DNA of 64,000 bases. Origin: Thermoplasmata archaeon. Lineage in GTDB: Archaea; Thermoplasmatota; Thermoplasmata; Thermoplasmatales; Thermoplasmataceae. The notes beneath the pieces are model-generated. The model had not been told where the DNA came from and did no database searches. It saw only the letters and a program-made list of their open reading frames with translations. Of this stretch, positions 1 to 64,000 are shown piece after piece. The stretch is from assembly GCA_021797355.1 (NCBI GenBank), contig JAJZZX010000004.1, forward strand, positions 62,001 through 126,000, given 5' to 3'. Within the stretch, counting starts at the first letter, position 1. Each line of letters begins with the position of its first letter. A program made the position numbers and the translations under genes.

Positions 1-1
1 G

Positions 2-85
2 GATTTCGAGATCCTTGGAAGCAAGACCGGGAGAGAAATGGAGTTTATAGAGGATTCCGGCTTTATCTGCTGTATTCTGTCCTGA
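2..85 (+). CDS. 3' end of a gene truncated by the window edge
   Basis: A frame open from base 2 encodes 27 residues ending IEDSGFICCILS and stops with TGA at 83-85, one base before the stop of the convergent rhodanese gene. The tight convergent packing is typical of this window, which is the main reason to believe it is the tail of a real gene. A second plus-strand frame is also open here, so the choice is tentative. No family can be recognised from so short a piece. Confidence 0.33.
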   Translation, partial: DFEILGSKTGREMEFIEDSGFICCILS

Positions 86-433
86 TCATCTGTCCTTTTT
101 GTGCCCGTAGAATGAGTTCCAGGCAGTCATTCCGCCTTTCAGGTGCCCTATCTTGCTGAACCCTTTCCTCCGCATTGCTGCGGCAGCTGCTCTACTTCTG
201 TGGCCTGTTGCACAGACCAGCAGGTAGCTTGAGTTCCTGTCCAGGCTGTCAAGTGTTCTCTTTAGCCTGCCAAGTGATATTAGCTCAACACCTTCGATGT
301 GATCCCTTTTGTATTCAGCCGCTGTGCGAACATCTATGACTCTATGGCTGCCCTCGCTAATTGCACTCTTAAAATCCTCAGGGCCGTACTCAACCAGCCC
401 TTCAGGTGTCCTGAAATAATCTAATATCCCCAT
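86..433 (-). CDS. single-domain rhodanese-like protein
   Basis: A 115-residue protein made of one rhodanese domain. Visible marks are the N-terminal VIDVRTAAEYKRDHIEG segment (the usual DVR..EY..GHI pattern) and the active-site loop LVCATGHRS, whose cysteine would carry a persulfide. Such stand-alone domains move sulfane sulfur for thiocofactor or tRNA thiolation, or in detoxification; the acceptor here is unknown. It lacks a signal peptide and should be cytoplasmic. A TATA-like element (TTAATATCTT on the minus strand, about 451-460) lies roughly 25 nt before the ATG, suggesting a leaderless mRNA. The family call is firm; the substrate is not. Confidence 0.9.
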   Translation of the reverse strand: MGILDYFRTPEGLVEYGPEDFKSAISEGSHRVIDVRTAAEYKRDHIEGVELISLGRLKRTLDSLDRNSSYLLVCATGHRSRAAAAAMRRKGFSKIGHLKGGMTAWNSFYGHKKDR

Positions 434-528
434 GATGCCAAAATTGGACTAAGATATTAATTGTTACTGCCGTTCTGGATTGGCTTTGGCATTGCCCGAT
501 TTGATGCCACGCCATCCCCGAGGAAAAC

Positions 529-538
529 ATTTAAATCA
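529..538 (+). promoter_or_regulatory. TATA box of the RNase H-fold gene
   Basis: CATTTAAATC is centred about 25 nt before the ATG at 558 and is preceded by a purine-rich GAGGAAAA stretch suitable as a BRE. The spacing places the transcription start at or next to the start codon, so the transcript is probably leaderless. Confidence 0.55.
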
Positions 539-557
539 TTGTAGAATTATGAAATGA

Positions 558-1220
558 ATGGCACGTATAGGAGTCCTTACTTCAGACTTCAAGTTCTATC
601 ATGATGTCATAGAACTCCTGAAGTCCTGGGATCTTCCCTTTGTCAGCCTGTCAGAGCCTTCATTTCAGCCTCCGGATGTTAACGTGGTTTTGAGTTCAAG
701 CAGGGATTGTTTCAATACGAGCAACCAGTTCAAGGGGGAAACACCGCTTGATGCGCTGAGATCGTCACTTGCGAGCCTTTTTTACAAGGAGAAGTTTGAG
801 ACCTTGACCATCGGAATCGATCCTGGGCCCTACCCCGGAGTCGCTGTCTTTGCTGACGAAATATTGATGGAGGCTTTTGAGTGTACATCCCGTGAAGAAC
901 TTCCCAATCATGTGTCGAAAATCATAAGCTCATATCCGTTCAGCAAGCTTCAGGTGAAGATAGGGAATGGAGATATTCCCAACAGGGACTTCATCATTAA
1001 GGGGCTTATGGCCCTAAATCTTAATATCAAGATAGTGGACGAGAAGAACACCAGTTTCCCTCACAAGATACATGATAATGCATTGTCAGCAGCCAGGATA
1101 GCCGCGACCGAACGGAGATATATCCATTCAGGACCATTTTCAAACGTTAGGAGAAAAAATATGTTTGAGAGGGAGTTCAAGACCCTCAAGAGCCAGATGA
1201 GAAATTCATCAAACCTCTAA
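558..1220 (+). CDS. RuvX/YqgF-like RNase H-fold protein, function unknown
   Basis: A 220-residue soluble protein. After an N-terminal domain of about 80 residues comes a strand ending in GIDPG (Asp88), then VDEKNTS (Glu162) and HDNALSAA (Asp173). The order Asp ... DE..TS ... D.A.SAA matches the RuvC/YqgF branch of the RNase H fold, where these acidic residues bind two metal ions and cut nucleic acid. The extra N-terminal domain and the spacing differ from bacterial RuvX (about 140 residues), so this is a divergent archaeal version. No partner gene is obvious: the neighbours are a divergent rhodanese and a convergent surface protein. A Holliday junction or RNA nuclease role is inference from the motif only. 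Confidence 0.7.
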   Translation: MARIGVLTSDFKFYHDVIELLKSWDLPFVSLSEPSFQPPDVNVVLSSSRDCFNTSNQFKGETPLDALRSSLASLFYKEKFETLTIGIDPGPYPGVAVFADEILMEAFECTSREELPNHVSKIISSYPFSKLQVKIGNGDIPNRDFIIKGLMALNLNIKIVDEKNTSFPHKIHDNALSAARIAATERRYIHSGPFSNVRRKNMFEREFKTLKSQMRNSSNL

Positions 1221-1236
1221 GAAACATATAAAGCCA

Positions 1237-2013
1237 CTATTTTCTCCATTTGGGTCTGTTGGGCAGATTTGTCCTTCTACCTGCAGTCAGGGCAAGAAAT
1301 ATCATGAACGCAACAACAATGGCGGCCACATAATAGATCCAGTCATAATTTGGCGGACTTCCGTAGTAAAAATGGGTTGTGTATGTTCCAGATGATCCAT
1401 CTATGCTCACAGCAGGGTTGTTCACTGAAACAGTCAGGGTGTGTTCCCCATTTGTAAGATATGGGTTAACATATGTGAAGTTTACAGTATAGGAACCTCC
1501 GGGGGGGACATACGAAGCCACTGCAGTGCCTACAAACTGGCCATCAACCGTGAAATCCACAGTCAGGTTATGGATTGCAGCAGATCCCGTATCAGTTACG
1601 GTTGCATAGAATACAATGGGAGCAATAACGTTTATTGAGCCGCTAAATGTGGTGTGGACGAAATGAGAGCTATAGTTTGCGCCTGAAACGACCGTGACGT
1701 AGACTGTCTGTGGTGCAGCAGGCATCTTGAGGTTGACGGCAAAATCCGGATTGGATTTATGGAAAGTATGGTATGATGTGGCTGGACTGGCACCTGTTAG
1801 GTTTTCACCTGAGATATAAACTGTAACAGTATAATTGTTGAATCCAAGGGTGTCATTCACATAGAACGTAAAGTTCTGCCCCGTCGTTGCATATGAAGGA
1901 AGGGAGACCGATGCCGAAAATGGCGGGATGTATGTGGCGCTGGATGTGCCTGCAAATCCCATTATAATTACCGCCAGAAGTGCCAGTGCAAATATGCCTA
2001 TCCTAGCCCTCAT
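1237..2013 (-). CDS. membrane-anchored surface protein with a CARDB-like beta domain
   Basis: A 258-residue exported protein. Residues 1-27 form a signal peptide or anchor (MRARIG then a hydrophobic run). The body is beta-rich with several Asn-X-Ser/Thr sequons, and includes a stretch near residues 125-215 (IHNLTVDFTVDGQFVG ... PPGGSYTVNFTYV) resembling CARDB/APHP adhesion domains. A C-terminal membrane helix (about 228-246) is followed by the basic tail GRRTNLPNRPKWRK, giving an outside domain and an inside tail. Its ATG overlaps the stop of the STT3 gene in an ATGA junction, so translation is probably coupled and the two proteins may work together at the membrane, for example as an accessory subunit or a substrate. 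This partnership is inferred. Confidence 0.7.
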   Translation of the reverse strand: MRARIGIFALALLAVIIMGFAGTSSATYIPPFSASVSLPSYATTGQNFTFYVNDTLGFNNYTVTVYISGENLTGASPATSYHTFHKSNPDFAVNLKMPAAPQTVYVTVVSGANYSSHFVHTTFSGSINVIAPIVFYATVTDTGSAAIHNLTVDFTVDGQFVGTAVASYVPPGGSYTVNFTYVNPYLTNGEHTLTVSVNNPAVSIDGSSGTYTTHFYYGSPPNYDWIYYVAAIVVAFMIFLALTAGRRTNLPNRPKWRK

Positions 2014-5000
2014 TTCTTTCTCCCCCTGTATCCCGCTATCCCTATGCCTGCCACTACAGCAACGGCGATGATCACTAGCCCTATGATCAGGCTTTCATAC
2101 GGGTCGCCAGTGTAATTACCTATGACCCCTGGGCCCACAGGATACGGTGAAATTGATGACAAGGTTGGCGAAGATACACCCATTGTGATATTCTGGCTAA
2201 TTCCTGCGGCAGATGAGTAAAGCGTGAAGCTGAAGCTCTTAATGGGAGCAGACGCATTGGGGGACAATACAACGTAAATAACCTTTGACGAGTTGAACCC
2301 AACTGTTATGTTGGCCCAAGTCATCTGCCCTGTTACTGAGGAAACTGTTGTGTTGTTGTATGAAATGGTGCCAACCCATCCGTAGTTTTTCAGAACAGTA
2401 TCATTTACGCTCAGATTTACGGAAATCGGAGCATTTCCTGTGTTATTTACAGCCACTGGCAGGTATATGTCAGAGTTCTTGGTGAACGGAGTGAGATTTT
2501 GTTTTATGCTGTAGCCTGGAGACTGGAGTATTTTAACCGGAATGGACGATGAGGTACTGCCGCCAGCATATGAAATTATGACTGGAATCTGCTGTGAGCC
2601 ATATTCAACGTTGCCAGTAAGGGTTGCGTTGAAAGTCAGGTTCATGTGCTGGCCTGGTTGCAATATGAAGCTGGTCTGGTTGAACTTTACCGTCCATTTG
2701 CTGCTTCCTGAGGATAATGTCACGTTAACAACCGAATTTCCCTGATTCGTTATTGTTACATTTCCGGTCTCACTTGATCCTGGCTTTATGGCCTGAACGG
2801 GAGTGTCCAGCTTTAGGCTGAAGGCATGATAGACCACGAGCTGCAGCGTTATCTGAATGGACTGGGCGCTGTTGATATATAACGTTTCCGACTGTGAATA
2901 GCTTACACTTATTGAGGTCCCGTTGGATGCCATTGTGGTGCTGGAGAGTGATGATGAAAATGTGTAATTTCCAATTGGAAGAGTGATGCTGCCCACGCTT
3001 GAATTGAAACTAAAGACAGCATTACCCACAGAGGCGGTTACTGTGTGGTATATGATAGAGGCTCCGAGGTTTACGGAAATAAGCTCCTTGTAAGCAGGCA
3101 GCATAGTTACGTTCTCATCATATGATTTTGTAAATCCCGGAATTGAAAGCGAACCAAAGAATCCTGTGGAAGTTGCGTTGTTCAGAACGTAAAGAGTATA
3201 TTGGCCAGTGCTGACACTAAGTGAATAGTATCCCAGGTAATTTGCATGTGTTTTGTACGCCAGTGATCCTGTGGAATTCAGGAGCATTACAGTGGCATAG
3301 CTAGAAGCTGATGATCCGTATGTTACATATCCTTCCAGAGTTGCCAGCAAGTTGTGCTGGCTAACTGGCACAATGAGGTTCGAACTGGACCCAAGGTAGG
3401 TGCTGAATGATCCGTTAATAATGAATGAGCCGGAACTGTTTGCCACCCGATCTTCATACGTCACAGTGTAGGATCCTGATGGGAGTGCTACTCTACCCTG
3501 CTGGAACGAGATGTTGAAACTGCTCCCCGCAACATAATAGGTGCCACCAGACTGCTGCAGGCTGTTGGATAGGTTGGCATATATGAATGAGCCATAGGAA
3601 GGATTAAGTGTCGTGTCACCAGTTATATTAACCTGTGATACTGCAACGCCCCTGGTGGAGTTGAACGCGTACAGGGTATATTGACCATTGTAGATCATCG
3701 ATAGGTTTGAATACTGTGAGCCTGAAGAGTTATACAAGTAGGCAGTCCTGGAACCACTCACATTTACACTGGAGTAGGCAGATGAATTGATGGTAACGTC
3801 GGGGACCATGCCGTTAACTACAGATATTACTGATCTGTCTGCAACGATGGTTTCTCCTGATTTATGGATAGATACCGCATAAAGACCTGCCTGAATCTCA
3901 ACAGGGTTATTTCCCGTTACAACTGTATAGTTGAATGCCCCGTTATTACCTATAAGGCTGAGTTCTGAACCGTCAACCTTGTAGTTAGAACCAGATACTG
4001 CAACGCTGAAAGATAATGTCTTAGGCACCAGAGGAAGATTCTGTGTTCCAGCTGAAACCCTGTATGACTGGTTCTGGAAGAATGCGCCACTGTAGTTCAC
4101 AAATGTCAGTCCGCTTGCATATGATGGGAAGTAAAGCTGTGAGTAACCAGTCGTGGACAATTCTGAATAATAAATTGGGTTGTTGTCGTACCTGAGCACC
4201 ACTATTCCAGAGAAAAGTGATGAGGAAGTTGAGTAGCCCGTTGCCGAACCGGTGGAAATAAAAGGCAGAACCGAAACTGTATCGTTGTACTGGAGGCTGA
4301 GGTTGACGTTTACGCTTGAAGGCGTAACAACCTGTGTGAGCCCGTATAAGGTGCCGCCAGTATATGTGCCAATGCCAGATACCGAATAGTATCCAGATGG
4401 AACCATTATCTTCCATGAGTTCCCCGACGAGTAAACCTTCTGAAGGAAACCGCTGGAAGACAGGATTTCATATGTTCCCGAATATGATGATATGCCGTGG
4501 ATATGAGACGTTACGCTAACCATACTGGAGCTTTCAAGGGTTGCAGTAAGCGACATGTTGCTGTTAACCTGCACAGTCTCCATGAATGATTTGTTTCCAG
4601 ATGTCAGATAAACTGTATAAGTTCCCAGTGGAACTGTGGCAGTAAGCATACCATTTCCATTGTCATTCAACGCAAGTGCAGATGAAACCGCCCCATCATG
4701 ATAAAGAGTGCCATTGAGGGAGGACCCTGGATTGGTGACATAAACTGAGAGTTGAGCAGATGGATCTGGTGTTACGTTCAGGCTACGATTCTCATTCCAA
4801 CCGGAGAAGCTTATGGTCTGGGGATATGACGACAGATATGCTCCGGCCGCTCTTACCGAATATGTGCCTGGCGTCACGTATATTCGTGCCACCCCTGAAC
4901 TGTTGGATGACACGTAATCCCATACTGTTCCATTCTGGGCAAATGCGGACATGGAGACGCCAGAAACTGGAGACCCAGCAACCATGATGCGGGCAAATAC

Positions 5001-8000
5001 GACGTCAAATGGAACCTTGATGTTGTAAGCCAGATTTCCACCAACAGTAACGTTTACCTGCTGCAGGTCTGAAAACATATGCCCATCAGTATAGAGACTT
5101 GCCTCATATGAAAGAGGGGGGACATCCTTCATTGACCAGTTTCCGTTATTGATGCTCAGATTATACTTCAGGCCATACGTGCTGTTAGTAAGTATGACAT
5201 TCCCCGATCTGATGGTCACTGTGTTTGCAGAGCTAGGAGAGGAAATTGCAGGATTCTGCTGGAAGGAATATTGGGCGGAACCAGACACCGAGCTTGAGGA
5301 TACCTGGAGATTTTCAGTGATGTAATAGCTTGGAAGTCCAGTTGTTGTGTTATAACCTGTTGTGATCCTTTCAGCCTGGGCGTTTGTTACGTTAATGGTC
5401 TTCTGCCCCACGGAATTTGACCCTATGAGGTACTCCTGGTTTAGTGATCCTGTGCTGAAGATGAGTGTATCATTCCCGGGCACTGCAGATAAAGTGTATT
5501 CACCATTGTCATTTGTAACAACAGTTTGGTGCGGTATGCCATACTGGTCAAATATCGTGACCCTGACACCTGGAACCGGAGTTCCGTCAGGAGTTGTGAC
5601 CTTTCCCTGCACTATGGCCCCAGGGAAATATTCAACAATTGGATCACTGTATGTCAGCATCTGTGAGGCTGAGGAGAATAGAACCACAGTACCGTTATTT
5701 TCTTTCTGTAGCTTGTATGCTTCCTGGAGAGGTATTTCCTTGAAGTCAGTTGGATGTGCCTGGTAATTCTTGTACGGATTGTACAAGCTGTTCTCGTATA
5801 CGACTTCAAAATGGCTCATATTCCAGGCTGGCATTACAGTGTCTGTTGTCTGCCCAAAACTCACACCCGGTATTCCGTTTGTCTGTCCCACTGCTGTGGG
5901 GGGATAACCTATGGTGAAGCGGTAAATTGATGAATTGTAGAACTGTGGCGTATACTGGATCGTATAGTTAAGGACAACCGCTGAGCTGTTAAGCTGATTC
6001 AGCGGGAATGTACCGTTATCGGTAATTCCATACACGTTGTAATATTCAGTAGGTATTATTTCGCCGCCAGATGAAGCATATGACGGAGTGTATGTTAGAT
6101 ACGCTGGTGCATAAAAGATGCCGGGACTTGTTGCTGAAGAGGGGAATAAGTTGTGGTCAATCTGTATATAACTTATCTGATATCCTGTTTCCTGTATCAG
6201 GTTCTGATAAAGATTTACAAGGGTCGATGTTGGATATTCATATGATAGGTTCCCCTTAAGGAAAGCATAGTAGACATTGGATGAAGTTATGCTGCTTACA
6301 TACTGCCCATAAATTGATGGATTGTTAAGAACAGTACTGGTGAAATCACCTGGATTGGCGGAAACATTCACTATCGTCCTGTATTCCTTAGTTCCAAGTT
6401 CAGATATAATTGAATTCTCAACATTTGGACTGAAGTGGTTTCCATTCTGCTGATAATTTGCCTGAAGATCTATTGCTATGAATAGCGCTATATCCTGGCT
6501 CTGATTTTGGGCAAGGAGTATTTCACCCGCCTGTGGTATGCCCTGCTGGAAATCGTCTGCTACAGTGGGATGCTGGCCTTGATAGAGTTCCTGGAATCCA
6601 TAGTCCCACCAGCTAACATAAGCAGGTTTTTCAGATATTGGAAGGTTGCTATTCTGTGTTGCAAGCCACGAGAAAGAGAGAGCAAGCGGCTGGCTGGCGT
6701 TGTCTATTGGAACCCCAAGCGCACCGGCAAACGATACTGTTGAAGTCTTGTTCACCTTGAGGAAAGCCGGTATGGCGTTCGTCAGTTCGGTGTTAATCTG
6801 TGACGCAGTGTTGGCCGGAACGGATGCCGATACCATGGAAAGGGCGGATGGCACCAGGAGGACAAGCGCTATTATTACAACAAATGCTGCCTGCACCCAT
6901 TTTATGTTTCCCTTGATAGCCTTCCTTATTGAGCCATAGCCAACATTTTTCCTGTTCTTGAGGTCATCAATCTTAACCATTCTGGCAAAGTACATAAGAA
7001 TTGCAGCCCCAAGAATTCCATAAGCCGGAGCTGCGGTTATATTGAAACGTGCTGCTGCAAAACTCATGTATATTGAAACCAGTGAGAAGACAAGGACGAA
7101 GAGTATCTCTTCCTTTCTTTCCTTTATGTATAGATATACAATATATATGAGTCCTGCTATCCCAAGGATAAATTGAGCCACACCGAACCCTGAGATATAC
7201 TGACCAAGAGCTGGAGCCTGGGCTTCTGCTATTGTGTCATATACACGTGTTTTTATGAAGTACCCATCACCGCTCAGTAGCCTGTGAAGAAGCGAGGGGG
7301 CAAGGTAATTAAGGCCCAAAACTCCGCCGCCGGCAACAACAAGGAGGAGGGGGATAATAAGAACCCACGGCCTCCTGCCAATTATGTTTATAACACCAGA
7401 GAACAATATTATTAGAATTCCAATGAGGAGTTCTGCATTGTACCAGGCTGGGCCCTCACCTATTGCCTGATAATAATATGCCCCCATGGCAAAGCCAAGA
7501 ATTATGAAGAGTGCTGTGTAGAAGGTAATGTATCCCGTGGGTTTTTTAAGGATAAGGTTAGCAATTAACTGGATTGCCACATAGATAAGTATGATTGCCT
7601 CAATGTAGGCATAACCCTGCCATGCAAGCATTAGCCCACCCAGAGATGCCCCTGCAAGCAGTGCATAAACTGTAGCCAGAGTATTCTGATAGTAAAACTC
7701 GCGCAATCTTGAAGGGAGCTTTCTTATATCATGAAGACCATCTATTATGCTGTTCTTTTTTGTATACTTCATTGCCATGGCAAAGAAATAAACAGTAAAG
7801 AACGCGAAAATGAGCTCAGGGGTGTGCATTCTGCCGCCTGAGAGAATCCCGGCGGAAAGGTTACTCGGCATCAGGGTGTAGAGGAAAGCTGCCAGGTATC
7901 CTGCCTTCTTCCCGAATATCTCCTTTGTTATGAGATACACCGGTATAATGAGAAGTGCGCCAAAGACGGCGTCAAATTCCTCGAATGCATAGAAAGCTGC

Positions 8001-8351
8001 CATCTTCGCGCCGAATATGGGTGCCAGCACTTCTGCTACGAATACCAGCATGACATGAAAGAATGGATTCCTTGGGTTAGTTGAGCCGAATGGATAGTTA
8101 AGGCTTGGATCGTGCACCAGCCAGTGACCCGTTGACAGGAAATGCAGGATTAGATAGAAGTTGTAATAGGGATCGCTGCCTCCAGAAGTTGGAAGCGTAC
8201 TGATCCCGCCGCCGTTCACAAACGTTAATCCCCAGGCATAGTAATTGGCGAAGAACAGGTAGAATACAAAAAGTATCCCAACAATGATGAAGTCGGCATG
8301 CCTTGCCAGTCTTGCCTGTACTGTGGATTCCTGATCATACTGAATATCCAT
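2010..8351 (-). CDS. aglB: giant oligosaccharyltransferase STT3/AglB fused to surface beta domains
   Basis: A 2,113-residue protein. Residues 20-500 hold about a dozen membrane helices, followed by the soluble catalytic region. STT3 hallmarks are visible: GSDPYY (Asp60) and HDPSLNYPFG (Asp81) as the metal-binding acidic motifs, DTIAE (373-376) as the TIXE loop, and WWDYG (581-585) for sequon binding. It would transfer lipid-linked glycan to Asn-X-Ser/Thr outside the membrane. Usual AglB length is about 800-1,000 residues; here some 1,200 further residues follow: a carboxypeptidase-regulatory-like segment (VQGKVTTPDGTPVPGVRVTI, near 920), many Ser/Thr/Asn-rich beta repeats, a NEW3-like domain and a final membrane helix before GYRGRKK. 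A strong TATA element (8384-8396) precedes it, divergent from the regulator gene. The STT3 call is firm; the role of the tail is unknown. Confidence 0.93.
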   Translation of the reverse strand: MDIQYDQESTVQARLARHADFIIVGILFVFYLFFANYYAWGLTFVNGGGISTLPTSGGSDPYYNFYLILHFLSTGHWLVHDPSLNYPFGSTNPRNPFFHVMLVFVAEVLAPIFGAKMAAFYAFEEFDAVFGALLIIPVYLITKEIFGKKAGYLAAFLYTLMPSNLSAGILSGGRMHTPELIFAFFTVYFFAMAMKYTKKNSIIDGLHDIRKLPSRLREFYYQNTLATVYALLAGASLGGLMLAWQGYAYIEAIILIYVAIQLIANLILKKPTGYITFYTALFIILGFAMGAYYYQAIGEGPAWYNAELLIGILIILFSGVINIIGRRPWVLIIPLLLVVAGGGVLGLNYLAPSLLHRLLSGDGYFIKTRVYDTIAEAQAPALGQYISGFGVAQFILGIAGLIYIVYLYIKERKEEILFVLVFSLVSIYMSFAAARFNITAAPAYGILGAAILMYFARMVKIDDLKNRKNVGYGSIRKAIKGNIKWVQAAFVVIIALVLLVPSALSMVSASVPANTASQINTELTNAIPAFLKVNKTSTVSFAGALGVPIDNASQPLALSFSWLATQNSNLPISEKPAYVSWWDYGFQELYQGQHPTVADDFQQGIPQAGEILLAQNQSQDIALFIAIDLQANYQQNGNHFSPNVENSIISELGTKEYRTIVNVSANPGDFTSTVLNNPSIYGQYVSSITSSNVYYAFLKGNLSYEYPTSTLVNLYQNLIQETGYQISYIQIDHNLFPSSATSPGIFYAPAYLTYTPSYASSGGEIIPTEYYNVYGITDNGTFPLNQLNSSAVVLNYTIQYTPQFYNSSIYRFTIGYPPTAVGQTNGIPGVSFGQTTDTVMPAWNMSHFEVVYENSLYNPYKNYQAHPTDFKEIPLQEAYKLQKENNGTVVLFSSASQMLTYSDPIVEYFPGAIVQGKVTTPDGTPVPGVRVTIFDQYGIPHQTVVTNDNGEYTLSAVPGNDTLIFSTGSLNQEYLIGSNSVGQKTINVTNAQAERITTGYNTTTGLPSYYITENLQVSSSSVSGSAQYSFQQNPAISSPSSANTVTIRSGNVILTNSTYGLKYNLSINNGNWSMKDVPPLSYEASLYTDGHMFSDLQQVNVTVGGNLAYNIKVPFDVVFARIMVAGSPVSGVSMSAFAQNGTVWDYVSSNSSGVARIYVTPGTYSVRAAGAYLSSYPQTISFSGWNENRSLNVTPDPSAQLSVYVTNPGSSLNGTLYHDGAVSSALALNDNGNGMLTATVPLGTYTVYLTSGNKSFMETVQVNSNMSLTATLESSSMVSVTSHIHGISSYSGTYEILSSSGFLQKVYSSGNSWKIMVPSGYYSVSGIGTYTGGTLYGLTQVVTPSSVNVNLSLQYNDTVSVLPFISTGSATGYSTSSSLFSGIVVLRYDNNPIYYSELSTTGYSQLYFPSYASGLTFVNYSGAFFQNQSYRVSAGTQNLPLVPKTLSFSVAVSGSNYKVDGSELSLIGNNGAFNYTVVTGNNPVEIQAGLYAVSIHKSGETIVADRSVISVVNGMVPDVTINSSAYSSVNVSGSRTAYLYNSSGSQYSNLSMIYNGQYTLYAFNSTRGVAVSQVNITGDTTLNPSYGSFIYANLSNSLQQSGGTYYVAGSSFNISFQQGRVALPSGSYTVTYEDRVANSSGSFIINGSFSTYLGSSSNLIVPVSQHNLLATLEGYVTYGSSASSYATVMLLNSTGSLAYKTHANYLGYYSLSVSTGQYTLYVLNNATSTGFFGSLSIPGFTKSYDENVTMLPAYKELISVNLGASIIYHTVTASVGNAVFSFNSSVGSITLPIGNYTFSSSLSSTTMASNGTSISVSYSQSETLYINSAQSIQITLQLVVYHAFSLKLDTPVQAIKPGSSETGNVTITNQGNSVVNVTLSSGSSKWTVKFNQTSFILQPGQHMNLTFNATLTGNVEYGSQQIPVIISYAGGSTSSSIPVKILQSPGYSIKQNLTPFTKNSDIYLPVAVNNTGNAPISVNLSVNDTVLKNYGWVGTISYNNTTVSSVTGQMTWANITVGFNSSKVIYVVLSPNASAPIKSFSFTLYSSAAGISQNITMGVSSPTLSSISPYPVGPGVIGNYTGDPYESLIIGLVIIAVAVVAGIGIAGYRGRKK

Positions 8352-8383
8352 TGGCGTCGTACCTGAAGTGCACTAATGGAAAC

Positions 8384-8396
8384 AATATATAAAAAA
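8384..8396 (-). promoter_or_regulatory. TATA box of the STT3 operon
   Basis: On the minus strand the sequence reads TTTTTATATATTG, centred about 38 nt before the ATG at 8351. The predicted transcript start near 8363 leaves only about 12 nt of leader. It lies in the 134-nt space shared with the divergent regulator, so that regulator could act here. Confidence 0.5.
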
Positions 8397-8485
8397 CTAA
8401 TCTGGAGTAATCTCTGGCATTTTGCGAGGCATTTTTTATTGCCATCAATGCATTTTTAGCATGCGGATGATCATGTGATTGTATA

Positions 8486-9514
8486 ATGAGAAGAAAGAAC
8501 GGGCTGAAACGGAACAGGGCTTCCACGGAAGAGAAGATTTCAGCCATCCTTGAAAAGAGGATGGAACAGGGCATTCAGCAGTCTGAACTGGAGAGACTGA
8601 TAACTATCTCCAGAAGCTACTGTTCTGAACTCCTATCAGGTATGGAGAAAAGGCGAATCATCGTGAGAACGAAGAGTGGAACCTCAATGAGAGTATTTCT
8701 CACCCGCTACTTCCCGGGCTTGGTCAATGGAATTATGAGGGTGGGAATGCTCAGATCAAGTGAATACCTGCCGCTCGTATCCACAATAATGGCGTTTGCT
8801 GAAAAGTTCAGCGTAAGATTGGAGATTGTTCCATTGGATTCTGTCCCAGAAATACTTAGAAGGTTGCATGTGGGATCCCTAGACCTTGCCATGGCGCCTT
8901 CCATTCCAACCATATCATATGGGCTTCTGTCTGGAAATATAAAAGTCCTAGGAGGGATAGCAAGCGGCGGGTCTGCAATTCTGTCGAGGGAAGGGGGCTG
9001 CAAGAACTGTGTTCTTACCTCTGCAAGCTCCACAATGATAACAATGGTGGCCAGGACTGAACTTCCTGTTGAGGAAATGACTGTTTTCACTAACCCCACC
9101 CATGGAATACAGCAGTTCCTGGCTGGAAATTGCTGCAGTATTGCAATTTGGGAGCCCTATTTGACAAAGCTAATGGATCGGCCCGGAATCAGGGTAGAAT
9201 CCACATATTCTAAACTGCTGGATGGTTTTCCATGCTGTGTAATCAGCACAAATGTCCCATTCCTGGCAAAAAACATGCAGATGTTAGACGACATGATGAA
9301 GACTTATTGGCTGGACCCGGTTCAGTTCCTAGATAAGGAATCGGGAATTGAAGCAACAAAAATAGTGGGAAAGATGACGCGAACGGGGCGTAATACTTTG
9401 CTGCGTTCACTCCAAGACTACGACTTCTCCCGAAAGGACTTTGGGTTGGGTGATATGGCAGCTCTGGGAATTGCAATGACTCGGGAACAGCAGAGGGAGT
9501 TATTTCACCAGTGA
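8486..9514 (+). CDS. one-component regulator: winged helix fused to an NMT1-like solute-binding domain
   Basis: A 342-residue protein with no signal peptide or membrane helix. Residues 1-75 form a MarR-like winged helix (EKRMEQGIQQSELERLITIS, then SYCSELLSGMEKRRIIVRTK). Residues 80-330 look like the periplasmic-binding type 2 fold of the NMT1/SsuA/TauA group: VGMLRSSEYLPLVSTIMAF, then GSLDLAMAPSIPTISYGL, GGIASGGSAIL, and IAIWEPYLTKL. Extracytoplasmic binding proteins of this family carry nitrate, sulfonates or thiamine precursors; without export signals this one probably senses a small ligand and controls transcription, as LysR proteins do with a related fold. It is divergent from the STT3 gene across 134 nt, so STT3 or itself are candidate targets. 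The fold calls are from motif reading; the ligand is unknown. Confidence 0.72.
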   Translation: MRRKNGLKRNRASTEEKISAILEKRMEQGIQQSELERLITISRSYCSELLSGMEKRRIIVRTKSGTSMRVFLTRYFPGLVNGIMRVGMLRSSEYLPLVSTIMAFAEKFSVRLEIVPLDSVPEILRRLHVGSLDLAMAPSIPTISYGLLSGNIKVLGGIASGGSAILSREGGCKNCVLTSASSTMITMVARTELPVEEMTVFTNPTHGIQQFLAGNCCSIAIWEPYLTKLMDRPGIRVESTYSKLLDGFPCCVISTNVPFLAKNMQMLDDMMKTYWLDPVQFLDKESGIEATKIVGKMTRTGRNTLLRSLQDYDFSRKDFGLGDMAALGIAMTREQQRELFHQ

Positions 9515-9528
9515 ATGGAAAGAAAAAA

Positions 9529-11145
9529 TCACTTAAGGGCATCTATGTCAATTTCAAATAATGCCACAGGGTTTGCAAGATCGAATTTCTGTAATGTTTC
9601 GGGATGGATTTCACCTATAATGCCGAAGTCCTTTCCGTTGATCACGATCTTCCCTGACCTTCCTGGTATGAATTCTGCACCTGCCTCTGGTATAAATATG
9701 GGTTCAACCTTTCCAAACCTTTGCAAAAGCGCATTTAAGTATTGCTTGATGCTGGAAAAACCCGCCCGTGAATCCGTGATGGCGTAGCATAAATGGGTTT
9801 TCTGGCTGAAATCGATCACAACATCGCCTATCTCGAAAATTCGCTGCGGAAGATTGCGTCTCTTGTTGATTCTAAGCAGATCGAGAATATTAAGCCTCAG
9901 CCTATCCCTTATGACATTGAAATCCTGGCTCTTTGGATTCATAATTTCTGCACCAGATCCTCTTCCAAGGCCAGCCGAGAATTTTGATGCAGTAACCACA
10001 AATGTCATGGCCTCCTGGAACCCAAGGCCAACAGATACCTCCCTTATCCTGTCCTTTATACGTGTGTCATCCCGAAGAGAACCCACAAGATCAAGATTGG
10101 GACGAAATTCAGGAACTGAACCATAACCTAGAGCCTTTCCTATGTCCTCAATTATATCGACCTCACCCATTACGTCCAGCCTAGATCCAGGCACGTTCAC
10201 AGGGATAGATATTGCATCAAACTCTGGCGGCAAAGAGTAACCCATCCTCCTCAGGGAAATGCCAATATCATCTAGCTTCAGGCTGCCTTGCCCCAAAATC
10301 TTCTTCGTCTCTGATATTCTTACTTTGATTACCCGGTTGTCGTTTGCCAGTATTTCCGAGTATGGAATACCGCCAGTCTGACGGGTTTCCTCCACAATGT
10401 ATCCAGCTGATCGGAAGAAGTGACGAAGGAGCAGGGATGCGCCATACGCACTTTTCATATCGGTACCGGTTATGTCTATGAAGAAATTGCAAGTTGACTC
10501 GGATACCCGTGAAGCAATACCGTTTACTATTGGCGGCATGGAGAGAACCTGATTGAGGGAATCTTCAATTATGGGCACATTGTCTGAGGTGAGCAGATTG
10601 GAATACTGTCGCCCCTTCTCATGAAGGCTGAGTATTTCTTCAGCAGTCATCTCTCTGTTCCCATCATAAGGAATGAATGAAACCTTGTCCCTTGGCTTTG
10701 ATATGTACCTGAAAGGTGGCTTCAGCCTTTCCAGATCATGGATTCCTATGGATACCTTGTAACGGTCCTTCCCGATGGTCTGGTGGATTCTTTCCTGAAA
10801 ATCAATCATGTCCCGTTGCCTGGCACCGATCTTTCCACCCCTGCAAACGAATGAAGTCACAAACGGCCGCAACCTGAGGGCCTCTTCAGTTATATAGAAA
10901 CTGACATCTCCTACCACACTTTCCTGTTTGGGAATTTCAGATTCAAGGAAAAATGTCCTTATGGCCGAATCCAGCGTTGTAAAAGAGAAAAGATCGGGCC
11001 TATCCGGATTGAATTCGATCTTGATATCTGTGCCATCAGATTCAACAGTGTATCCTATTATTTCTGAGAATCCTGAAACTTTCTTTAAAAAATCGGTGCC
11101 AAAGATCTCCTCTGTTTGGACCCTATCTCCCCTTACTACAACCAT
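9529..11145 (-). CDS. pheT: phenylalanine--tRNA ligase beta subunit (archaeal type)
   Basis: A 538-residue protein of the short archaeal/eukaryotic PheRS beta type, without the bacterial EMAP domain. The N-terminal FNPDRPDLFS motif (about residues 48-57) is diagnostic. A B3/B4 domain (about 80-250, the editing region) is followed by a B5 domain (about 270-345) and the catalytic-like core (350-538, including EIMNPKSQDFNVIRDRL). It would pair with PheS to charge tRNA-Phe; pheS is not in this window. The RHH gene lies 24 nt upstream on the same strand, so the two may be co-transcribed. Length and motif order are complete. Confidence 0.97.
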   Translation of the reverse strand: MVVVRGDRVQTEEIFGTDFLKKVSGFSEIIGYTVESDGTDIKIEFNPDRPDLFSFTTLDSAIRTFFLESEIPKQESVVGDVSFYITEEALRLRPFVTSFVCRGGKIGARQRDMIDFQERIHQTIGKDRYKVSIGIHDLERLKPPFRYISKPRDKVSFIPYDGNREMTAEEILSLHEKGRQYSNLLTSDNVPIIEDSLNQVLSMPPIVNGIASRVSESTCNFFIDITGTDMKSAYGASLLLRHFFRSAGYIVEETRQTGGIPYSEILANDNRVIKVRISETKKILGQGSLKLDDIGISLRRMGYSLPPEFDAISIPVNVPGSRLDVMGEVDIIEDIGKALGYGSVPEFRPNLDLVGSLRDDTRIKDRIREVSVGLGFQEAMTFVVTASKFSAGLGRGSGAEIMNPKSQDFNVIRDRLRLNILDLLRINKRRNLPQRIFEIGDVVIDFSQKTHLCYAITDSRAGFSSIKQYLNALLQRFGKVEPIFIPEAGAEFIPGRSGKIVINGKDFGIIGEIHPETLQKFDLANPVALFEIDIDALK

Positions 11146-11169
11146 TACTATCCAGAATGCGGCGGTTAA

Positions 11170-11499
11170 TTATTTAACATTCTCTTCCTTTGATATCTCC
11201 TTGATCTCCTTGTTGACGCGGCTAAGGGTGTAGTCCCTTAATATTACCCTAATGAGATCATCCAGAGATATTGCTGAACCCTGGTTAAGGTCTGTTTCAA
11301 GATCCTGAATCATCTTCTTTGGAAGTACAAGATCAATCTTGGAAGTCGGACCCTTCCTGTAGTTCCTCTCTATGAATTCGTCGATCGCTCTTCTGACTAT
11401 GTCGGATACTGTCTCGTACTGAAAATTCTCTACGAGCTCCTCAAGCTGGTTCATCGTCTCCTTCGAAACGCGTACGGTTATCCTATATGGTACTGACAA
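11170..11499 (-). CDS. tandem ribbon-helix-helix DNA-binding protein
   Basis: Two RHH-like units follow each other: YRITVRVSKETMNQLEEL ... YETVSDIVRRAIDEFI, and SKIDLVLPKKMIQDLETD ... ISLDDLIRVILRDYTL. A single chain could therefore form a pseudo-dimer where CopG/Arc proteins need two chains. The start is uncertain. I chose TTG at 11499 because AAGGGGG lies 8 nt before it and the first RHH strand follows directly; a longer frame begins with TTG at 11550 and adds 17 residues. TATA-like elements at 11561-11581 serve either. It sits 24 nt upstream of pheT, so it may control itself and pheT; this is inferred. The first RHH is clear, the second weaker. Confidence 0.8.
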   Translation of the reverse strand: MSVPYRITVRVSKETMNQLEELVENFQYETVSDIVRRAIDEFIERNYRKGPTSKIDLVLPKKMIQDLETDLNQGSAISLDDLIRVILRDYTLSRVNKEIKEISKEENVK

Positions 11500-11715
11500 T
11501 ATCCTGGCCCCCTTGTATGAATGCCCGGAATTAGATTCCAGATCATACAATCGTCTGACAATTTAAATACTGAATATAAACTTATCCTTTCAGCAATACT
11601 GCACGGCGGCGAAAATATGCCTCGTGTAAATTCTTCAGCCCAAATGCAGCAACATCTTCAGTTGCCAGGCACCTTATGCCAATGATATGCCTGTTCCTGA
11701 TGAACGCTGTTTTCT

Positions 11716-11726
11716 CTTATATAATA
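11716..11726 (+). promoter_or_regulatory. TATA box of the carbonic anhydrase-like gene
   Basis: CTTATATAATA is centred 25 nt before the ATG at 11746, which predicts a leaderless transcript. No Shine-Dalgarno sequence is seen before that ATG. Confidence 0.6.
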
Positions 11727-11745
11727 TCCAGCAATACTTGTAACC

Positions 11746-12261
11746 ATGGCAATAAAGATTGGGAAGGAATGCTATATTGCAAAGTCTGCAACCCTGATTG
11801 GCGATGTCACCATTGGAGACAGGGTAGCTATTATGGAAGGGGCAGTTCTTCGTGGAGACCTAAACAGAATATTTGTCGGAAACGATTCAAATATACAGGA
11901 TAATGTGACTGTGCACACTGAGATTGACCATGCAGCATTGATAGGAAACTTTGTTTCTGTTGGCCATAACGCTGTGGTACATGGGTCAGTTGTCCATGAC
12001 TATGTCATAGTTGGCATGGGCGCCTTGACACTGAACGGTGCCACCGTAAATAGTGGGTCTGTAATTGCAGCTGGATCTGTGGTTCAGCAAAACTTCACTG
12101 TGCCAGAGCTGTCTCTGGTTGCCGGGGTTCCAGGGGTAGTAAAAAGAACTGGTGATCAGAAGCTGAAGGAGTATGCCATGAGGAATGCGGAATCTTACTC
12201 CCGCCTGAGGCAGGCTTATCTTTCCGGCAGTTATGATATCCTCAGGGGTTCAGATCTATAA
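11746..12261 (+). CDS. gamma-class carbonic anhydrase-like hexapeptide-repeat protein
   Basis: A 171-residue left-handed beta-helix protein with isoleucine/valine-led hexapeptide repeats over residues 10-130 and a C-terminal helix (KLKEYAMRNAESYSRLRQAY). His57 in TVHTE, His74 in VGHNA and His79 in VVHG match the three metal ligands of gamma carbonic anhydrases, and RGD (36-38) and QDN (51-53) are the expected family positions. The acidic loop with the proton shuttle seen in Methanosarcina Cam is absent, as in CamH/YrdA-type proteins, so CO2 hydration is possible but not assured. The start rests on a TATA box 25 nt upstream. It stands alone between divergent and downstream operons. Confidence 0.88.
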   Translation: MAIKIGKECYIAKSATLIGDVTIGDRVAIMEGAVLRGDLNRIFVGNDSNIQDNVTVHTEIDHAALIGNFVSVGHNAVVHGSVVHDYVIVGMGALTLNGATVNSGSVIAAGSVVQQNFTVPELSLVAGVPGVVKRTGDQKLKEYAMRNAESYSRLRQAYLSGSYDILRGSDL

Positions 12262-12281
12262 CGAACTGATTTTCATCATAT

Positions 12282-12325
12282 TGCAACAGCCACCTACATT
12301 AATGCCAACAGAGATGCCTGTTGCA
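12282..12325. repeat. spaced inverted repeat upstream of the archaellum operon
   Basis: TGCAACAG at 12282-12289 is matched by its exact reverse complement CTGTTGCA at 12318-12325, with 28 nt between. It lies 57 nt before the archaellin start in the only untranslated stretch before the operon. It could be a paired regulator site; 8-nt arms at this spacing can also arise by chance. Confidence 0.3.
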
Positions 12326-12381
12326 GTCCGTGCAAAAAACCGCTATTACTTCCATGACCCTCTGCAGTGTTGAGGTGTCTA

Positions 12382-13101
12382 ATGAATAGAGCACTGTATA
12401 GAGGAGCAAAGAAGCTCCAGAAAGTATTCAGCCTTAAGGCCAATAAGGCTGAGACTGGAATCGGTACCCTCATTGTTTTTATAGCGATGGTACTGGTTGC
12501 AGCCGTGGCAGCCACCGTGTTGATCCATACAGCTGGATCACTGCAGCAGAAAGCCCAGAGCACTGGGTCCCAGACAACTGCCCAGGTATCCAGCGGTCTC
12601 GTAGTGGATCAGATAGTTGGCTTTGATAGCAACACAACAAACCCTGAGTCAGGAGGCCTGAACTACACTGTCATATACCTGTCAGTGAACACGGGTGGAT
12701 CTCCGATTGACCTTGGAAACACAACCATAAGCCTGTATTACGAGGGACATGCCGCAACTCTGGTATACGACCAGAACTTTACCACAGCAACCCAGAACGG
12801 CAATTCTAACCTTGTATCTCTTGTAGAATCATCGTCTACATGGGGCGGGGCACTGAGTGGAACCAACTTCGGAATAGCAGTTATACACAACCCTTCTAAC
12901 TCGCTGACAAAGCAGCACCCAGTCCTTACCTACGGTTCTGAAGTTGCCATAGTGATACACACTTCAGCTGTGTTTGGAGGGAATGGTATAGCCCAGGGAG
13001 AGCAGGTCACTGGACAGGTTACTCCGCAGGTTGGTTCACCTGGAGTCATAGAGTTCACAACGCCAGTTGCCTTCACTAGTGCGGTGGTACAGCTACAGTA
13101 A
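12382..13101 (+). CDS. flaB: archaellin (archaellum filament protein)
   Basis: A 239-residue class III signal peptide protein and the only archaellin in the window. After the basic leader (MNRALYRGAKKLQKVFSLKA) comes ETGIGTLIVFIAMVLVAA, the signature hydrophobic polymerisation helix; the prepilin-type peptidase should cut just before or within NKA-ETG. The remainder is a beta-rich outer domain containing Asn-X-Ser/Thr sites open to STT3. I start at ATG 12382, not at the in-frame GTG 12367, because GAGGTG (12372-12377) lies 4 nt before it. It is the first gene of the fla operon and, as filament subunit, is probably the most abundant product. No gene for the signal peptidase FlaK is present here. 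Confidence 0.96.
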   Translation: MNRALYRGAKKLQKVFSLKANKAETGIGTLIVFIAMVLVAAVAATVLIHTAGSLQQKAQSTGSQTTAQVSSGLVVDQIVGFDSNTTNPESGGLNYTVIYLSVNTGGSPIDLGNTTISLYYEGHAATLVYDQNFTTATQNGNSNLVSLVESSSTWGGALSGTNFGIAVIHNPSNSLTKQHPVLTYGSEVAIVIHTSAVFGGNGIAQGEQVTGQVTPQVGSPGVIEFTTPVAFTSAVVQLQ

Positions 13102-13131
13102 TGCTGTACTCCATAATTTTCAGTGATTACA

Positions 13132-13623
13132 ATGGGTCTCTTAAATAACGTAAAGGGCTTGGGAAAGAAGAAGAAAGAGACCACAGTCAACGTAGCAAAT
13201 CAACCGCAGACAGTTCAAAACACAAGCGCACCACAGCAAGGACAGCAATCATTCGACGCAAAGTTCATCGATGGGGTGAATCTCAGAATTAGCAACCTGG
13301 AGAACGAACTCAGCAAGGTCAACGTCTCCATGGATGGTATGAAGAGAAACATTTCCGAAATGAACACGGAGCTGGAAACACTGAAGGAGAATGTAAAAAT
13401 GGTAGTTTCGCTATACGAAATGGTATCCAAGAAATTCAATCCCTTCATGGATACAACTCCAGAGGAAATCAAGGAGATCACGGACACTCTCAGAGAGAGA
13501 ATCAAAGATCTTGAGAGCCTTGTGACGAGCGCTATCGGTGATCTGAGAGAACTTTACGGTGTGCCCGATTTGGACAGCGTCATTTCGGAAATAGACAGAA
13601 AGGAGGATGACAATGATCAATGA
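13132..13623 (+). CDS. flaC: archaellum accessory protein FlaC
   Basis: A 163-residue cytoplasmic protein. A lysine-rich and glutamine-rich N-terminus (1-40) leads into a coiled coil (about 45-90, SNLENELSKVNVSMDGMKRN) and the conserved FlaC block NVKMVVSLYEMVSKKFNPF. Euryarchaeal FlaC with FlaD/E forms the cytoplasmic collar around the motor and links it to chemotaxis through CheF. The ATG at 13132 is preferred over GTG 13123. It follows flaB by 30 nt and its end overlaps the next gene. In some euryarchaea the C and D/E modules are fused; here they are separate genes. Confidence 0.9.
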   Translation: MGLLNNVKGLGKKKKETTVNVANQPQTVQNTSAPQQGQQSFDAKFIDGVNLRISNLENELSKVNVSMDGMKRNISEMNTELETLKENVKMVVSLYEMVSKKFNPFMDTTPEEIKEITDTLRERIKDLESLVTSAIGDLRELYGVPDLDSVISEIDRKEDDNDQ

Positions 13624-14311
13624 TGCATTGAAGAGTTTCCTGCAGAGCAAGATTGACTCTGCGGACAAAGCCATACCAAAATTTGTCCTTGAGGAGCTTA
13701 GACAAAAAGTTCTGAACTCTCCAACGAAGTTCTCAAAATCCGACATAGAAGCCCTCTTTAACAATTTGGAACAGCGATACAGTGAAAGCAAGGAGAACTC
13801 GCTTCTTGGAAAGGTTGACAGCCTGTTCAAGGAGATCTCCAACGTAGAGAAACTTCTCTCCGGTGACAACAACAAGAAAAAGGTGGAAACGCCGTCACAG
13901 GAACAGGATGTTAGTGCTGTCTCATCCAGGTATCCATGGAAGACCCATCGCAAGGCCAAGCTGGAAACAATTGGCGACGATGTGATCTCCCTAATGGTTG
14001 CCCTGAGATGGCTGGAATTCCTGCTTGACAACTATGGCCCTGAGAATACTATGGACGTGCTGGATTATTATGAAAGCATCGGGTGGATATCAGCTTCCGT
14101 GAAGGAGCAGATGATCAAATTCACCAAGATGACCGGAATACTGTCTCCAGTACAGGAATACAAGGTGAAGCCCACAATACAGGACCATATCGTTACCATG
14201 CTCTTCATAGAGAAACTAAATGGAGGAGAGATAACAAGAGATTTGATCGAGGCCCTGGAAAGGGACTTCAGGATGTTGAAGAAGGGAGTGGACGAACTAT
14301 ATGGGATTTAG
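13613..14311 (+). CDS. flaD: archaellum accessory protein with FlaD/E domain
   Basis: A 232-residue protein whose C-terminal half carries the FlaD/E signature (KAKLETIGDD, MVALRWLEFLLDNYG, then helices to ERDFRMLKKGVDELYG). The N-terminal 110 residues are helical, with a low-complexity NNKKKVE linker. It should join FlaC in the cytoplasmic ring that passes switching signals to the motor. I prefer ATG 13613 because AGGAGG at 13601-13606 lies 6 nt before it, whereas ATG 13607 abuts the site. It overlaps flaC by 11 nt and flaF by 11 nt, so translation is tightly coupled. Whether to call it D or E cannot be settled, as only one D/E gene is present. Confidence 0.9.
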   Translation: MINDALKSFLQSKIDSADKAIPKFVLEELRQKVLNSPTKFSKSDIEALFNNLEQRYSESKENSLLGKVDSLFKEISNVEKLLSGDNNKKKVETPSQEQDVSAVSSRYPWKTHRKAKLETIGDDVISLMVALRWLEFLLDNYGPENTMDVLDYYESIGWISASVKEQMIKFTKMTGILSPVQEYKVKPTIQDHIVTMLFIEKLNGGEITRDLIEALERDFRMLKKGVDELYGI

Positions 14312-14720
14312 TTACGTTGTAGCTGTGGCAGTTCTGCTAAGCTCTTCCCTCATTTTTTTTGGAGTGATTTATTCTGATTACGTTCATGCCGATACCGAGC
14401 TAAATAGTGCTCAGCAAGGTTTCAATACGCTGACTTACAACCTGGAAAATTCCAGGATAAACATAACCGGGTACCAGGTTAAGGGCTTGGGCCCTGAATT
14501 CAATGTAACCCTTAACATTACCAATACTGGAAGTGTAACCCTCGACCTCAGAAGTGCAAATGTGCTGGTCAATGGGACGCTTGTCCAGTTCAACTATTCC
14601 GATCAATACCTGTTCCCTCTCGGGGACGGGAATGTTACTTTCCAGACTACGTCTGGACCCCACAGTGTTGAATTAGTATTCAGCACTGGATACGAGAAAT
14701 TTCAGGAGGTAAATGTATAA
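14301..14720 (+). CDS. flaF: archaellum stator protein FlaF
   Basis: A 139-residue protein with one N-terminal membrane helix (about 5-26) and a beta-sandwich outer domain containing several sequons (NVTLNITNTGS, NYS, NVT). FlaF of Sulfolobus binds the S-layer and anchors the motor; the same position just before flaG supports the same role. The ATG overlaps the end of the FlaD/E gene and the last base is the first base of flaG. Sequence similarity to distant FlaF proteins is low, so the call rests on topology plus gene order. Confidence 0.88.
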   Translation: MGFSYVVAVAVLLSSSLIFFGVIYSDYVHADTELNSAQQGFNTLTYNLENSRINITGYQVKGLGPEFNVTLNITNTGSVTLDLRSANVLVNGTLVQFNYSDQYLFPLGDGNVTFQTTSGPHSVELVFSTGYEKFQEVNV

Positions 14721-15166
14721 TGGCATCAATGGCTACATCTGAGATGATATTCTTCATAGCCACACTAGTTCTGAGTGTTGCTGTAGTAGGTGTTCTTGGA
14801 GGCCAGACAACGCATCTTGCATTAAGCATGCAAAATTCTGCACAGGATACTTCAGGCATGATTCAGACAGACTTTTCCATAATCAACGATCCAAGCCAGA
14901 TACCTTACAGTAATGGATATGTCTTCTACATCAAAAATACGGGCAGCGATGGCTTTGACTTTACCAATACAACCGTTTCTGTTCTGATAAATGGAACTAT
15001 TGTACCGCAATCTGATTTGAAGTTTACTTCGCCGTCCGGCAGTGGCGAGCTGATGCCAGGCCAGGTGGGAGAAATAGTCGTTAATGTTACATTGCCCCAG
15101 GGCTATAACCAGATCGAGGTTAGCCTGATCAACGGTGTATCAAAGAATATGGAATTCCAGGTTTAG
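14720..15166 (+). CDS. flaG: archaellum stator protein FlaG
   Basis: A 148-residue single-pass protein. An N-terminal helix (about 6-28, MATSEMIFFIATLVLSVAVVG) precedes a beta-sandwich domain with N-glycosylation sites (NTT, NGT, NVT). FlaG and FlaF form the periplasmic stator complex. The start codon shares one base with the flaF stop, a typical coupling. The N-terminal SEMIFFIATL pattern is characteristic of archaeal FlaG. Confidence 0.9.
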   Translation: MASMATSEMIFFIATLVLSVAVVGVLGGQTTHLALSMQNSAQDTSGMIQTDFSIINDPSQIPYSNGYVFYIKNTGSDGFDFTNTTVSVLINGTIVPQSDLKFTSPSGSGELMPGQVGEIVVNVTLPQGYNQIEVSLINGVSKNMEFQV

Positions 15167-15174
15167 GATGAGAT

Positions 15175-15846
15175 ATGTACCTTAATTTTCAGCTTCCAGG
15201 TGATGAACTGGACAGGAGAATGGGTGGAGGCCTTTACGTGGGCCAGATAATAACAATAGAGGGTGGCAGCGGGGAAGGAAAGACCCTATTGTGTCTTAGG
15301 CTGGCCTATGGAATGATGAAGCACAATGCCTCCATCGCATATGTCTCCTCCCAGTTTCCCATAAGGGAATTCCTGTCTGAGGCTGAGTCGCTTGGATATC
15401 CAATGTTCAACGAGGTTCTTTCTGATCAAATATCTTTCATAACATCTGTATTCCTAATGAGGAAATCGCGCAGGGCAAAGCTCGAGGAACTGCTGACCCT
15501 GGATGATGTAAAGGCTAAGCAGGTCCTAATCATAGATTCACTGCAGGAGGGCATGTTCAAGGACTTCAACATTATTGAGTATTTCACCCATCTCAGGAAA
15601 TTCTCAGAGGGGCGAATAGTGATTGTCACGATAAACCCATCTGACATAGACCCTGCTAGCCTGGTAAAAATTCACGAACTCTCCACGACCGTGATCAGCA
15701 TGCATTCCAGGGATCTTGCTGGTGAGAGGAAACACAGCATAGACCTCATGAAGTTCCCTATGGCACTGAAGTCTTTTCAGCAGGCAATACCTTTCAGGAT
15801 TGAGCCGGGAAGGGGGTTAATAGTCGAAATATCAAGCGTTTCATAG
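15175..15846 (+). CDS. flaH: archaellum ATP-binding protein FlaH
   Basis: A 223-residue RecA/KaiC-fold protein. The Walker A motif GGSGEGKT is at about 30-37 and the Walker B strand VLIIDS at about 117-122. FlaH binds ATP without strong hydrolysis and forms a ring under FlaI that regulates motor assembly or rotation. The ATG at 15175 lies 8 nt after the flaG stop. The length agrees with the family (about 220-240). Confidence 0.96.
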   Translation: MYLNFQLPGDELDRRMGGGLYVGQIITIEGGSGEGKTLLCLRLAYGMMKHNASIAYVSSQFPIREFLSEAESLGYPMFNEVLSDQISFITSVFLMRKSRRAKLEELLTLDDVKAKQVLIIDSLQEGMFKDFNIIEYFTHLRKFSEGRIVIVTINPSDIDPASLVKIHELSTTVISMHSRDLAGERKHSIDLMKFPMALKSFQQAIPFRIEPGRGLIVEISSVS

Positions 15847-15855
15847 GTGAGAAAA

Positions 15856-17475
15856 ATGGTAGAGTATGTGATATCTGACAATCTCCAGACTGCAGTTGAA
15901 AGGAATCCGCACCTGGCAGAATATCTGAGCACATACAGATTCGAGACCCAGAGGACGCCAAATTTCGTTCCTGTTCCTGATAATTCGCTTAAGGATATGG
16001 CATCTCTGGACATAATATACCCAGTGGGTGATCCCATATTCATCCATGTCTATCAGGATAATGGAGCAAGGATATACAGACCAATTGAACCCAACCTGAC
16101 CGAGGAGGAGCAGACCTTCATGGATCAGGTCCTCAGGATCATCCTGAACTTTGCTGCAAACTATCCGCCACCCGAGTCTGAGGAGGTCCTCGACAAAAAT
16201 CTTGAGGAAATTTACAACAAGATAACATCCATAGGAAATTCCAACAGGGTCAAGGGGATGTCTGTAACAGTTGTTCCTTCACTCAAGGAGAAACTCCTTT
16301 ACAACATAAAAAAGGATGTTGTTGGCCTTGGCCCCCTTGAACCTCTCATAAGAGACAGCCACATTGAGGATATAAGCGGAATAGGGGCAAACGATGTTTT
16401 CATAGTCCACAAGATATTCGGTTCAATAAAGGCAAGAATTTCTTTTGGAGACAATGACAGGCTGGCTATTTATAGCAAGAGGCTAAGTGAAAGGGTAGGG
16501 CGGCCTGTTTCTGACAAGACGCCAATTGTGGATGCTACCCTGCCAGACGGTTCAAGGCTCTCCATAGTATACAGCACTGATGTGTCTGCAAGGGGGCCAA
16601 GCTTCACAATAAGGAAATTCGCTGACATTCCAATCAGTATAGTCCAGCTTGTGAAATACAACACCATGTCTTCGGAGGAGGCCGCATACCTATGGCTTGC
16701 CCTTGAGTACGGCCAGAGTGTCTTTGTATGCGGGGAAACTGCAAGTGGAAAGACAACCGTGGTCAATGCCATGATACCTTTCATAAGGCCCGATTCCAAG
16801 ATTTTCAGCGCAGAGGACACTCCTGAAATAAGGGCTCCCCAGGATGCATGGCAACAGCTGGTCACGCGTGAGCGCGGCGCTGAGGAGAGCAGGGTGACAC
16901 TTTTTGATCTCCTTAAAACGGCGCTCAGGTCCCGTCCTAATTACATCATCGTTGGGGAAATAAGGGGAGCTGAGGGGTCCATGGCATTCCAAGCAATGCA
17001 GACAGGGCATCCTGTGATAGCCACCTTCCATGCTGCTTCCGTTAGGAAGATGATCCAGAGGTTCACCGGCACACCCATCAACATTCCTGTGACATTCATG
17101 GATAACCTGAATATCGCACTTATCCAGCAGGCAGTTTACGTGAACGGAAAATTCCTTAGGAGAACCACCAGCATCAACGAGATTGAGGGCTATTATGAGG
17201 AACTGGGCGGCGTTTCCACCAAGCAGGTATTCCAGTGGGATGCGGCAACTGACCAGCATGTGTTCCGAGGCCTCAATAACAGTTACATACTTGAGAAAAG
17301 GATTGCAGCCACAGCCGGAATGGCTGATCCTAAAGCAATTTATGATGAGCTGTTCAAGCGTGCCAGGATGATAGATTACATGTTGAGGAACAACATAACA
17401 TCATACTACAAAGTGTTCGAACTCATCAAGTCGTTCTACATCAAGGGCCCGGCTTCAATACCGGTATACGGGTGA
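15856..17475 (+). CDS. flaI: archaellum motor ATPase FlaI
   Basis: A 539-residue type II/IV secretion ATPase that powers both assembly and rotation. The N-terminal region (1-230) is followed by the catalytic domain with Walker A CGETASGKTT near residue 293, the Asp box (SAEDTPEIR), Walker B YIIVGEIRG near 365 and the His box (TGHPVIATFHAAS). I start at ATG 15856 because AGGTGAG lies 4 nt upstream and overlaps the flaH stop; an in-frame GTG at 15847 would add three residues. All catalytic motifs are intact. Confidence 0.97.
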   Translation: MVEYVISDNLQTAVERNPHLAEYLSTYRFETQRTPNFVPVPDNSLKDMASLDIIYPVGDPIFIHVYQDNGARIYRPIEPNLTEEEQTFMDQVLRIILNFAANYPPPESEEVLDKNLEEIYNKITSIGNSNRVKGMSVTVVPSLKEKLLYNIKKDVVGLGPLEPLIRDSHIEDISGIGANDVFIVHKIFGSIKARISFGDNDRLAIYSKRLSERVGRPVSDKTPIVDATLPDGSRLSIVYSTDVSARGPSFTIRKFADIPISIVQLVKYNTMSSEEAAYLWLALEYGQSVFVCGETASGKTTVVNAMIPFIRPDSKIFSAEDTPEIRAPQDAWQQLVTRERGAEESRVTLFDLLKTALRSRPNYIIVGEIRGAEGSMAFQAMQTGHPVIATFHAASVRKMIQRFTGTPINIPVTFMDNLNIALIQQAVYVNGKFLRRTTSINEIEGYYEELGGVSTKQVFQWDAATDQHVFRGLNNSYILEKRIAATAGMADPKAIYDELFKRARMIDYMLRNNITSYYKVFELIKSFYIKGPASIPVYG

Positions 17476-17480
17476 TCTAA

Positions 17481-19136
17481 ATGGTTGAATTCAAAGCTTC
17501 AAAGCTACTGGCTGGTGTTGAGTTCAAGAAAACAGATACTGCCGTCATTGTGGCGGGAACTCTGGCAACAGCCATAGGTATCTTCATGTACAATTTATTC
17601 AACAGCATATACTACATGATAATTGCAGGAATTGGTGCGAGCCTCATGTTCTACACAATAATGAGACCCATTCTGGAGAGAGATTCCGCCAAATCCGACA
17701 TAAATTCAAACATACCATACTTCATGACTGCCTTTGCCACACTTTCGGTCAGCGCTGCCAACAGGATAGACCTGCTTGACATACTTTCGAAAAAGGAAAA
17801 GCTGGGGAGGATAAGGCTGGAGATCGCAAGACTTGTGAACCTCGTCAAAAACTGGAAGCGCGGCCTTTCCGAGGCCGCCATGCTTATCTCCACTAAGGTT
17901 CCAAGTGAAGTTTTTGAGGATTTCCTTGCCAGATTTGGCCATGCCATAAACAGCGGGCAGGACTTCGAGGATTTTGTGAAGAACGAATCTGAAACTGTCA
18001 TGAACAACTTTGAAACCGCCTACATTTCCTCTCTATACACATTTGATCTTTACAAGGACATGTATGTGTCTTTGCTTCTTGCCTTCGCATTTATGATCAC
18101 ATTCATAATGATAATGCCTGTTCTCATAAGCATTAATGTTCTTTCGGTGTTGTCCCTCAGCCTAATCACCATAATTCTGGGGGAATCCATGCTTGTTTAT
18201 GGCATAAAGATAGTCCTTCCAAACGATCCCATATGGCATGACACCGGGATAAAGACTGAGCTCCAGCTCAAGATCAGAAGGGTCTTCATTTACGCATCCA
18301 TTGCTGCCGCTGTGATCTTCGCGACCCTATATGTTACAAGGTTCATATTCGAACTTCCATTCTATCTGGCCCTCGCCATGATAGTTACGCCTTTCTTCTT
18401 TCCCGGATATATAGGGTCCAAGGCTGAAAAAAAGGTGATGAAGAAGGATGAGATGTTTGGCAGCTTCATAAGGTCGCTAGCAGGTTCTGCGTCAGCACGT
18501 GGAAACATGGTAATTGAAGCGCTTAAATCAATCGTTCTGCACGATTTTGGCACTCTCACAAAAGATATCAGGAATCTCTACAACAGGCTTGCTTACAGGA
18601 TAAACAGCATACAGGCATGGAGGTACTTCAGCGCAGATACTGGGTCCCATCTCATAGAAGTATTTTCCGAGAGCTTTGTGGAATCCATAGACTTAGGAGC
18701 AGATGCCGCAAAGGCGGGAACTGTCGTGGCAGACAATTTTGACAGGGTGATAAGATTGAGAAAGCGGAGACATGCCTCTGTCAACAGCTATGTCGGCGTC
18801 ATCTATGGCATAACTGGAGGACTTGCCTTTTCGCTGGCCATATCATTCGGTGTGCTTGAAATCATAAACAAGGTCTTTGCAACCTTCAATGTATCCACAC
18901 TGGATTCCTATGGCATATTTGTCTCGCAACCTGCATCATCAATTCTCCTGATTGAGGTGTTCCTTGTTGCCATACTCCTGATACATTCGTTCATTGCAGG
19001 AACAGCGCTTAAATTTGCTGATGGAGGAAAGGTAGTGCATGGGCTTCATCATTTCGTCATAATGACGTGGATTGTTTCGCTCGTGATGTACGGAACTCTG
19101 TACCTGACCTCCATAATGCTAGGCGGAGCACTTTGA
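17481..19136 (+). CDS. flaJ: archaellum membrane platform protein FlaJ
   Basis: A 551-residue polytopic protein of the T2SF/TadC family. Two N-terminal helices (about 21-62), a cytoplasmic T2SF region, a central helix group (about 190-310), a second T2SF region (DEMFGSFIRSLAGSASARGN) and two or three C-terminal helices are visible. FlaJ is the membrane core on which FlaI acts. It begins 5 nt after flaI. A short inverted repeat directly after its stop may mark the end of the core operon. Confidence 0.96.
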   Translation: MVEFKASKLLAGVEFKKTDTAVIVAGTLATAIGIFMYNLFNSIYYMIIAGIGASLMFYTIMRPILERDSAKSDINSNIPYFMTAFATLSVSAANRIDLLDILSKKEKLGRIRLEIARLVNLVKNWKRGLSEAAMLISTKVPSEVFEDFLARFGHAINSGQDFEDFVKNESETVMNNFETAYISSLYTFDLYKDMYVSLLLAFAFMITFIMIMPVLISINVLSVLSLSLITIILGESMLVYGIKIVLPNDPIWHDTGIKTELQLKIRRVFIYASIAAAVIFATLYVTRFIFELPFYLALAMIVTPFFFPGYIGSKAEKKVMKKDEMFGSFIRSLAGSASARGNMVIEALKSIVLHDFGTLTKDIRNLYNRLAYRINSIQAWRYFSADTGSHLIEVFSESFVESIDLGADAAKAGTVVADNFDRVIRLRKRRHASVNSYVGVIYGITGGLAFSLAISFGVLEIINKVFATFNVSTLDSYGIFVSQPASSILLIEVFLVAILLIHSFIAGTALKFADGGKVVHGLHHFVIMTWIVSLVMYGTLYLTSIMLGGAL

Positions 19137-19140
19137 CCTG

Positions 19141-19157
19141 TGATTGTACGACAATCA
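19141..19157. repeat. inverted repeat between flaJ and the TPR gene
   Basis: TGATTGT and ACAATCA (7-nt perfect arms) flank ACG. The repeat starts 4 nt after the flaJ stop and is followed by the A/T-rich stretch TAATATAGAAAAATT. It could be a weak hairpin, a processing point, or an operator for an internal promoter serving the next gene. Confidence 0.35.
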
Positions 19158-19186
19158 TAATATAGAAAAATTGATGTACTGTGACA

Positions 19187-22100
19187 ATGGCGGATGGCGT
19201 CATACCAAAAAAGGCAGCTAAGATGCTTGACGAAACTCTTGAGACTGTTGCCGGCTCAGGAAACGCCACTCCCCTGGCGATCAAGCATGCGCTGGAAGAG
19301 GTGACAAGAACCCAGGGTATTGACCGTTCTGAAGTTTCGCAGGTTTTCGTCGCAAGACTCGCTGGAATGCTTTCCCAGATACCAAAGGAACAGTACGCTG
19401 ATGCAGTGTCCCTGATCTTCTTTCTTGTTGAATTGACTGATGGGGCTGGTATGGAAAGCCTCACGACGGATCTAATGGCGGGATGGGTGCCTGAACTTTC
19501 ATCGGAATCCTTGCGTGCCCTTGTCAAGATTATGCCTGCATCCAAAATCAGTGACAAAATCCTTGGCATTATTGAGATGCGGTCCATTGAATCTGGATTT
19601 CAGGATTCACTTATGATGAGATACGCTGATACCGGATTAGTCAGGAGAGATTTCATTGCCAGGTTCCCCTGGGGAAGCCTGGACCCGTCAGTGATAACAG
19701 ACATTATTGACCGATACCATCATACCCTGAAGCCTGAGGTTTTCTTCGAACTTTTTGATGAGATCTTCCGGACCAACAAAATGGCCTATGGGGCAGTTAT
19801 TACTTTTCTTGAGGCTAAGGCAAGTTCAGGAATCCCCGACCTTGAGAACTGGGTCTCACTCCTTGGAATTCAGGAGCCACTACCCCCTGATGACGCCTCG
19901 AGATACTCACGTGTTCTAGAGGCAGCGAAGCTGCCTGGCAAGGCCCTTGATCTGCTGAACAGTGCTCTGAAAGCTTTCCCATCTCACAGGGGTCTTCTCC
20001 GCAGGAAGGCCGAGATCCTTTATTCAAGCGGTTCTGCGATTGAAGCATATGAAATCCTCAAAGAACTGATCAAGGGCGGCGACAATGATGGGGAACTTGT
20101 TTCAATGGCCATGAATATTGCATATTCACAGTCTTTTCTTGACGAGTTTCTTGACCTTTGCAGGGAATTTCCAGAAATTGCACGAAAGAAACCGTTTTCA
20201 CAGATGAAGATAGATGCTGAACTACAGAAGTCCATGTTCGGTGAGGCTATCCGTGATATAGCCGAAAACCTGGCATCAAATCCAAGCGATGTTGATCTCC
20301 TTAAGATGAAGTTCAGGGCGCACCTTAAGCTCAACAACAGCAACGAAGCGTTCAACACTGCAATTGAAATCCTGAAATACAAACCAGGGGAAAGTGAAGT
20401 TCTTCAGTATGTCGTAAATTCCCTTTTCGACAGGGGCGAATTCTCACAGGTAATTTCCATACTGGAAAAGGATCAGGCAATGAAGAATGCAAATCTTCAT
20501 CTTCTCTTTTCTTCCCTAATTCAATCCGGCAGCTTCGTTGATGCCATCAACCTCATAAATGCATCCCCTGATCTTGCAATGAATCCAGCAGTGCTGGACG
20601 CAATATTCTTCTCTGTCAGGGATGAGGATACCCTTAAACGACTGGAAAGCTTTTCTATTCTTAACAGGGATAAGTCAGTTGCACTGAAATTCATCATAGG
20701 AAGGCTGAGGGGGCTTCCTATCAACTATGACCTCATTGATGCTGATTTCCTTGACAGGTACCCAGCCCAGTCCCTGCTGTACATACGGATATGGCGTAAT
20801 CTTTATGGAAACCTGCCAGTCCCTGATTTTGCTGCTGCCCTTCTGTCTAAGCCAGGAAACAGGAGTGTAAAAAATACTGTTGATCTTCTTTACCTGGCGA
20901 GATCTGGGAAGACGGGGGAAGACATCCTTGATTCTGCAAAATACCTCTTTCCTATCTCGGAGTCCTTCATCCTTGACGGAAAACTTGACAGGGCCGAGGC
21001 CGAGCTGCTCAGGACACCGAAGAGTGAGAAGGACCCCTTCTATCTTTACCTTATCGCCCTAATTGACTTCACCAGGGGTGATTTTGCCTCCGCCAGAAAG
21101 AATAATGATGCTGCATTGGAAAGAATGTTCAACTGTGATTTCCTTGTCCTTGGAATACAGATTTCCATGGCTTATGATGAGCCGAAGAAGGTAAGGGAAT
21201 ACAGTGAGAAACTTGTTGCAATGGGCCCAATGGAATCCCTGAACCTGGAAAGACTCCATGGTTTTGTGTCCAGGAACGGGCTCTGGAAGCTCTCCTCGGA
21301 ATTTGTCTCAATAATAGAGGCTGATTCTGCTGCCAATCCATGGGTGCTGCGGCTCAAGAGGGATTCGCTGATAGCCAGTCACGATTATGCCAAAGCTTCT
21401 GAGCAATCCCAGATGCTTTTCAGGACCAGGCAGTTCAGAAAGGTGGACATCGATACACATATTCTCATACTGAAAAAATCCGGCAAGGATGCTGAAATAA
21501 CTGGGTTCCTCCAGGATCTGGAAACGGACAGCAAGACGCCGGAAATAGAGATCATGCTTGGCAACCATCTTCATGATGCGGGAAAGCATCGTGATGCTGT
21601 GCTCCATTTCTCTGAAGCAGTTAGGTTAGGGGCAGATCCCTATACCCTCAGGAATTATATTGATTCCATGATTGAGGACGGCCAGATTCAGCAGGCACAG
21701 GAGATGGTAACCAGGACAGGCGACAAATTGCTCCAGATGAAGATCTACCAGAAAGAAAAAGCAATCCCGGCTGCACTGGATATGCTTCGAAAGCTGGATT
21801 TCAAGAAGCCTGAAGATGAGTTAGTTCTCAGGTACGCTGCCGACTACCTCTGGTACAACCGCGATGTCCGGGACTTACTTGTGAAGATCTATGCCGATGA
21901 GGGTTTTGTATGGCTGGGCAGGATAATCGCCACAAAGACCCTGGAGGATGGGGACAAGAAGCTTGCCCTTGAAATTGCAAGAAACATGAACAGGAATGAG
22001 CCTGGAAACCTGGAAATAGTGAGGCTTTATTCAGATCTTCTCGTCAGGTCAGGGGAGAGAACTGAAGCCATAGAGCTACTCATAAGGAGCATGCGCTTCT

Positions 22101-22882
22101 GCAAAGATTTTGAAGCCTGCCTTGACATGATCAACCTTCTCATGCGCCTGTACTACGAGGACCGGGATTACGATGCTATCAAGAAGTTCTATGAGACAAA
22201 TCCGAAGTACATTGACAGCAACAGCCTGCAGTACGTTATCAGGAGCTATATTGAAACTGACGATTTTGAGATGGCTGAGAAGATAATGAGCCGGTATGAG
22301 GGATCCCTCCTGAAAAAGGATGTGCATTCCGAGCTGATGGAAGACCTAAACGCCAGGAAAGAGTTCGCCCAGACGCTGCTATATGTGAGCAGGCTGCTGA
22401 AGGTAGAATACAAGGCCAGGAAGAAATTTGACAAAAAGGAGGCTTTTTACAAGGCTGACATACCAATAGAGAAGATTGAGGATGTTTTCGCGTTTCTTGA
22501 CAGCAGGGAATTCTACTTTGACGTCAATGAGGAGAAATATGAGGTACTTTCCAGGGATGTAATACAGAAGGCTGTGAAGAACTATCCGTTGAGCAGCATA
22601 AAGGACCTCACCATTGCAGTGATATTCAATAACCTGGATCGGCGCGACCCCATCATTGCAAGGAATTTATACATCTACATCCAGGACCAAATGGAAATAG
22701 CCAGGCACCCTCAGACTAAGAACGACGTGCTCCTTCGGCTTCTGAAAAGAGCAATAAAGAATAACGTGAAGCAGGAGCCTCTCAATGTTGCCTTCCATCT
22801 GCAGATTGGGATATCAGAAGCACTTGAGGTGATAACCCTTATGGAATATATATCAAGAATGAATGAGGAAAGTGGTATCTGA
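19187..22882 (+). CDS. very large TPR-like helical repeat protein
   Basis: A 1,231-residue cytoplasmic protein almost entirely of paired amphipathic helices, with no membrane segment. TPR-like units include ALDLLNSALKAFPSHRGLLR, AIRDIAENLASNPSDVDLL and AFNTAIEILKYKPGESEVL; the same A..ll...l...P.....l spacing recurs to about residue 1000. It would be a scaffold for protein-protein contacts. I start at ATG 19187, not GTG 19181. It follows flaJ by 50 nt on the same strand and precedes the M50 gene with no gap, so a link to archaellum assembly or to the membrane protease is possible but unproven. I cannot name the family. Confidence 0.75.
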   Translation: MADGVIPKKAAKMLDETLETVAGSGNATPLAIKHALEEVTRTQGIDRSEVSQVFVARLAGMLSQIPKEQYADAVSLIFFLVELTDGAGMESLTTDLMAGWVPELSSESLRALVKIMPASKISDKILGIIEMRSIESGFQDSLMMRYADTGLVRRDFIARFPWGSLDPSVITDIIDRYHHTLKPEVFFELFDEIFRTNKMAYGAVITFLEAKASSGIPDLENWVSLLGIQEPLPPDDASRYSRVLEAAKLPGKALDLLNSALKAFPSHRGLLRRKAEILYSSGSAIEAYEILKELIKGGDNDGELVSMAMNIAYSQSFLDEFLDLCREFPEIARKKPFSQMKIDAELQKSMFGEAIRDIAENLASNPSDVDLLKMKFRAHLKLNNSNEAFNTAIEILKYKPGESEVLQYVVNSLFDRGEFSQVISILEKDQAMKNANLHLLFSSLIQSGSFVDAINLINASPDLAMNPAVLDAIFFSVRDEDTLKRLESFSILNRDKSVALKFIIGRLRGLPINYDLIDADFLDRYPAQSLLYIRIWRNLYGNLPVPDFAAALLSKPGNRSVKNTVDLLYLARSGKTGEDILDSAKYLFPISESFILDGKLDRAEAELLRTPKSEKDPFYLYLIALIDFTRGDFASARKNNDAALERMFNCDFLVLGIQISMAYDEPKKVREYSEKLVAMGPMESLNLERLHGFVSRNGLWKLSSEFVSIIEADSAANPWVLRLKRDSLIASHDYAKASEQSQMLFRTRQFRKVDIDTHILILKKSGKDAEITGFLQDLETDSKTPEIEIMLGNHLHDAGKHRDAVLHFSEAVRLGADPYTLRNYIDSMIEDGQIQQAQEMVTRTGDKLLQMKIYQKEKAIPAALDMLRKLDFKKPEDELVLRYAADYLWYNRDVRDLLVKIYADEGFVWLGRIIATKTLEDGDKKLALEIARNMNRNEPGNLEIVRLYSDLLVRSGERTEAIELLIRSMRFCKDFEACLDMINLLMRLYYEDRDYDAIKKFYETNPKYIDSNSLQYVIRSYIETDDFEMAEKIMSRYEGSLLKKDVHSELMEDLNARKEFAQTLLYVSRLLKVEYKARKKFDKKEAFYKADIPIEKIEDVFAFLDSREFYFDVNEEKYEVLSRDVIQKAVKNYPLSSIKDLTIAVIFNNLDRRDPIIARNLYIYIQDQMEIARHPQTKNDVLLRLLKRAIKNNVKQEPLNVAFHLQIGISEALEVITLMEYISRMNEESGI

Positions 22883-23503
22883 TTGACATATTATGGATTT
22901 GGCAATTTAAGGAGAGAAACACAGGACATCCTAATAGCAGTACTTGTCCTGGGGATTGCATTTGCAATAGCTGGATTTTCAGATAACAGGTTCCATGAAA
23001 CGCTGCTTGGAGCACTGTTGACTGTTGTTGTGAGCCTGTTTGCTGTAGCCATTGCATTTCTTGGCCATGAGCTCTCCCACAGAAAAGTTGCCAGGGATTA
23101 TGGCGGATGGGCAGAGTTCAGGCTCTGGCCATTGGGAATACTTCTTGCCCTGATCACGTCATTCTTTGGGGTTATTCTGGCTGCTCCCGGCGCAGTGAAC
23201 ATTGCTGGAGTTTACGGGAATGAAAGAATAGGAAAAACTGCACTGGCGGGGCCAGGATTCAATCTGATAGCTGGTTTTGCTTTCCTGATTCTTTCCGCCG
23301 TTGGCATTTTTTTCAGTGCACTTGGTAGCATATTCCTGGAGATAAGCTACCTGAATTTCTACCTGGGCGCTTTCAACATGATTCCTTTCGGCCCGCTGGA
23401 CGGAGCTAAGGTAATGAGGTGGGATTTCCGTATCTTCGTTCTGGTATTTGCTGTCCTTATTTTCATGACCGTATTTGTAGGGATAGTGTTTCTGGGCCTA
23501 TGA
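22883..23503 (+). CDS. M50-family intramembrane metalloprotease (site-2 protease-like)
   Basis: A 206-residue protein with about six membrane helices. It has the zinc motif HELSH (62-66) in helix two and the partner motif NMIPFGPLDG near the C-terminus, whose Asp completes the site. These residues define the S2P/M50 group, which cuts transmembrane helices to release regulators or clear signal peptides. It starts with TTG, directly after the stop of the TPR gene, with GAGGAAAGTGG upstream; coupling is likely. There is no PDZ or CBS domain. The substrate is unknown; archaellum or surface protein quality control would fit the location. Confidence 0.85.
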   Translation: MTYYGFGNLRRETQDILIAVLVLGIAFAIAGFSDNRFHETLLGALLTVVVSLFAVAIAFLGHELSHRKVARDYGGWAEFRLWPLGILLALITSFFGVILAAPGAVNIAGVYGNERIGKTALAGPGFNLIAGFAFLILSAVGIFFSALGSIFLEISYLNFYLGAFNMIPFGPLDGAKVMRWDFRIFVLVFAVLIFMTVFVGIVFLGL

Positions 23504-23749
23504 GCTTGGCTTGAGAAAGAAAATGCTGTTCTTTCCAACCTCTATCCTGTAGGGAATTGAATATTCTGACACCCTGCCATCAATATCCAGGACAGCAGTC
23601 TTTGATCTCGAGAGGTGATTCCACAACGGTTCGGAGGGGCTTGCTATGATCCCAACGTAAAACGGGTCATCTGATGCAATGAAGAATTGCTTCGCGGAGT
23701 CGACAACCTTCTCATGATCCCTGCTGTAAATAACCCTGACATTTTCCAT
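23498..23749 (-). CDS. small conserved-looking protein of unknown function
   Basis: An 83-residue soluble protein (MENVRVIYSRDHEKVVDSAK ...). Predicted elements alternate helix and strand, with a hydrophobic centre (FYVGIIASPSEPLWNHL). Its stop overlaps the end of the M50 gene by 6 nt in convergent orientation. It has no cysteine clusters or membrane segment. I do not recognise a family. Coding is supported by the tight convergent packing and balanced composition, not by homology. Confidence 0.55.
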   Translation of the reverse strand: MENVRVIYSRDHEKVVDSAKQFFIASDDPFYVGIIASPSEPLWNHLSRSKTAVLDIDGRVSEYSIPYRIEVGKNSIFFLKPSS

Positions 23750-23882
23750 GGGGGTATATCTCTAACACAGGATTTACCTTTTTCCTGCATACCTACTGCA
23801 TCTCGCCGGCAAAGACAGGCACCAGTCGGGTCTGGATCAATATTAATATTACAAGGCAATAGGGGGAAGGAAACTGATCAAG

Positions 23883-24050
23883 ATGAGATACAAGGAAACA
23901 TGCACCTCCTGCGGTGTTGGCTTGGTTGAAACGGGCTATTCAATCTTTGAGTGCCCGTCATGTGGAGAGGAGCTTATCGGAAGATGCAAGGAATGCAGAG
24001 AGCATTCCACAGCGTACGTGTGCGAGCACTGTGGCTTCTCGGGCCCGTGA
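23883..24050 (+). CDS. small zinc-ribbon protein upstream of aEF1B
   Basis: A 55-residue protein with four CxxC pairs: CTSC (7-10), CPSC (24-27), CKEC (34-37) and CEHC (47-50), enough for two zinc sites. Archaea commonly place a zinc-ribbon protein of this size (HVO_2753/DUF1610 type, proposed RNA-binding) directly before the EF-1 beta gene, and that order is seen here with a 9-nt gap. The TATTAATATT element at 23841-23850 is a suitable TATA box, leaving a short leader. Confidence 0.85.
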   Translation: MRYKETCTSCGVGLVETGYSIFECPSCGEELIGRCKECREHSTAYVCEHCGFSGP

Positions 24051-24059
24051 GGTGCCAAC

Positions 24060-24326
24060 ATGGGTGACGTTGCAGTAGTTCTTAAGGTTCTTCCGGAAGA
24101 TACGGATATTCCAGTGGAGAAGCTGAAAGACCAGATCACATCCAGAATAAAGGGACTGTGTGAAGTCAACAAGGTTGACATAGAGGAGATAGGTTTCGGG
24201 CTGAAGGCCATAAAGTTCCAGGTCATAGTCCCTGATGAAGAAGGGAAGATCGACAGAGTGGAACAGGCCATATCTGGAATCGCAGGTGTTGGCCAGGTAG
24301 ATGCAGAGGATGTCACACTGGTCTGA
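24060..24326 (+). CDS. ef1b: translation elongation factor 1-beta (aEF1B)
   Basis: An 88-residue protein of the archaeal EF-1 beta family, the guanine nucleotide exchange factor for EF-1 alpha. The family pattern is clear: GDVAVVLKVLPEDTDIPVEK, VDIEEIGFGLKAIKFQVIVPD and the final VDAEDVTLV. GAGGTG lies 4 nt before the ATG. It is the usual length, and the zinc-ribbon gene immediately upstream is the common archaeal arrangement. Confidence 0.97.
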   Translation: MGDVAVVLKVLPEDTDIPVEKLKDQITSRIKGLCEVNKVDIEEIGFGLKAIKFQVIVPDEEGKIDRVEQAISGIAGVGQVDAEDVTLV

Positions 24327-24328
24327 AG

Positions 24329-25426
24329 ATGCCTCTGTCTCTTCTTCACAGCTTCCTGTTTGATATTTTCCTTGCACTTATTATTTTGATTTTCGCCGGC
24401 CTGACATTCATTGCTTCACATCGGGAAAAAGATGACCTGGTTTTCAGCAGATACCAGGGCAAGGCACTCTTTATTGTTCCCTGCCGGGGAAGGGATTTCA
24501 CTCTTGAGGAAAACCTCAGGGCAATAATCCAAAGCGTCGGGAACAGGTATGGTGTTGTCGCAGTGGTCGACTCCGAGGATGATGAGGCTGTCCCAGCCAT
24601 AAAATCAGCCGGGATGAAGTATATTGTGGCCTCTCCTGTCTGCACAAGGTGCAGCGGCAAAGTTAGGGCAGTGTATTCTGCACTAGTGGCTTTCCCTGGT
24701 TACCCGGTTTATGCCATAGCCGATTCTGATATCCTTCCTGCAACATCATGGGCTGAGGACCTTCTTTCCCCGTTCACCATGGAGGATACGGGCATTTCCA
24801 CAACTTTCCCCTACTTTTTCCCAAGAGGTGGATTCTGGTCTGTGGTAAAGCTTGTCTGGGGATTCGTCGGCCTAGGAATGATGGAATCAAGTGTCACGAG
24901 GTTTGGATGGGGCGGCTCGCTTGCTTTCCGTTCTTCTCTCCTTGACGGTTCCGGAAAAGACTTCTTTCTATCATATGTATCGGACGATGTTGCCCTGACA
25001 AAATTGTGCAAGTCCAAGGGATACAAGATAAGGTATGTCAGATCAGCAGCGCCTGTCATAAATTCTCCAGATGATTTCAGTACGTTCATGGAATGGGCAA
25101 ACAGGCAGACTGCCCTTTCAATTTACTCCACGCCATCGGTGTTCAGGTTTGGCGTCATCTTCTACGGCTCAACGGTGCTGATTGAGGCAGCATCAGTTGT
25201 CCTTTCGATCCTTGTCTTTCCGGCATTTGTGCTGCTGCTTGCCCCAGTCCTGATCACAGCCCTGAGAAATGTGCAGCGTGCCGGCAGGATGCCCGTTGCG
25301 GTCTTTCTAATCAGCCTGTTCATACCATTCCTGTATCTATACAACCTCATCCGGGCCAGGAAGATGTCTGAGATCCGATGGCGCGGAAGGACATACAGCC
25401 TTGGGAACGAAGACAAGCCGGCATGA
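24329..25426 (+). CDS. membrane glycosyltransferase family 2/21-like
   Basis: A 365-residue enzyme with an N-terminal membrane helix (about 8-29), a GT-A domain and two or three C-terminal helices (about 275-345). Motifs include IVPCRGRD at the nucleotide-sugar strand, ADSD (DxD, about 131-134), SDDVALTK (acidic catalytic pair) and WANRQTAL, a Q/RxxRW-like element. This arrangement resembles ceramide glucosyltransferase-type enzymes, which glucosylate a lipid on the cytoplasmic side. It starts 2 nt after the aEF1B stop. A glycolipid or lipid-carrier acceptor is likely; the sugar is unknown. Confidence 0.82.
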   Translation: MPLSLLHSFLFDIFLALIILIFAGLTFIASHREKDDLVFSRYQGKALFIVPCRGRDFTLEENLRAIIQSVGNRYGVVAVVDSEDDEAVPAIKSAGMKYIVASPVCTRCSGKVRAVYSALVAFPGYPVYAIADSDILPATSWAEDLLSPFTMEDTGISTTFPYFFPRGGFWSVVKLVWGFVGLGMMESSVTRFGWGGSLAFRSSLLDGSGKDFFLSYVSDDVALTKLCKSKGYKIRYVRSAAPVINSPDDFSTFMEWANRQTALSIYSTPSVFRFGVIFYGSTVLIEAASVVLSILVFPAFVLLLAPVLITALRNVQRAGRMPVAVFLISLFIPFLYLYNLIRARKMSEIRWRGRTYSLGNEDKPA

Positions 25427-25440
25427 AGTGTGATCAAAGG

Positions 25441-25448
25441 ATTATATA
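25441..25448 (+). promoter_or_regulatory. TATA box of the phosphosugar mutase gene
   Basis: ATTATATA is centred 25 nt before the ATG at 25470, predicting a leaderless transcript even though the preceding gene on the same strand ends only 43 nt upstream. Confidence 0.55.
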
Positions 25449-25469
25449 CGCTTTTCAGATAAGCAGATC

Positions 25470-26843
25470 ATGACAGCCCAGGGCAAAAGGCCACCTCTTT
25501 TCGGCACAAATGGCATACGCGGAATACCAAATGAGGATCTGACGGTTGAATTCTCCATGAAGATCGGGGCAGCCGCCGGCACCTACTTCAGCCAGGATAC
25601 GGTGGCAATGGGCAGAGACACGAGAAGCACTGGACCGATGATCTTCAACGCCGTCTCCTCTGGAATCATGGCTGCTGGAAAGAATGTGCTTGACCTCGGC
25701 GTCCTTCCAACTCCGGCAGTGCAGTATTACTGCAAAACTCATGCGGTTCCCGGTGTTGTGATTACTGCATCACATAACCCGCCGCAGTTCAACGGCATAA
25801 AGTGCATTGCTTCAGATGGCACTGAGCTTTCAAGGAGCGAGGAGGAGAAGATCGAGGATATTTACTACGAAAGCAGCTTCCGTTATTCCGGATGGGGGAA
25901 TGCTGGAAACCTCATAAGGGTGAATGATGCCATTGACATCTATCTTGATGGTGTAATGAAGCATGTTGACAAAGATGCCATCAGGGCTTACGGCTTCAGG
26001 GTTGCCGTTGATGCTGGGAACGGGGCGTCATATTTCTCTGCACCTGAGCTTCTTCGCAGGCTTGGATGCACTGTTGTTTCCCTGAACGCTTACCCGGATG
26101 GCCACTTCACCTCCAGGAATTCCGAGCCCAAGCCAGAAAACCTTATGGACCTGATTAATGTAGTCAGGAATGGAAAATTCAGCCTTGGAATCGCACATGA
26201 CGGTGACGCTGACAGGGCAGTTTTCGTGGATGAGAAAGGCAACTTCATAGACGGCGACACCATCCTCTCACTCATAGTAAGCAGTGTGACAAAGCCTGGA
26301 GACAGGGTAGTTACTCCCATAAGCAGTTCAGATGCAATTGACGAAATATGCAGGAAGAACGGTGCAGAGCTGATCAGAACAAGGGTGGGCGCGCCCATCG
26401 TTTCAAGGACCATGATAGAGATGGGGGCCAGGATTGGCGGTGAGGAGAATGGCGGCATAATATATGGGCCGCATCAGTACTGCAGGGACGGGGCAATGAC
26501 AGCCGGTCTCGTTCTTAATCTCATGGCATCCCGTGGAGAACGTATCAGTGAACTCATAAAGGATGTCCCTGAGTTCCACATTCACAAGCTTTCTGTTGAG
26601 AGGAAAGTCCCTTGGGAGCAGATTAGCGAATTTGTAAGGCAGTATGCCGGGAAAGCCAGAATTGAGACATCTGATGGGCTCAAGATATTCTTCGAGGATG
26701 GCTGGGTCCTCATGAGACCATCCGGAACTGAGCCGATCATAAGGATATATGGACAGTCAAGAACAGCCAAAAGGGCAGCAGAACTCGCCGAGGAATACAG
26801 ATCGCTAGTTGAGGGCATTCAGGATGGGGCTAGCGCCCTGTAG
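25470..26843 (+). CDS. glmM: phosphoglucosamine/phosphomannomutase
   Basis: A 457-residue alpha-D-phosphohexomutase with all four domains. TASHNP (phosphoserine Ser101), the metal loop DGDADR (about 240), the sugar-binding GGEENGG (about 327) and the C-terminal phosphate loop RPSGTEPIIRIY (about 412) are intact. It interconverts sugar 1- and 6-phosphates, feeding UDP-GlcNAc or GDP-mannose synthesis for glycans. The FGTNGIRG start resembles archaeal GlmM, but archaeal members often act on several hexoses, so the symbol is provisional. Its end overlaps the convergent next gene by 25 nt. Confidence 0.92.
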   Translation: MTAQGKRPPLFGTNGIRGIPNEDLTVEFSMKIGAAAGTYFSQDTVAMGRDTRSTGPMIFNAVSSGIMAAGKNVLDLGVLPTPAVQYYCKTHAVPGVVITASHNPPQFNGIKCIASDGTELSRSEEEKIEDIYYESSFRYSGWGNAGNLIRVNDAIDIYLDGVMKHVDKDAIRAYGFRVAVDAGNGASYFSAPELLRRLGCTVVSLNAYPDGHFTSRNSEPKPENLMDLINVVRNGKFSLGIAHDGDADRAVFVDEKGNFIDGDTILSLIVSSVTKPGDRVVTPISSSDAIDEICRKNGAELIRTRVGAPIVSRTMIEMGARIGGEENGGIIYGPHQYCRDGAMTAGLVLNLMASRGERISELIKDVPEFHIHKLSVERKVPWEQISEFVRQYAGKARIETSDGLKIFFEDGWVLMRPSGTEPIIRIYGQSRTAKRAAELAEEYRSLVEGIQDGASAL

Positions 26844-27442
26844 CTGTCGTAGAATCGCTTCACCGCCGTGGCGTTGCCTGCTATCCCGAACCAGATGAGG
26901 AGCACGGACATTGGAGTGATAAGGAGACCAGATATTTCCAGCCTGAAAGGGAAAACAAGCTCCACAATAATGAATGCCATTATGAAGACAAGCCGATCGG
27001 CCCTTCCCAGAATACCGGAGTAATTCCTTTTCAGGTTCAGGGCCTGGGACTGGACTCCCATGTAACTGGTCAGCATCACTCCAGTCAGAGCTGCAATGCC
27101 GACAGAAAACTGGGCCAGTCCGCTGAAGATTATTCCCAGAAGGATGAATATGTCTGCATAGCGATCAAAGACATGATCTATGAGGTCACCTCTTGGTGAT
27201 GCCGAATTTTTAAGCCTGGCAAGCTTACCATCAATTGCGTCGAATAGTGATGAAAGCACAACTGCCACGAATGCAGGAAGCAGGGCAATGAAGACATAGT
27301 GTGAAAGGTAGATCAGGAGCCCTGCAACAGCGGCTAGAATTAGCGAGAGCAGTGACACTGAATCTGGCTTCCAATTCATGAAAGGCCTGGTCATGGGTAT
27401 TATGATTCGATCTGCCCGCGCCCGCTGAGAATCCAGGACCAT
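26819..27442 (-). CDS. CDP-alcohol phosphatidyltransferase (archaetidyl-inositol-phosphate synthase-like)
   Basis: A 207-residue protein with about six membrane helices. The complete family motif is present: DG..AR, then G and two Asp residues at the expected spacing (DGKLAR ... RGDLIDHVFD, about residues 70-92). It joins an alcohol phosphate to CDP-archaeol to form a polar membrane lipid. The length and the NSASPRGDLIDHVFDR sequence resemble the archaeal inositol-1-phosphate enzymes, but glycerol phosphate or serine remain possible. It lies at the end of a minus-strand run with the kinase and TiaS genes upstream. Confidence 0.85.
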   Translation of the reverse strand: MVLDSQRARADRIIIPMTRPFMNWKPDSVSLLSLILAAVAGLLIYLSHYVFIALLPAFVAVVLSSLFDAIDGKLARLKNSASPRGDLIDHVFDRYADIFILLGIIFSGLAQFSVGIAALTGVMLTSYMGVQSQALNLKRNYSGILGRADRLVFIMAFIIVELVFPFRLEISGLLITPMSVLLIWFGIAGNATAVKRFYDSYRALAPS

Positions 27443-27508
27443 GCTGTGGATAATGGCACTGATAACTTAATATTTCTCCAGAACTTTTGACTTGGCGCGG
27501 ATGATGAA

Positions 27509-27973
27509 TTATGGCTGGCCATTCCCCATTAGCGCCTTGATTGTTGAATCAATCTCCCTGGCTGCTGCTGCAGGATTGCCCTCAATAACTCTGATCCTGA
27601 ATATCCTTCCCCTGGGAAGCTGTTCCAGAGATTCCGAGAAGAATTCATCGCAGCGCTGTGCCTCCAGGTTCTCCTCTATCTTTGCAGCCACATACCCCCT
27701 TGCTTCCAAGGAGGTCCTGATTCTGTCCTCTTCCCTGTAAAGGATGAAGACGTACTGGCACCCAAGGAGATGTGAGTAGTGCCCCTCGATAATGGCAGAT
27801 TCGCCAAGTCCGCCGGCATGTTGAGCCAGGCACTCTACATCTGCCTCCTCTCCCTCAAAGCACTGCCCTGCGCCAGGGATATCATGCACTCCCAAGACTG
27901 TATAGCCCATATTCCTGAGCTCTCGGGACACTGTTGACTTGCCTACACCCGGCGTTCCAGAAATGCAGATCAT
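27509..27973 (-). CDS. adenylate kinase-like NTPase of the Fap7/hCINAP type
   Basis: A 154-residue P-loop protein: GTPGVGKS at 6-13, then the family marks EGHYSHLL and YVFILYR, and the lid-like RGYVAAKIEEN. Fap7-type proteins have weak adenylate kinase activity and help 20S pre-rRNA maturation with the uS11 protein. Its ATG overlaps the TiaS stop as ATGA, so the two are translationally coupled, which groups it with RNA processing. It is slightly shorter than typical (about 170-180). Confidence 0.88.
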   Translation of the reverse strand: MICISGTPGVGKSTVSRELRNMGYTVLGVHDIPGAGQCFEGEEADVECLAQHAGGLGESAIIEGHYSHLLGCQYVFILYREEDRIRTSLEARGYVAAKIEENLEAQRCDEFFSESLEQLPRGRIFRIRVIEGNPAAAAREIDSTIKALMGNGQP

Positions 27974-29268
27974 TCCTGCCGTCCGTCCGCCGACATGCGG
28001 AATGGCCGTGAAAGATGCCTTCTGGCAATGACTGGCACATCATATGGCCCTGTTCTGATGTCCCTGGGAATCTGCATGTACGCTGGCATTTCTGTTTTCG
28101 ATCCGCAGTAGTGGCACCTGAAGTCCCTCCTGCCATGTGATTTCATTTTCCTTCCACAGTCCTTGCAAACCGGAGGCGATCTGGCGTATATTGACGATAA
28201 GGAATTGATCTCAATCTTCTCAAGGTTCATGGCGCCCTCCTGGTAAGTTCCATAGGCAGTTACTTCGTCGCCGGGCCTGAGCGAGCCTACCACCTTCCTG
28301 AACTGCTTTGTGGGCTCAAATGCTGCAAGCTTGATCTCCTGCCCGTTCCATGTTGCCACCACAAAATAGTGGGACCCCATCTTTACGGTTGGCATTGATG
28401 CTATGCGGCACCTGATCATGTACGATCTCATCTCAGAAAGTGCAGCTGCACCATATATTATGTGGTCATCCGTAGCCTGGTTGCTCTGGTACATCAGCAG
28501 CCGGTCCTGCTTCAATCCCCAAGATTCTACCATGTCAAAGCCTTCTGTCAGGAGTGCCTCAGGGTCTCTCCCCCTGATGCCGAATATAACCGGTGTCCTG
28601 TCCCTTGGAAAAATGGCAGGATAATTGTTTTCCCGATCTACGTTGTTAAATGTTCCCGATATCTGATCCGCCTGCTGTGCAAGGGAAAATTTCCTTGACT
28701 GCTGGATGGATTCTCCATGAGGATATCTGTATGCAATCAGTTCATATGTCCTCTTTTCTGCAGGCCATGATAGGGCTGCCGCAGCTCCTATTATGCCTCT
28801 CCCAGATTTGATCTTCCTGTACTGGCATCCTGACCTGGAAAGGAAATCTTCAGCCTCCCTTATTTCAAGTACATCACGAACGGCACGCCAGTAGAATTCC
28901 TCATCCAGTTTTCCCGAAGAGACCACTATTCCGGGATTGGTATTATCATCGTCAAGAACTGCAAGATCATGAACAGCATCATCAGCAAGGTCAAGAAGTT
29001 CCCCTGGTTCCATTGCCTCGTCCCCTTGCTCAAATGCCATTACGTCGTGATTTCCAAACCTGCCGATCCTCCTGCTCCTGCCTCTTCCCCTTCCCAGCCT
29101 TGCTGACAGAGCCCCGTTGCCCCTGGTCTTGTACGGTATTGACGGGTTTAGCCTAACCAGAGATGGGATTCCTATTAGATCCAGCCCGCTTCTTTCAATT
29201 ATCTCCGTAAGCAGGAAAGTCGTGCACATTGATGAGCGGGAATCAGTATCGTCTATGGCTACGTACAT
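27970..29268 (-). CDS. tiaS: tRNA(Ile2) 2-agmatinylcytidine synthetase TiaS
   Basis: A 432-residue enzyme that attaches agmatine to C34 of tRNA-Ile(CAU) so that it reads AUA. The N-terminal AIDDTDS motif, RLNPSIPYKTRGNGA and the kinase-like GRGIIGAAAAL are TiaS signatures. An OB-fold region (about 285-360) is followed by a zinc ribbon CKDCG ... CHYCG near 380-400. The gene sits between cis-prenyltransferase (next base) and the Fap7-like kinase (overlap), all on the minus strand. The length is typical. Confidence 0.96.
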   Translation of the reverse strand: MYVAIDDTDSRSSMCTTFLLTEIIERSGLDLIGIPSLVRLNPSIPYKTRGNGALSARLGRGRGRSRRIGRFGNHDVMAFEQGDEAMEPGELLDLADDAVHDLAVLDDDNTNPGIVVSSGKLDEEFYWRAVRDVLEIREAEDFLSRSGCQYRKIKSGRGIIGAAAALSWPAEKRTYELIAYRYPHGESIQQSRKFSLAQQADQISGTFNNVDRENNYPAIFPRDRTPVIFGIRGRDPEALLTEGFDMVESWGLKQDRLLMYQSNQATDDHIIYGAAALSEMRSYMIRCRIASMPTVKMGSHYFVVATWNGQEIKLAAFEPTKQFRKVVGSLRPGDEVTAYGTYQEGAMNLEKIEINSLSSIYARSPPVCKDCGRKMKSHGRRDFRCHYCGSKTEMPAYMQIPRDIRTGPYDVPVIARRHLSRPFRMSADGRQE

Positions 29269-30045
29269 TCAGACACCGAATCTTCTCTTTCGCTTCTGGT
29301 ATGACAGGATAGCCTTCAGGAAATCGGATTTTTTCAGCTCCGGCCAGTTGACGTCTGAAAAGTAAAGTTCGGAATAGGCTGACTGCCAGAGCAGGAAGTT
29401 CGAGATTCTTTCCTCCCCGCTGGTCCTTAATATTAGATCCGGATCAGGAAGCGATTTATCATAAAGATACTCCCTGAACTTCTCCTCGGTTACGTCTTCT
29501 ATGGAGAATTTTCCCTCTTGTATCTCCTTGTACATGCGCTTCATTGCTGAGATGATCTCCTCCCTGCCCCCATATCCTATTGCAAGATTGAACTTGAAAT
29601 TGTTGAAGCCCTGCGTTGTGCTTTCCACAACTTCAATGGTTTTCTTCAGGAAATCCGGTAGCCTTGAAATTTCTCCGATGACCTTTACGCGTATCCTGTT
29701 TTTGTATATTCTTGGGTCCTCAAGCAAATCCAGGAACGCATCGTTTATGAGATGGAAGAGAAAGTCAACCTCCTTCTTGTCCCTCTGGAAATTTTCCGTG
29801 GAGAAGCCATAAACGGTGACCACCTTAACGCCAGCCTCCATGCACCATTCAAGGACCTCCTCCAGTTTCTGCTTGCCCCGAACGTGTCCCTCGTTATCTG
29901 ACATTCCCAGGCTCCTTGCGTAACGCCTGTTGCCGTCTGTGATAATACCTATATGGTTTGGAACAGCACCCTGCCGCACCTCATCTAGAAGCATTCGTTC
30001 GTAAACTTCGGACGTAAGGTTGCCAAGTCTGTTCGCTATTCCCAT
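29269..30045 (-). CDS. uppS: cis-prenyltransferase (polyprenyl diphosphate synthase)
   Basis: A 258-residue soluble enzyme that extends isoprenyl diphosphates in cis to make the long polyprenyl carrier used for glycosylation. The catalytic motif ITDGNRRYAR has Asp37, and GH at 53-54 followed by the helix KLEEVLEWC, TVYGFSTENF and the C-terminal RTSGEERISNF ... YSELYF are all conserved. In archaea the product is a C55-C60 polyprenol that is then phosphorylated, which links it with the Dpm1-like and STT3 genes. Its stop abuts the TiaS start, suggesting one transcript. Confidence 0.95.
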   Translation of the reverse strand: MGIANRLGNLTSEVYERMLLDEVRQGAVPNHIGIITDGNRRYARSLGMSDNEGHVRGKQKLEEVLEWCMEAGVKVVTVYGFSTENFQRDKKEVDFLFHLINDAFLDLLEDPRIYKNRIRVKVIGEISRLPDFLKKTIEVVESTTQGFNNFKFNLAIGYGGREEIISAMKRMYKEIQEGKFSIEDVTEEKFREYLYDKSLPDPDLILRTSGEERISNFLLWQSAYSELYFSDVNWPELKKSDFLKAILSYQKRKRRFGV

Positions 30046-30120
30046 GTCCTGCCTCCATAGTGAAAATGACTACATAATTTTTGGTAAAGCAAGAAGGCAC
30101 TAATCAATCTTTATCTCAAT

Positions 30121-31068
30121 TCACTGAAGTTCAAGCCACAATGAATACATGCTTTCCCTAGGGGAGTATCCATGGACCACCCTCTTCGAGACCAGCTTGA
30201 AGCCCATATCCCTGAAACTTTCCATCCTTAGTTCCAGAGTATCCTGATCCAGAATCTCGTAATAGTTGAGAATTCCTCCGGGGGCGAGGTGTTCCTTTGC
30301 AACTTGAACATAGGAAAAGGCACTGTGAGGCAGATTCATGATTATCCTGCTGAACAGGCCCATCCTGTTGATCTCGGTGCCTGAATCCCCCAGGACAGGA
30401 TCTATCGTGCCGTTGAGCCTGTTCCTGGCGATGCTCCTTTTCATGTATGAAACTGCATGCGGGTTGCTATCAACTGCCGTCACTGCGGCTTCTCTGATCC
30501 TAGCAATGTTTATTGAGAAGGGGCCTATCCCGGCGAACATGTCAAGAATTTTTTCTCCGCTTGAAACGGATTTTGCCACTAGCATACGTTCAGTGGCAAG
30601 CCTTGGGGAGAAATATACGAGCCGGACATCCAGGATGAATGAACAACCGTTTTCGCGGTATTCAGTTTCAGGCAGATCCTGGCCTGCTATAAGGGAGAGT
30701 TTCCTTGTCCTGTATTCACCAGCAACTCCCTCGTCAAGGTATACTGATTTTATTGTGGTGTTGGTTTCCATCAGCCACTGTGCCAACTGCTCCGCCCTTT
30801 TCCTGTTCCTTATCTTGGTGATGGCAACATGCCCTATCATGTCAAATGCGCCATGGGTGCCGGAAGGGAGGTGCCTTACATGAGACGGCTTCCCGCTGAT
30901 GTCCACTTCCATAATGCCTGGGAGGCCTGCCGCATCCTCCTTCAGCGGTATGAACACATCACTGCCCTCGCTGAAAACCCTGTGGCTGGAATCCACGCAA
31001 TCCCCCGCCCTCAGGAGTTTCATCACGGATTCAGTTATTTCTCTTGGAACTACAAGGTGTCTAGTCAG
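30121..31068 (-). CDS. trm5: Trm5-like tRNA (guanine37-N1) methyltransferase, probable CTG start
   Basis: A class I SAM methyltransferase. Motif I is LDMFAGIGPFS, motif II AVDSNP and motif IV MNLPHSA; NLP is the Trm5/Taw2 mark. It would methylate G37 of tRNA; wyosine enzyme Taw2 is the main alternative. The first ATG/GTG codons (31023, 31026) are too late: the upstream frame continues with HLVVPREITESVMKLL, the conserved family N-terminus, and has no ATG, GTG or TTG. CTG at 31068 is preceded by GGAGG 5 nt upstream and overlaps the Hel308 stop as CTGA. I therefore place the start there, giving 315 residues. A sequence error at that base would also explain it. Confidence 0.85.
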   Translation of the reverse strand: MTRHLVVPREITESVMKLLRAGDCVDSSHRVFSEGSDVFIPLKEDAAGLPGIMEVDISGKPSHVRHLPSGTHGAFDMIGHVAITKIRNRKRAEQLAQWLMETNTTIKSVYLDEGVAGEYRTRKLSLIAGQDLPETEYRENGCSFILDVRLVYFSPRLATERMLVAKSVSSGEKILDMFAGIGPFSINIARIREAAVTAVDSNPHAVSYMKRSIARNRLNGTIDPVLGDSGTEINRMGLFSRIIMNLPHSAFSYVQVAKEHLAPGGILNYYEILDQDTLELRMESFRDMGFKLVSKRVVHGYSPRESMYSLWLELQ

Positions 31069-33140
31069 CGTCTCCTCCTCTCCACTATATTCTTTGCATG
31101 GCTTATTGTATCTGTTGCGAGCCTGTCGGAAAAGCCCACAATGGCCTTAATGTCCTGAAGAGATGCCCCTGCTATCTGTTCTAGTGTCCTGAAGCCCGCA
31201 TTGTAGAGTCTTCTTGCCCTAACTCTTCCGATGTTGGGAATGGTGGTGATTTCCCATATCTCTTCCCGAATTCCCTCTGAGATGCGTACGTTCAGGATTT
31301 CAAAGTAGCGTCTTCTCTGCGGTGCAAAGAGAGACGCGAGCCTGGAAAGGCAGTAAGATATCCACTGCGCGCTGCTCACCCTGGCCTGAACGTCGCCGGG
31401 GCCGATCCCGTATTTTTCCTCAATCCTTTCCATTGAGGCCTCATTTATCCAGTCAAGAAGGACCATGGCTGTCTTTATTCTGCCTTCATAGTCCTGACCC
31501 ATACCTGATATGTCGATGCTGTTGCTGGTTATGAAATAGTCAATCTCGCTGAAGTCATCGTTTCTTGCAATCATTGGTGTTACTTCCGGCGTTGACGAAA
31601 TGGCCACAAGCGATCCGGGATCATCCGGCTCGCCCGACTCAAGGTACCTCTTCAGTATAAGGGCCGAAAGTGGGTCTATGTAAAGGTCACTCACAGCCTT
31701 TCCCAGCCTGGTAGCCGAGTACTGTCCTGAGTCCTCAGTAACGAAGCCGTTATTGATGAGGAAATCAATAGATTTCCTGAACTCCTTGCTGAATGATGAG
31801 AGATCATTCTGGTGGCCCAGTAGCGTGGTTGAATAGAATCTCTCGATGCCTTCCATGTTAACGCATAGGCCAGTGCTTATCAGGGCCATTTCGTTGAATC
31901 TAATTAGTGATTCCCTGCCAAGCGAAGACTGGACTGGCTCCGGGCTGCTGGCAAAATACTCCAAGGCGTGATCAAGTGAGTTTTCAGTTGCCGCATATAT
32001 TAGGCCGTAGCCAGAATTGTCGTATTTAGGCCTTCCCGCCCGTCCAAGCATCTGGTGTACTTCAGTGGCAGAAATGTAACCAACCATGCCATCTGAAAAC
32101 CTGGTAATGTCACGGATTATCACAGCCCTTGCAGGCAGGTTTATTCCAGCTGCAAGCGTGGGAGTGGCCACAAGGACCTTTATCTTGCCATCCCTGAAAA
32201 AGGATTCAACTGTTCCCCTCTGCTCACTAGAAAGGCCAGCATGATGGAAGCATACTCCCCTAGGTATGAGGTCTCCCAGGAGATTCTCATAGCGATCGCT
32301 GTCAACTGGGGTGTATACATTTTCAGGCGATCCGGCAAGCTCCCTGTCGATTGAAAGTGAAATCTTCCTTGCTGTGTCTTCTGCCCTTTTTCTGGAATTG
32401 ACAAATATAAGTACCTGTCCTCCCTGAGAGATGAAGTATTCGCATATCTTCACTATTTCATCCTTGCCCCTGAACTCCATGGTTTCGCCGTCTAGATACT
32501 CGATTTTCCTTCCATGTATTATGCCCTTTCTCAGGGGAACTGGCCTGAAGTCGCTGACAACGGTCTCGCTTGAAAGCCATTCCCCCATCTCCTGGATATT
32601 CGATATAGTTGCGGAAAGTCCAAGAATTGTGGCATCAGGATTTATGAATCTAATTGCTGATAAGAATGTTTCAAGCCTTGGCCCTCTCCCCTCATCTCCA
32701 ATGAGATGAAGCTCGTCTGCTACAACCAGCGATATATCAAGCATTGCAGATGGATCATGGTGGAATAGTGAATCGGCCTTTTCGGATGTGCAGACCACAA
32801 CATCATACTTCTTTATGAAATCAGGAGATTCGTCGTAGTCGCCGATTGAAATCCCAACCCTCATTCCAAGTTTCCTCAGACTCTTGAGCTCTTCGAACTT
32901 CTCGCTCGCGAGGGCCCTTAAAGGGACAATATAGAGTGACTTGCGGCGATTGATGAACTCATTGTAAATTGCAAAGTACGCTATGAGACTCTTTCCAGAT
33001 GCTGTTGGGACTGAAACTATGACGCTGTTACCTCCCAGATATTTTTTAATGGCTTCCTCCTGATGCGGATAGAGGACCAGGTCCCTGCCATCAAAGATTC
33101 CAAGGAACTCGGATGGGAGGCCAAGATCGGACAGTTTCAT
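31065..33140 (-). CDS. hel308: ATP-dependent DNA helicase Hel308
   Basis: A 691-residue superfamily 2 helicase. Walker A VPTASGKS (44-51), DEXH box ADELHLIGDEGRGPRLE, motif III LSATISN, motif IV ILIFVNSRKRAE and motif VI QMLGRAGRP are all present, followed by the winged helix, ratchet and a C-terminal helix-loop-helix (TIPNIGRVRARRLYNAGF). Hel308 unwinds lagging strands at stalled forks with 3' to 5' polarity. The gene is followed, with a 4-nt overlap, by the Trm5-like gene. An inverted repeat lies 34-54 nt upstream. Confidence 0.97.
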   Translation of the reverse strand: MKLSDLGLPSEFLGIFDGRDLVLYPHQEEAIKKYLGGNSVIVSVPTASGKSLIAYFAIYNEFINRRKSLYIVPLRALASEKFEELKSLRKLGMRVGISIGDYDESPDFIKKYDVVVCTSEKADSLFHHDPSAMLDISLVVADELHLIGDEGRGPRLETFLSAIRFINPDATILGLSATISNIQEMGEWLSSETVVSDFRPVPLRKGIIHGRKIEYLDGETMEFRGKDEIVKICEYFISQGGQVLIFVNSRKRAEDTARKISLSIDRELAGSPENVYTPVDSDRYENLLGDLIPRGVCFHHAGLSSEQRGTVESFFRDGKIKVLVATPTLAAGINLPARAVIIRDITRFSDGMVGYISATEVHQMLGRAGRPKYDNSGYGLIYAATENSLDHALEYFASSPEPVQSSLGRESLIRFNEMALISTGLCVNMEGIERFYSTTLLGHQNDLSSFSKEFRKSIDFLINNGFVTEDSGQYSATRLGKAVSDLYIDPLSALILKRYLESGEPDDPGSLVAISSTPEVTPMIARNDDFSEIDYFITSNSIDISGMGQDYEGRIKTAMVLLDWINEASMERIEEKYGIGPGDVQARVSSAQWISYCLSRLASLFAPQRRRYFEILNVRISEGIREEIWEITTIPNIGRVRARRLYNAGFRTLEQIAGASLQDIKAIVGFSDRLATDTISHAKNIVERRRR

Positions 33141-33173
33141 TCCAGACCTGATTAGATATTCAGAAAAAATGTT

Positions 33174-33194
33174 TGTCCTGACTAAGACAGGACA
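33174..33194. repeat. inverted repeat upstream of hel308
   Basis: TGTCCTG and CAGGACA form 7-nt perfect arms around ACTAAGA. The element lies 34-54 nt before the Hel308 start codon, inside the 257-nt intergenic region shared with a divergent small gene. Position and symmetry suit a regulator site, or a hairpin in a hel308 leader. The rest of the region (33195-33401) is very A/T-rich, with TATA-like TTATATATAAGC at about 33234-33245 for the plus-strand gene. Confidence 0.45.
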
Positions 33195-33401
33195 TTGCCC
33201 ATTGATACACCTGTTCCAAATTTTTCTGGATTATTATATATAAGCTTTTAATTTGTCGGTATTTGTTATATTTTGTAGAATTTAATTCAATAAAATTTAT
33301 AAGAATATGTATACTTGTCCGGAAAATATGGATTTTCTACCAAAGGAAGTGAGAGAGCTACCACCATTCCCCAGAAAAGCACAATTTGTAAAGGTGAAAT
33401 G

Positions 33402-33659
33402 ATGGAACGGCCAATTGTCCTGAAAGCAAGGAAGCTGATGATTGGCCAGAAGATAGCCATATTTCCCTTGAACCAGCTGTATGGTGATATGAGGGCATCA
33501 TACGCAGAGATTTGCAGCCAGGAGTCCATGGTGGAACTTGCCGAGCCTTTTCAGGCTGAATTCGTTTCCTTTGACGGCAGATACCTGATGTGCAGGTGTG
33601 AAAGATACGGCTGCATTTCAATCGACATAATGAGCCTTAAAAACCTGGAAACTGTATGA
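33402..33659 (+). CDS. small conserved-looking protein of unknown function
   Basis: An 85-residue protein beginning MERPIVLKARKLMIGQKIAI and ending DIMSLKNLETV. It is soluble, beta-rich, with a central MRASYAEICSQESMVELAEP segment and two cysteines in CRCERYGC. I start at the second of two tandem ATGs because AAGGTGA lies 4 nt before it; the frame is open 29 codons further upstream without obvious coding character. Divergent from hel308. No family is recognised. The Shine-Dalgarno match and the divergent promoter region support a real gene. Confidence 0.55.
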   Translation: MERPIVLKARKLMIGQKIAIFPLNQLYGDMRASYAEICSQESMVELAEPFQAEFVSFDGRYLMCRCERYGCISIDIMSLKNLETV

Positions 33660-33762
33660 ACCTTACAATCATGATGCGCCCCCCTGCGAATTTCTGTTCT
33701 TCCATAGCGCTGGGAGGCCTGTGAACTCAAGTTATTTATCGACCCATAAATATGGTAGCAGA

Positions 33763-34401
33763 ATGACCAGACCAAGGGTAACTGTGAACATTGCTCTCAG
33801 CCTTAATGGGATGATAGCAGGTCCAGGGGGAAGGAGGGTGGTCATTTCATCCGCTGCCGACAGGATGCGCGTTCACAGGCTAAGATCGGAGAATGATGCC
33901 GTTCTCGTGGGTGCCAATACTGTCATCAACGACAATCCCCATCTCACCGTGGACCGAACCCTTGTCCCGGACGGTCATGATCCAGTAAGGATAGTGCTTG
34001 ACAGGAATCTCCGCATTCCCCGGAACAGTAATGTGCTTGATGGTGCAGCACGCACAATTATTCTCACATCAGCCCAGACTGGCAGAATAGAAGGCGCAGA
34101 TATCATGATTCTGCCACAGGAGAGGCTCACCCCTGGGGTAATACTGAATGAACTGGGAGACCTTGGCTTAGGCAAGATACTCATTGAGGGGGGTAGGGAA
34201 GTGATAAGGGACTTCGTGCTATCCGGAAATGTTGACGAATTCACGGTTTTTGTAGCTCCGGTTCTCATAGAACGTGGAGGATTGCAGCTCTTCGATCCCC
34301 AGGCTGACATATTCCTTTCAGTGGTTGCAATGATGAACATAGATGGGGGATTAGTTATAAGCCTTGATCCCCATTCCTTAATGATAGCATGGAAGAGCTA
34401 A
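33763..34401 (+). CDS. 2,5-diamino-6-ribosylamino-pyrimidinone 5'-phosphate reductase (RibD C-terminal type)
   Basis: A 212-residue dihydrofolate reductase-fold enzyme of the archaeal/fungal riboflavin pathway, which reduces the ribosyl side chain using NAD(P)H before deamination. Family marks are TVNIALSLNGMIAG at the N-terminus, NDAVLVGANTVINDNPHLTV, and KILIEGGREVIRDF. ATG 33763 is chosen; a TATA element near 33730-33737 gives a nearly leaderless mRNA, and the open frame upstream to 33721 lacks conserved sequence. It overlaps the SAH hydrolase gene by 13 nt. Confidence 0.9.
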   Translation: MTRPRVTVNIALSLNGMIAGPGGRRVVISSAADRMRVHRLRSENDAVLVGANTVINDNPHLTVDRTLVPDGHDPVRIVLDRNLRIPRNSNVLDGAARTIILTSAQTGRIEGADIMILPQERLTPGVILNELGDLGLGKILIEGGREVIRDFVLSGNVDEFTVFVAPVLIERGGLQLFDPQADIFLSVVAMMNIDGGLVISLDPHSLMIAWKS

Positions 34402-35624
34402 ACAAGGGATACTTGAGGCTGAACTGGGCAAGGGAAAGAATGGACGTCATTGCCCAGATCAGGAAACGCTTTATTGAAGAGAAACCGCTAAAGGGAATAA
34501 AAATTGCAATGGCCCTTCATGTGGAGGCAAAGACTGGCGTTTTTGCAATTCTGCTGAAGGAGGGGGGCGCAGATCTGAGAATGGCATCCTGCAACCCTCT
34601 CAGTTCCGATGACAGCGTTGTTGAATCTTTGAAATCGGATTTCGGTATGGAAGTCTTCGCGAGAAAGGGCGAAACAGAGAAAGAATACTATGAGTACCTC
34701 AACAAGGCCCTTGACATAGGGCCGAATATCATAATAGACGATGGCGGCGATCTCACCAAGATCGTGCATACAGAAAGGACGGATCTTCTTCCCAATATCA
34801 TTGGAGGGAACGAGGAAACCACCACTGGTGTAGTCAGGCTTTTTGCCATGGAAAAACAGGGGGTTCTGAAATTTCCAATGTTTGATGTTAACGACGCCCA
34901 GATGAAGCATCTCTTCGATAACAGATACGGAACCGGGCAGAGTACCCTTGACGGGTTCATGAACGCTACCAACGTTCTCATAGCTGGTAAGAGGGTGATT
35001 GTGGCGGGATATGGCTGGTGCGGCCGTGGAATAGCAATGAGGATGAAGGGCATGGGAGCCCTCGTTACAGTGACGGAGATAGACCCAGTGAAGGCTGTGG
35101 AAGCTGCCATGGATGGATTTGAGGTGAAGAGGATGAACTCCGCCATCCGTGACGCCGACTATGTCATAACAGCCACAGGAATGAAGGATGTTGTAGCCTA
35201 CGATGATCTGCTGGTCGCAAAGAAGAACGTTATCCTGGCTAATTCAGGACACTTCAACAATGAACTTCCTGTAAGTGTTCTGGAAAACCGGTCTCTCGAA
35301 AGAAAGATGGTCAGGGAAAATGTGGTGAAGTACAGGCTTGAAAACGGAAACGAAGTGAATGTAATAGCCGATGGCCGGCTCGTAAATCTTGCTGCTGGCC
35401 AGGGGCATCCCGTTGAGATCATGGACATGAGCTTTGCACTTCAGGCACTTGTCGCGGAATATCTTGCAAAAAACCACCGGAAACTGGAAAGGAAAGTCTA
35501 TCCAGTTCCCAGAGAGATTGACGATGAGGTTGCAAGGATAAAACTCTCAGCTCTTGGAATAGGAATTGATCGACTGACAGAGGAACAGATCCGCTACGCC
35601 GATGAATGGAAGGAAGGAACATAA
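34389..35624 (+). CDS. ahcY: adenosylhomocysteinase
   Basis: A 411-residue NAD-dependent enzyme that splits S-adenosylhomocysteine into adenosine and homocysteine, relieving product inhibition of methyltransferases. Visible motifs are ALHVEAKTGV, the substrate loop NEETTTGVVRL, NATNVLIAGKRVIVAGYGWCGRGIA (Rossmann NAD site; only key glycines cited: GYGWCGRG), and the C-terminal MDMSFALQAL and PVPREIDDEVA. The length matches the short archaeal form. The preceding gene overlaps it and the next gene follows after 13 nt, so it sits in an operon. Confidence 0.97.
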   Translation: MEELNKGYLRLNWARERMDVIAQIRKRFIEEKPLKGIKIAMALHVEAKTGVFAILLKEGGADLRMASCNPLSSDDSVVESLKSDFGMEVFARKGETEKEYYEYLNKALDIGPNIIIDDGGDLTKIVHTERTDLLPNIIGGNEETTTGVVRLFAMEKQGVLKFPMFDVNDAQMKHLFDNRYGTGQSTLDGFMNATNVLIAGKRVIVAGYGWCGRGIAMRMKGMGALVTVTEIDPVKAVEAAMDGFEVKRMNSAIRDADYVITATGMKDVVAYDDLLVAKKNVILANSGHFNNELPVSVLENRSLERKMVRENVVKYRLENGNEVNVIADGRLVNLAAGQGHPVEIMDMSFALQALVAEYLAKNHRKLERKVYPVPREIDDEVARIKLSALGIGIDRLTEEQIRYADEWKEGT

Positions 35625-35637
35625 CGGTGGTGGAAGC

Positions 35638-36855
35638 TTGCACAATATCATTCTAGTGGTTCTGGATGGTCTTGGTGACAGGCCATGCGGTGAACTGGGC
35701 GGAAAGACGCCTTTGCAGGCTGCCTTTAGGCCAAACCTAAACAGCCTAATGAGAAACGGACAAGGTGGCCTTCTGAGTCCCATCGCCCCTGGAATAAGGG
35801 CTGGTTCAGATACGTCCCATCTTTCCCTCCTGGGATATGACCCCCAGAAATTCTATACGGGAAGGGGGCCATTTGAGGCAATGGGGCTAGGAATGGAGGT
35901 GAGGGGCGGGGACATTGCTTTCCGGGCAAACTTCGGAACGAGAGATGCCAGCGGCATCATAACTGACAGAAGGGCAGGCAGGCTTTCTCTTGGCAACGAT
36001 GAGCTAGCGCGTTCTCTCAATATGGAAATTGATGGTGTCAGATTCATGGTAAAGGAAGGGGTTGAACACAGGGCAGCCCTGGTAATGCGCGGCGAGGGTC
36101 TTTCAGATAAGATCACAGACTCCGATCCGCATGAAACTGGCAGGGCTCCGCATGATGTTGCACCTCTGAGCAGTGAAGCCGAATTTACTGCGAAAGTCCT
36201 GAATAAATTCCTAAGGGTTTCAAGGAAGGTACTGGATGAACACCCAGTTAATGTACAGCGCCGGAAAAACGGAAAACCTCAGGGGAACGAACTCTTGCTC
36301 AGAGGCCCCGGAATGGTTCCGAAACTCACAAGTTTTGAAGAGCAGCATGGAATGAGGGCGGCCTGCGTATCCGCCATCCCCATGATATCTGGCATTGGTG
36401 GCCTCCTTGGCATGGCTGTAGTAAAGCCGGAGGGTGCAACTGGAACCCTGGAAAGTAACTTTGTGTCAAAGCTTAAAGAAGCTGCCAGGCTATCCAGGGA
36501 ATACGATTTTGTCCTGGTCAACGTCAAGGCAACGGATGTAGCCGGCCATGATGGCGATGCACTGGCAAAGAAGAACGCAATTGAAAGAATTGACGAGGCA
36601 CTTGGCGAGATGATCCGATCGCTGGCATCCGAAACCGTGCTGGCTGTAACCGGCGACCATGCGACACCATGTTCACTGAAAGACCATTCGGGAGATCCAG
36701 TTCCGGTGGTCTTCAGTGCTCCTGGAATTCTTCCGGATGCTGCCATTTTCTTTGATGAATTTTCTGCTGCTGCTGGAATGTGGCGCATAAGGGGGCTTGA
36801 CGTCATGAACATATTAAAGCAGATGGCAGGAAGATCGGAGAAGTATGGGGCCTGA
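35638..36855 (+). CDS. apgM: 2,3-bisphosphoglycerate-independent phosphoglycerate mutase (archaeal ApgM)
   Basis: A 405-residue glycolytic enzyme interconverting 3- and 2-phosphoglycerate. Alkaline phosphatase-fold motifs are intact: VVLDGLGDRP, GSDTSHLSLLGYDP (nucleophile Ser), AGHDGD and TGDHATPC. I start at TTG 35638 because GGTGGTGG lies 4 nt before it and ApgM proteins begin directly at this strand; an ATG at 35602 would add 12 residues inside the end of ahcY. The length agrees with the family. Confidence 0.94.
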   Translation: MHNIILVVLDGLGDRPCGELGGKTPLQAAFRPNLNSLMRNGQGGLLSPIAPGIRAGSDTSHLSLLGYDPQKFYTGRGPFEAMGLGMEVRGGDIAFRANFGTRDASGIITDRRAGRLSLGNDELARSLNMEIDGVRFMVKEGVEHRAALVMRGEGLSDKITDSDPHETGRAPHDVAPLSSEAEFTAKVLNKFLRVSRKVLDEHPVNVQRRKNGKPQGNELLLRGPGMVPKLTSFEEQHGMRAACVSAIPMISGIGGLLGMAVVKPEGATGTLESNFVSKLKEAARLSREYDFVLVNVKATDVAGHDGDALAKKNAIERIDEALGEMIRSLASETVLAVTGDHATPCSLKDHSGDPVPVVFSAPGILPDAAIFFDEFSAAAGMWRIRGLDVMNILKQMAGRSEKYGA

Positions 36856-36900
36856 AACTGCTATTTAAGTCATGAGCTCGTTCAATCCGTGCTCCATGAA

Positions 36901-36921
36901 TTATATGGGAATGTTTAAGTA
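36901..36921 (+). promoter_or_regulatory. probable TATA region of the membrane protein gene
   Basis: Two A/T-rich candidates, TTATATGG and GTTTAAGT, lie 16-36 nt before the ATG at 36937. Either would give a very short or absent leader. Confidence 0.35.
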
Positions 36922-36936
36922 TTATTTGCATTATTC

Positions 36937-37617
36937 ATGTCTGACAAAGCGATGACAACATCGAGATTGAGTCTGGACAATTTAAAAGAATCCCTGAAGG
37001 TGAAAAGCCTACAGAATGCATATTCAAAAAGGGATAAGAAGGACATACTCATTTATTCACAGCCAAAGGGGCTCTTTTACACCATCCTGTTCTCACTTAT
37101 GCTATGGTGGATACCAATCGCAGGGCCAGCAATAGCAGGCTACATTGGCGGACGAAAGTCAGGCGATACTTCAAAGGCACTCACCTCATCCCTTGTTACA
37201 ACATCACTTCTCGTTATGATCACGCTGCTTCTTGCTCCGTTCCAGTCAGGCCTGTTGGGTGGAGCCAGCACTTACTTCGGAAAGGGCGTACTCACACTGT
37301 CACAGTCAAGCCTTATAGCATATTCCGGCCTGCTGACTGACCTTTACACGGGCTATGGGCTAATCAAGACATTCTCCCTTATTATACCAGGATCGCTGGT
37401 TCTTCTGAACGTTTTCAGTTTCACAGGGGGCTTTATCAGTAAATTCAAGTCTCAGGAAGACAACCTTTCCCTGAGCTTTGTCAGGAAGGATGTTGAAGAT
37501 AGATCGAGAACCGTAAAGGCTGTACCCCGTATTCCTGGGTATGGAAAAACCATAAAATCCATATCTGATGGATCAGAGGAGGATGATGACGGTGTTGGAG
37601 GATGGAGTTACCTCTGA
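36937..37617 (+). CDS. multi-pass membrane protein of unknown function
   Basis: A 226-residue protein. A soluble N-terminus (1-48) precedes hydrophobic segments at about 49-72 (containing WWIPIAGPAIAGYIGGRKSG), 83-103, 120-140 and 146-168, then a polar C-terminus (about 170-226) rich in Lys/Arg and ending EEDDDGVGGWSYL. The glycine-rich first loop resembles small archaeal DUF5518-type membrane proteins, but I cannot confirm this. It has its own promoter and stands between apgM and serS. Confidence 0.7.
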   Translation: MSDKAMTTSRLSLDNLKESLKVKSLQNAYSKRDKKDILIYSQPKGLFYTILFSLMLWWIPIAGPAIAGYIGGRKSGDTSKALTSSLVTTSLLVMITLLLAPFQSGLLGGASTYFGKGVLTLSQSSLIAYSGLLTDLYTGYGLIKTFSLIIPGSLVLLNVFSFTGGFISKFKSQEDNLSLSFVRKDVEDRSRTVKAVPRIPGYGKTIKSISDGSEEDDDGVGGWSYL

Positions 37618-37655
37618 CAACATAATTTATCTATGCCCTTAACCTAACTTTTTGA

Positions 37656-38987
37656 ATGATTGACATAAAATACCTCAGGGAAAAGCCGGAAATTTTCTAC
37701 AGTTCCTCCAAGGCCAGAGGCTTTGACACGACAACACTCGACAAATTCTTCGATCTGGATAGGGAGTGGCGCGAGAACCTGAAGAAGATCAATGACCTTA
37801 AGCACAGGAAGAACCAGATAACAGCCAGCATTTCAGAGGCAATGAAAAACGGGGGCGACATCCAGGCGCTCAAGGAGGAGGTCAAGGGGCTCAACTCAAA
37901 TATTGATAGCCTAGAGGAGAGGCAGAAGATCATTGAAACGGAAAGAGAGGTCATTGTCAGGACCATCCCCAATCTCCTTCATGATTCTGTGCCGGTCTGC
38001 AAAGGTGATGAGAATAATGTCGTTGTGAGGCATTGGGGTGTGGCGTCAGTATTCAGGGATGATGTTGATGAATATCTAAACTCAACCGGTAAGACAGGCC
38101 AGTATACTCTTCTGGACTGGAAACCGCAGAGCCATGTCGATCTGATGCAGAAGCTTGACCTGGCTGACCTGGAGAGGGCCGGAAGATCAGCCGGTTCAAG
38201 ATTCTTCTACCTGAAGAACAGGCTGGTAAAACTGGAGCTTGCCCTTGCAAACTACGCAGTTGATTTCTTATCGGAAAGGGGATTCAATGTCGTGGAGCCC
38301 CCATACATGCTAAACTACAGAGCTATGGCTGGTGCCACCGATATGGATACTTTCAAGGATACACTCTACAAAATTGAGGGCGAGGATCTTTATCTCATAT
38401 CGACGTCAGAACATCCTATAGCCGCCATGTACATGGATGAAATATTCGAAGAGAGCAGCCTGCCCTTGAGGATCGCCGGACTTTCTCCATGCTTCAGGAA
38501 GGAGGCTGGGGCCCATGGCAAGGACACCAAGGGCATATTCAGGGTACACCAGTTCACGAAAATAGAGCAGTTCATCTTCTGCCACCCGGATCATTCCTGG
38601 GATTTCCTGGAAGAGATACTGGGGAATGCTGAAGCAATCTTCCAGAGCTTGAAGATTCCATATCGTGTGGTAAATGTATGCTCGGGAGAGCTGGGTAATC
38701 TGGCTGCAAAGAAGTTTGACATAGAGGCATGGTTCCCGGCACAGGGAAAGTTCCGCGAAGTGGTATCAGCTTCCAACGACACGGACTACCAGGCACGTTC
38801 CCTGGGAATCAGGTTCAGGACCAAGGACGGGAACAGGTTCGTGCACACACTGAACAGCACTGCAATTGCCACTACAAGGGTCATGGTCGCAATAATGGAG
38901 AATTTCCAGGCAAACGATGGTAGCGGAATAAAGATACCAGAAGCACTTGTGCCCTACACAGGTTTCGATTTTATACCGGGGAATTAA
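37656..38987 (+). CDS. serS: seryl-tRNA synthetase (standard type)
   Basis: A 443-residue class II synthetase of the common type, not the rare methanogen form. Residues 1-105 form the long antiparallel coiled coil that grips the tRNA extra arm. The core has motif 2 (GLSPCFRKEAGAHGKDTKG), TSEHP in the active site and motif 3 (TLNSTAIATTRVMVAIMENF). It charges tRNA-Ser (and tRNA-Sec where present). AATTTATC near 37624 gives a near-leaderless transcript. It ends 3 nt before the convergent gltD-like gene. Confidence 0.97.
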   Translation: MIDIKYLREKPEIFYSSSKARGFDTTTLDKFFDLDREWRENLKKINDLKHRKNQITASISEAMKNGGDIQALKEEVKGLNSNIDSLEERQKIIETEREVIVRTIPNLLHDSVPVCKGDENNVVVRHWGVASVFRDDVDEYLNSTGKTGQYTLLDWKPQSHVDLMQKLDLADLERAGRSAGSRFFYLKNRLVKLELALANYAVDFLSERGFNVVEPPYMLNYRAMAGATDMDTFKDTLYKIEGEDLYLISTSEHPIAAMYMDEIFEESSLPLRIAGLSPCFRKEAGAHGKDTKGIFRVHQFTKIEQFIFCHPDHSWDFLEEILGNAEAIFQSLKIPYRVVNVCSGELGNLAAKKFDIEAWFPAQGKFREVVSASNDTDYQARSLGIRFRTKDGNRFVHTLNSTAIATTRVMVAIMENFQANDGSGIKIPEALVPYTGFDFIPGN

Positions 38988-38990
38988 TTA

Positions 38991-40445
38991 TTACCTTCCC
39001 CTCTCCGCGTAAGCCATTTTGGCTGCAGAGGTGGAGTATTTTTTCCATCTGTCCAGGGTTGGCAGCCTCTCTTCCACAACCTGATCCATGACATTGAGGT
39101 ACTGCAAAATGCCGCTTACCGCTGAATCTGCGTCCCGCACAGCGCTTATGAGATCGCGGTTTGAATTTGTTGAATCCCCTCCGGAAAAGAGCCCTGGAAT
39201 TGATGTCATATTGTGCTCATTGACAATTGGCTGCCCATGCGGTGTGAGCCTGAGCCTCCGGACAAATTCATCACCCATAAATGAATAATCAGTTTCCTGG
39301 CCCGTGGCTTCTATGATGAAATCCACATCGATCTCCAGGACCTTGTCCTTCTTTGGAACTGGCTTAGCCCGTCCGCCTGGCTCCATGACCATCTCATTCT
39401 GCCAGTAACGAAGCTTGGTCACCCTTCCCCCTTCCTTGACATATTCAAAAGGGGTGACCTCCCACATGTAATTGACACCCTCTTCAACTGATTCCTCCAG
39501 TTCCTCATCAGCGTTGAGAGATGGATATCCTGGACGGTCAACCTCCCTCCTTCTGTACATTATGTAAACGTTCTTGGCTCCCAGCCTGAGGGAGGTTCGT
39601 GAGGAATCATTCGCAGTGAAACCACCACCAATTATAGCAACGTTCCTGCCTACGTCAATATGTTCTCCAAAGCTTACTCTCCTAAGGAATTCTGTGGCGT
39701 GCATGACATTGGGTGCATCGCTGCCTGGAGTTCCAGTCATGTGTGGGGTCTGGTTTCCTACTGCTATGTAAACGGCATCATAATCGTTCATAATCTGGGA
39801 GAACTTGATGTCTTTCCCTATTTCAGTATTGAGGCGGACATCCACGCCCTGAGAAGTTATGAACCCAATCTCCTTATCCAGGATTTCCTGTGGGAGCCTG
39901 TATCTTGGTATTCCTGTTTTCATGAAGCCACCGAGTGCAGGCAACTTTTCGAATAGTGTTACCTTGACGCCCTGTATGGTTAGATAGAAGGCCGCAGTTA
40001 AGCCAGATGGGCCTCCCCCGATCACAGCCACGTGCTTGCCGATGAATTTTTTCTTTGGTATGTCTATTATCTCTCCATAATCCTGGAACTGGTCAGCCGC
40101 ATACCTTTTCAGATGTCTTATTGCAATGGGCCCGCCAGTATCGTAGAGGACGCAAATATCTTCACACAAATGCGTGCATACCCTGCCTATTATGGCGGGG
40201 AACGGTAAATTTTCAAATACTATGCGTACCGTCTGGGCTGGATCGCCCACAGCAGTGCTCTTTATGTAACCGCCAATGTCGAGGCTGGCCGGACATGCCT
40301 GGGTGCAGATATTGCAACCGATGCATCTGCTTGCCTCTGTTGTAGCCTCATCTGTGGAATACTCCTTGACGGGTTCCAGAGTGAAGCTTTTCAGTCTTTT
40401 GGCGGGATCTTCGTGGGAAATTTTCACTCGCTCAAAATTAAGCAT
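38991..40445 (-). CDS. GltD-like NAD(P)H oxidoreductase with iron-sulfur N-terminus
   Basis: A flavoprotein of the glutamate synthase small subunit/dihydropyrimidine dehydrogenase N-terminal family. CIGCNICTQACP (Cys 41, 44, 47 and 51 from this start) is the first cluster motif and CTHLCEDIC the second; GGGPSGLTAAF binds FAD and GGGFTANDSSR binds NAD(P)H. No glutamate synthase large subunit is nearby, so it probably passes electrons between NAD(P)H and an unknown partner. I start at ATG 40445 because a TATA box (40475-40484) lies about 36 nt upstream; ATG 40466 would be only about 15 nt from it. The longer form adds seven residues. Confidence 0.85.
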   Translation of the reverse strand: MLNFERVKISHEDPAKRLKSFTLEPVKEYSTDEATTEASRCIGCNICTQACPASLDIGGYIKSTAVGDPAQTVRIVFENLPFPAIIGRVCTHLCEDICVLYDTGGPIAIRHLKRYAADQFQDYGEIIDIPKKKFIGKHVAVIGGGPSGLTAAFYLTIQGVKVTLFEKLPALGGFMKTGIPRYRLPQEILDKEIGFITSQGVDVRLNTEIGKDIKFSQIMNDYDAVYIAVGNQTPHMTGTPGSDAPNVMHATEFLRRVSFGEHIDVGRNVAIIGGGFTANDSSRTSLRLGAKNVYIMYRRREVDRPGYPSLNADEELEESVEEGVNYMWEVTPFEYVKEGGRVTKLRYWQNEMVMEPGGRAKPVPKKDKVLEIDVDFIIEATGQETDYSFMGDEFVRRLRLTPHGQPIVNEHNMTSIPGLFSGGDSTNSNRDLISAVRDADSAVSGILQYLNVMDQVVEERLPTLDRWKKYSTSAAKMAYAERGR

Positions 40446-40474
40446 CTGCTGACCCTTTACCTGCATCTGTAAAA

Positions 40475-40484
40475 CGATTATAAA
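40475..40484 (-). promoter_or_regulatory. TATA box of the gltD-like gene
   Basis: On the minus strand the sequence reads TTTATAATCG. It is about 36 nt before ATG 40445 and lies 24 nt from a strong palindrome further upstream. Confidence 0.5.
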
Positions 40485-40507
40485 CGTTTTTTCAAGCTAG
40501 GTGCTAA

Positions 40508-40530
40508 TCATGTGACATATTGTCACATGA
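40508..40530. repeat. 10-bp-arm palindrome between DUF1634 and gltD-like genes
   Basis: TCATGTGACA and TGTCACATGA are perfect 10-nt arms around TAT. The element covers the DUF1634 stop codon and sits about 24 nt upstream of the TATA box of the gltD-like gene, all on the minus strand. It is either an activator or repressor site for the gltD-like promoter or an RNA hairpin ending the upstream transcript. No T-run follows directly on the minus strand, which favours the first. Confidence 0.6.
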
Positions 40531-40921
40531 GTCTTGGTATCACAAGCATAGCAAAGAAAAGATTGAACAATACGACTATTGCCATGACCAGATACAGAGG
40601 ATTTTCTTCTGCGATGAAAGTTATGATCGATATCACCACAACTGATATTGGGGTGAATATCAACACCCACAGCCCCACAGTTATGAAATAGAAACCATCC
40701 AGGTGAACAAGACCAGATGCCAGTCCTGAAAGAGATAGGGAAATCAGCTTGGAATTGATTGTCATATCTTGGAAGTTTGAGATCTGTGATATGCTGTAGC
40801 CTGATGCCTCCCCCTTGATAAACATTAAGATAACGCCTAAGATGATGAAAGTCACGCTGGTTAGCACGCCGGTTCTTAGAGTATAACTTGCAATCCTGTC
40901 AATGTTAATTTCCCTGGGCAT
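40523..40921 (-). CDS. DUF1634 membrane protein, partner of TauE/SafE
   Basis: A 132-residue protein with three membrane helices (about 18-38, 68-95 and 100-128). DUF1634 proteins are regularly encoded beside TauE/SafE-type exporters, as here. ATG 40921 is chosen because GGGGTGA lies 5 nt before it and it overlaps the end of the TauE-like gene; an upstream ATG (40948) lies deeper in that gene. It presumably forms a complex with the exporter; no catalytic motif is seen. Confidence 0.85.
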   Translation of the reverse strand: MPREINIDRIASYTLRTGVLTSVTFIILGVILMFIKGEASGYSISQISNFQDMTINSKLISLSLSGLASGLVHLDGFYFITVGLWVLIFTPISVVVISIITFIAEENPLYLVMAIVVLFNLFFAMLVIPRLM

Positions 40922-41906
40922 GTTTCTCACCCCTCTGGTTCTTTGCATAAAGAGAACCTATCATTACCACGGCTGCTACCAGAGATATGGCCACCTCAAG
41001 TGCTGAACTGATAATGATTATCTTATCAGTTATGAACCCTTTCAACAACATTTCAACGCCTAAGAATGATAGAATTCCAAAAAATATCCATCTGATGTCC
41101 TTGTTTGTTATTTTCACGAGTATCTTTGCACCCATGAATGATCCCATAAGGACACCTATGGCAGCTGCAGCAGCAAGAAAGAGCTGGATATAGCCTTCGT
41201 ACCAGTAAATTGAGCTTCCTGTAGCTGCGGTTATCCCTATCATGAAGTTGCTTGTTGTCGTTGTAACCTTCATTGGAAGGTTCATAGCCCAGTCCATTCC
41301 GAGCACCTTCAGGGCACCTGAACCTATTCCAAGGAGGCCGGATATAACTCCGGCGAAGAACATTATGGACTCGGCAAGCCACCATCTAACGCCCACATAA
41401 TCAACCTTTTTCTTAAGCCTGGCATCATAATACGATCCGGCCAGCTGAAAGAGCCTGGATGACCAGTCGGGTTTAATGTGCTGGGGCACCTCGTACTTTC
41501 CCCTCTGCACTGTTGGCACCAGCGACATCAGCAGAACAAGCCCGAAGATAACGTAAATAATCCATTGAAAATGATGATCATAGACCTCAACTGCAGTCAG
41601 TGAGCCTACGATTGCTCCTGTTGTGGTGGCAATTTCAAGCCCCACGCCAACTTTTATATTGGTTATTTTTTGCTTGGTGTACGCACTTGCTGATCCGGCA
41701 GAAGTTGCAATAGTTGATATCAATGACGCACCAGTGGCATAAATAATCGGAACACCATAGAAAAGGGTCAGCAAGGGAACCAGGACTGTGGCTCCTCCAA
41801 GCCCAGTCAGCGAGCCGAGGACACCAGCAAAGATCCCTCCTATTACAATGGAAAGGAACTTTGCAGCAATTAAAAGAAGAGAAGACATTTCCGTGGGGGA
41901 TTTCAT
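40905..41906 (-). CDS. TauE/SafE family sulfite/sulfonate exporter-like permease
   Basis: A 333-residue protein with about eight or nine membrane helices and the duplicated glycine-rich motif of the family: GVLGSLTGLGGATVLVPLL near residue 30 and ISGLLGIGSGALKVLG near 190. Members export sulfite, sulfoacetate or related organic anions. A hydrophilic insert (about 140-170, PTVQRGKYEVPQHIKPDWSS) separates the halves. It is followed by DUF1634 with a 17-nt overlap. The substrate cannot be told from sequence. Confidence 0.88.
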   Translation of the reverse strand: MKSPTEMSSLLLIAAKFLSIVIGGIFAGVLGSLTGLGGATVLVPLLTLFYGVPIIYATGASLISTIATSAGSASAYTKQKITNIKVGVGLEIATTTGAIVGSLTAVEVYDHHFQWIIYVIFGLVLLMSLVPTVQRGKYEVPQHIKPDWSSRLFQLAGSYYDARLKKKVDYVGVRWWLAESIMFFAGVISGLLGIGSGALKVLGMDWAMNLPMKVTTTTSNFMIGITAATGSSIYWYEGYIQLFLAAAAAIGVLMGSFMGAKILVKITNKDIRWIFFGILSFLGVEMLLKGFITDKIIIISSALEVAISLVAAVVMIGSLYAKNQRGEKHAQGN

Positions 41907-41910
41907 GATT

Positions 41911-42606
41911 CTATAAATTATTAGTTGTGGACCTGTTGCTGCTGAGATAGTGCCTTATTTCGTAGAGAAGCCCCACGAAAGCTTCCCTCCTGAGCTTTCC
42001 TGTATTCACGTTCCTGGGGGACGGATGGTATGACATGAAGATTCTCACCCCATGGACATCTACATGCCCACCATTTTCAAATCCTGGAAATTTGCTGCTT
42101 CCGTATTCCTCCCTATATAGGGAAACGAGGGCACCGTAAGCAAACTGCCCCAGGGCAAGAATAGCGGAGACGTTCGACATGCAGGTAATTTCCTGAGAAA
42201 GGTATTCAGTGCAATTATGAAGTTCATCACGTAGCGGCTTATTATCCGGTGGTGCGCATTTTACTGCTGCGGTGACATAAGCTCCAGAATAGTGCAGGCC
42301 ATCATCTGATGATACGGAAAAGGGCTGACTGGCAAATCCGGCCTCATAAAGCGCAGAAACAAGGAACTGGGCACTCCTGTCGCCTGTAAAGACTCTGCCT
42401 GTCCTGTTTCCTCCAGAAGCTGCAGGGGCTAGCCCCAGTATCATGAGTTTCCCACTTAAATCCCCATATCCAGGAACGGGCTTTCTCCAGAAAATTTCAC
42501 CTGAATCCTTTCCAGACCTAATTCGAACGTGTTCCCTGTAGTTCACAAGCCTGGGACATCTTCTGCAGGCTATGACTCTCTCCCTGAGGTCATCGCACCC
42601 GGTCAT
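41911..42606 (-). CDS. udgB: family 5 uracil-DNA glycosylase (UDGb)
   Basis: A 231-residue DNA repair enzyme. GLAPAASGGNRTGRVFTGD is the family 5 motif 1 (no catalytic Asp/Asn, as typical), and SYHPSPRNVNTGKL is the family-specific C-terminal motif. ACRRCPRLVNYRE near the N-terminus and KCAPPDNKP ... HNC supply the cysteines of the 4Fe-4S cluster. It removes uracil and deaminated bases such as hypoxanthine. I start at ATG 42606, preceded by GAGGT at 5 nt; ATG 42618 is also in frame. Confidence 0.94.
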   Translation of the reverse strand: MTGCDDLRERVIACRRCPRLVNYREHVRIRSGKDSGEIFWRKPVPGYGDLSGKLMILGLAPAASGGNRTGRVFTGDRSAQFLVSALYEAGFASQPFSVSSDDGLHYSGAYVTAAVKCAPPDNKPLRDELHNCTEYLSQEITCMSNVSAILALGQFAYGALVSLYREEYGSSKFPGFENGGHVDVHGVRIFMSYHPSPRNVNTGKLRREAFVGLLYEIRHYLSSNRSTTNNL

Positions 42607-42627
42607 TAGGGACCTCATGCTGAAGCG

Positions 42628-44508
42628 TCATATTACCGTTACACTTCCATTTTTCAACGGGATATGGCCAATGGCGTCACCGTAGTACGCAATGAGAATG
42701 TAAGTGCCATTCAGCGTAAATTCCTGGCTGGCCTGAAGAGGGATTAATGCAATATCCACACTCCTAGAGCTGATCTCGCCTTTATATAAAGGCTTCCACA
42801 AGAGGCCATTGCTGTCGTTTATGGCACCCTCGTGCACTATTCTGAAGAGCACCGGGCTAGCCTGTACTGATGATGATTTAAGCTGGACATTTATCATGAT
42901 GCGGTAAATCTCCCCTGATGAGGTTTCATAAACAACTGGGTTGCTGAGGTGAAAGATGGGAATCTCCTTATACTCATGAGCAGCATATCCTGCCGGTATT
43001 GCTGCAATTACCAGACATAGCGATACAGTGGCAATTGTGCGAGTCATTGTGGAGCGAGACTTATAACCAATCCTGAAAGAATGCGAAACCTGCTCGCTAC
43101 TAATGTTTGGCTCGCGGATCGCCGGAATGATTAATGCTGCAAGAGGCCAGAACATTATATACTCAAGCAGGAGTCTGTAATTGAACAGGTAGATCAGCAC
43201 GGGAAAGGCTAAGAAAGCATATCTCAGCTTCTCATACTTAAAGACATACAAGACTAGAAGTATGAGGAAGACAGATATTTCCATGAGGGTGTAGAACGTG
43301 GAAGACATTGGAAAATAGCCAATGAATGAGAGCTGGGACGGGCCGAACCCGATACCCAGAAGACCTGAGCTCTCCGGGCCAAGTAGAGATGAGATGAAAG
43401 CCCCAGGCCCAAGAGCAATGAAGTAAGCGTTGATGATAAGAAATACCATGGCTGCAGCTGCAAACCATTTCAAAGCCTTTTGCAATCCCTGCTCCCTCCA
43501 GATAAAGACCATAAGGAATGGAGCCAGGAAAACCGGATCCTGCTTGACGGCGAGTGCAAGACCGAACAATATCCCAGAGAGCCATGGCTTCTTGTAAAAA
43601 TATATCGAAAGCATGGATAACCCAACCCAGAGGACATCGATATATCCCATCCTAACCTGGTAGAAATACTGTGGATTGAGAACAAGAAACAGCATGGCAA
43701 TTAAGCCCAGTATTCTTGTTCTTCTGTACGCGAATGCAAGTGCAGCGGCTGGGAGGACGTAAGCTGGCATTGTCCATAATGGGGCATTTATATTAAGGCC
43801 AACTGCCGGGAAGAAGTATAGGAACGAGAGGGCAGGATAGCTTAAAGTAGAGACGAAGCCTCCCGTGAGTTTCGGAGTGGCAAAACTGAGTGTATATCCA
43901 GACGTAAAGCCATAATAGGAAAAGGCATTTGCAGTATTGGAAACAAGATACGGGTTCTTGCCTATTAGAAATAGGTGAGCAGAAAACATATCCAGGAGAA
44001 CCTCATCTGTGGGATATTTTGCAGAGCCCAGCCAGGTCGCAGTACCAATGGTGGCAGTGACGAATGCGGAAATTATTACAAGATAGAGCGCCAGTTTATT
44101 GCCAGTCAGTTTGCTCCTGAACAGTATTAAGGAAGCAGCAATGATGATTGATGCACCAGCTGATTCAAGGATTGCAGTGGACATATTCAGAGGCTGTACG
44201 ACCGTGAATTCTAGAATTTCCGGCACTGAAATGATAACTATTACCACAGCAAGAAGCGTGGAAGGACGTATCTTTCGAAGCATGGATCCTGAAGACGTTG
44301 CATGCAATACCAATAGAAATCCTGCAATCACTAAGGCAGTTTCTGCCACTATGATAGGTATGCTACCGTACCCAAAGATGCCAAGCAGCGTTTGCGGAAA
44401 TTCTAAGGTTATGGAGGCAAGGGCAAGGAGGACAAACCTCTGCAGGGTGTCACTGTTATCCCCAATTTCCCCAGCTACCTGTGAGTACTGCGAATAATTC
44501 ACATTCAC
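42628..44508 (-). CDS. polytopic membrane glycosyltransferase (GT-C type), paralogue of 56196-58178
   Basis: A 626-residue protein with about twelve membrane helices (up to about residue 500) and a C-terminal outer beta domain. The first outer loop has PTDEVLLDMFSAHLFLIG and GKNPYLVSN; the DE pair fits the acidic residue of GT-C lipid-phosphate-sugar transferases. VKQDPVFLAPFLMVFI is a second conserved loop. It probably moves a sugar from a polyprenyl phosphate carrier to an acceptor outside. Both loops and the C-terminal domain (QEF..NGTYILIAYYG) recur in the gene at 56196-58178. Starts with GTG; the UDG gene follows after 9 nt. The exact sugar is unknown. Confidence 0.78.
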   Translation of the reverse strand: MNVNYSQYSQVAGEIGDNSDTLQRFVLLALASITLEFPQTLLGIFGYGSIPIIVAETALVIAGFLLVLHATSSGSMLRKIRPSTLLAVVIVIISVPEILEFTVVQPLNMSTAILESAGASIIIAASLILFRSKLTGNKLALYLVIISAFVTATIGTATWLGSAKYPTDEVLLDMFSAHLFLIGKNPYLVSNTANAFSYYGFTSGYTLSFATPKLTGGFVSTLSYPALSFLYFFPAVGLNINAPLWTMPAYVLPAAALAFAYRRTRILGLIAMLFLVLNPQYFYQVRMGYIDVLWVGLSMLSIYFYKKPWLSGILFGLALAVKQDPVFLAPFLMVFIWREQGLQKALKWFAAAAMVFLIINAYFIALGPGAFISSLLGPESSGLLGIGFGPSQLSFIGYFPMSSTFYTLMEISVFLILLVLYVFKYEKLRYAFLAFPVLIYLFNYRLLLEYIMFWPLAALIIPAIREPNISSEQVSHSFRIGYKSRSTMTRTIATVSLCLVIAAIPAGYAAHEYKEIPIFHLSNPVVYETSSGEIYRIMINVQLKSSSVQASPVLFRIVHEGAINDSNGLLWKPLYKGEISSRSVDIALIPLQASQEFTLNGTYILIAYYGDAIGHIPLKNGSVTVI

Positions 44509-44582
44509 GCATGATGAACAGGAATATAATTAATCCCGCATTGCTACAAAGAATCCACCTGATCTGACCGCTGATAAACATA

Positions 44583-44592
44583 TTTATATTTT
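44583..44592 (+). promoter_or_regulatory. TATA box of pdxS
   Basis: TTTATATTTT is centred about 28 nt before ATG 44616, predicting a leaderless or nearly leaderless mRNA. Confidence 0.55.
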
Positions 44593-44615
44593 ATCCCAAT
44601 GCATTGCAGGATAAG

Positions 44616-45626
44616 ATGTCAGTAGATATGTCCAAACTGAGGTTTGGGGATGAACTCGTTAAGAGGGGTTTCGCCAAGATGACAAAGGGTGGCGTCATAA
44701 TGGATGTCACAAATGCAGATCAGGCCAGGATCGCTGAATCGGCTGGTGCTGTAGCCGTCATGGCGCTTGAAAGAGTGCCGGCGGACATAAGGGCCGCTGG
44801 TGGTGTTGCGAGAATGGCTGATCCCGAGAAAATAAAGGAGATCCTGCACGCTGTCTCCATTCCCGTCATGGCAAAGGTCAGGATCGGGCATCTTTCAGAG
44901 GGTTACGTGCTGGAAGCCCTTGGTGTGGATATGCTCGACGAGAGTGAAGTACTGACGCCTGCAGATCCCTATTTCCATCTGTACAAGAAAGAGTACAAAG
45001 TTCCTGTTGTTTGCGGCGCAAGGACATTGCCGGAAGCCGTAAGGAGGATATTTGAGGGTGCAGCAATGATAAGGACTAAGGGCGAGGCTGGGACGGGAAA
45101 CATTGTGGAAGCTGTAAGACATATAAGAATGGTCTCAGATGGAATTGCCGTGCTCAAACAGATGGGGCAGGAAGACCTGAAAAGGGCTGCTACCCAGATT
45201 TCCTCATCATATGTCAAGCTGAGAAGGGGGGTTTCTCAGGATCTTCTTGGAGATGAAAACTACCTTTCCGGCTTTGAAGCTTATTATGGCCTCTCAATTG
45301 AGAAGATAGAAACTGAAATCATGAAGGTTTTGAGAGAGGTGAAAAGGCTTGGCAGGCTCCCTGTTGTAAATTTTGCAGCCGGGGGTGTTGCAACTCCAGC
45401 TGATGGTGCCCTCATGATGAAGCTCGGATCGGATGGAGTCTTTGTTGGAAGCGGGATATTCAAGTCAAAGGACCCAGAGAAGATGGCGAGGGCTGTTGTA
45501 GAAGCAGTGGAAAATTATGAAGATTACAAGTTGATCGGGGATGTCTCTTCTGGGCTGTCTGGTATGCAGGGTCTGGATATAGAACACATGCCTGAGGAGA
45601 TGAAGATACAGGGAAGAGGCTGGTAG
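44616..45626 (+). CDS. pdxS: pyridoxal 5'-phosphate synthase lyase subunit PdxS
   Basis: A 336-residue TIM-barrel enzyme making pyridoxal phosphate from ribose 5-phosphate, glyceraldehyde 3-phosphate and ammonia. The family sequence is highly conserved: [46 protein letters not shown] (Schiff-base Lys) and [10 protein letters not shown]. It needs the glutaminase PdxT for ammonia; no pdxT gene lies in this window. Start chosen by the TATA spacing; an in-frame TTG at 44604 is less likely. The C-terminus is somewhat longer than in bacteria. Confidence 0.97.
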
Positions 45627-45713
45627 ACCATTTACAACCTCCTGGGAATTCTAGAGATTCTAATTTTTCTTGCTGTACTGTTCGCTCTTTCAAGGCTACT
45701 TAACATCTTCGAC

Positions 45714-46364
45714 ATGAAGGGGACAGTTGCAGCACTATTTGTTGGGATTATAGTTTCATTTTTCGGTTCCATACGATGGCTGATACTTCTACTCGTATTT
45801 GCCGTATTTTCACATCTGGCAACAAAAGCGTTCTTCGGATTGAAGGAAAAGTACAGGCTTCAAGAGGGTGAAAAGGGAGAAAGAAAGGTTTCGAATGTTT
45901 TCTATGCTGGGATAATGGGAATTGCCATTGCTTTCCTGAACCTAACCAATATCATTGGAATCTTCCCTTATCACCATTACTTTGAGCTTTTCGCAATTTC
46001 CCTTTCAGTGATAGGCGCCGACACTTTCGCCTCTGAAATTGGAGTTATTGACAGGAAGGTATACATGATTACCAACCTCAAGCCCACAACGCCTGGAATT
46101 AATGGAGGCATATCCAGGATTGGGCAGTTGGCAGCATTGTTGGGGTCAGCCATTGTCGGTGTTTCCTACGGAATACTGTCCATGGACGGGTTCAATCTTT
46201 TGCAGGTTCTTGTTGTCATAATTCTTGGTTTTGCAGGGTGCCAGGTTGACAGCATCCTGGGCGCACTTTTCGAGAACAGAGGTAAACTTTCAAAGGGGGA
46301 GGTTAACTTTCTGGCTTCTTTCTTCGGAGTTGCACTTGGTGCAATTTATCTCTTTGTCCTTTGA
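45714..46364 (+). CDS. DUF92/TMEM19-like membrane protein, true start probably upstream
   Basis: A 216-residue polytopic protein with family motifs GADTFASEIG and TTPGINGGISRIGQLAALLGS. From ATG 45714 the first membrane helix of the family would be missing. The same frame is open back to the pdxS stop and encodes NLLGILEILIFLAVLFAL, a good membrane helix, but contains no ATG, GTG or TTG. ATT at 45630, 10 nt after GAGG, or CTG at 45642 could serve as a rare start. I give the first standard start as the safe coordinate. DUF92 proteins include phytyl-phosphate kinase-type enzymes, but the archaeal role is unknown. Confidence 0.82.
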   Translation: MKGTVAALFVGIIVSFFGSIRWLILLLVFAVFSHLATKAFFGLKEKYRLQEGEKGERKVSNVFYAGIMGIAIAFLNLTNIIGIFPYHHYFELFAISLSVIGADTFASEIGVIDRKVYMITNLKPTTPGINGGISRIGQLAALLGSAIVGVSYGILSMDGFNLLQVLVVIILGFAGCQVDSILGALFENRGKLSKGEVNFLASFFGVALGAIYLFVL

Positions 46365-46534
46365 TATACAGCCTTGGAACCGCGATAACACCAGGAAGTG
46401 AGAATTGTGTGCCTTATTTAACAGCTACCAATCCGGGGATATTCAGCATGAAATTATTGCCATGCATATGCGCATAACCTGACTTAAAAATTACAAAATG
46501 GGAAAATAAGAAAATAAAGTAGCCTTAGCCAAGA

Positions 46535-47125
46535 TCAATAGTCTTTGGTAATCAGTATTGAACCCACAACACCGTACTGCAAAGCAGACGCCGTAAAACT
46601 GACAAGAACTGTCTGTCCTCTCGCCATAAGAGAGAGGGCAGTCTTGTTTAGCGATACGGTAAAAGTGACCACTGCAGCCCCTTTACTGAGAGTGGTATTT
46701 ACTGTAGTCTCATTGAAAAGATTGAAAGTTGAGGCTTCGTATGCAACTGTGGAAGCATTTAAGGTTGCATTTGCTGCAGTCATGTTATAGGGTGGGGCAA
46801 TTAGCTTTGAGTAAGTGGCGTTTTCAGTTAAGTTGTATAATGTCTGGTTAAGGATTGCGGGTGGAATAACTACCGCTGTCAAATTGCCAGATGCTATGGG
46901 TGCAGAGACGGTAACATTAAAAGTAATGCTGCTGGCAGGCGAAGTTAGATTGATATAATACGTAGAATTTGTCGCCACATACTGCCCAGAGACACTTGAG
47001 GTCATATCCTTAATTGTCAGTGCAGAAGCCTTGGAAGGCAAAATATGGGATGTGCCGAAGGCCCCCCCTATTACGATAATCACCAGAACCAAGAAACCTA
47101 TCCAACCTTTAACATTACTGGCCAT
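46535..47125 (-). CDS. sequon-rich exported protein of the respiratory operon
   Basis: A 196-residue protein with an N-terminal membrane helix (about 8-27) and an outer beta domain dense in Asn-X-Ser/Thr sites (NST, NLT, NVT, NQT, NLT, NAT, NMT, NAT, NAS, NET, NTT, NKT). It has no cysteine, histidine-rich or heme motif. It is the last gene of the Rieske/cytochrome b run and follows the crotonase-like gene with no gap. It could shield or hold the outer face of the complex. No family is recognised. Confidence 0.7.
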   Translation of the reverse strand: MASNVKGWIGFLVLVIIVIGGAFGTSHILPSKASALTIKDMTSSVSGQYVATNSTYYINLTSPASSITFNVTVSAPIASGNLTAVVIPPAILNQTLYNLTENATYSKLIAPPYNMTAANATLNASTVAYEASTFNLFNETTVNTTLSKGAAVVTFTVSLNKTALSLMARGQTVLVSFTASALQYGVVGSILITKDY

Positions 47126-47806
47126 TCAATTACCACCCTCTTTCAGCTCTTTACCAAATTTCTCATTTACAGAATGCCTCTGAAATTCCAGATGTTCAGC
47201 ATTCAGGGCATCAGTCAGGAATTTAAGCCTGATTTTTCTTCTGGAAACTAGCAATCTCGATCTTGCTTTTTTTATGATCTCTCTTGAATCCTCAAGGAAT
47301 GTATCCTTTTCTAAAACTTTGTCGCAGTTTTTGCCTGTATCGGCTTCCACCCTGGAAAGCTCATTGAAGCGCTGCCCAGATAGTGAACCGCCCAGTATGT
47401 ACGAGTACTCCCTGTAGAAACCAACGCGTGACCCCTTTGAGACATATATCTGGTCGGTAAGAAGGGCCAGTTCATAGCCAAAATCAAAAGCGTCCCCATT
47501 TATAAGCGCGAATGTTGGCTTTTCAATTGATGCGAGTGTGGAAGCGAGCCCTCTGGCGGTATCAAGTAGATCAACAGTATTTCCTGGAACATCAAGGAGT
47601 CCCTTGCAAAAGACAAAGTTCTGCCCTGTCAAGGCAACGGCCTGAACCTTATCATCTATGGATGCGTTTCCAAGAGACATCATCAGTTCCCCCATTACCT
47701 TAGGGTTTATCTTTCCTGAGGAATCAGTACGAAGAACGATTATTCCCAGCTCTTCCTCTCTCCAGAAGGAAACGTAATCGTATCCGGATACAGTTACATT
47801 ACTCAT
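47126..47806 (-). CDS. degenerate crotonase (enoyl-CoA hydratase)-fold protein in a respiratory operon
   Basis: A 226-residue soluble protein. The crotonase pattern is recognisable: KVQAVALTGQNFVFCKGLLD corresponds to the first oxyanion strand and loop, and KPTFALINGDAFDFGYELAL to the second, followed by D.IYVSKGSRVGF. The usual catalytic glutamates and the GG of the second loop are absent, and the C-terminus is basic, so enoyl-CoA hydration is doubtful. Its start lies inside the end of the cytochrome b gene (8-nt overlap), so it is translated with that complex. A structural or assembly role is a guess. Confidence 0.72.
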   Translation of the reverse strand: MSNVTVSGYDYVSFWREEELGIIVLRTDSSGKINPKVMGELMMSLGNASIDDKVQAVALTGQNFVFCKGLLDVPGNTVDLLDTARGLASTLASIEKPTFALINGDAFDFGYELALLTDQIYVSKGSRVGFYREYSYILGGSLSGQRFNELSRVEADTGKNCDKVLEKDTFLEDSREIIKKARSRLLVSRRKIRLKFLTDALNAEHLEFQRHSVNEKFGKELKEGGN

Positions 47807-49514
47807 AGTAGAAAGCCGCCCTATATATTCTCATTATAGTTCCAGATATTATCAATATGAATGCCAAGCCTATTCCAAATTCACCGTCGTTTATCGGTCC
47901 TATTGGGTTTAACTGGAATATAAGATAAGCTATCACTATTGCCGCTATTGCGAGAAGTGACGATAGTACCACCGCAGTATTTTTCCCCATAACATATGCA
48001 TTCTTGGGTAGCTTCTGCTTTGCAGTTTCATACTGGTTTGAAAGCCTGGCAGACTTCGCCGTTCCCACAGCTCCAAAGACCATTACCCCACCAGTGAAGA
48101 ATGTTGCAACGATATTGAGAAGACTGGTATGAGCAAGTGTTGCAGTGAAATTCTGGCCAAAAACGTATGCTCCAAACATCATTACGAACAGGAAAAGGAG
48201 GAATGATGTCAGGACCTTGGTTCCGGTAATTTTGAATTTTCCCTTCTTATACTGCCTTGAAAGGAAAGTCATTCCGCCTACAACCACAACGAAAGGCGGC
48301 ACAAGTACTGCAAAGACCTCATAGTTTGGAATCTGAACTCCAGGGGCAAGAGCACCCCATGCTGAAAGAATGCCCATGTAAATAATTCCAAGAATTCCAA
48401 ACGAAGTAACCAGAGGGCGGGACAGCGGATGTAAATCATCAGATGTGTCGATGAAAGGCAGCAACAGGAAGTAAAGCAGCGGAATAACCCCTATGACCGC
48501 CGTAGCAGCTAAAGCGGAAAGGTTTCCAGCTGCAGCAAATATGTCGAAGTCAACTGCCTTATATACGAACAGCAGGAACCATGGAGGATAAGCCGGGACA
48601 TATGCTGCGTTTGGGGAACTGGGTGATACCTGGGGAAAAGGAGAAAAGAGCGCAGGGAAAGTTGACGTCGGGCCTGGACTTACTGGGGCAAGTAGCGCAA
48701 GTATTGAAGGTATTAGAATTATGAAACCAAAAGAAAACATCGCAAGCTGTGTCATAAAGCTGAAGTTGTAAGGATACCATTCCTTGTGCTTTGCCTCGTT
48801 CTTATCGAGGGCAGGCGCCTTGTGGTTGGTTTCTCTGTGCGATGGCATTATCCCGTTTGCCTCGGCTAGCCAGAAGTGCGCCCCAAATACGAGCCCTATT
48901 AGGGCTACAAGAATGATGTGCCATGCGAGCATGTGCGTGAACAGGCTGGTGCTGGTTCCATTGCCAAAGAATATGGCTTCAAGGTAGTTTCCTAGGAACG
49001 GTGTTGCTTTTGCTATGCCTCTACCGACATCTGTGGCGTCAGACGATAGGACGTCGCCTGTCATTGAATATCCAAAGAATCCTACACCAATGGTCAGAGC
49101 GAGAAGTATTACTCCTAGGACCCACTGTAGCTGCCTAGGCTTCTTATATGAACCGAAGAAGTAGTTCCTGAATAAGTGCACGTAAACGAGGAATATCATG
49201 GCATAAGCGCCATAAAGGTGTGTTGTTAGAATAAGGGAACCATACGGCACTGTAGTTATGATTGCCTCCGTGCTTGCATACGCATCACTGGGAACATAGT
49301 AAAGAAGGAGAAGAAGCCCTGTAATCACTTGATACACAAAAGCCATTGTAATTATGGCACCTGTCCAGTACCATATTCCCCCCCTCTTCCTCATGTAGTC
49401 TGGAACTTTCTTAAGTGGAAGATCATTTATATGAAGAGGGTCCTCGCCAAGCACCTCGCCTTTCTGGGGAAGTTTCATTAGTTTAGGTTTTTCATTAAAC
49501 ACTTCTTGCACCAC
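47799..49514 (-). CDS. cytochrome b (b6-type) subunit of an archaeal Rieske complex
   Basis: A 571-residue membrane protein with about twelve helices. Two heme-ligand pairs, each 14 residues apart, are visible: His in TTHLYGAYAMIFLVYVH and His in AWHIILVALIGLVFGAH. The first four helices match cytochrome b/b6; the C-terminal half adds more helices than the bovine type, as in archaeal SoxC/SoxN proteins. It oxidises quinol with the Rieske protein encoded 5 nt upstream. No cytochrome c1 gene is present, consistent with archaeal complexes that pass electrons to blue copper proteins. Confidence 0.93.
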   Translation of the reverse strand: MVQEVFNEKPKLMKLPQKGEVLGEDPLHINDLPLKKVPDYMRKRGGIWYWTGAIITMAFVYQVITGLLLLLYYVPSDAYASTEAIITTVPYGSLILTTHLYGAYAMIFLVYVHLFRNYFFGSYKKPRQLQWVLGVILLALTIGVGFFGYSMTGDVLSSDATDVGRGIAKATPFLGNYLEAIFFGNGTSTSLFTHMLAWHIILVALIGLVFGAHFWLAEANGIMPSHRETNHKAPALDKNEAKHKEWYPYNFSFMTQLAMFSFGFIILIPSILALLAPVSPGPTSTFPALFSPFPQVSPSSPNAAYVPAYPPWFLLFVYKAVDFDIFAAAGNLSALAATAVIGVIPLLYFLLLPFIDTSDDLHPLSRPLVTSFGILGIIYMGILSAWGALAPGVQIPNYEVFAVLVPPFVVVVGGMTFLSRQYKKGKFKITGTKVLTSFLLFLFVMMFGAYVFGQNFTATLAHTSLLNIVATFFTGGVMVFGAVGTAKSARLSNQYETAKQKLPKNAYVMGKNTAVVLSSLLAIAAIVIAYLIFQLNPIGPINDGEFGIGLAFILIISGTIMRIYRAAFYYE

Positions 49515-49519
49515 CGCGA

Positions 49520-50281
49520 TTAAGATAACACCGATATCTTGGATACAGCCGTTGTGGTTGTACCGCTTGAAAACGGTGTTCCTCCTGAAAGATCGTTTGG
49601 TTTTCCATATATTGTTGGACCGACCATGCTTTTTGCCCTGTAAGTGTCGGTAACGGGATCGTAATCAAGTATGGTATTAGGCAAAGGATGCACCGTAGGG
49701 CCAGTTACAACGGCAAATCCATTGTAAGGATCATATGTGCTTCCATGGCAGTTGCAATGGACATAACCGGTTAACATTCCATTCTGGGCGCTCTGCTGCT
49801 GGGAAACAAGGGTCGGATGCCCCGGTATGGGAGTGCCAGGAGTATAGTAATGTATGATTGGCGGGACACACCCAAGATGCTGGCATATTGCGCTGGAACT
49901 TATAACTGAGCCATACGGGCCAACCCCAGCAGCTGACGTGAAGACACGGCCCGTCGCAGGCACAGTAACCTGTTTGGAAACCACCTTGACATCATTATTG
50001 TTTTGGTCACCAAGCCTTATAAGGAAATTTGGGTCGTTCTGGAGCGGGTAGTAGTAAACATAAGCCTTAGTGCTGTTCACCTTTATATCAGAAGTATGAA
50101 TCGGGGCCCCTGTTTCCGAGTCAACCAGAGTAAGAGTTGGAAAAGCTGTCAACCCACTGGAAGGAGCTATGACATTTGATACAACACCTTTTAGAACGCC
50201 AGCTACGGCTGCGCCTGCTGAAACTACGATCATAGCCTTGAGGAAATTCCTCTTGCCACTATCCACCTTTTCCTCATCCAT
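49520..50281 (-). CDS. Rieske 2Fe-2S protein
   Basis: A 253-residue protein with an N-terminal signal anchor (KRNFLKAMIVVSAGAA, about 10-36) and an outer Rieske domain. Box I is CQHLGC (Cys133, His135, disulfide Cys138) and box II CNCHGS (Cys176, disulfide Cys178, His179). It carries electrons from the quinol site of cytochrome b. A long insert (about 140-172, rich in Pro, Gln and Ser) separates the boxes, a usual archaeal feature. First gene of the respiratory operon, divergent from a small RHH gene. Confidence 0.94.
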   Translation of the reverse strand: MDEEKVDSGKRNFLKAMIVVSAGAAVAGVLKGVVSNVIAPSSGLTAFPTLTLVDSETGAPIHTSDIKVNSTKAYVYYYPLQNDPNFLIRLGDQNNNDVKVVSKQVTVPATGRVFTSAAGVGPYGSVISSSAICQHLGCVPPIIHYYTPGTPIPGHPTLVSQQQSAQNGMLTGYVHCNCHGSTYDPYNGFAVVTGPTVHPLPNTILDYDPVTDTYRAKSMVGPTIYGKPNDLSGGTPFSSGTTTTAVSKISVLS

Positions 50282-50362
50282 AGTTAGCCTATGGAAACAA
50301 CATATAAGTTTTTTTCATCGAATAATGCACGCAAAGTTAATTAATAGCTTAATACGATGTTA

Positions 50363-50384
50363 GATATCCAGATTTCTGGATATC
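50363..50384. promoter_or_regulatory. 22-bp perfect palindrome, likely operator of the RHH gene
   Basis: GATATCCAGA and TCTGGATATC are exact 10-nt arms around TT; a third half-site TATCCAGA follows at once (50381-50388). The palindrome directly precedes the TATA element CTTAAGTA (50392-50399), which is centred 26 nt before the ATG at 50421. A dimeric regulator bound here would block TBP/TFB, so autoregulation by the adjacent RHH protein is the simplest reading. The Rieske operon promoter is about 80 nt away on the other strand. Confidence 0.7.
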
Positions 50385-50420
50385 CAGAAAACTTAAGTAC
50401 CTATTACGCATCCTAATAAC

Positions 50421-50873
50421 ATGGTAGACAAAAAAGATGAAACGGAAGAGAAAAAGGACATCTCGGTAAAAGGCGTCAGCAGGGATATCTATGCCAAGGT
50501 ATTACGACTTGCAAAAGAAACAGGGAAAACCTTGGGTGAAGTGACAAATGATGCATACAAAACATTTCTCGCCACGGCTTCGAGCGCAAGACAGATATCG
50601 AGAAACTTTGTTGAAGGCGCCACTCAGGGACTGCCACGATACGTGGAGAATATCAAGAATCTAACGATTGAGAAGAATGATCTGAAAGAAATTGGCCACA
50701 GAGTTGCATTCAGGAACATAGATAACCTTGAATTCAAAAACATTGACAATGAGACCTTCGAGGATTATGTAGAATCAATAACAAATGTAAAAAATCTTAA
50801 GATTCCTAAGGCAGTGAGCAAGGCGAAAGTCCTTCTCAAATGCAACTTCGTGGACAACATTGAAGTGTCGTAA
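50421..50873 (+). CDS. RHH-type DNA-binding protein with an unusual C-terminal repeat domain
   Basis: A 150-residue protein. After a charged N-terminus (MVDKKDETEEKKD) comes a ribbon-helix-helix-like unit (DISVKGVSRDIYAKVLRLAK, then TLGEVTNDAYKTFLAT). The C-terminal half repeats short strands (IKNLTIEKND, VAFRNIDN, LEFKNIDN, NVKNLKIPK), suggesting a small beta-helix. I do not know the family. It is leaderless by TATA spacing and has a perfect palindrome in its promoter. Divergent from the Rieske operon, which it might also control. Confidence 0.7.
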   Translation: MVDKKDETEEKKDISVKGVSRDIYAKVLRLAKETGKTLGEVTNDAYKTFLATASSARQISRNFVEGATQGLPRYVENIKNLTIEKNDLKEIGHRVAFRNIDNLEFKNIDNETFEDYVESITNVKNLKIPKAVSKAKVLLKCNFVDNIEVS

Positions 50874-50978
50874 CAGGAAACGTGGATAGTTTCACGGCTT
50901 TCTTTGAACCTCACTTCTAAAATGTTATCTAAGAAATGCCCGAATTGTTCCTTCAAAAAGCTGTAATCACTAAATGTT

Positions 50979-50989
50979 AAAATATTTAT
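50979..50989 (+). promoter_or_regulatory. TATA box of the tRNA-Val gene
   Basis: AAAATATTTAT is centred about 24 nt before the first base of the tRNA at 51008, a normal archaeal spacing with a very short 5' leader. Confidence 0.55.
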
Positions 50990-51007
50990 GAAGGTTCACC
51001 GGTAAGT

Positions 51008-51080
51008 GGGCTCGTAGTCTAGTGGTTATGATACCGCCCTTACAAGGCGGTGGTCACCGGTTCAAATCCGGTCGGGCCCA
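51008..51080 (+). tRNA. tRNA-Val (anticodon TAC)
   Basis: A 73-nt cloverleaf. The acceptor stem GGGCTCG pairs with CGGGCCC (one G-T pair), followed by discriminator A. The anticodon stem CCGCC/GGCGG closes the loop CTTACAA, giving anticodon TAC. The T stem ACCGG/CCGGT closes TTCAAAT. There is no intron, and CCA is not encoded. It would read GUA and related valine codons. Confidence 0.96.
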
Positions 51081-51233
51081 CTTATACTTCTGAGAACTTT
51101 TCGTGGCAAAGCCAGTGCCTTTAGACTTTGAAAGAATTATGAAAAGGTTAGCTGATTCGCAATAAAGAATGAAAGGTCAAATGTTACTTTCTGCCCAAAC
51201 ATAGTTACAGCCCTTCTTGCTTTTAGTCGGAAT

Positions 51234-51827
51234 TCAAGGTTTTGGAGTCGGAGCCTGCAGGATTGCGCTGACACCTTCCCTAAAAAGTGAAATGGCATTT
51301 TCTGCACTCTCTCCAAGCATAACGCTTAAGAGAATACCATTGTGAAAGGCAATAAGCTTCTTCGCCACTATTTCTGGATCCGGGCTATTAGAGACCAGCC
51401 CTAGTTTTTTTAGCTTTGAAATGAAACTGGTTAGTATGCTTACATAGCCATCGTAGCTCTCCACAAGTATCTTTTTGATTTCCGGGCTTTTGTTGATTTC
51501 TGCCATGGCTACTATCCAGTGAAATTTGACATAATCAGGGAGGCTTAGTTCGTTTACGATAAAATTCTCAATTCCTTTGGAGATATCGCCATCGAATGCC
51601 TTCTGCATTGTGCTTTCCAATATAGTCATGTTTCGCCTGCATGCTTCGGCAAGTAGAGCCGCCTTGCTTGGGAAATACAGGTAAAGAGTTCCTTTTGTTA
51701 CTCCTATATTTCTTGCAATTTCATCCATCCCTGTGTCTTGAAATCCAGATTTAAAGATAAGCTTGGATGCAGATTCCGTTATTGTTTCTCTTGCCTGATT
51801 CCTGTAGTCAGGAACAACCTTTGGCAT
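51234..51827 (-). CDS. TetR family transcriptional regulator
   Basis: A 197-residue repressor-type protein. The N-terminal helix-turn-helix is classical: GMDEIARNIGVTKGTLYLYF (about residues 33-52), followed by an all-helical ligand domain. It is divergent from the SDR gene; an 18-bp palindrome between the SDR TATA box and start is the likely operator. Its own TATA element (51849-51860) lies on the other side. TetR proteins usually release DNA on binding a small hydrophobic molecule; the ligand is unknown. Confidence 0.93.
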   Translation of the reverse strand: MPKVVPDYRNQARETITESASKLIFKSGFQDTGMDEIARNIGVTKGTLYLYFPSKAALLAEACRRNMTILESTMQKAFDGDISKGIENFIVNELSLPDYVKFHWIVAMAEINKSPEIKKILVESYDGYVSILTSFISKLKKLGLVSNSPDPEIVAKKLIAFHNGILLSVMLGESAENAISLFREGVSAILQAPTPKP

Positions 51828-51848
51828 CTTCTTGTATTATCAATTAGC

Positions 51849-51860
51849 TTAAATTATTAA
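51849..51860 (-). promoter_or_regulatory. TATA box of the TetR gene
   Basis: The minus strand reads TTAATAATTTAA, centred about 27 nt before the ATG at 51827, consistent with a leaderless transcript. Confidence 0.5.
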
Positions 51861-51877
51861 CTACAATTGGTTTTAAT

Positions 51878-51895
51878 ACTGAATGGTCATTCAGT
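51878..51895. promoter_or_regulatory. TetR-type operator overlapping the SDR promoter
   Basis: ACTGAATG and CATTCAGT are perfect 8-nt arms around GT. The site begins at the end of the TATA element TTTTAATA (51871-51878) and ends 3 nt before the ATG at 51899, which is also the predicted transcription start. Protein bound here would block RNA polymerase, a typical repressor arrangement for the adjacent TetR gene. Confidence 0.75.
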
Positions 51896-51898
51896 TTT

Positions 51899-52876
51899 AT
51901 GTCCAATCATTCGGATGATCCGATTCTGAACAAGGATTCCGTTCATGTGGTGTTCGGTGCTACAGGCGCATATGGATACTCTGTGACAAAGAAACTCATC
52001 CGGAAGGGGTTAAATGTTTTGGCAGTTTCGAGAAATGCTGATAAGGCCAAATTCATGTTCCCAGGTGGCACCCGACTGGAAACTACGGATGTATTCGATA
52101 AGCAAAGAGTTAGAGAGATTTGTAAAGATGCATCCGTGATTTACTTTGGCATAAATTTTCCCTATGGGGAGTGGAAAATGAAATTCAGGGAAGCCCTGGA
52201 AAACATATTGCATGCTTCATGGGATAGTAGGCCCACGTTTGTGTTCCCTGGAAATGTATATGGATACGGTGAATTTGAGTACACTCCAGTAAATGAAGAG
52301 CATCCACTGAATGCTTCCACTGTAAAGGGGATGTTGCGGAACCGCATTGAAATGGAACTGCTTAAGTTACACTCAAACGGGAAAATAAATCTGGTTCTCC
52401 CTCGGTTTGCAGATTTTTATGGGCCAAATGTTACGAATGACCTTTATGGCGCATTGTTCAGCAATGCAATTAAAGGAAAATCTGTATTATGGCCCATTAA
52501 TGCTGATACCCCACATTGCTTCACCTTCATTGAAGATGCAGCAGAAGCCACCCTGTTCCTGCTCCAAGACCGAACATCCTATGGCAATGTATTTCATGTA
52601 TCAGGTCCTGTCACCACGGCCAAGAGATTCATAGAGACAATTTTTTCATCACTTAATGCGAGACCTAAAATAAGAATTGCATCAAAGCGTTTCTTGTCTA
52701 TTTTGGGAATATTCAATCCGGATGCAAGGGAACTTTTGGAACTTCTCTACGAATATGAACGGCCTTACATAATAGATGATACCAAATTTCTAAGGCGTTT
52801 TCCCTCTTTCAAGCATACTTCATACGATGAAGGCATCAAGATTACGCTTGATTGGTTCAGAAAGCATACAGTTTAA
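51899..52876 (+). CDS. NAD(P)-dependent epimerase/dehydratase-like SDR under TetR control
   Basis: A 325-residue extended short-chain dehydrogenase-like protein. The Rossmann motif GATGAYG (about 22-28) binds NAD(P). VFPGNVYGYGEFEYTPVNEE carries the Tyr position of the catalytic motif, but the usual YxxxK is not clear (next region TVKGMLRNRIEMELLKL). EDAAEATLFLLQD is the typical later motif. Substrates may be nucleotide sugars or aromatic compounds; TetR control with a tight operator suggests an inducible detoxification or catabolic role. The transcript is predicted leaderless. Confidence 0.85.
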   Translation: MSNHSDDPILNKDSVHVVFGATGAYGYSVTKKLIRKGLNVLAVSRNADKAKFMFPGGTRLETTDVFDKQRVREICKDASVIYFGINFPYGEWKMKFREALENILHASWDSRPTFVFPGNVYGYGEFEYTPVNEEHPLNASTVKGMLRNRIEMELLKLHSNGKINLVLPRFADFYGPNVTNDLYGALFSNAIKGKSVLWPINADTPHCFTFIEDAAEATLFLLQDRTSYGNVFHVSGPVTTAKRFIETIFSSLNARPKIRIASKRFLSILGIFNPDARELLELLYEYERPYIIDDTKFLRRFPSFKHTSYDEGIKITLDWFRKHTV

Positions 52877-52942
52877 AATGCCATTACGAATATCTTGTGA
52901 TATTGTACGCGTTTGCTCCAGATTCGGCGATTAACCTGTTTT

Positions 52943-54273
52943 TCACCTGGTTCTCCTGACCGCATGCAAATAAATCTCCCTGAACTCCCGGGAGGCAACG
53001 TTATGATCAATAATGGGCTGCGGGTAATCCTTAACGCGGTAATACATTATATTATGTATTACATATGGCTCTATTTCAGCAAGCTCTTCGACCTTACTCC
53101 TTATGTATGAACAATCCGGATCTAGGCGCCGCTGCTGAATCCAAGGGTTAAAAATCCTGAAGCCACCCCTGGGATCGGTACCAGTCGATGCAACCCATTG
53201 CCAGTTTCCATTGTTTGATGCTGGGTCATAATCAATCAGTTTCGTGGCAAAATACTGCTCTCCAATCCGCCAGTCGGCATGAAGATCCTTGACCAGGAAT
53301 GACGATACCACGAGCCGCAACCTGTTTTCTATGAAGCCTGTTTTATTCAGTTCCCTTATTGCGGCGTCAACAATTGGGAAACCTGTCATGCCGTTTTTCC
53401 ATGCATCTATCATGGATCGGTCATTCTGCCAGGCGAACTTGCCAACCCTTTTGTTAAAAGGTTGCGTGATTGCCTGCGGGAAGTGATAAATTAGATATAG
53501 AAAGAAATCCCTCCAGTACAGTTGCCGGATCAGCTGCTCTCCCCCCCCTGAATTCGCTTGAATGCGTTATAGACCTCACGTACTGAAAGCGTACCAAATT
53601 TTAAATGGGCAGAAAGCCTGGTATTTTTGCTTGCACCAATAATTCCTTCCTTAGTGGGCTCATTCTCCATGCTCTCCCGCACATAACTATCAAGCATCAT
53701 TAATCCATCTTCCCTTCCCCGTGGCTGGGGCTCCCTGGAAACAGCCCCGCCATCAGAAAATTTGCACAGGTTATTCCAGCGTACATCGGTGACAGGATTT
53801 CTGACTTCTGTCTTCAGAGCCCTCCTGTAAAATGCGGTGAAATTTGTGAAGTAGTTTCCACCCTGGCTTTTAATTTCTGGATCGGACAGCATATAATCAT
53901 CATATGCTTTTATGCCAACGCCAAATTTTGAGGCAGCAACGGCAATCGCGCTGTCCCTGCGCTTCGAAAACGGCGTATAGTCCCTATTGAAGAATATATC
54001 TTCCACTGGATATTTCCGAATCACCTCGAGAACATTAACCACTGGATCACCACGAAGTACCAGAATATCCTTCCCCTGTCCCTGCATGTACAAGCGCAAT
54101 GCGTCCAGGGAATCCATCATGAAGTCTCTTGCCCTAGGGCTGAAATACGGATTCTGTTCCTGCTGCACAGGGTCCAGAATAAAAACAGGTAGGGTTTCAC
54201 CGGAGTTGGTGGCCCAGGTAAGGGCCGTATTATCAGTGATTCTCAGATCACGCCTGAAAATGAACAAGTTCAT
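52943..54273 (-). pseudogene. phrB: class I DNA photolyase split by a frameshift in a G8 run
   Basis: Two frames together encode a full photolyase of about 443 residues. The first (from ATG 54273) has FIFRRDLRITDNTALTWA, then GNYFTNFTAFYRRAL and NTRLSAHLKFGTLSVREVYN, and runs into a stop after IQGGESS at 53530. With one extra base in the run of eight G (plus-strand C at 53541-53548) the frame continues EQLIRQLYWRDFFLYL, then WKNGMTGFPIVDAAIREL, NRLRLVVSSFLVKDL and the FAD-site DPASNNGNWQWVASTG to 52943. Everything else is intact. Either a recent inactivation, a phase-variable tract, frameshifting on the slippery run, or a sequencing error in a homopolymer. The photolyase repairs cyclobutane dimers with blue light. 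Confidence 0.9.
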
Positions 54274-54456
54274 TAATTTGTAAAAGGCTGCATGATGATA
54301 TTGTTTTGTCACTGCATTTTTGCAATTTTGCCTGGCTGGGGATCCAATTTCATCTGATCCCTGCCATTCCTCGTGGCATAGAGTGATAGCAGATGCAGGA
54401 GCCATTTAGTTGCATAATGTTTATAATATGATAGATTTCTTGGAGGGTAGCATCTC

Positions 54457-56139
54457 ATGCAATCTGCCGAGTCCTTCGTGGTAATTATCGTATTCATAAT
54501 TTCAGTGATACTGCTGATCTCGAACAGAATAAGATACGATATTATTGGCATCGGTGCCGTCTTTGTCCTTCTGGCATTCGGCATTATAAAGATTTCAACA
54601 ATTACTCTGGAAATAGGGAGCCTTCCTGTAATACTCCTCGGCATAGTTATGATAGTAAGCAAAACCATATCTGATTCGGGAATAATCGACAAGTTTGCAG
54701 AAATTATTTCCAGGAGAATCAAGAACGAGACCATAATGTTGGCTGTTCTCTTCCTAATTGTTGGACTTCTGTCCGGTTTCATGAGCGACGTTGCCCTTAC
54801 ACTGATGATGATTCCAATCAGCTATTTCATTGCAGATAAGCAGAAGAAGTCTCCATCTAAGTACCTGCTGCCATTTGCCTATATTGCTGTCCTGGGCGGA
54901 AGGTATACTGTGGCAAGCACCTCTTCCAATGTGATCCTGTATGACCTGTGGTACACAGAAACGGGGCATTTCCTTCCTTTTTTCCAGTTTTCCAATCCGG
55001 GAATTTACATAGTCCTGGCCGGGATTCCAGTTGTGCTGCTTATTTCACGCCTCCTCCCTAATCGCGCCAGGAAGATAACAAGCATTGACGAATTTAAGAC
55101 AGGTGAATACCTGACTGAAGTAATTGTTGGAAAGGAAAGTGAAGTCGTAGGGAGATCAATAAGTGACTTCGAGAAGGAGTATGGAGTAAGGATTGTTGCA
55201 ATATACCCCGGAAGGATAAGCTGGAGGGAGCGGACGATTTTCGGCGGTGATGTCCTTCTCATAAGGCTTAAGCCGGAATCCCTGACGACCCTATCAGGGA
55301 TAAAGGGACTGAAGCTCACAATACCGAATTCAAATGCCGAGAACCTGTCACTAAGGGAGGTATTTGTGATGCCGGAATCGAGACTGATCGGGCAACAGCT
55401 GAGCCAGATCAGGGAGGCTGGCCGTTATAATATATCGGTTATCGGTATCTCAGCTTATGGAAAACGCATTTTTGGACGCTTCCGCACAATAACGGTAGAG
55501 TCTGGCGACGTTCTACTGCTCTCCGGTTCTGATGAGGATATAGCTGCATTCATAGCTGACAATGCCCTTGGCCCGCTATCGCAAAGGGAGATGAGAGTTT
55601 TCAATTCCACCAGGGGCGCAATAAGTATAGGTTCGCTTGCAATTGCAATTTTCCTGTCTTCAGCAGGTGTAAACCTCATTTTATCATTTGGCACAGCCCT
55701 GATTATAATGCTTGCAACCAGAACGTTGAATGTCAAGCAGATGTACAGATACATACAGTGGCCAATTTTGGTATTTGTTGGCACCTATCTGGTGCTGGGC
55801 TCTGCAATAATCAGCAGCGGCATATCTGCTTACCTGGCTGCCGTCATATTTGGATCTCCACTCCTGCTGTTCGCTTTGACTGCAGTTCTTGCAAACACCA
55901 TTGGCAATGTTGGATCTGCGGTCATTATGGGGCCAATTGCCTTGGGTTTCCCCGATCCGCTGAAAGCCATTGTGGTAGTAGCCATGGCGGCCTCCTGCAC
56001 CTTCGCCACGTCATTTGGAAACCAGTCCAGCCTTATAGTTCAGGGGGCCGGTGAATATACTTCCAGGGACTATGCAATCTATGGATCGCTGCTTATTGTC
56101 CTGGCATTTGCAGTGACCATGGCCTACGTCTACCTTTGA
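54457..56139 (+). CDS. SLC13/DASS-type anion permease with TrkA-C domains
   Basis: A 560-residue protein with about ten membrane helices split into two halves (1-205 and about 385-560). Between them lie two TrkA-C (RCK_C) domains: TEVIVGKESEVVGRSISDFE ... GDVLLIR, and LREVFVMPESRLIGQQLSQI ... GDVLLLSGSDED. This layout occurs in SLC13-like sodium/anion symporters and CitT/ArsB-related carriers. The TrkA-C pair probably senses a ligand and gates transport. GGAGGG lies 9 nt before the ATG, with a TATA element near 54419. Divergent from the photolyase gene. Substrate (dicarboxylate, sulfate or phosphate) unknown. Confidence 0.87.
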   Translation: MQSAESFVVIIVFIISVILLISNRIRYDIIGIGAVFVLLAFGIIKISTITLEIGSLPVILLGIVMIVSKTISDSGIIDKFAEIISRRIKNETIMLAVLFLIVGLLSGFMSDVALTLMMIPISYFIADKQKKSPSKYLLPFAYIAVLGGRYTVASTSSNVILYDLWYTETGHFLPFFQFSNPGIYIVLAGIPVVLLISRLLPNRARKITSIDEFKTGEYLTEVIVGKESEVVGRSISDFEKEYGVRIVAIYPGRISWRERTIFGGDVLLIRLKPESLTTLSGIKGLKLTIPNSNAENLSLREVFVMPESRLIGQQLSQIREAGRYNISVIGISAYGKRIFGRFRTITVESGDVLLLSGSDEDIAAFIADNALGPLSQREMRVFNSTRGAISIGSLAIAIFLSSAGVNLILSFGTALIIMLATRTLNVKQMYRYIQWPILVFVGTYLVLGSAIISSGISAYLAAVIFGSPLLLFALTAVLANTIGNVGSAVIMGPIALGFPDPLKAIVVVAMAASCTFATSFGNQSSLIVQGAGEYTSRDYAIYGSLLIVLAFAVTMAYVYL

Positions 56140-56195
56140 TTCTGCCTGCATGGATCCGGTGGATTGGCGCAGCCATTCGCGGAACATGGAAGGCT

Positions 56196-58178
56196 TCATC
56201 CAGGCACATTTATGAAAGAATTTACAGAACCGTAGTATATCTCAAGACGGAATGGTGTTCCAGCCGGAAATTCCTGCTGGCTGTTAGCAGGAGCTAGCCT
56301 GTAAACAAACCCAGACTGGGATGAATTGAAACCATAGAGGTTCCAGAATGATCCGCTGAGATAGGTATTGTTGTCTACCTCGCTTGGAAATACCCTGAAC
56401 TGCAGATGATTTCCGTATGGAGTTGGAGCTGCCTTGACCAGTATTCCAGTGACATTCCCCGCGGATGTGAGGACGCTGACATTGCTGACAGAAATTCTGT
56501 CATTGCCGTTGTCCTGCATAAGCGGGGCCATGGAGGCACCTATTGCTACAATCAGTATAACCGCTATTGCCAGCGGCTTCAGAGCCGATCTAGAATGAAT
56601 GGGCAGCTTCCATGATCGTGAAACGATTGCCGCCGAAGATGCCGGTTGAGATGAAATCTCGCTTATGGAAATAGCAGATATGAGAGGCCAGAAAACCAGG
56701 TAATTTATGAACATCCTGTAATTGAGGAACATTACTATCATTGGAAATGCGGCAATTGCATACTTCAGGGAAGCCCTGTTTAGCCAGTATACTGCGAGTA
56801 GCACAATTCCAGCTGCTACAGCAAGGGTCATGAAATATGTTCTGCTCATTGGCAGGAACCCTGCAAAGCTTATGGAACCCAGACCCTGCCCTGCCCCAAG
56901 GATCTGGAGCATCTCCGGTGAAATCATGGAAATGAACCATTTTCCCGGAGTAAGTGCCAGGTATGGCATATTCAGCAGCACGAAGGCCAGAAGAGCAATT
57001 GAAAAATAACCTGCCGCGGCTTTACGCCCCTTTTCCTCTGCAGTGAATATCATGTAAAATGGGACAAATATCCAGGAAAGCTGCTTTGTTGCCAGAGATG
57101 CGCCAAGCAGTACCGCTGATATTCGAGAATGCTTCCTGGTTATGAACGACATGACCAGGAAGAATGCCCATATTGGATCAACCGTGGATGTTCCTGCAGA
57201 CATTACCACCCCTAGATCAGAGATGAGGAATAACGCCATGATCAGGGGCCTGTTTTCATCTGGCCTTCCATCAGCTGACAGATATACGGCAATGAGAATT
57301 CCCGATGTGAAAATCAATATCTCATACCTGGGATCAATGTGGAAAAGCGCTGACGGTATGAGGGTGACTGCAGCCAGTGCAGGATAATAAAAGCCTGATG
57401 CATACTGCCCGTTCGTGAGGAAAGTCCTTGCAGACAGGGGAACGCCATATGTGTTGAGCAGGTCCGACAGGTTTGAGGCAAGATATGGATTTCCCCCGTG
57501 CACAATAATGCCAGCGGAGAGGAAATCATAGAGCAGTTCGTCTGTCAGGAAAGGGCGTGTGGCGGCCGTGACAGATGCAGCCAGGACAATTGTGCCAGCT
57601 ATTACTGGGGCGTACAGTACCACTTTGCCAAGGTTGAATCTGCTTGAAGCTGAAAACAATATGATGGAAAATGCCAGGACTAAAATTGAGGAGATGGTGT
57701 AGGGAGACAGGCCTGAAATATAATAAACAGCCACGGAAAGTATACCTAAAACGAGGGGGGCTGAAATCTTGGAAATAGGTTTGGTCTTTAGCCGAAGGAG
57801 CAGATAGATCCTGCTGTCAAAAGCGGCCTCCAGCAAATAAGCAGCTGTTGCTGCAATTATGATAGCTGAATAGAGATGATTGTGCAGCGGGAAAAAAACG
57901 GTATGAACCAACAGGATTGCGGAAACGGGGGAAAATAGGAGTCTAATTGCTGTCCTGGTCTGGAGATCTGAATTTCTATGCGGCACACTGGAGTATATTA
58001 TCATGAAGATGCCAGAACAGATGAGGTACCACTGTACCAGCAGGTAAAAGAGGTAGTAATATCCTGACACATACTGAATAAAGATGGAGAAGTTTACTGA
58101 GATTGTGCCGGCAACGAGTCCAAGCATTCGGTCCGTGTATCCAAAGCTGCCCTCCTCCATGGCAGTGGTATGCTGCAT
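56196..58178 (-). CDS. polytopic membrane glycosyltransferase (GT-C type), paralogue of 42628-44508
   Basis: A 660-residue protein with about twelve membrane helices and a C-terminal outer domain of about 120 residues. Conserved loops shared with the other copy are TDELLYDFLSAGIIVHGGNPYLASN (key residues DE and NPYL), STVDPIWAFFLVMSF, TKQLSWIFVPFYMIF and the closing QEFPAGTPFRLEIYYG. The acidic pair in the first outer loop fits polyprenyl-phosphate-sugar-dependent transferases. The Dpm1-GtrA gene, 18 nt upstream on the same strand, could make and flip its donor. Sugar and acceptor unknown. Confidence 0.78.
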   Translation of the reverse strand: MQHTTAMEEGSFGYTDRMLGLVAGTISVNFSIFIQYVSGYYYLFYLLVQWYLICSGIFMIIYSSVPHRNSDLQTRTAIRLLFSPVSAILLVHTVFFPLHNHLYSAIIIAATAAYLLEAAFDSRIYLLLRLKTKPISKISAPLVLGILSVAVYYISGLSPYTISSILVLAFSIILFSASSRFNLGKVVLYAPVIAGTIVLAASVTAATRPFLTDELLYDFLSAGIIVHGGNPYLASNLSDLLNTYGVPLSARTFLTNGQYASGFYYPALAAVTLIPSALFHIDPRYEILIFTSGILIAVYLSADGRPDENRPLIMALFLISDLGVVMSAGTSTVDPIWAFFLVMSFITRKHSRISAVLLGASLATKQLSWIFVPFYMIFTAEEKGRKAAAGYFSIALLAFVLLNMPYLALTPGKWFISMISPEMLQILGAGQGLGSISFAGFLPMSRTYFMTLAVAAGIVLLAVYWLNRASLKYAIAAFPMIVMFLNYRMFINYLVFWPLISAISISEISSQPASSAAIVSRSWKLPIHSRSALKPLAIAVILIVAIGASMAPLMQDNGNDRISVSNVSVLTSAGNVTGILVKAAPTPYGNHLQFRVFPSEVDNNTYLSGSFWNLYGFNSSQSGFVYRLAPANSQQEFPAGTPFRLEIYYGSVNSFINVPG

Positions 58179-58196
58179 GATCTTATTACCATGCCC

Positions 58197-59297
58197 CTAG
58201 TCAGGCAGTTCCTTTGAAACATCAACAGTGCTTTTATTCTCTCCCCACACTATGGAGCTTGATAGGATATACCTAACCACATAGGCGGCAATTATACCAA
58301 GCAGGTTCGCATCTAGATATTCGAAGCCCCTGAGATAAAGTGAAAAATAAAACAGGAAATTTACTGCCCCTGGGATGAAGGAGAAGAAGTTGTGAAGGAT
58401 GAATCTCCTGCCAATGCCGAATTTCTTTCTCCTGTTCCTGAATGTCCAGAGATCGTTGAGGAAGAAATTTGTGGTGATCGAAACCTCTATGGCTACAAGA
58501 TCAGCCAGAACCGGGTGGAAGCCGTGGAGCAGGAAGAGAACAAACTCGTTAACCAGAATGCCTGAAATGCCTACAGCTGCATATTTCAGCAGATTTCCTT
58601 TCAGCATGACAAACATGAAGAAATCCACCATATCTCTGATTCTTAGCTTTGACGATCCAACCTGCCTGGGAGAAAAAGCTATTGGGTATTCAGCACATTT
58701 AAAACCCTGTGTAATTAGCCTTTCAAGAATGTCCACCTGGCCCGTATAACCCGACTTGATGTTTTGCTCGTCTGCAAGGAACTTATACGCCTTCTTGGAA
58801 TAAACGCGGAACCCTGAAGTTGCGTCCTTTACCTGGGGATGGAAAGAGAGGTTTACCATCTTGTTGGCAAAATACGATATTAGCTTCCTGCTAAATCTGT
58901 CCCCATTATGGCCCTTTTCCACATATCTTGAGCCCACGACAACATCGGATCTGGACCTAATTGCATATTCTACCATGTGTATTATTGACGTTGGGTCGTG
59001 AGAGAAGTCTGCGTCCATGACAACAAGGAAATCATTCTCTGCATGCCTCATTCCTTCCAGTTCAGCAGAAACAAGCCCTCTCTGATTCTTTCTTATTACG
59101 AACTTAACTTCTGGAAATTTTTCCACCAGATCAAAGGTGCCGTCCTGTGAGTTGTCATCCACAACGTATACTGAATCAAGATCAAGGAGCTTCAGTGTCG
59201 GCAGGAGGTTAAGAAGATTATGGTACTCATTGTAAGTTGGTATAACGACGCCTATGTTAAACTTGCCATAACCAGAATCCAGAGTTATCAAGAGCAT
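58197..59297 (-). CDS. polyprenyl-phosphate glycosyltransferase (Dpm1-like) fused to GtrA
   Basis: A 366-residue two-domain protein. Residues 14-230 form a GT2 domain like dolichol-phosphate mannose synthase: VVIPTYNE, VVDDNSQDGT, DADFSHDP (DxD 95-97), DATSGFRVYSKKA and FSPRQVGSSKL. Residues 235-355 hold four membrane helices with the GtrA pattern (KYAAVGISGILVNEFVLFLL, then TTNFFLNDLWTFRNR). It would attach a sugar to polyprenyl phosphate and perhaps help flip it. The ATG directly abuts GGTGGAGG; a TTG two codons later has better spacing. It is first in a two-gene unit with the transferase. Confidence 0.92.
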   Translation of the reverse strand: MLLITLDSGYGKFNIGVVIPTYNEYHNLLNLLPTLKLLDLDSVYVVDDNSQDGTFDLVEKFPEVKFVIRKNQRGLVSAELEGMRHAENDFLVVMDADFSHDPTSIIHMVEYAIRSRSDVVVGSRYVEKGHNGDRFSRKLISYFANKMVNLSFHPQVKDATSGFRVYSKKAYKFLADEQNIKSGYTGQVDILERLITQGFKCAEYPIAFSPRQVGSSKLRIRDMVDFFMFVMLKGNLLKYAAVGISGILVNEFVLFLLHGFHPVLADLVAIEVSITTNFFLNDLWTFRNRRKKFGIGRRFILHNFFSFIPGAVNFLFYFSLYLRGFEYLDANLLGIIAAYVVRYILSSSIVWGENKSTVDVSKELPD

Positions 59298-59404
59298 CCT
59301 CCACCGGTACTCAACAAGTCAGTGCAAGCTCCACTTTTAGCAGTCATTTTAACTTCAGCGTGGTATGCCTTTAATCTGTAATCTATATTTAATTGTAACT
59401 CTAA

Positions 59405-59420
59405 TTCGTCATAAGACGAA
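59405..59420. repeat. inverted repeat TTCGTC/GACGAA
   Basis: Six-nt perfect arms around ATAA, in the intergenic region upstream of the Dpm1-like gene. It could be a regulator site. A second small hairpin lies 25 nt downstream. Confidence 0.35.
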
Positions 59421-59444
59421 ATATCATCTTGGACTAAGGAAAAT

Positions 59445-59459
59445 AGCGAACTTTTCGCT
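59445..59459. repeat. inverted repeat AGCGAA/TTCGCT
   Basis: Six-nt perfect arms around CTT. It could form a small RNA hairpin on either strand or bind a dimeric protein. Short arms mean chance occurrence is possible. Confidence 0.3.
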
Positions 59460-59740
59460 GCTGATAACTGTCACTGTGGTTTATGATGCCTATAACAAAT
59501 AACTGCGATAACGCCTGAAAAACTCATCTGCCTACAGCATCCTTGCAGTTGCTGGCATTCTTGGTCCAGCTTCATGGCAATGCTCAATTTATTTCCGCTG
59601 CCTTATTGCGATTCAATCAACCTCTTTCGGTGGCCAATGGAACTTAAATCCATCTTTGTCATGTAACGAAGAGTCCTGCAATTCCCTGTAATAGAGATTA
59701 AGGCACATTGCATAACTTGTGGATTCTTGCTCCTTGCAGA

Positions 59741-59750
59741 TTTAATATTT
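59741..59750 (+). promoter_or_regulatory. TATA box of the thermopsin transcript
   Basis: TTTAATATTT is centred about 31 nt before the small ORF start at 59777 and about 127 nt before the thermopsin ATG. This implies that the thermopsin mRNA has a leader of about 100 nt that contains the small ORF. Confidence 0.45.
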
Positions 59751-59776
59751 CATGTCAAAGTAGATCCCATTGTATT

Positions 59777-59863
59777 ATGAAAGCATACTCAAGGGAACTG
59801 GCAGTAGTTCTGTTTGGACTTCTAAAAATTCACAGGGGCAAAATTGATATTCACACAGGCTAA
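59777..59863 (+). CDS. 28-residue leader ORF before thermopsin
   Basis: A short frame MKAYSRELAVVLFGLLKIHR ... DIHTG begins about 5 nt after the predicted transcription start and stops with TAA 9 nt before the thermopsin ATG, in the same reading frame. The space between holds GAGGGGGAG, the thermopsin ribosome site. It may be a leader peptide coupling translation, or the frame may have belonged to a longer N-terminus now cut by the stop codon. Coding is unproven. Confidence 0.35.
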   Translation: MKAYSRELAVVLFGLLKIHRGKIDIHTG

Positions 59864-59872
59864 GAGGGGGAG

Positions 59873-62659
59873 ATGTGCCACTCAAAAGCTGCATCTGTTG
59901 CCTCTTTTGCAATTGCTGTTATGGTCTTGGCAAGCCTCCCAGCCTTTGTGCATTCATGGGAAACTCCCGAAGAAGGGCATGCCCATCTCAGGAATCTGGG
60001 TCCAGCAGTGACGGGGGAGGGCATTATCCAGCCTGGAGGCACAATCAGCCCATACCTGTATACAAGCGAACCTGCCCCAATGGGAATTGCCAGCTACGGG
60101 ATAGGTCCTGAGAATTCGGCATTCGTATTAAATTCCACTTCATACATCGGCGTTATCAACATAACGTCGATCCAGACGCAGAATTCGTCCTGGCCTGGCA
60201 GCGCTATGACCTTCCAGCTAAACCTTAATCTCGTATTCACATACGGGGGACAGGAATATGTCTACTGGGTCCAGGATGTTGCGTACATCAATACTTCGAG
60301 CAGGCAGATAGAGTTCCTTGACAATGTCTGGAACTCATCTTCTATGAATGCCCAGATGCTTCCCTCGTCAATTACAGGAAACGGCACAGTTGCATCTGAC
60401 GGAAATATCGGGTATTACTACGATGAACCAGGTGTCATCCCGGGAAATCTTATTACACTCAGTTATCCCTCCCATATCACACTTCGGATCAACGCCAGTG
60501 CTTCTTCCTCCAACAATCCTGAAGCCATTTTCAGCTATAACGATGGATCTGGCTGGGTCACTTATGATAATGTTATTTTCCCCTTTGCCAGCCTACACAA
60601 TGGATCTGCCTACTTCGTGGTAAATGGATACCAGTATAAGCCAGACGGGATTCCAATGGATGCGGAACTTATTATGGGCGGCCCAGGCGGTGGCAGTGAC
60701 ACCTGGGACAATGAATCCCTGCTGACGCTTATGCTCCAGTACTGGAACGGCAACAATTACCAGTCAGTGTTCGACGCGTTCAATTTCGGAAGCGACACTG
60801 CTGAAGGCATTTCCAACGTAACTGCAACTCCACTGGGTTCCAGCTCCCATGGGATACCAGGCTCCGAAGTAACCAATGGGCATGGAACGCTGTCCATGCT
60901 CTACAATACCAGTGAAGTCGGATTTATCTCAATTGTTTCTCCCGGATTCAAGTCCGGTTCCATAAATATGGGCAACACCAGCATTTCGTACACTGGATAC
61001 AGGGCCAACGTAACGCTCACATCCGGCATGTACAACCTGACCCTGATCAGCGGCGGGTCTAAATTCAGTTTCCATAACATTACTGTCCTTCCGGGCCTTA
61101 CAACAGTCCTGTCCACAGAGAAGTTTTTCAGCATTACGATAAACGAAACGGGGCTGCCATCGGGATACGCATGGTCACTGATAGTAAATGGTTCACTCTA
61201 CAGCACAATTCGTTCCAACATATCAATCTCTGAAACAAATGGAACTTACAACATATCATTTCCTTCTGTTCCTGGATACAGGCCCAAGCAGTCATTCTAT
61301 GATGTCACAGTGGATGGGGCAAACCTATACATCACAGTTAAATTTTCACCTGTCAGGTACCTCGTAACTTTCATTCTTGTCCAAGGCCAAGAACCGCCAA
61401 CGTGGAACATTTCCCTGTACGGTGAAGGCGTGTTTGGGACTTCTTCCAGCTCTCTGTCCGTCTATCTTCCAAACGGCACATACCTGTTTGTTGCAAGCAC
61501 TGAAGATCATCGTTTCGAAAATTATTCTGGATCCTTTACTGTATCAGCCTCATCATTGGAAGTAAACGTCGATTTTCCCGTTAATGCCATCATAGATATC
61601 CACTCCAGTCTAGACAGATCAAGTGCAATAATAAACGGAAACGAATACAACTTTTCGGGCAATTTTTCCACCTACCTTGTGCCGGGTAACTACAGCATCT
61701 TTGTTACGTCAAACAAATCCTTACCGTTTTTCTCAACTTACGAACTTTCGGCATCCCAGATCCTAAATATAAGTGTCAACCTGAGCGTGCTTTCTTCATC
61801 TGGAATTATTGAAGGCAGCATAAATCCGGAGAATGCCAGCCTGTTTGCCAATGGCATAGCGATTCCAGTTGCCAGCGGTGACTTCAGGCAATCCCTTCCC
61901 CCCGGAGATTATTTCCTTTCCCTATCAGCTCCTGGCCATGAAGCCTCTGTACTATCACTTCAGATTTCCAATGGCTCCTCTTCTTATATCCACATCAACC
62001 TATCTTCTGGCAAGACATTTGCAGTCAGAGGCAACCTATACCCACTTGATGCAAAGGTGATGTTCGGAGGGGAGCCTGCTATCCAGAGTGTATCGGGAAG
62101 TTACCTGGCATATGTTGCCCAGGGAAGCTATACGGTCTCAGTTACAGCCAGTGGTTTTGCTCCTTACTCAGCCAGCCTCAATGTTACGGGGAACTTGACT
62201 GATAATTTCTCCCTTTCTCCCTTGCCGCCACTCCTTTCTGATATCGACAGTGCGGGAGTGTCCGTGCTCTCGAGTGCAGGAAATGTCACGTCTATGAAGT
62301 TCACTGGGTCTGAATTGTCGCTCAGTTTCACGTCCCCGGCAGGCGGATACCTCCTAATATGTGTACCCTTTTCCGGATTAGAGAACAGCAGCCTTGAACA
62401 GGCACTCCACAGCAGGGTATTTGTTAACGGGATTCCGGCTGCCAATTATACAGTGGCGCTGGCCAGCAATTATACTGTAATGCTTTATATGCACGTTTCC
62501 GGAGACCCACAAATAATCTGGCTATTGAACGCCTCTCTTCCGGCGCCGGTGTTAAATCCTAACAACGGAAACCTGAGCCACATGGATATAGGTTATATTG
62601 TGCTGGGCTTGCTGGCCACTATCCTTGGGGTGTCGCTTATTCTTATCAGGAGAAGATGA
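59873..62659 (+). CDS. thermopsin-family (A5) acid protease with beta-repeat tail and membrane anchor
   Basis: A 928-residue exported protein. The signal peptide spans about 1-28 (ASFAIAVMVLASLPAFVHS). Residues about 45-330 match thermopsin: PAPMGIASYGIG, NLVFTYGGQEYVYWVQDVAY, FLDNVWN and LIMGGPGGGSDTWD. Thermopsins are pepsin-like acid proteases acting outside the cell. The tail holds PEGA/carboxypeptidase-regulatory-type repeats, including INETGLPSGYAWSLIVNGSL, typical of Thermoplasmata surface proteins, with many sequons. A C-terminal membrane helix (about 905-924) and RRR end anchor it. It is about three times the original thermopsin length. GAGGGGGAG abuts the ATG. Confidence 0.92.
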   Translation: MCHSKAASVASFAIAVMVLASLPAFVHSWETPEEGHAHLRNLGPAVTGEGIIQPGGTISPYLYTSEPAPMGIASYGIGPENSAFVLNSTSYIGVINITSIQTQNSSWPGSAMTFQLNLNLVFTYGGQEYVYWVQDVAYINTSSRQIEFLDNVWNSSSMNAQMLPSSITGNGTVASDGNIGYYYDEPGVIPGNLITLSYPSHITLRINASASSSNNPEAIFSYNDGSGWVTYDNVIFPFASLHNGSAYFVVNGYQYKPDGIPMDAELIMGGPGGGSDTWDNESLLTLMLQYWNGNNYQSVFDAFNFGSDTAEGISNVTATPLGSSSHGIPGSEVTNGHGTLSMLYNTSEVGFISIVSPGFKSGSINMGNTSISYTGYRANVTLTSGMYNLTLISGGSKFSFHNITVLPGLTTVLSTEKFFSITINETGLPSGYAWSLIVNGSLYSTIRSNISISETNGTYNISFPSVPGYRPKQSFYDVTVDGANLYITVKFSPVRYLVTFILVQGQEPPTWNISLYGEGVFGTSSSSLSVYLPNGTYLFVASTEDHRFENYSGSFTVSASSLEVNVDFPVNAIIDIHSSLDRSSAIINGNEYNFSGNFSTYLVPGNYSIFVTSNKSLPFFSTYELSASQILNISVNLSVLSSSGIIEGSINPENASLFANGIAIPVASGDFRQSLPPGDYFLSLSAPGHEASVLSLQISNGSSSYIHINLSSGKTFAVRGNLYPLDAKVMFGGEPAIQSVSGSYLAYVAQGSYTVSVTASGFAPYSASLNVTGNLTDNFSLSPLPPLLSDIDSAGVSVLSSAGNVTSMKFTGSELSLSFTSPAGGYLLICVPFSGLENSSLEQALHSRVFVNGIPAANYTVALASNYTVMLYMHVSGDPQIIWLLNASLPAPVLNPNNGNLSHMDIGYIVLGLLATILGVSLILIRRR

Positions 62660-62662
62660 CAC

Positions 62663-63103
62663 TTACAGATCTACCTTGATCTGCCACTCATTCTTATTCT
62701 GGACAAGCGATCCCTGAAGCCCCCTGTCCCTTATTTCAGACAATTTTGCGGTAGCATCTGCCTCAGAGCGGAAATGGAAGAAAAGAGCATCGTAACCAAG
62801 TTCAGGCATCTCATTCTGCGACCCAAGAATGTCCCTTAGTGAATCGAGCACTGAGATGAGCCTTTCTTCAGTGGTCCTCAGTTGGCCAGTCTTTATTCTT
62901 TCTATACCTCTTTCTTTGAGGCTGTTGTAGATTACCTGGTTTACCTGTCCCGAGATTTGCCTGTGGGATGGCGTCCTTACCCCTGTAAAGACGAAATATG
63001 CCCCTATGGCTATGACAACCACTCCAAGTTCCAGGAGGATAAACACAAAGTATGCCCCCATTATAACAATGAGCAGGCCTAATATTGTTCTGGAAGGGCT
63101 CAA
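62663..63103 (-). CDS. small membrane protein with a soluble C-terminal domain
   Basis: A 146-residue protein. Two hydrophobic segments (about 6-22 and 24-41, LLIVIMGAYFVFILLELGVV and onward) form a hairpin; the rest is soluble with a helical region (ISGQVNQVIYNSLKERGIER) and a C-terminal domain ELGYDALFFHFRSEADATAK ... QGSLVQNKNEWQIKVDL, whose alternation resembles SPOR/ferredoxin-like folds. Convergent with thermopsin (3-nt gap) and divergent from dCMP deaminase. No family recognised. Confidence 0.65.
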   Translation of the reverse strand: MSPSRTILGLLIVIMGAYFVFILLELGVVVIAIGAYFVFTGVRTPSHRQISGQVNQVIYNSLKERGIERIKTGQLRTTEERLISVLDSLRDILGSQNEMPELGYDALFFHFRSEADATAKLSEIRDRGLQGSLVQNKNEWQIKVDL

Positions 63104-63223
63104 TAAAAGCAGTATGCAACTCTCCCTAAAATCCTTATTGGTACAAGCAGGAGAACAGGCCGCCTCATTCGTTCCTGCAAAATGTGCTCATAATATTATT
63201 ATGCCTGATTCAAATATGATTCC

Positions 63224-63736
63224 ATGGATAATGTTAGGCCCACATGGGACCAGTATTTTATGCGTATGGCATTTTTGGCTGCATCGCGTTCCAACTGCAC
63301 AAGGCGCAAGGTAGGGGCTGTCATAGTGAAGGACAAGAACGTTCTCGCTACGGGCTACAATGGCCCCCCATCTGGTACAGTCCACTGTGATGTTGTAGGA
63401 TGCATTCGCGATGATCTTGATGTTCCCTCAGGGGAACGGCATGAACTCTGCCGTGGACTGCACGCTGAGCAGAATGCGATAATTCAGGCAGCAGTACATG
63501 GAGTTAGTATAAAGGATGCCGTAATATACGTCACAACCCATCCCTGTGTTGTCTGCTCAAAGATGCTTATGAATGCGCAGATCAGGGAAATCATCTACGC
63601 GCAGGGATATCCGGATGAGCTTTCCGAGCTTATGCTCCTGGAGAGCTCCATATCTAAGCGGAGGTTTGAACTTCCAGAGAACGAGGTTAAGGCAATGCTT
63701 GGTGATTTCTATGCTACCATGCCCGGCAGCGACTGA
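63224..63736 (+). CDS. deoxycytidylate (dCMP) deaminase
   Basis: A 170-residue zinc deaminase converting dCMP to dUMP for thymidylate synthesis. The active site is complete: HAEQNA (His ligand and catalytic Glu) and PCVVCSK (two Cys ligands). [14 protein letters not shown] and GYNGPPSG are family marks, and the [22 protein letters not shown] insert (cysteines as in dCMP type) distinguishes it from cytidine deaminases. CATAATATTA at 63189-63198 is about 29 nt upstream of the ATG, so the transcript is nearly leaderless. Confidence 0.95.
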
Positions 63737-63837
63737 TCTTTTTCATTACCGGCAGTGACTGCATATCATCTGGTTAGAATTAGTCTGACTGGACAATTAA
63801 GCGTCATGCCTTATGGAGCCAGGTGCTGTGCGGCCTT

Positions 63838-64000
63838 TTAGATAGTCCAGTAAAAGCGTGAATCCACTGCATCGCAATTACCATGAAGCTCCTTGTTTAA
63901 TTTAAAGCTCCACTTCATTCCAATGACTCTGTAACCCCCTGCCATCCCTATTGGCTGGTTTTCAATGCTAAAATCTACAAATGCCCATGGACATAGCATC
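63838..64000 (-). CDS. 3' end of a minus-strand gene cut by the window edge
   Basis: An open frame from the window end encodes at least 53 residues (MLCPWAFVDFSIENQPIGMA ... VDSRFYWTI) and stops with TAA at 63838-63840. Composition is protein-like, and the frame is the only long one in the last 260 nt. The true start probably lies beyond 64000. No family is recognisable. The 101 nt between this stop and the dCMP deaminase stop hold nothing I can identify. Confidence 0.35.
   Translation of the reverse strand, partial: MLCPWAFVDFSIENQPIGMAGGYRVIGMKWSFKLNKELHGNCDAVDSRFYWTI

Follow-up and report, generated by a model that had tools for sequence, protein, structure and literature searches.

A photolyase gene split between two reading frames at a run of eight G in a Thermoplasmata archaeon

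A 64,000-nucleotide stretch of contig JAJZZX010000004.1 from a Thermoplasmata archaeon (GCA_021797355.1), which we refer to as the window, carries on its minus strand a photolyase gene whose two halves lie in different reading frames (Table 1). The N-half starts with the ATG at 54273 and opens with MNLFIFRRDLRITDN, the usual photolyase start; an in-frame ATG upstream, at 54405, is all that gives the ORF a longer start. Its frame meets a stop just past the G8 tract, which leaves a C-terminal end of QGGESS. The frame of the C-half is open from the tract to a stop of its own and encodes EQLIRQLYWRDFF onward, with its first in-frame ATG, at 53413, already inside the FAD domain. The gene as assembled is therefore not one continuous reading frame, and the lesion at the tract is present in the assembly sequence. 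These features agree with the original prediction, which placed the interruption at a run of eight G and noted that one added G restores a single frame of 443 residues. Removal of two G also yields a single frame, of 442 residues. Beside the photolyase gene, at 51234-52876, lie a TetR-type regulator and a divergent NAD-epimerase-like gene, with a GC3 of 0.41 versus a median of 0.51, which were possibly acquired. A 150-residue ORF at 50421-50873 has no Pfam or NCBIfam match.

Table 1. Features of the split photolyase locus, in window positions
Feature	Position	Strand	Basis
Photolyase gene, split in two frames	54273 to 52943	minus	Sequence read on both strands
N-half ORF: photolyase antenna (alpha/beta) domain and linker, 247 aa	53530..54273	minus	PF00875 match; PDB 2e0i_A
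G8 tract (C8 on the plus strand), site of the frame change	53541..53548	minus	Sequence reading
C-half frame: full FAD-binding/catalytic domain, 198 aa and stop	52943..53539	minus	PF03441 match; PDB 2e0i_A
Segment RESMENEPTKEGIIGA in place of the Y-x3-R-[DN]-x-P motif	53632..53679	minus	Alignment with relatives

By domain content, the locus belongs with the class I-type DNA photolyases. The N-half matches PF00875 (DNA_photolyase) at residues 3-155 (E 3.1e-33), and the C-half matches PF03441 (FAD-binding) over profile positions 2-201 of 203 (E 6.6e-67), but in the other frame. For both halves the best PDB match is 2e0i_A (E 2.8e-30 for the N-half and 1.3e-61 for the C-half), the photolyase of Sulfolobus tokodaii, which is the best solved relative of each. 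The window copy shares its domain order and retains its motifs YWRDFF, NRLRL, DWRIGE and NNGNWQW (FAD site, tryptophans). Unlike the S. tokodaii enzyme, it is split over two frames, and the Y/F-x3-R-D-x-P segment before TRLS has been replaced. The break thus lies immediately ahead of the catalytic FAD domain, and translation of the sequence as it stands would yield an antenna fragment. The strong photolyase matches of both halves in different frames are the part of this arrangement that goes beyond chance. The G8 tract, the longest G/C run in the window, by itself does not: shuffled sequences gave 2.19 +/- 1.81 such runs per window, with at least one in 85 of 100 shuffles.

The original prediction also held that both halves keep all recognisable photolyase motifs and that no other lesion is visible. 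Neither half was seen to contain a stop or a second frame break, and to this extent the claim holds, but one motif is gone. Aligned with 81 relatives, the window copy has RESMENEPTKEGIIGA, a slightly longer and unrelated stretch, where the relatives carry the near-invariant Y-x3-R-[DN]-x-P motif a short way ahead of TRLSAHLKFG. The Tyr and the Pro of the motif each occur in 80 of the 81 relatives, and the window has Glu and Ile at these positions; the Tyr corresponds to a residue of the E. coli enzyme that contacts FAD. A hidden local double frame shift was considered as the cause of the loss and rejected, since the three frames, read by eye, gave no sign of one. The number of near-invariant columns broken in the window copy (9 of 109) is about that of relatives (8 in G022, 7 in G093 and 10 in L003), so the copy is not in general decay. 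The motif loss is an oddity separate from the frame break and probably older. Codon-usage scores are positive for each half in its own frame and negative in the other frames, and both GC3 and codon use of the two halves fall within the range of the genome. Old decay, as might be revealed by a faster-evolving N-half, was likewise rejected, the N/C divergence ratio of 1.59 being an ordinary proportion. Given normal codon scores, GC3 and divergence, any frame break would be recent, or not real.

Of 117 genomes of the order, only 11 have the photolyase domain. Six of these 11, all from a single genus, carry a second and more distant type whose frames are open and 435-457 residues long. The remaining five copies are nearer the S. 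tokodaii type, and three of them are broken: that of the window and those of G022 and G046. The copies of G039 and G093 are open, the latter only as far as its contig end. G022 and G093, which are family-mates from one other genus, are the nearest relatives found, with C-halves 59-69% identical and N-halves 38-40% identical to those of the window. Neither has a G run, in contrast to the window copy, and G022 is broken at two other places, by compensating single-base frame breaks at about 1017 and 1124 of L002 (G022:C3); the conserved stretch that separates them lies in another frame. These breaks could be sequencing errors. In G046, which belongs to the same order, the FAD domain lies in three frames and NNGNWQW is destroyed (L005 1500-1910; G046:C1:3359-3770), making this copy a clear pseudogene.

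Comparison with relatives offered no counterpart of the tract. No photolyase match occurs in the four other genomes of the same genus, two of which possess the neighbouring permease gene without a photolyase beside it, and a scan of viral contigs found no relatives. Over the 66 bases that precede the LYWRDF motif, 77 of 78 relatives have no G/C run longer than four, and the remaining one has a run of six. The G8 tract is thus a singleton, unique to the window copy, and represents neither a conserved switch nor a conserved site of slippage.

The reading that we prefer, with a probability of roughly 0.5, is that a photolyase of the S. tokodaii type was recently inactivated by a single indel, in a gene that the organism could dispense with. 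The G run would have changed in length by one or two bases, and this would have inactivated the enzyme. Ribosomes would then produce a 247-residue antenna-domain fragment and stop, and the catalytic FAD domain, in the other frame and with no usual start codon before 53413, would not be made whole. The gene is patchy in the order and has been broken independently in other members, so that many of them can apparently do without light repair. Precedent exists in Sulfolobus acidocaldarius, where the photolyase gene Saci_1227 functions in vivo, can be disrupted in the laboratory and leaves a viable strain when disrupted (PMC3139894). We infer that the indel is genuine and has become fixed, and that the gene was functional until recently. 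The genome yielded neither a second photolyase nor a UvdE match and would, if the loss is real, be left without either. Against recent loss, a whole gene would be just as likely to have normal coding quality on both sides, a lone indel in the window's longest G/C run is also the error that sequencing or assembly most often makes, and the breaks in G022 could be errors of this kind too.

Such an error, with the true tract differing in length and the photolyase whole and working, is the main alternative, which we rate somewhat short of even odds. It would account for a single homopolymer indel that is a singleton among homologues, in a gene with no other frame lesion and codon use that is still normal. 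A survey of frame transitions in prokaryotes (PMC3711429) regarded singleton frame breaks as likely indel mutations or sequencing errors, and conserved clusters as recoding, phase variation, coupling or pseudogene families. The window photolyase does not differ essentially from the singletons of that survey, each a single non-conserved frame break with intact homologues elsewhere. The behaviour of G runs across the genome speaks against error. Runs of at least seven G number 36 in the genome, and five of these are of eight; none reaches nine, since each eight-G run yields exactly two overlapping matches in a search for seven G. Among the 31 runs examined (all five G8 and 26 G7), only the photolyase is broken. 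The other four G8 runs break no frame and are located in pelota-like, oxidoreductase-like and peptidase-like genes, names that we assigned from reading the sequences and that are presumptive, and in a small or intergenic ORF. A coding-score test applied to each run missed the photolyase run itself, and unclear runs were therefore also read by eye. A site flagged as a possible break, L138, proved to be an ordinary operon overlap. With the other examined runs intact, G runs are not generally wrong in this assembly, nor do they form a set of switches. Error is further opposed by the existence of a real photolyase pseudogene in the order (G046) and by the absence of the near-invariant Tyr-to-Pro motif from the window copy. 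The genuine pseudogene and the sound G runs elsewhere are what lead us to favour real loss slightly over sequencing error.

The original prediction had listed four options, a very recent break, a phase-variable switch, a translational slip site and a sequencing error; the first and last are favoured here, and neither phase variation nor programmed slippage finds support in the occurrence of the tract among relatives, in the other long G tracts examined or in RNA structure downstream. Programmed or tolerated slippage, in which RNA polymerase or the ribosome slips on the G run and some full-length enzyme results, is unlikely. Eight G are slippery in principle, and some slippage at a low level would come as no surprise; either a -1 slip of the ribosome or the addition of one base to the RNA would act in the right sense. 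Nevertheless, none of the 78 relatives checked has a comparable tract, no frame break is conserved at the site, and RNA structure downstream is not beyond chance (z = -0.03 in a simple, pseudoknot-free fold). A phase-variable switch, with changes of tract length between generations turning the light-repair enzyme on and off, is very unlikely: the tract does lie within the gene, and a single step would open the frame, but a run of eight G is expected by chance, relatives lack it, the other tracts examined in the genome form no gene-disrupting set, and a repair enzyme inside the cell is not among the usual targets of phase variation, which are mostly surface-exposed (PMC3711429). We accordingly consider it distinctly unlikely that G8 is a genuine on/off or slip control by which a fraction of cells or transcripts makes full-length enzyme and light repair is bet-hedged. 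A search of the literature on poly-G phase variation found nothing on an archaeal photolyase.

The name 'DNA repair photolyase' is also applied to radical-SAM proteins. A gain of a gene so named in Ferroplasma, Acidiplasma and Picrophilus (PMC10354927) was not used as evidence here, the name being ambiguous.

As it stands, the photolyase break is an ordinary single-indel break. Its value is modest, as a further case of repeated photolyase loss in an archaeal order where few genomes have the gene and several of its copies are broken. Were sequencing reads to contain mixed tract lengths, the locus would instead be an archaeal repair-gene switch, and an unusual one.

The wider assembly was screened for frame breaks by codon usage, in a 348 kb sample of the 1.74 Mb and with a strict form that detects 36% of simulated one-base deletions. 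The screen flagged 14 places, including the photolyase, several of which resemble normal overlapping genes; the assembly may have a low background of frame errors. Elsewhere, near position 7697 of L109 (minus strand, on its own contig C8), a regulator-like ORF ends beside a membrane-protein frame close to a five-G run, possibly another frame break.
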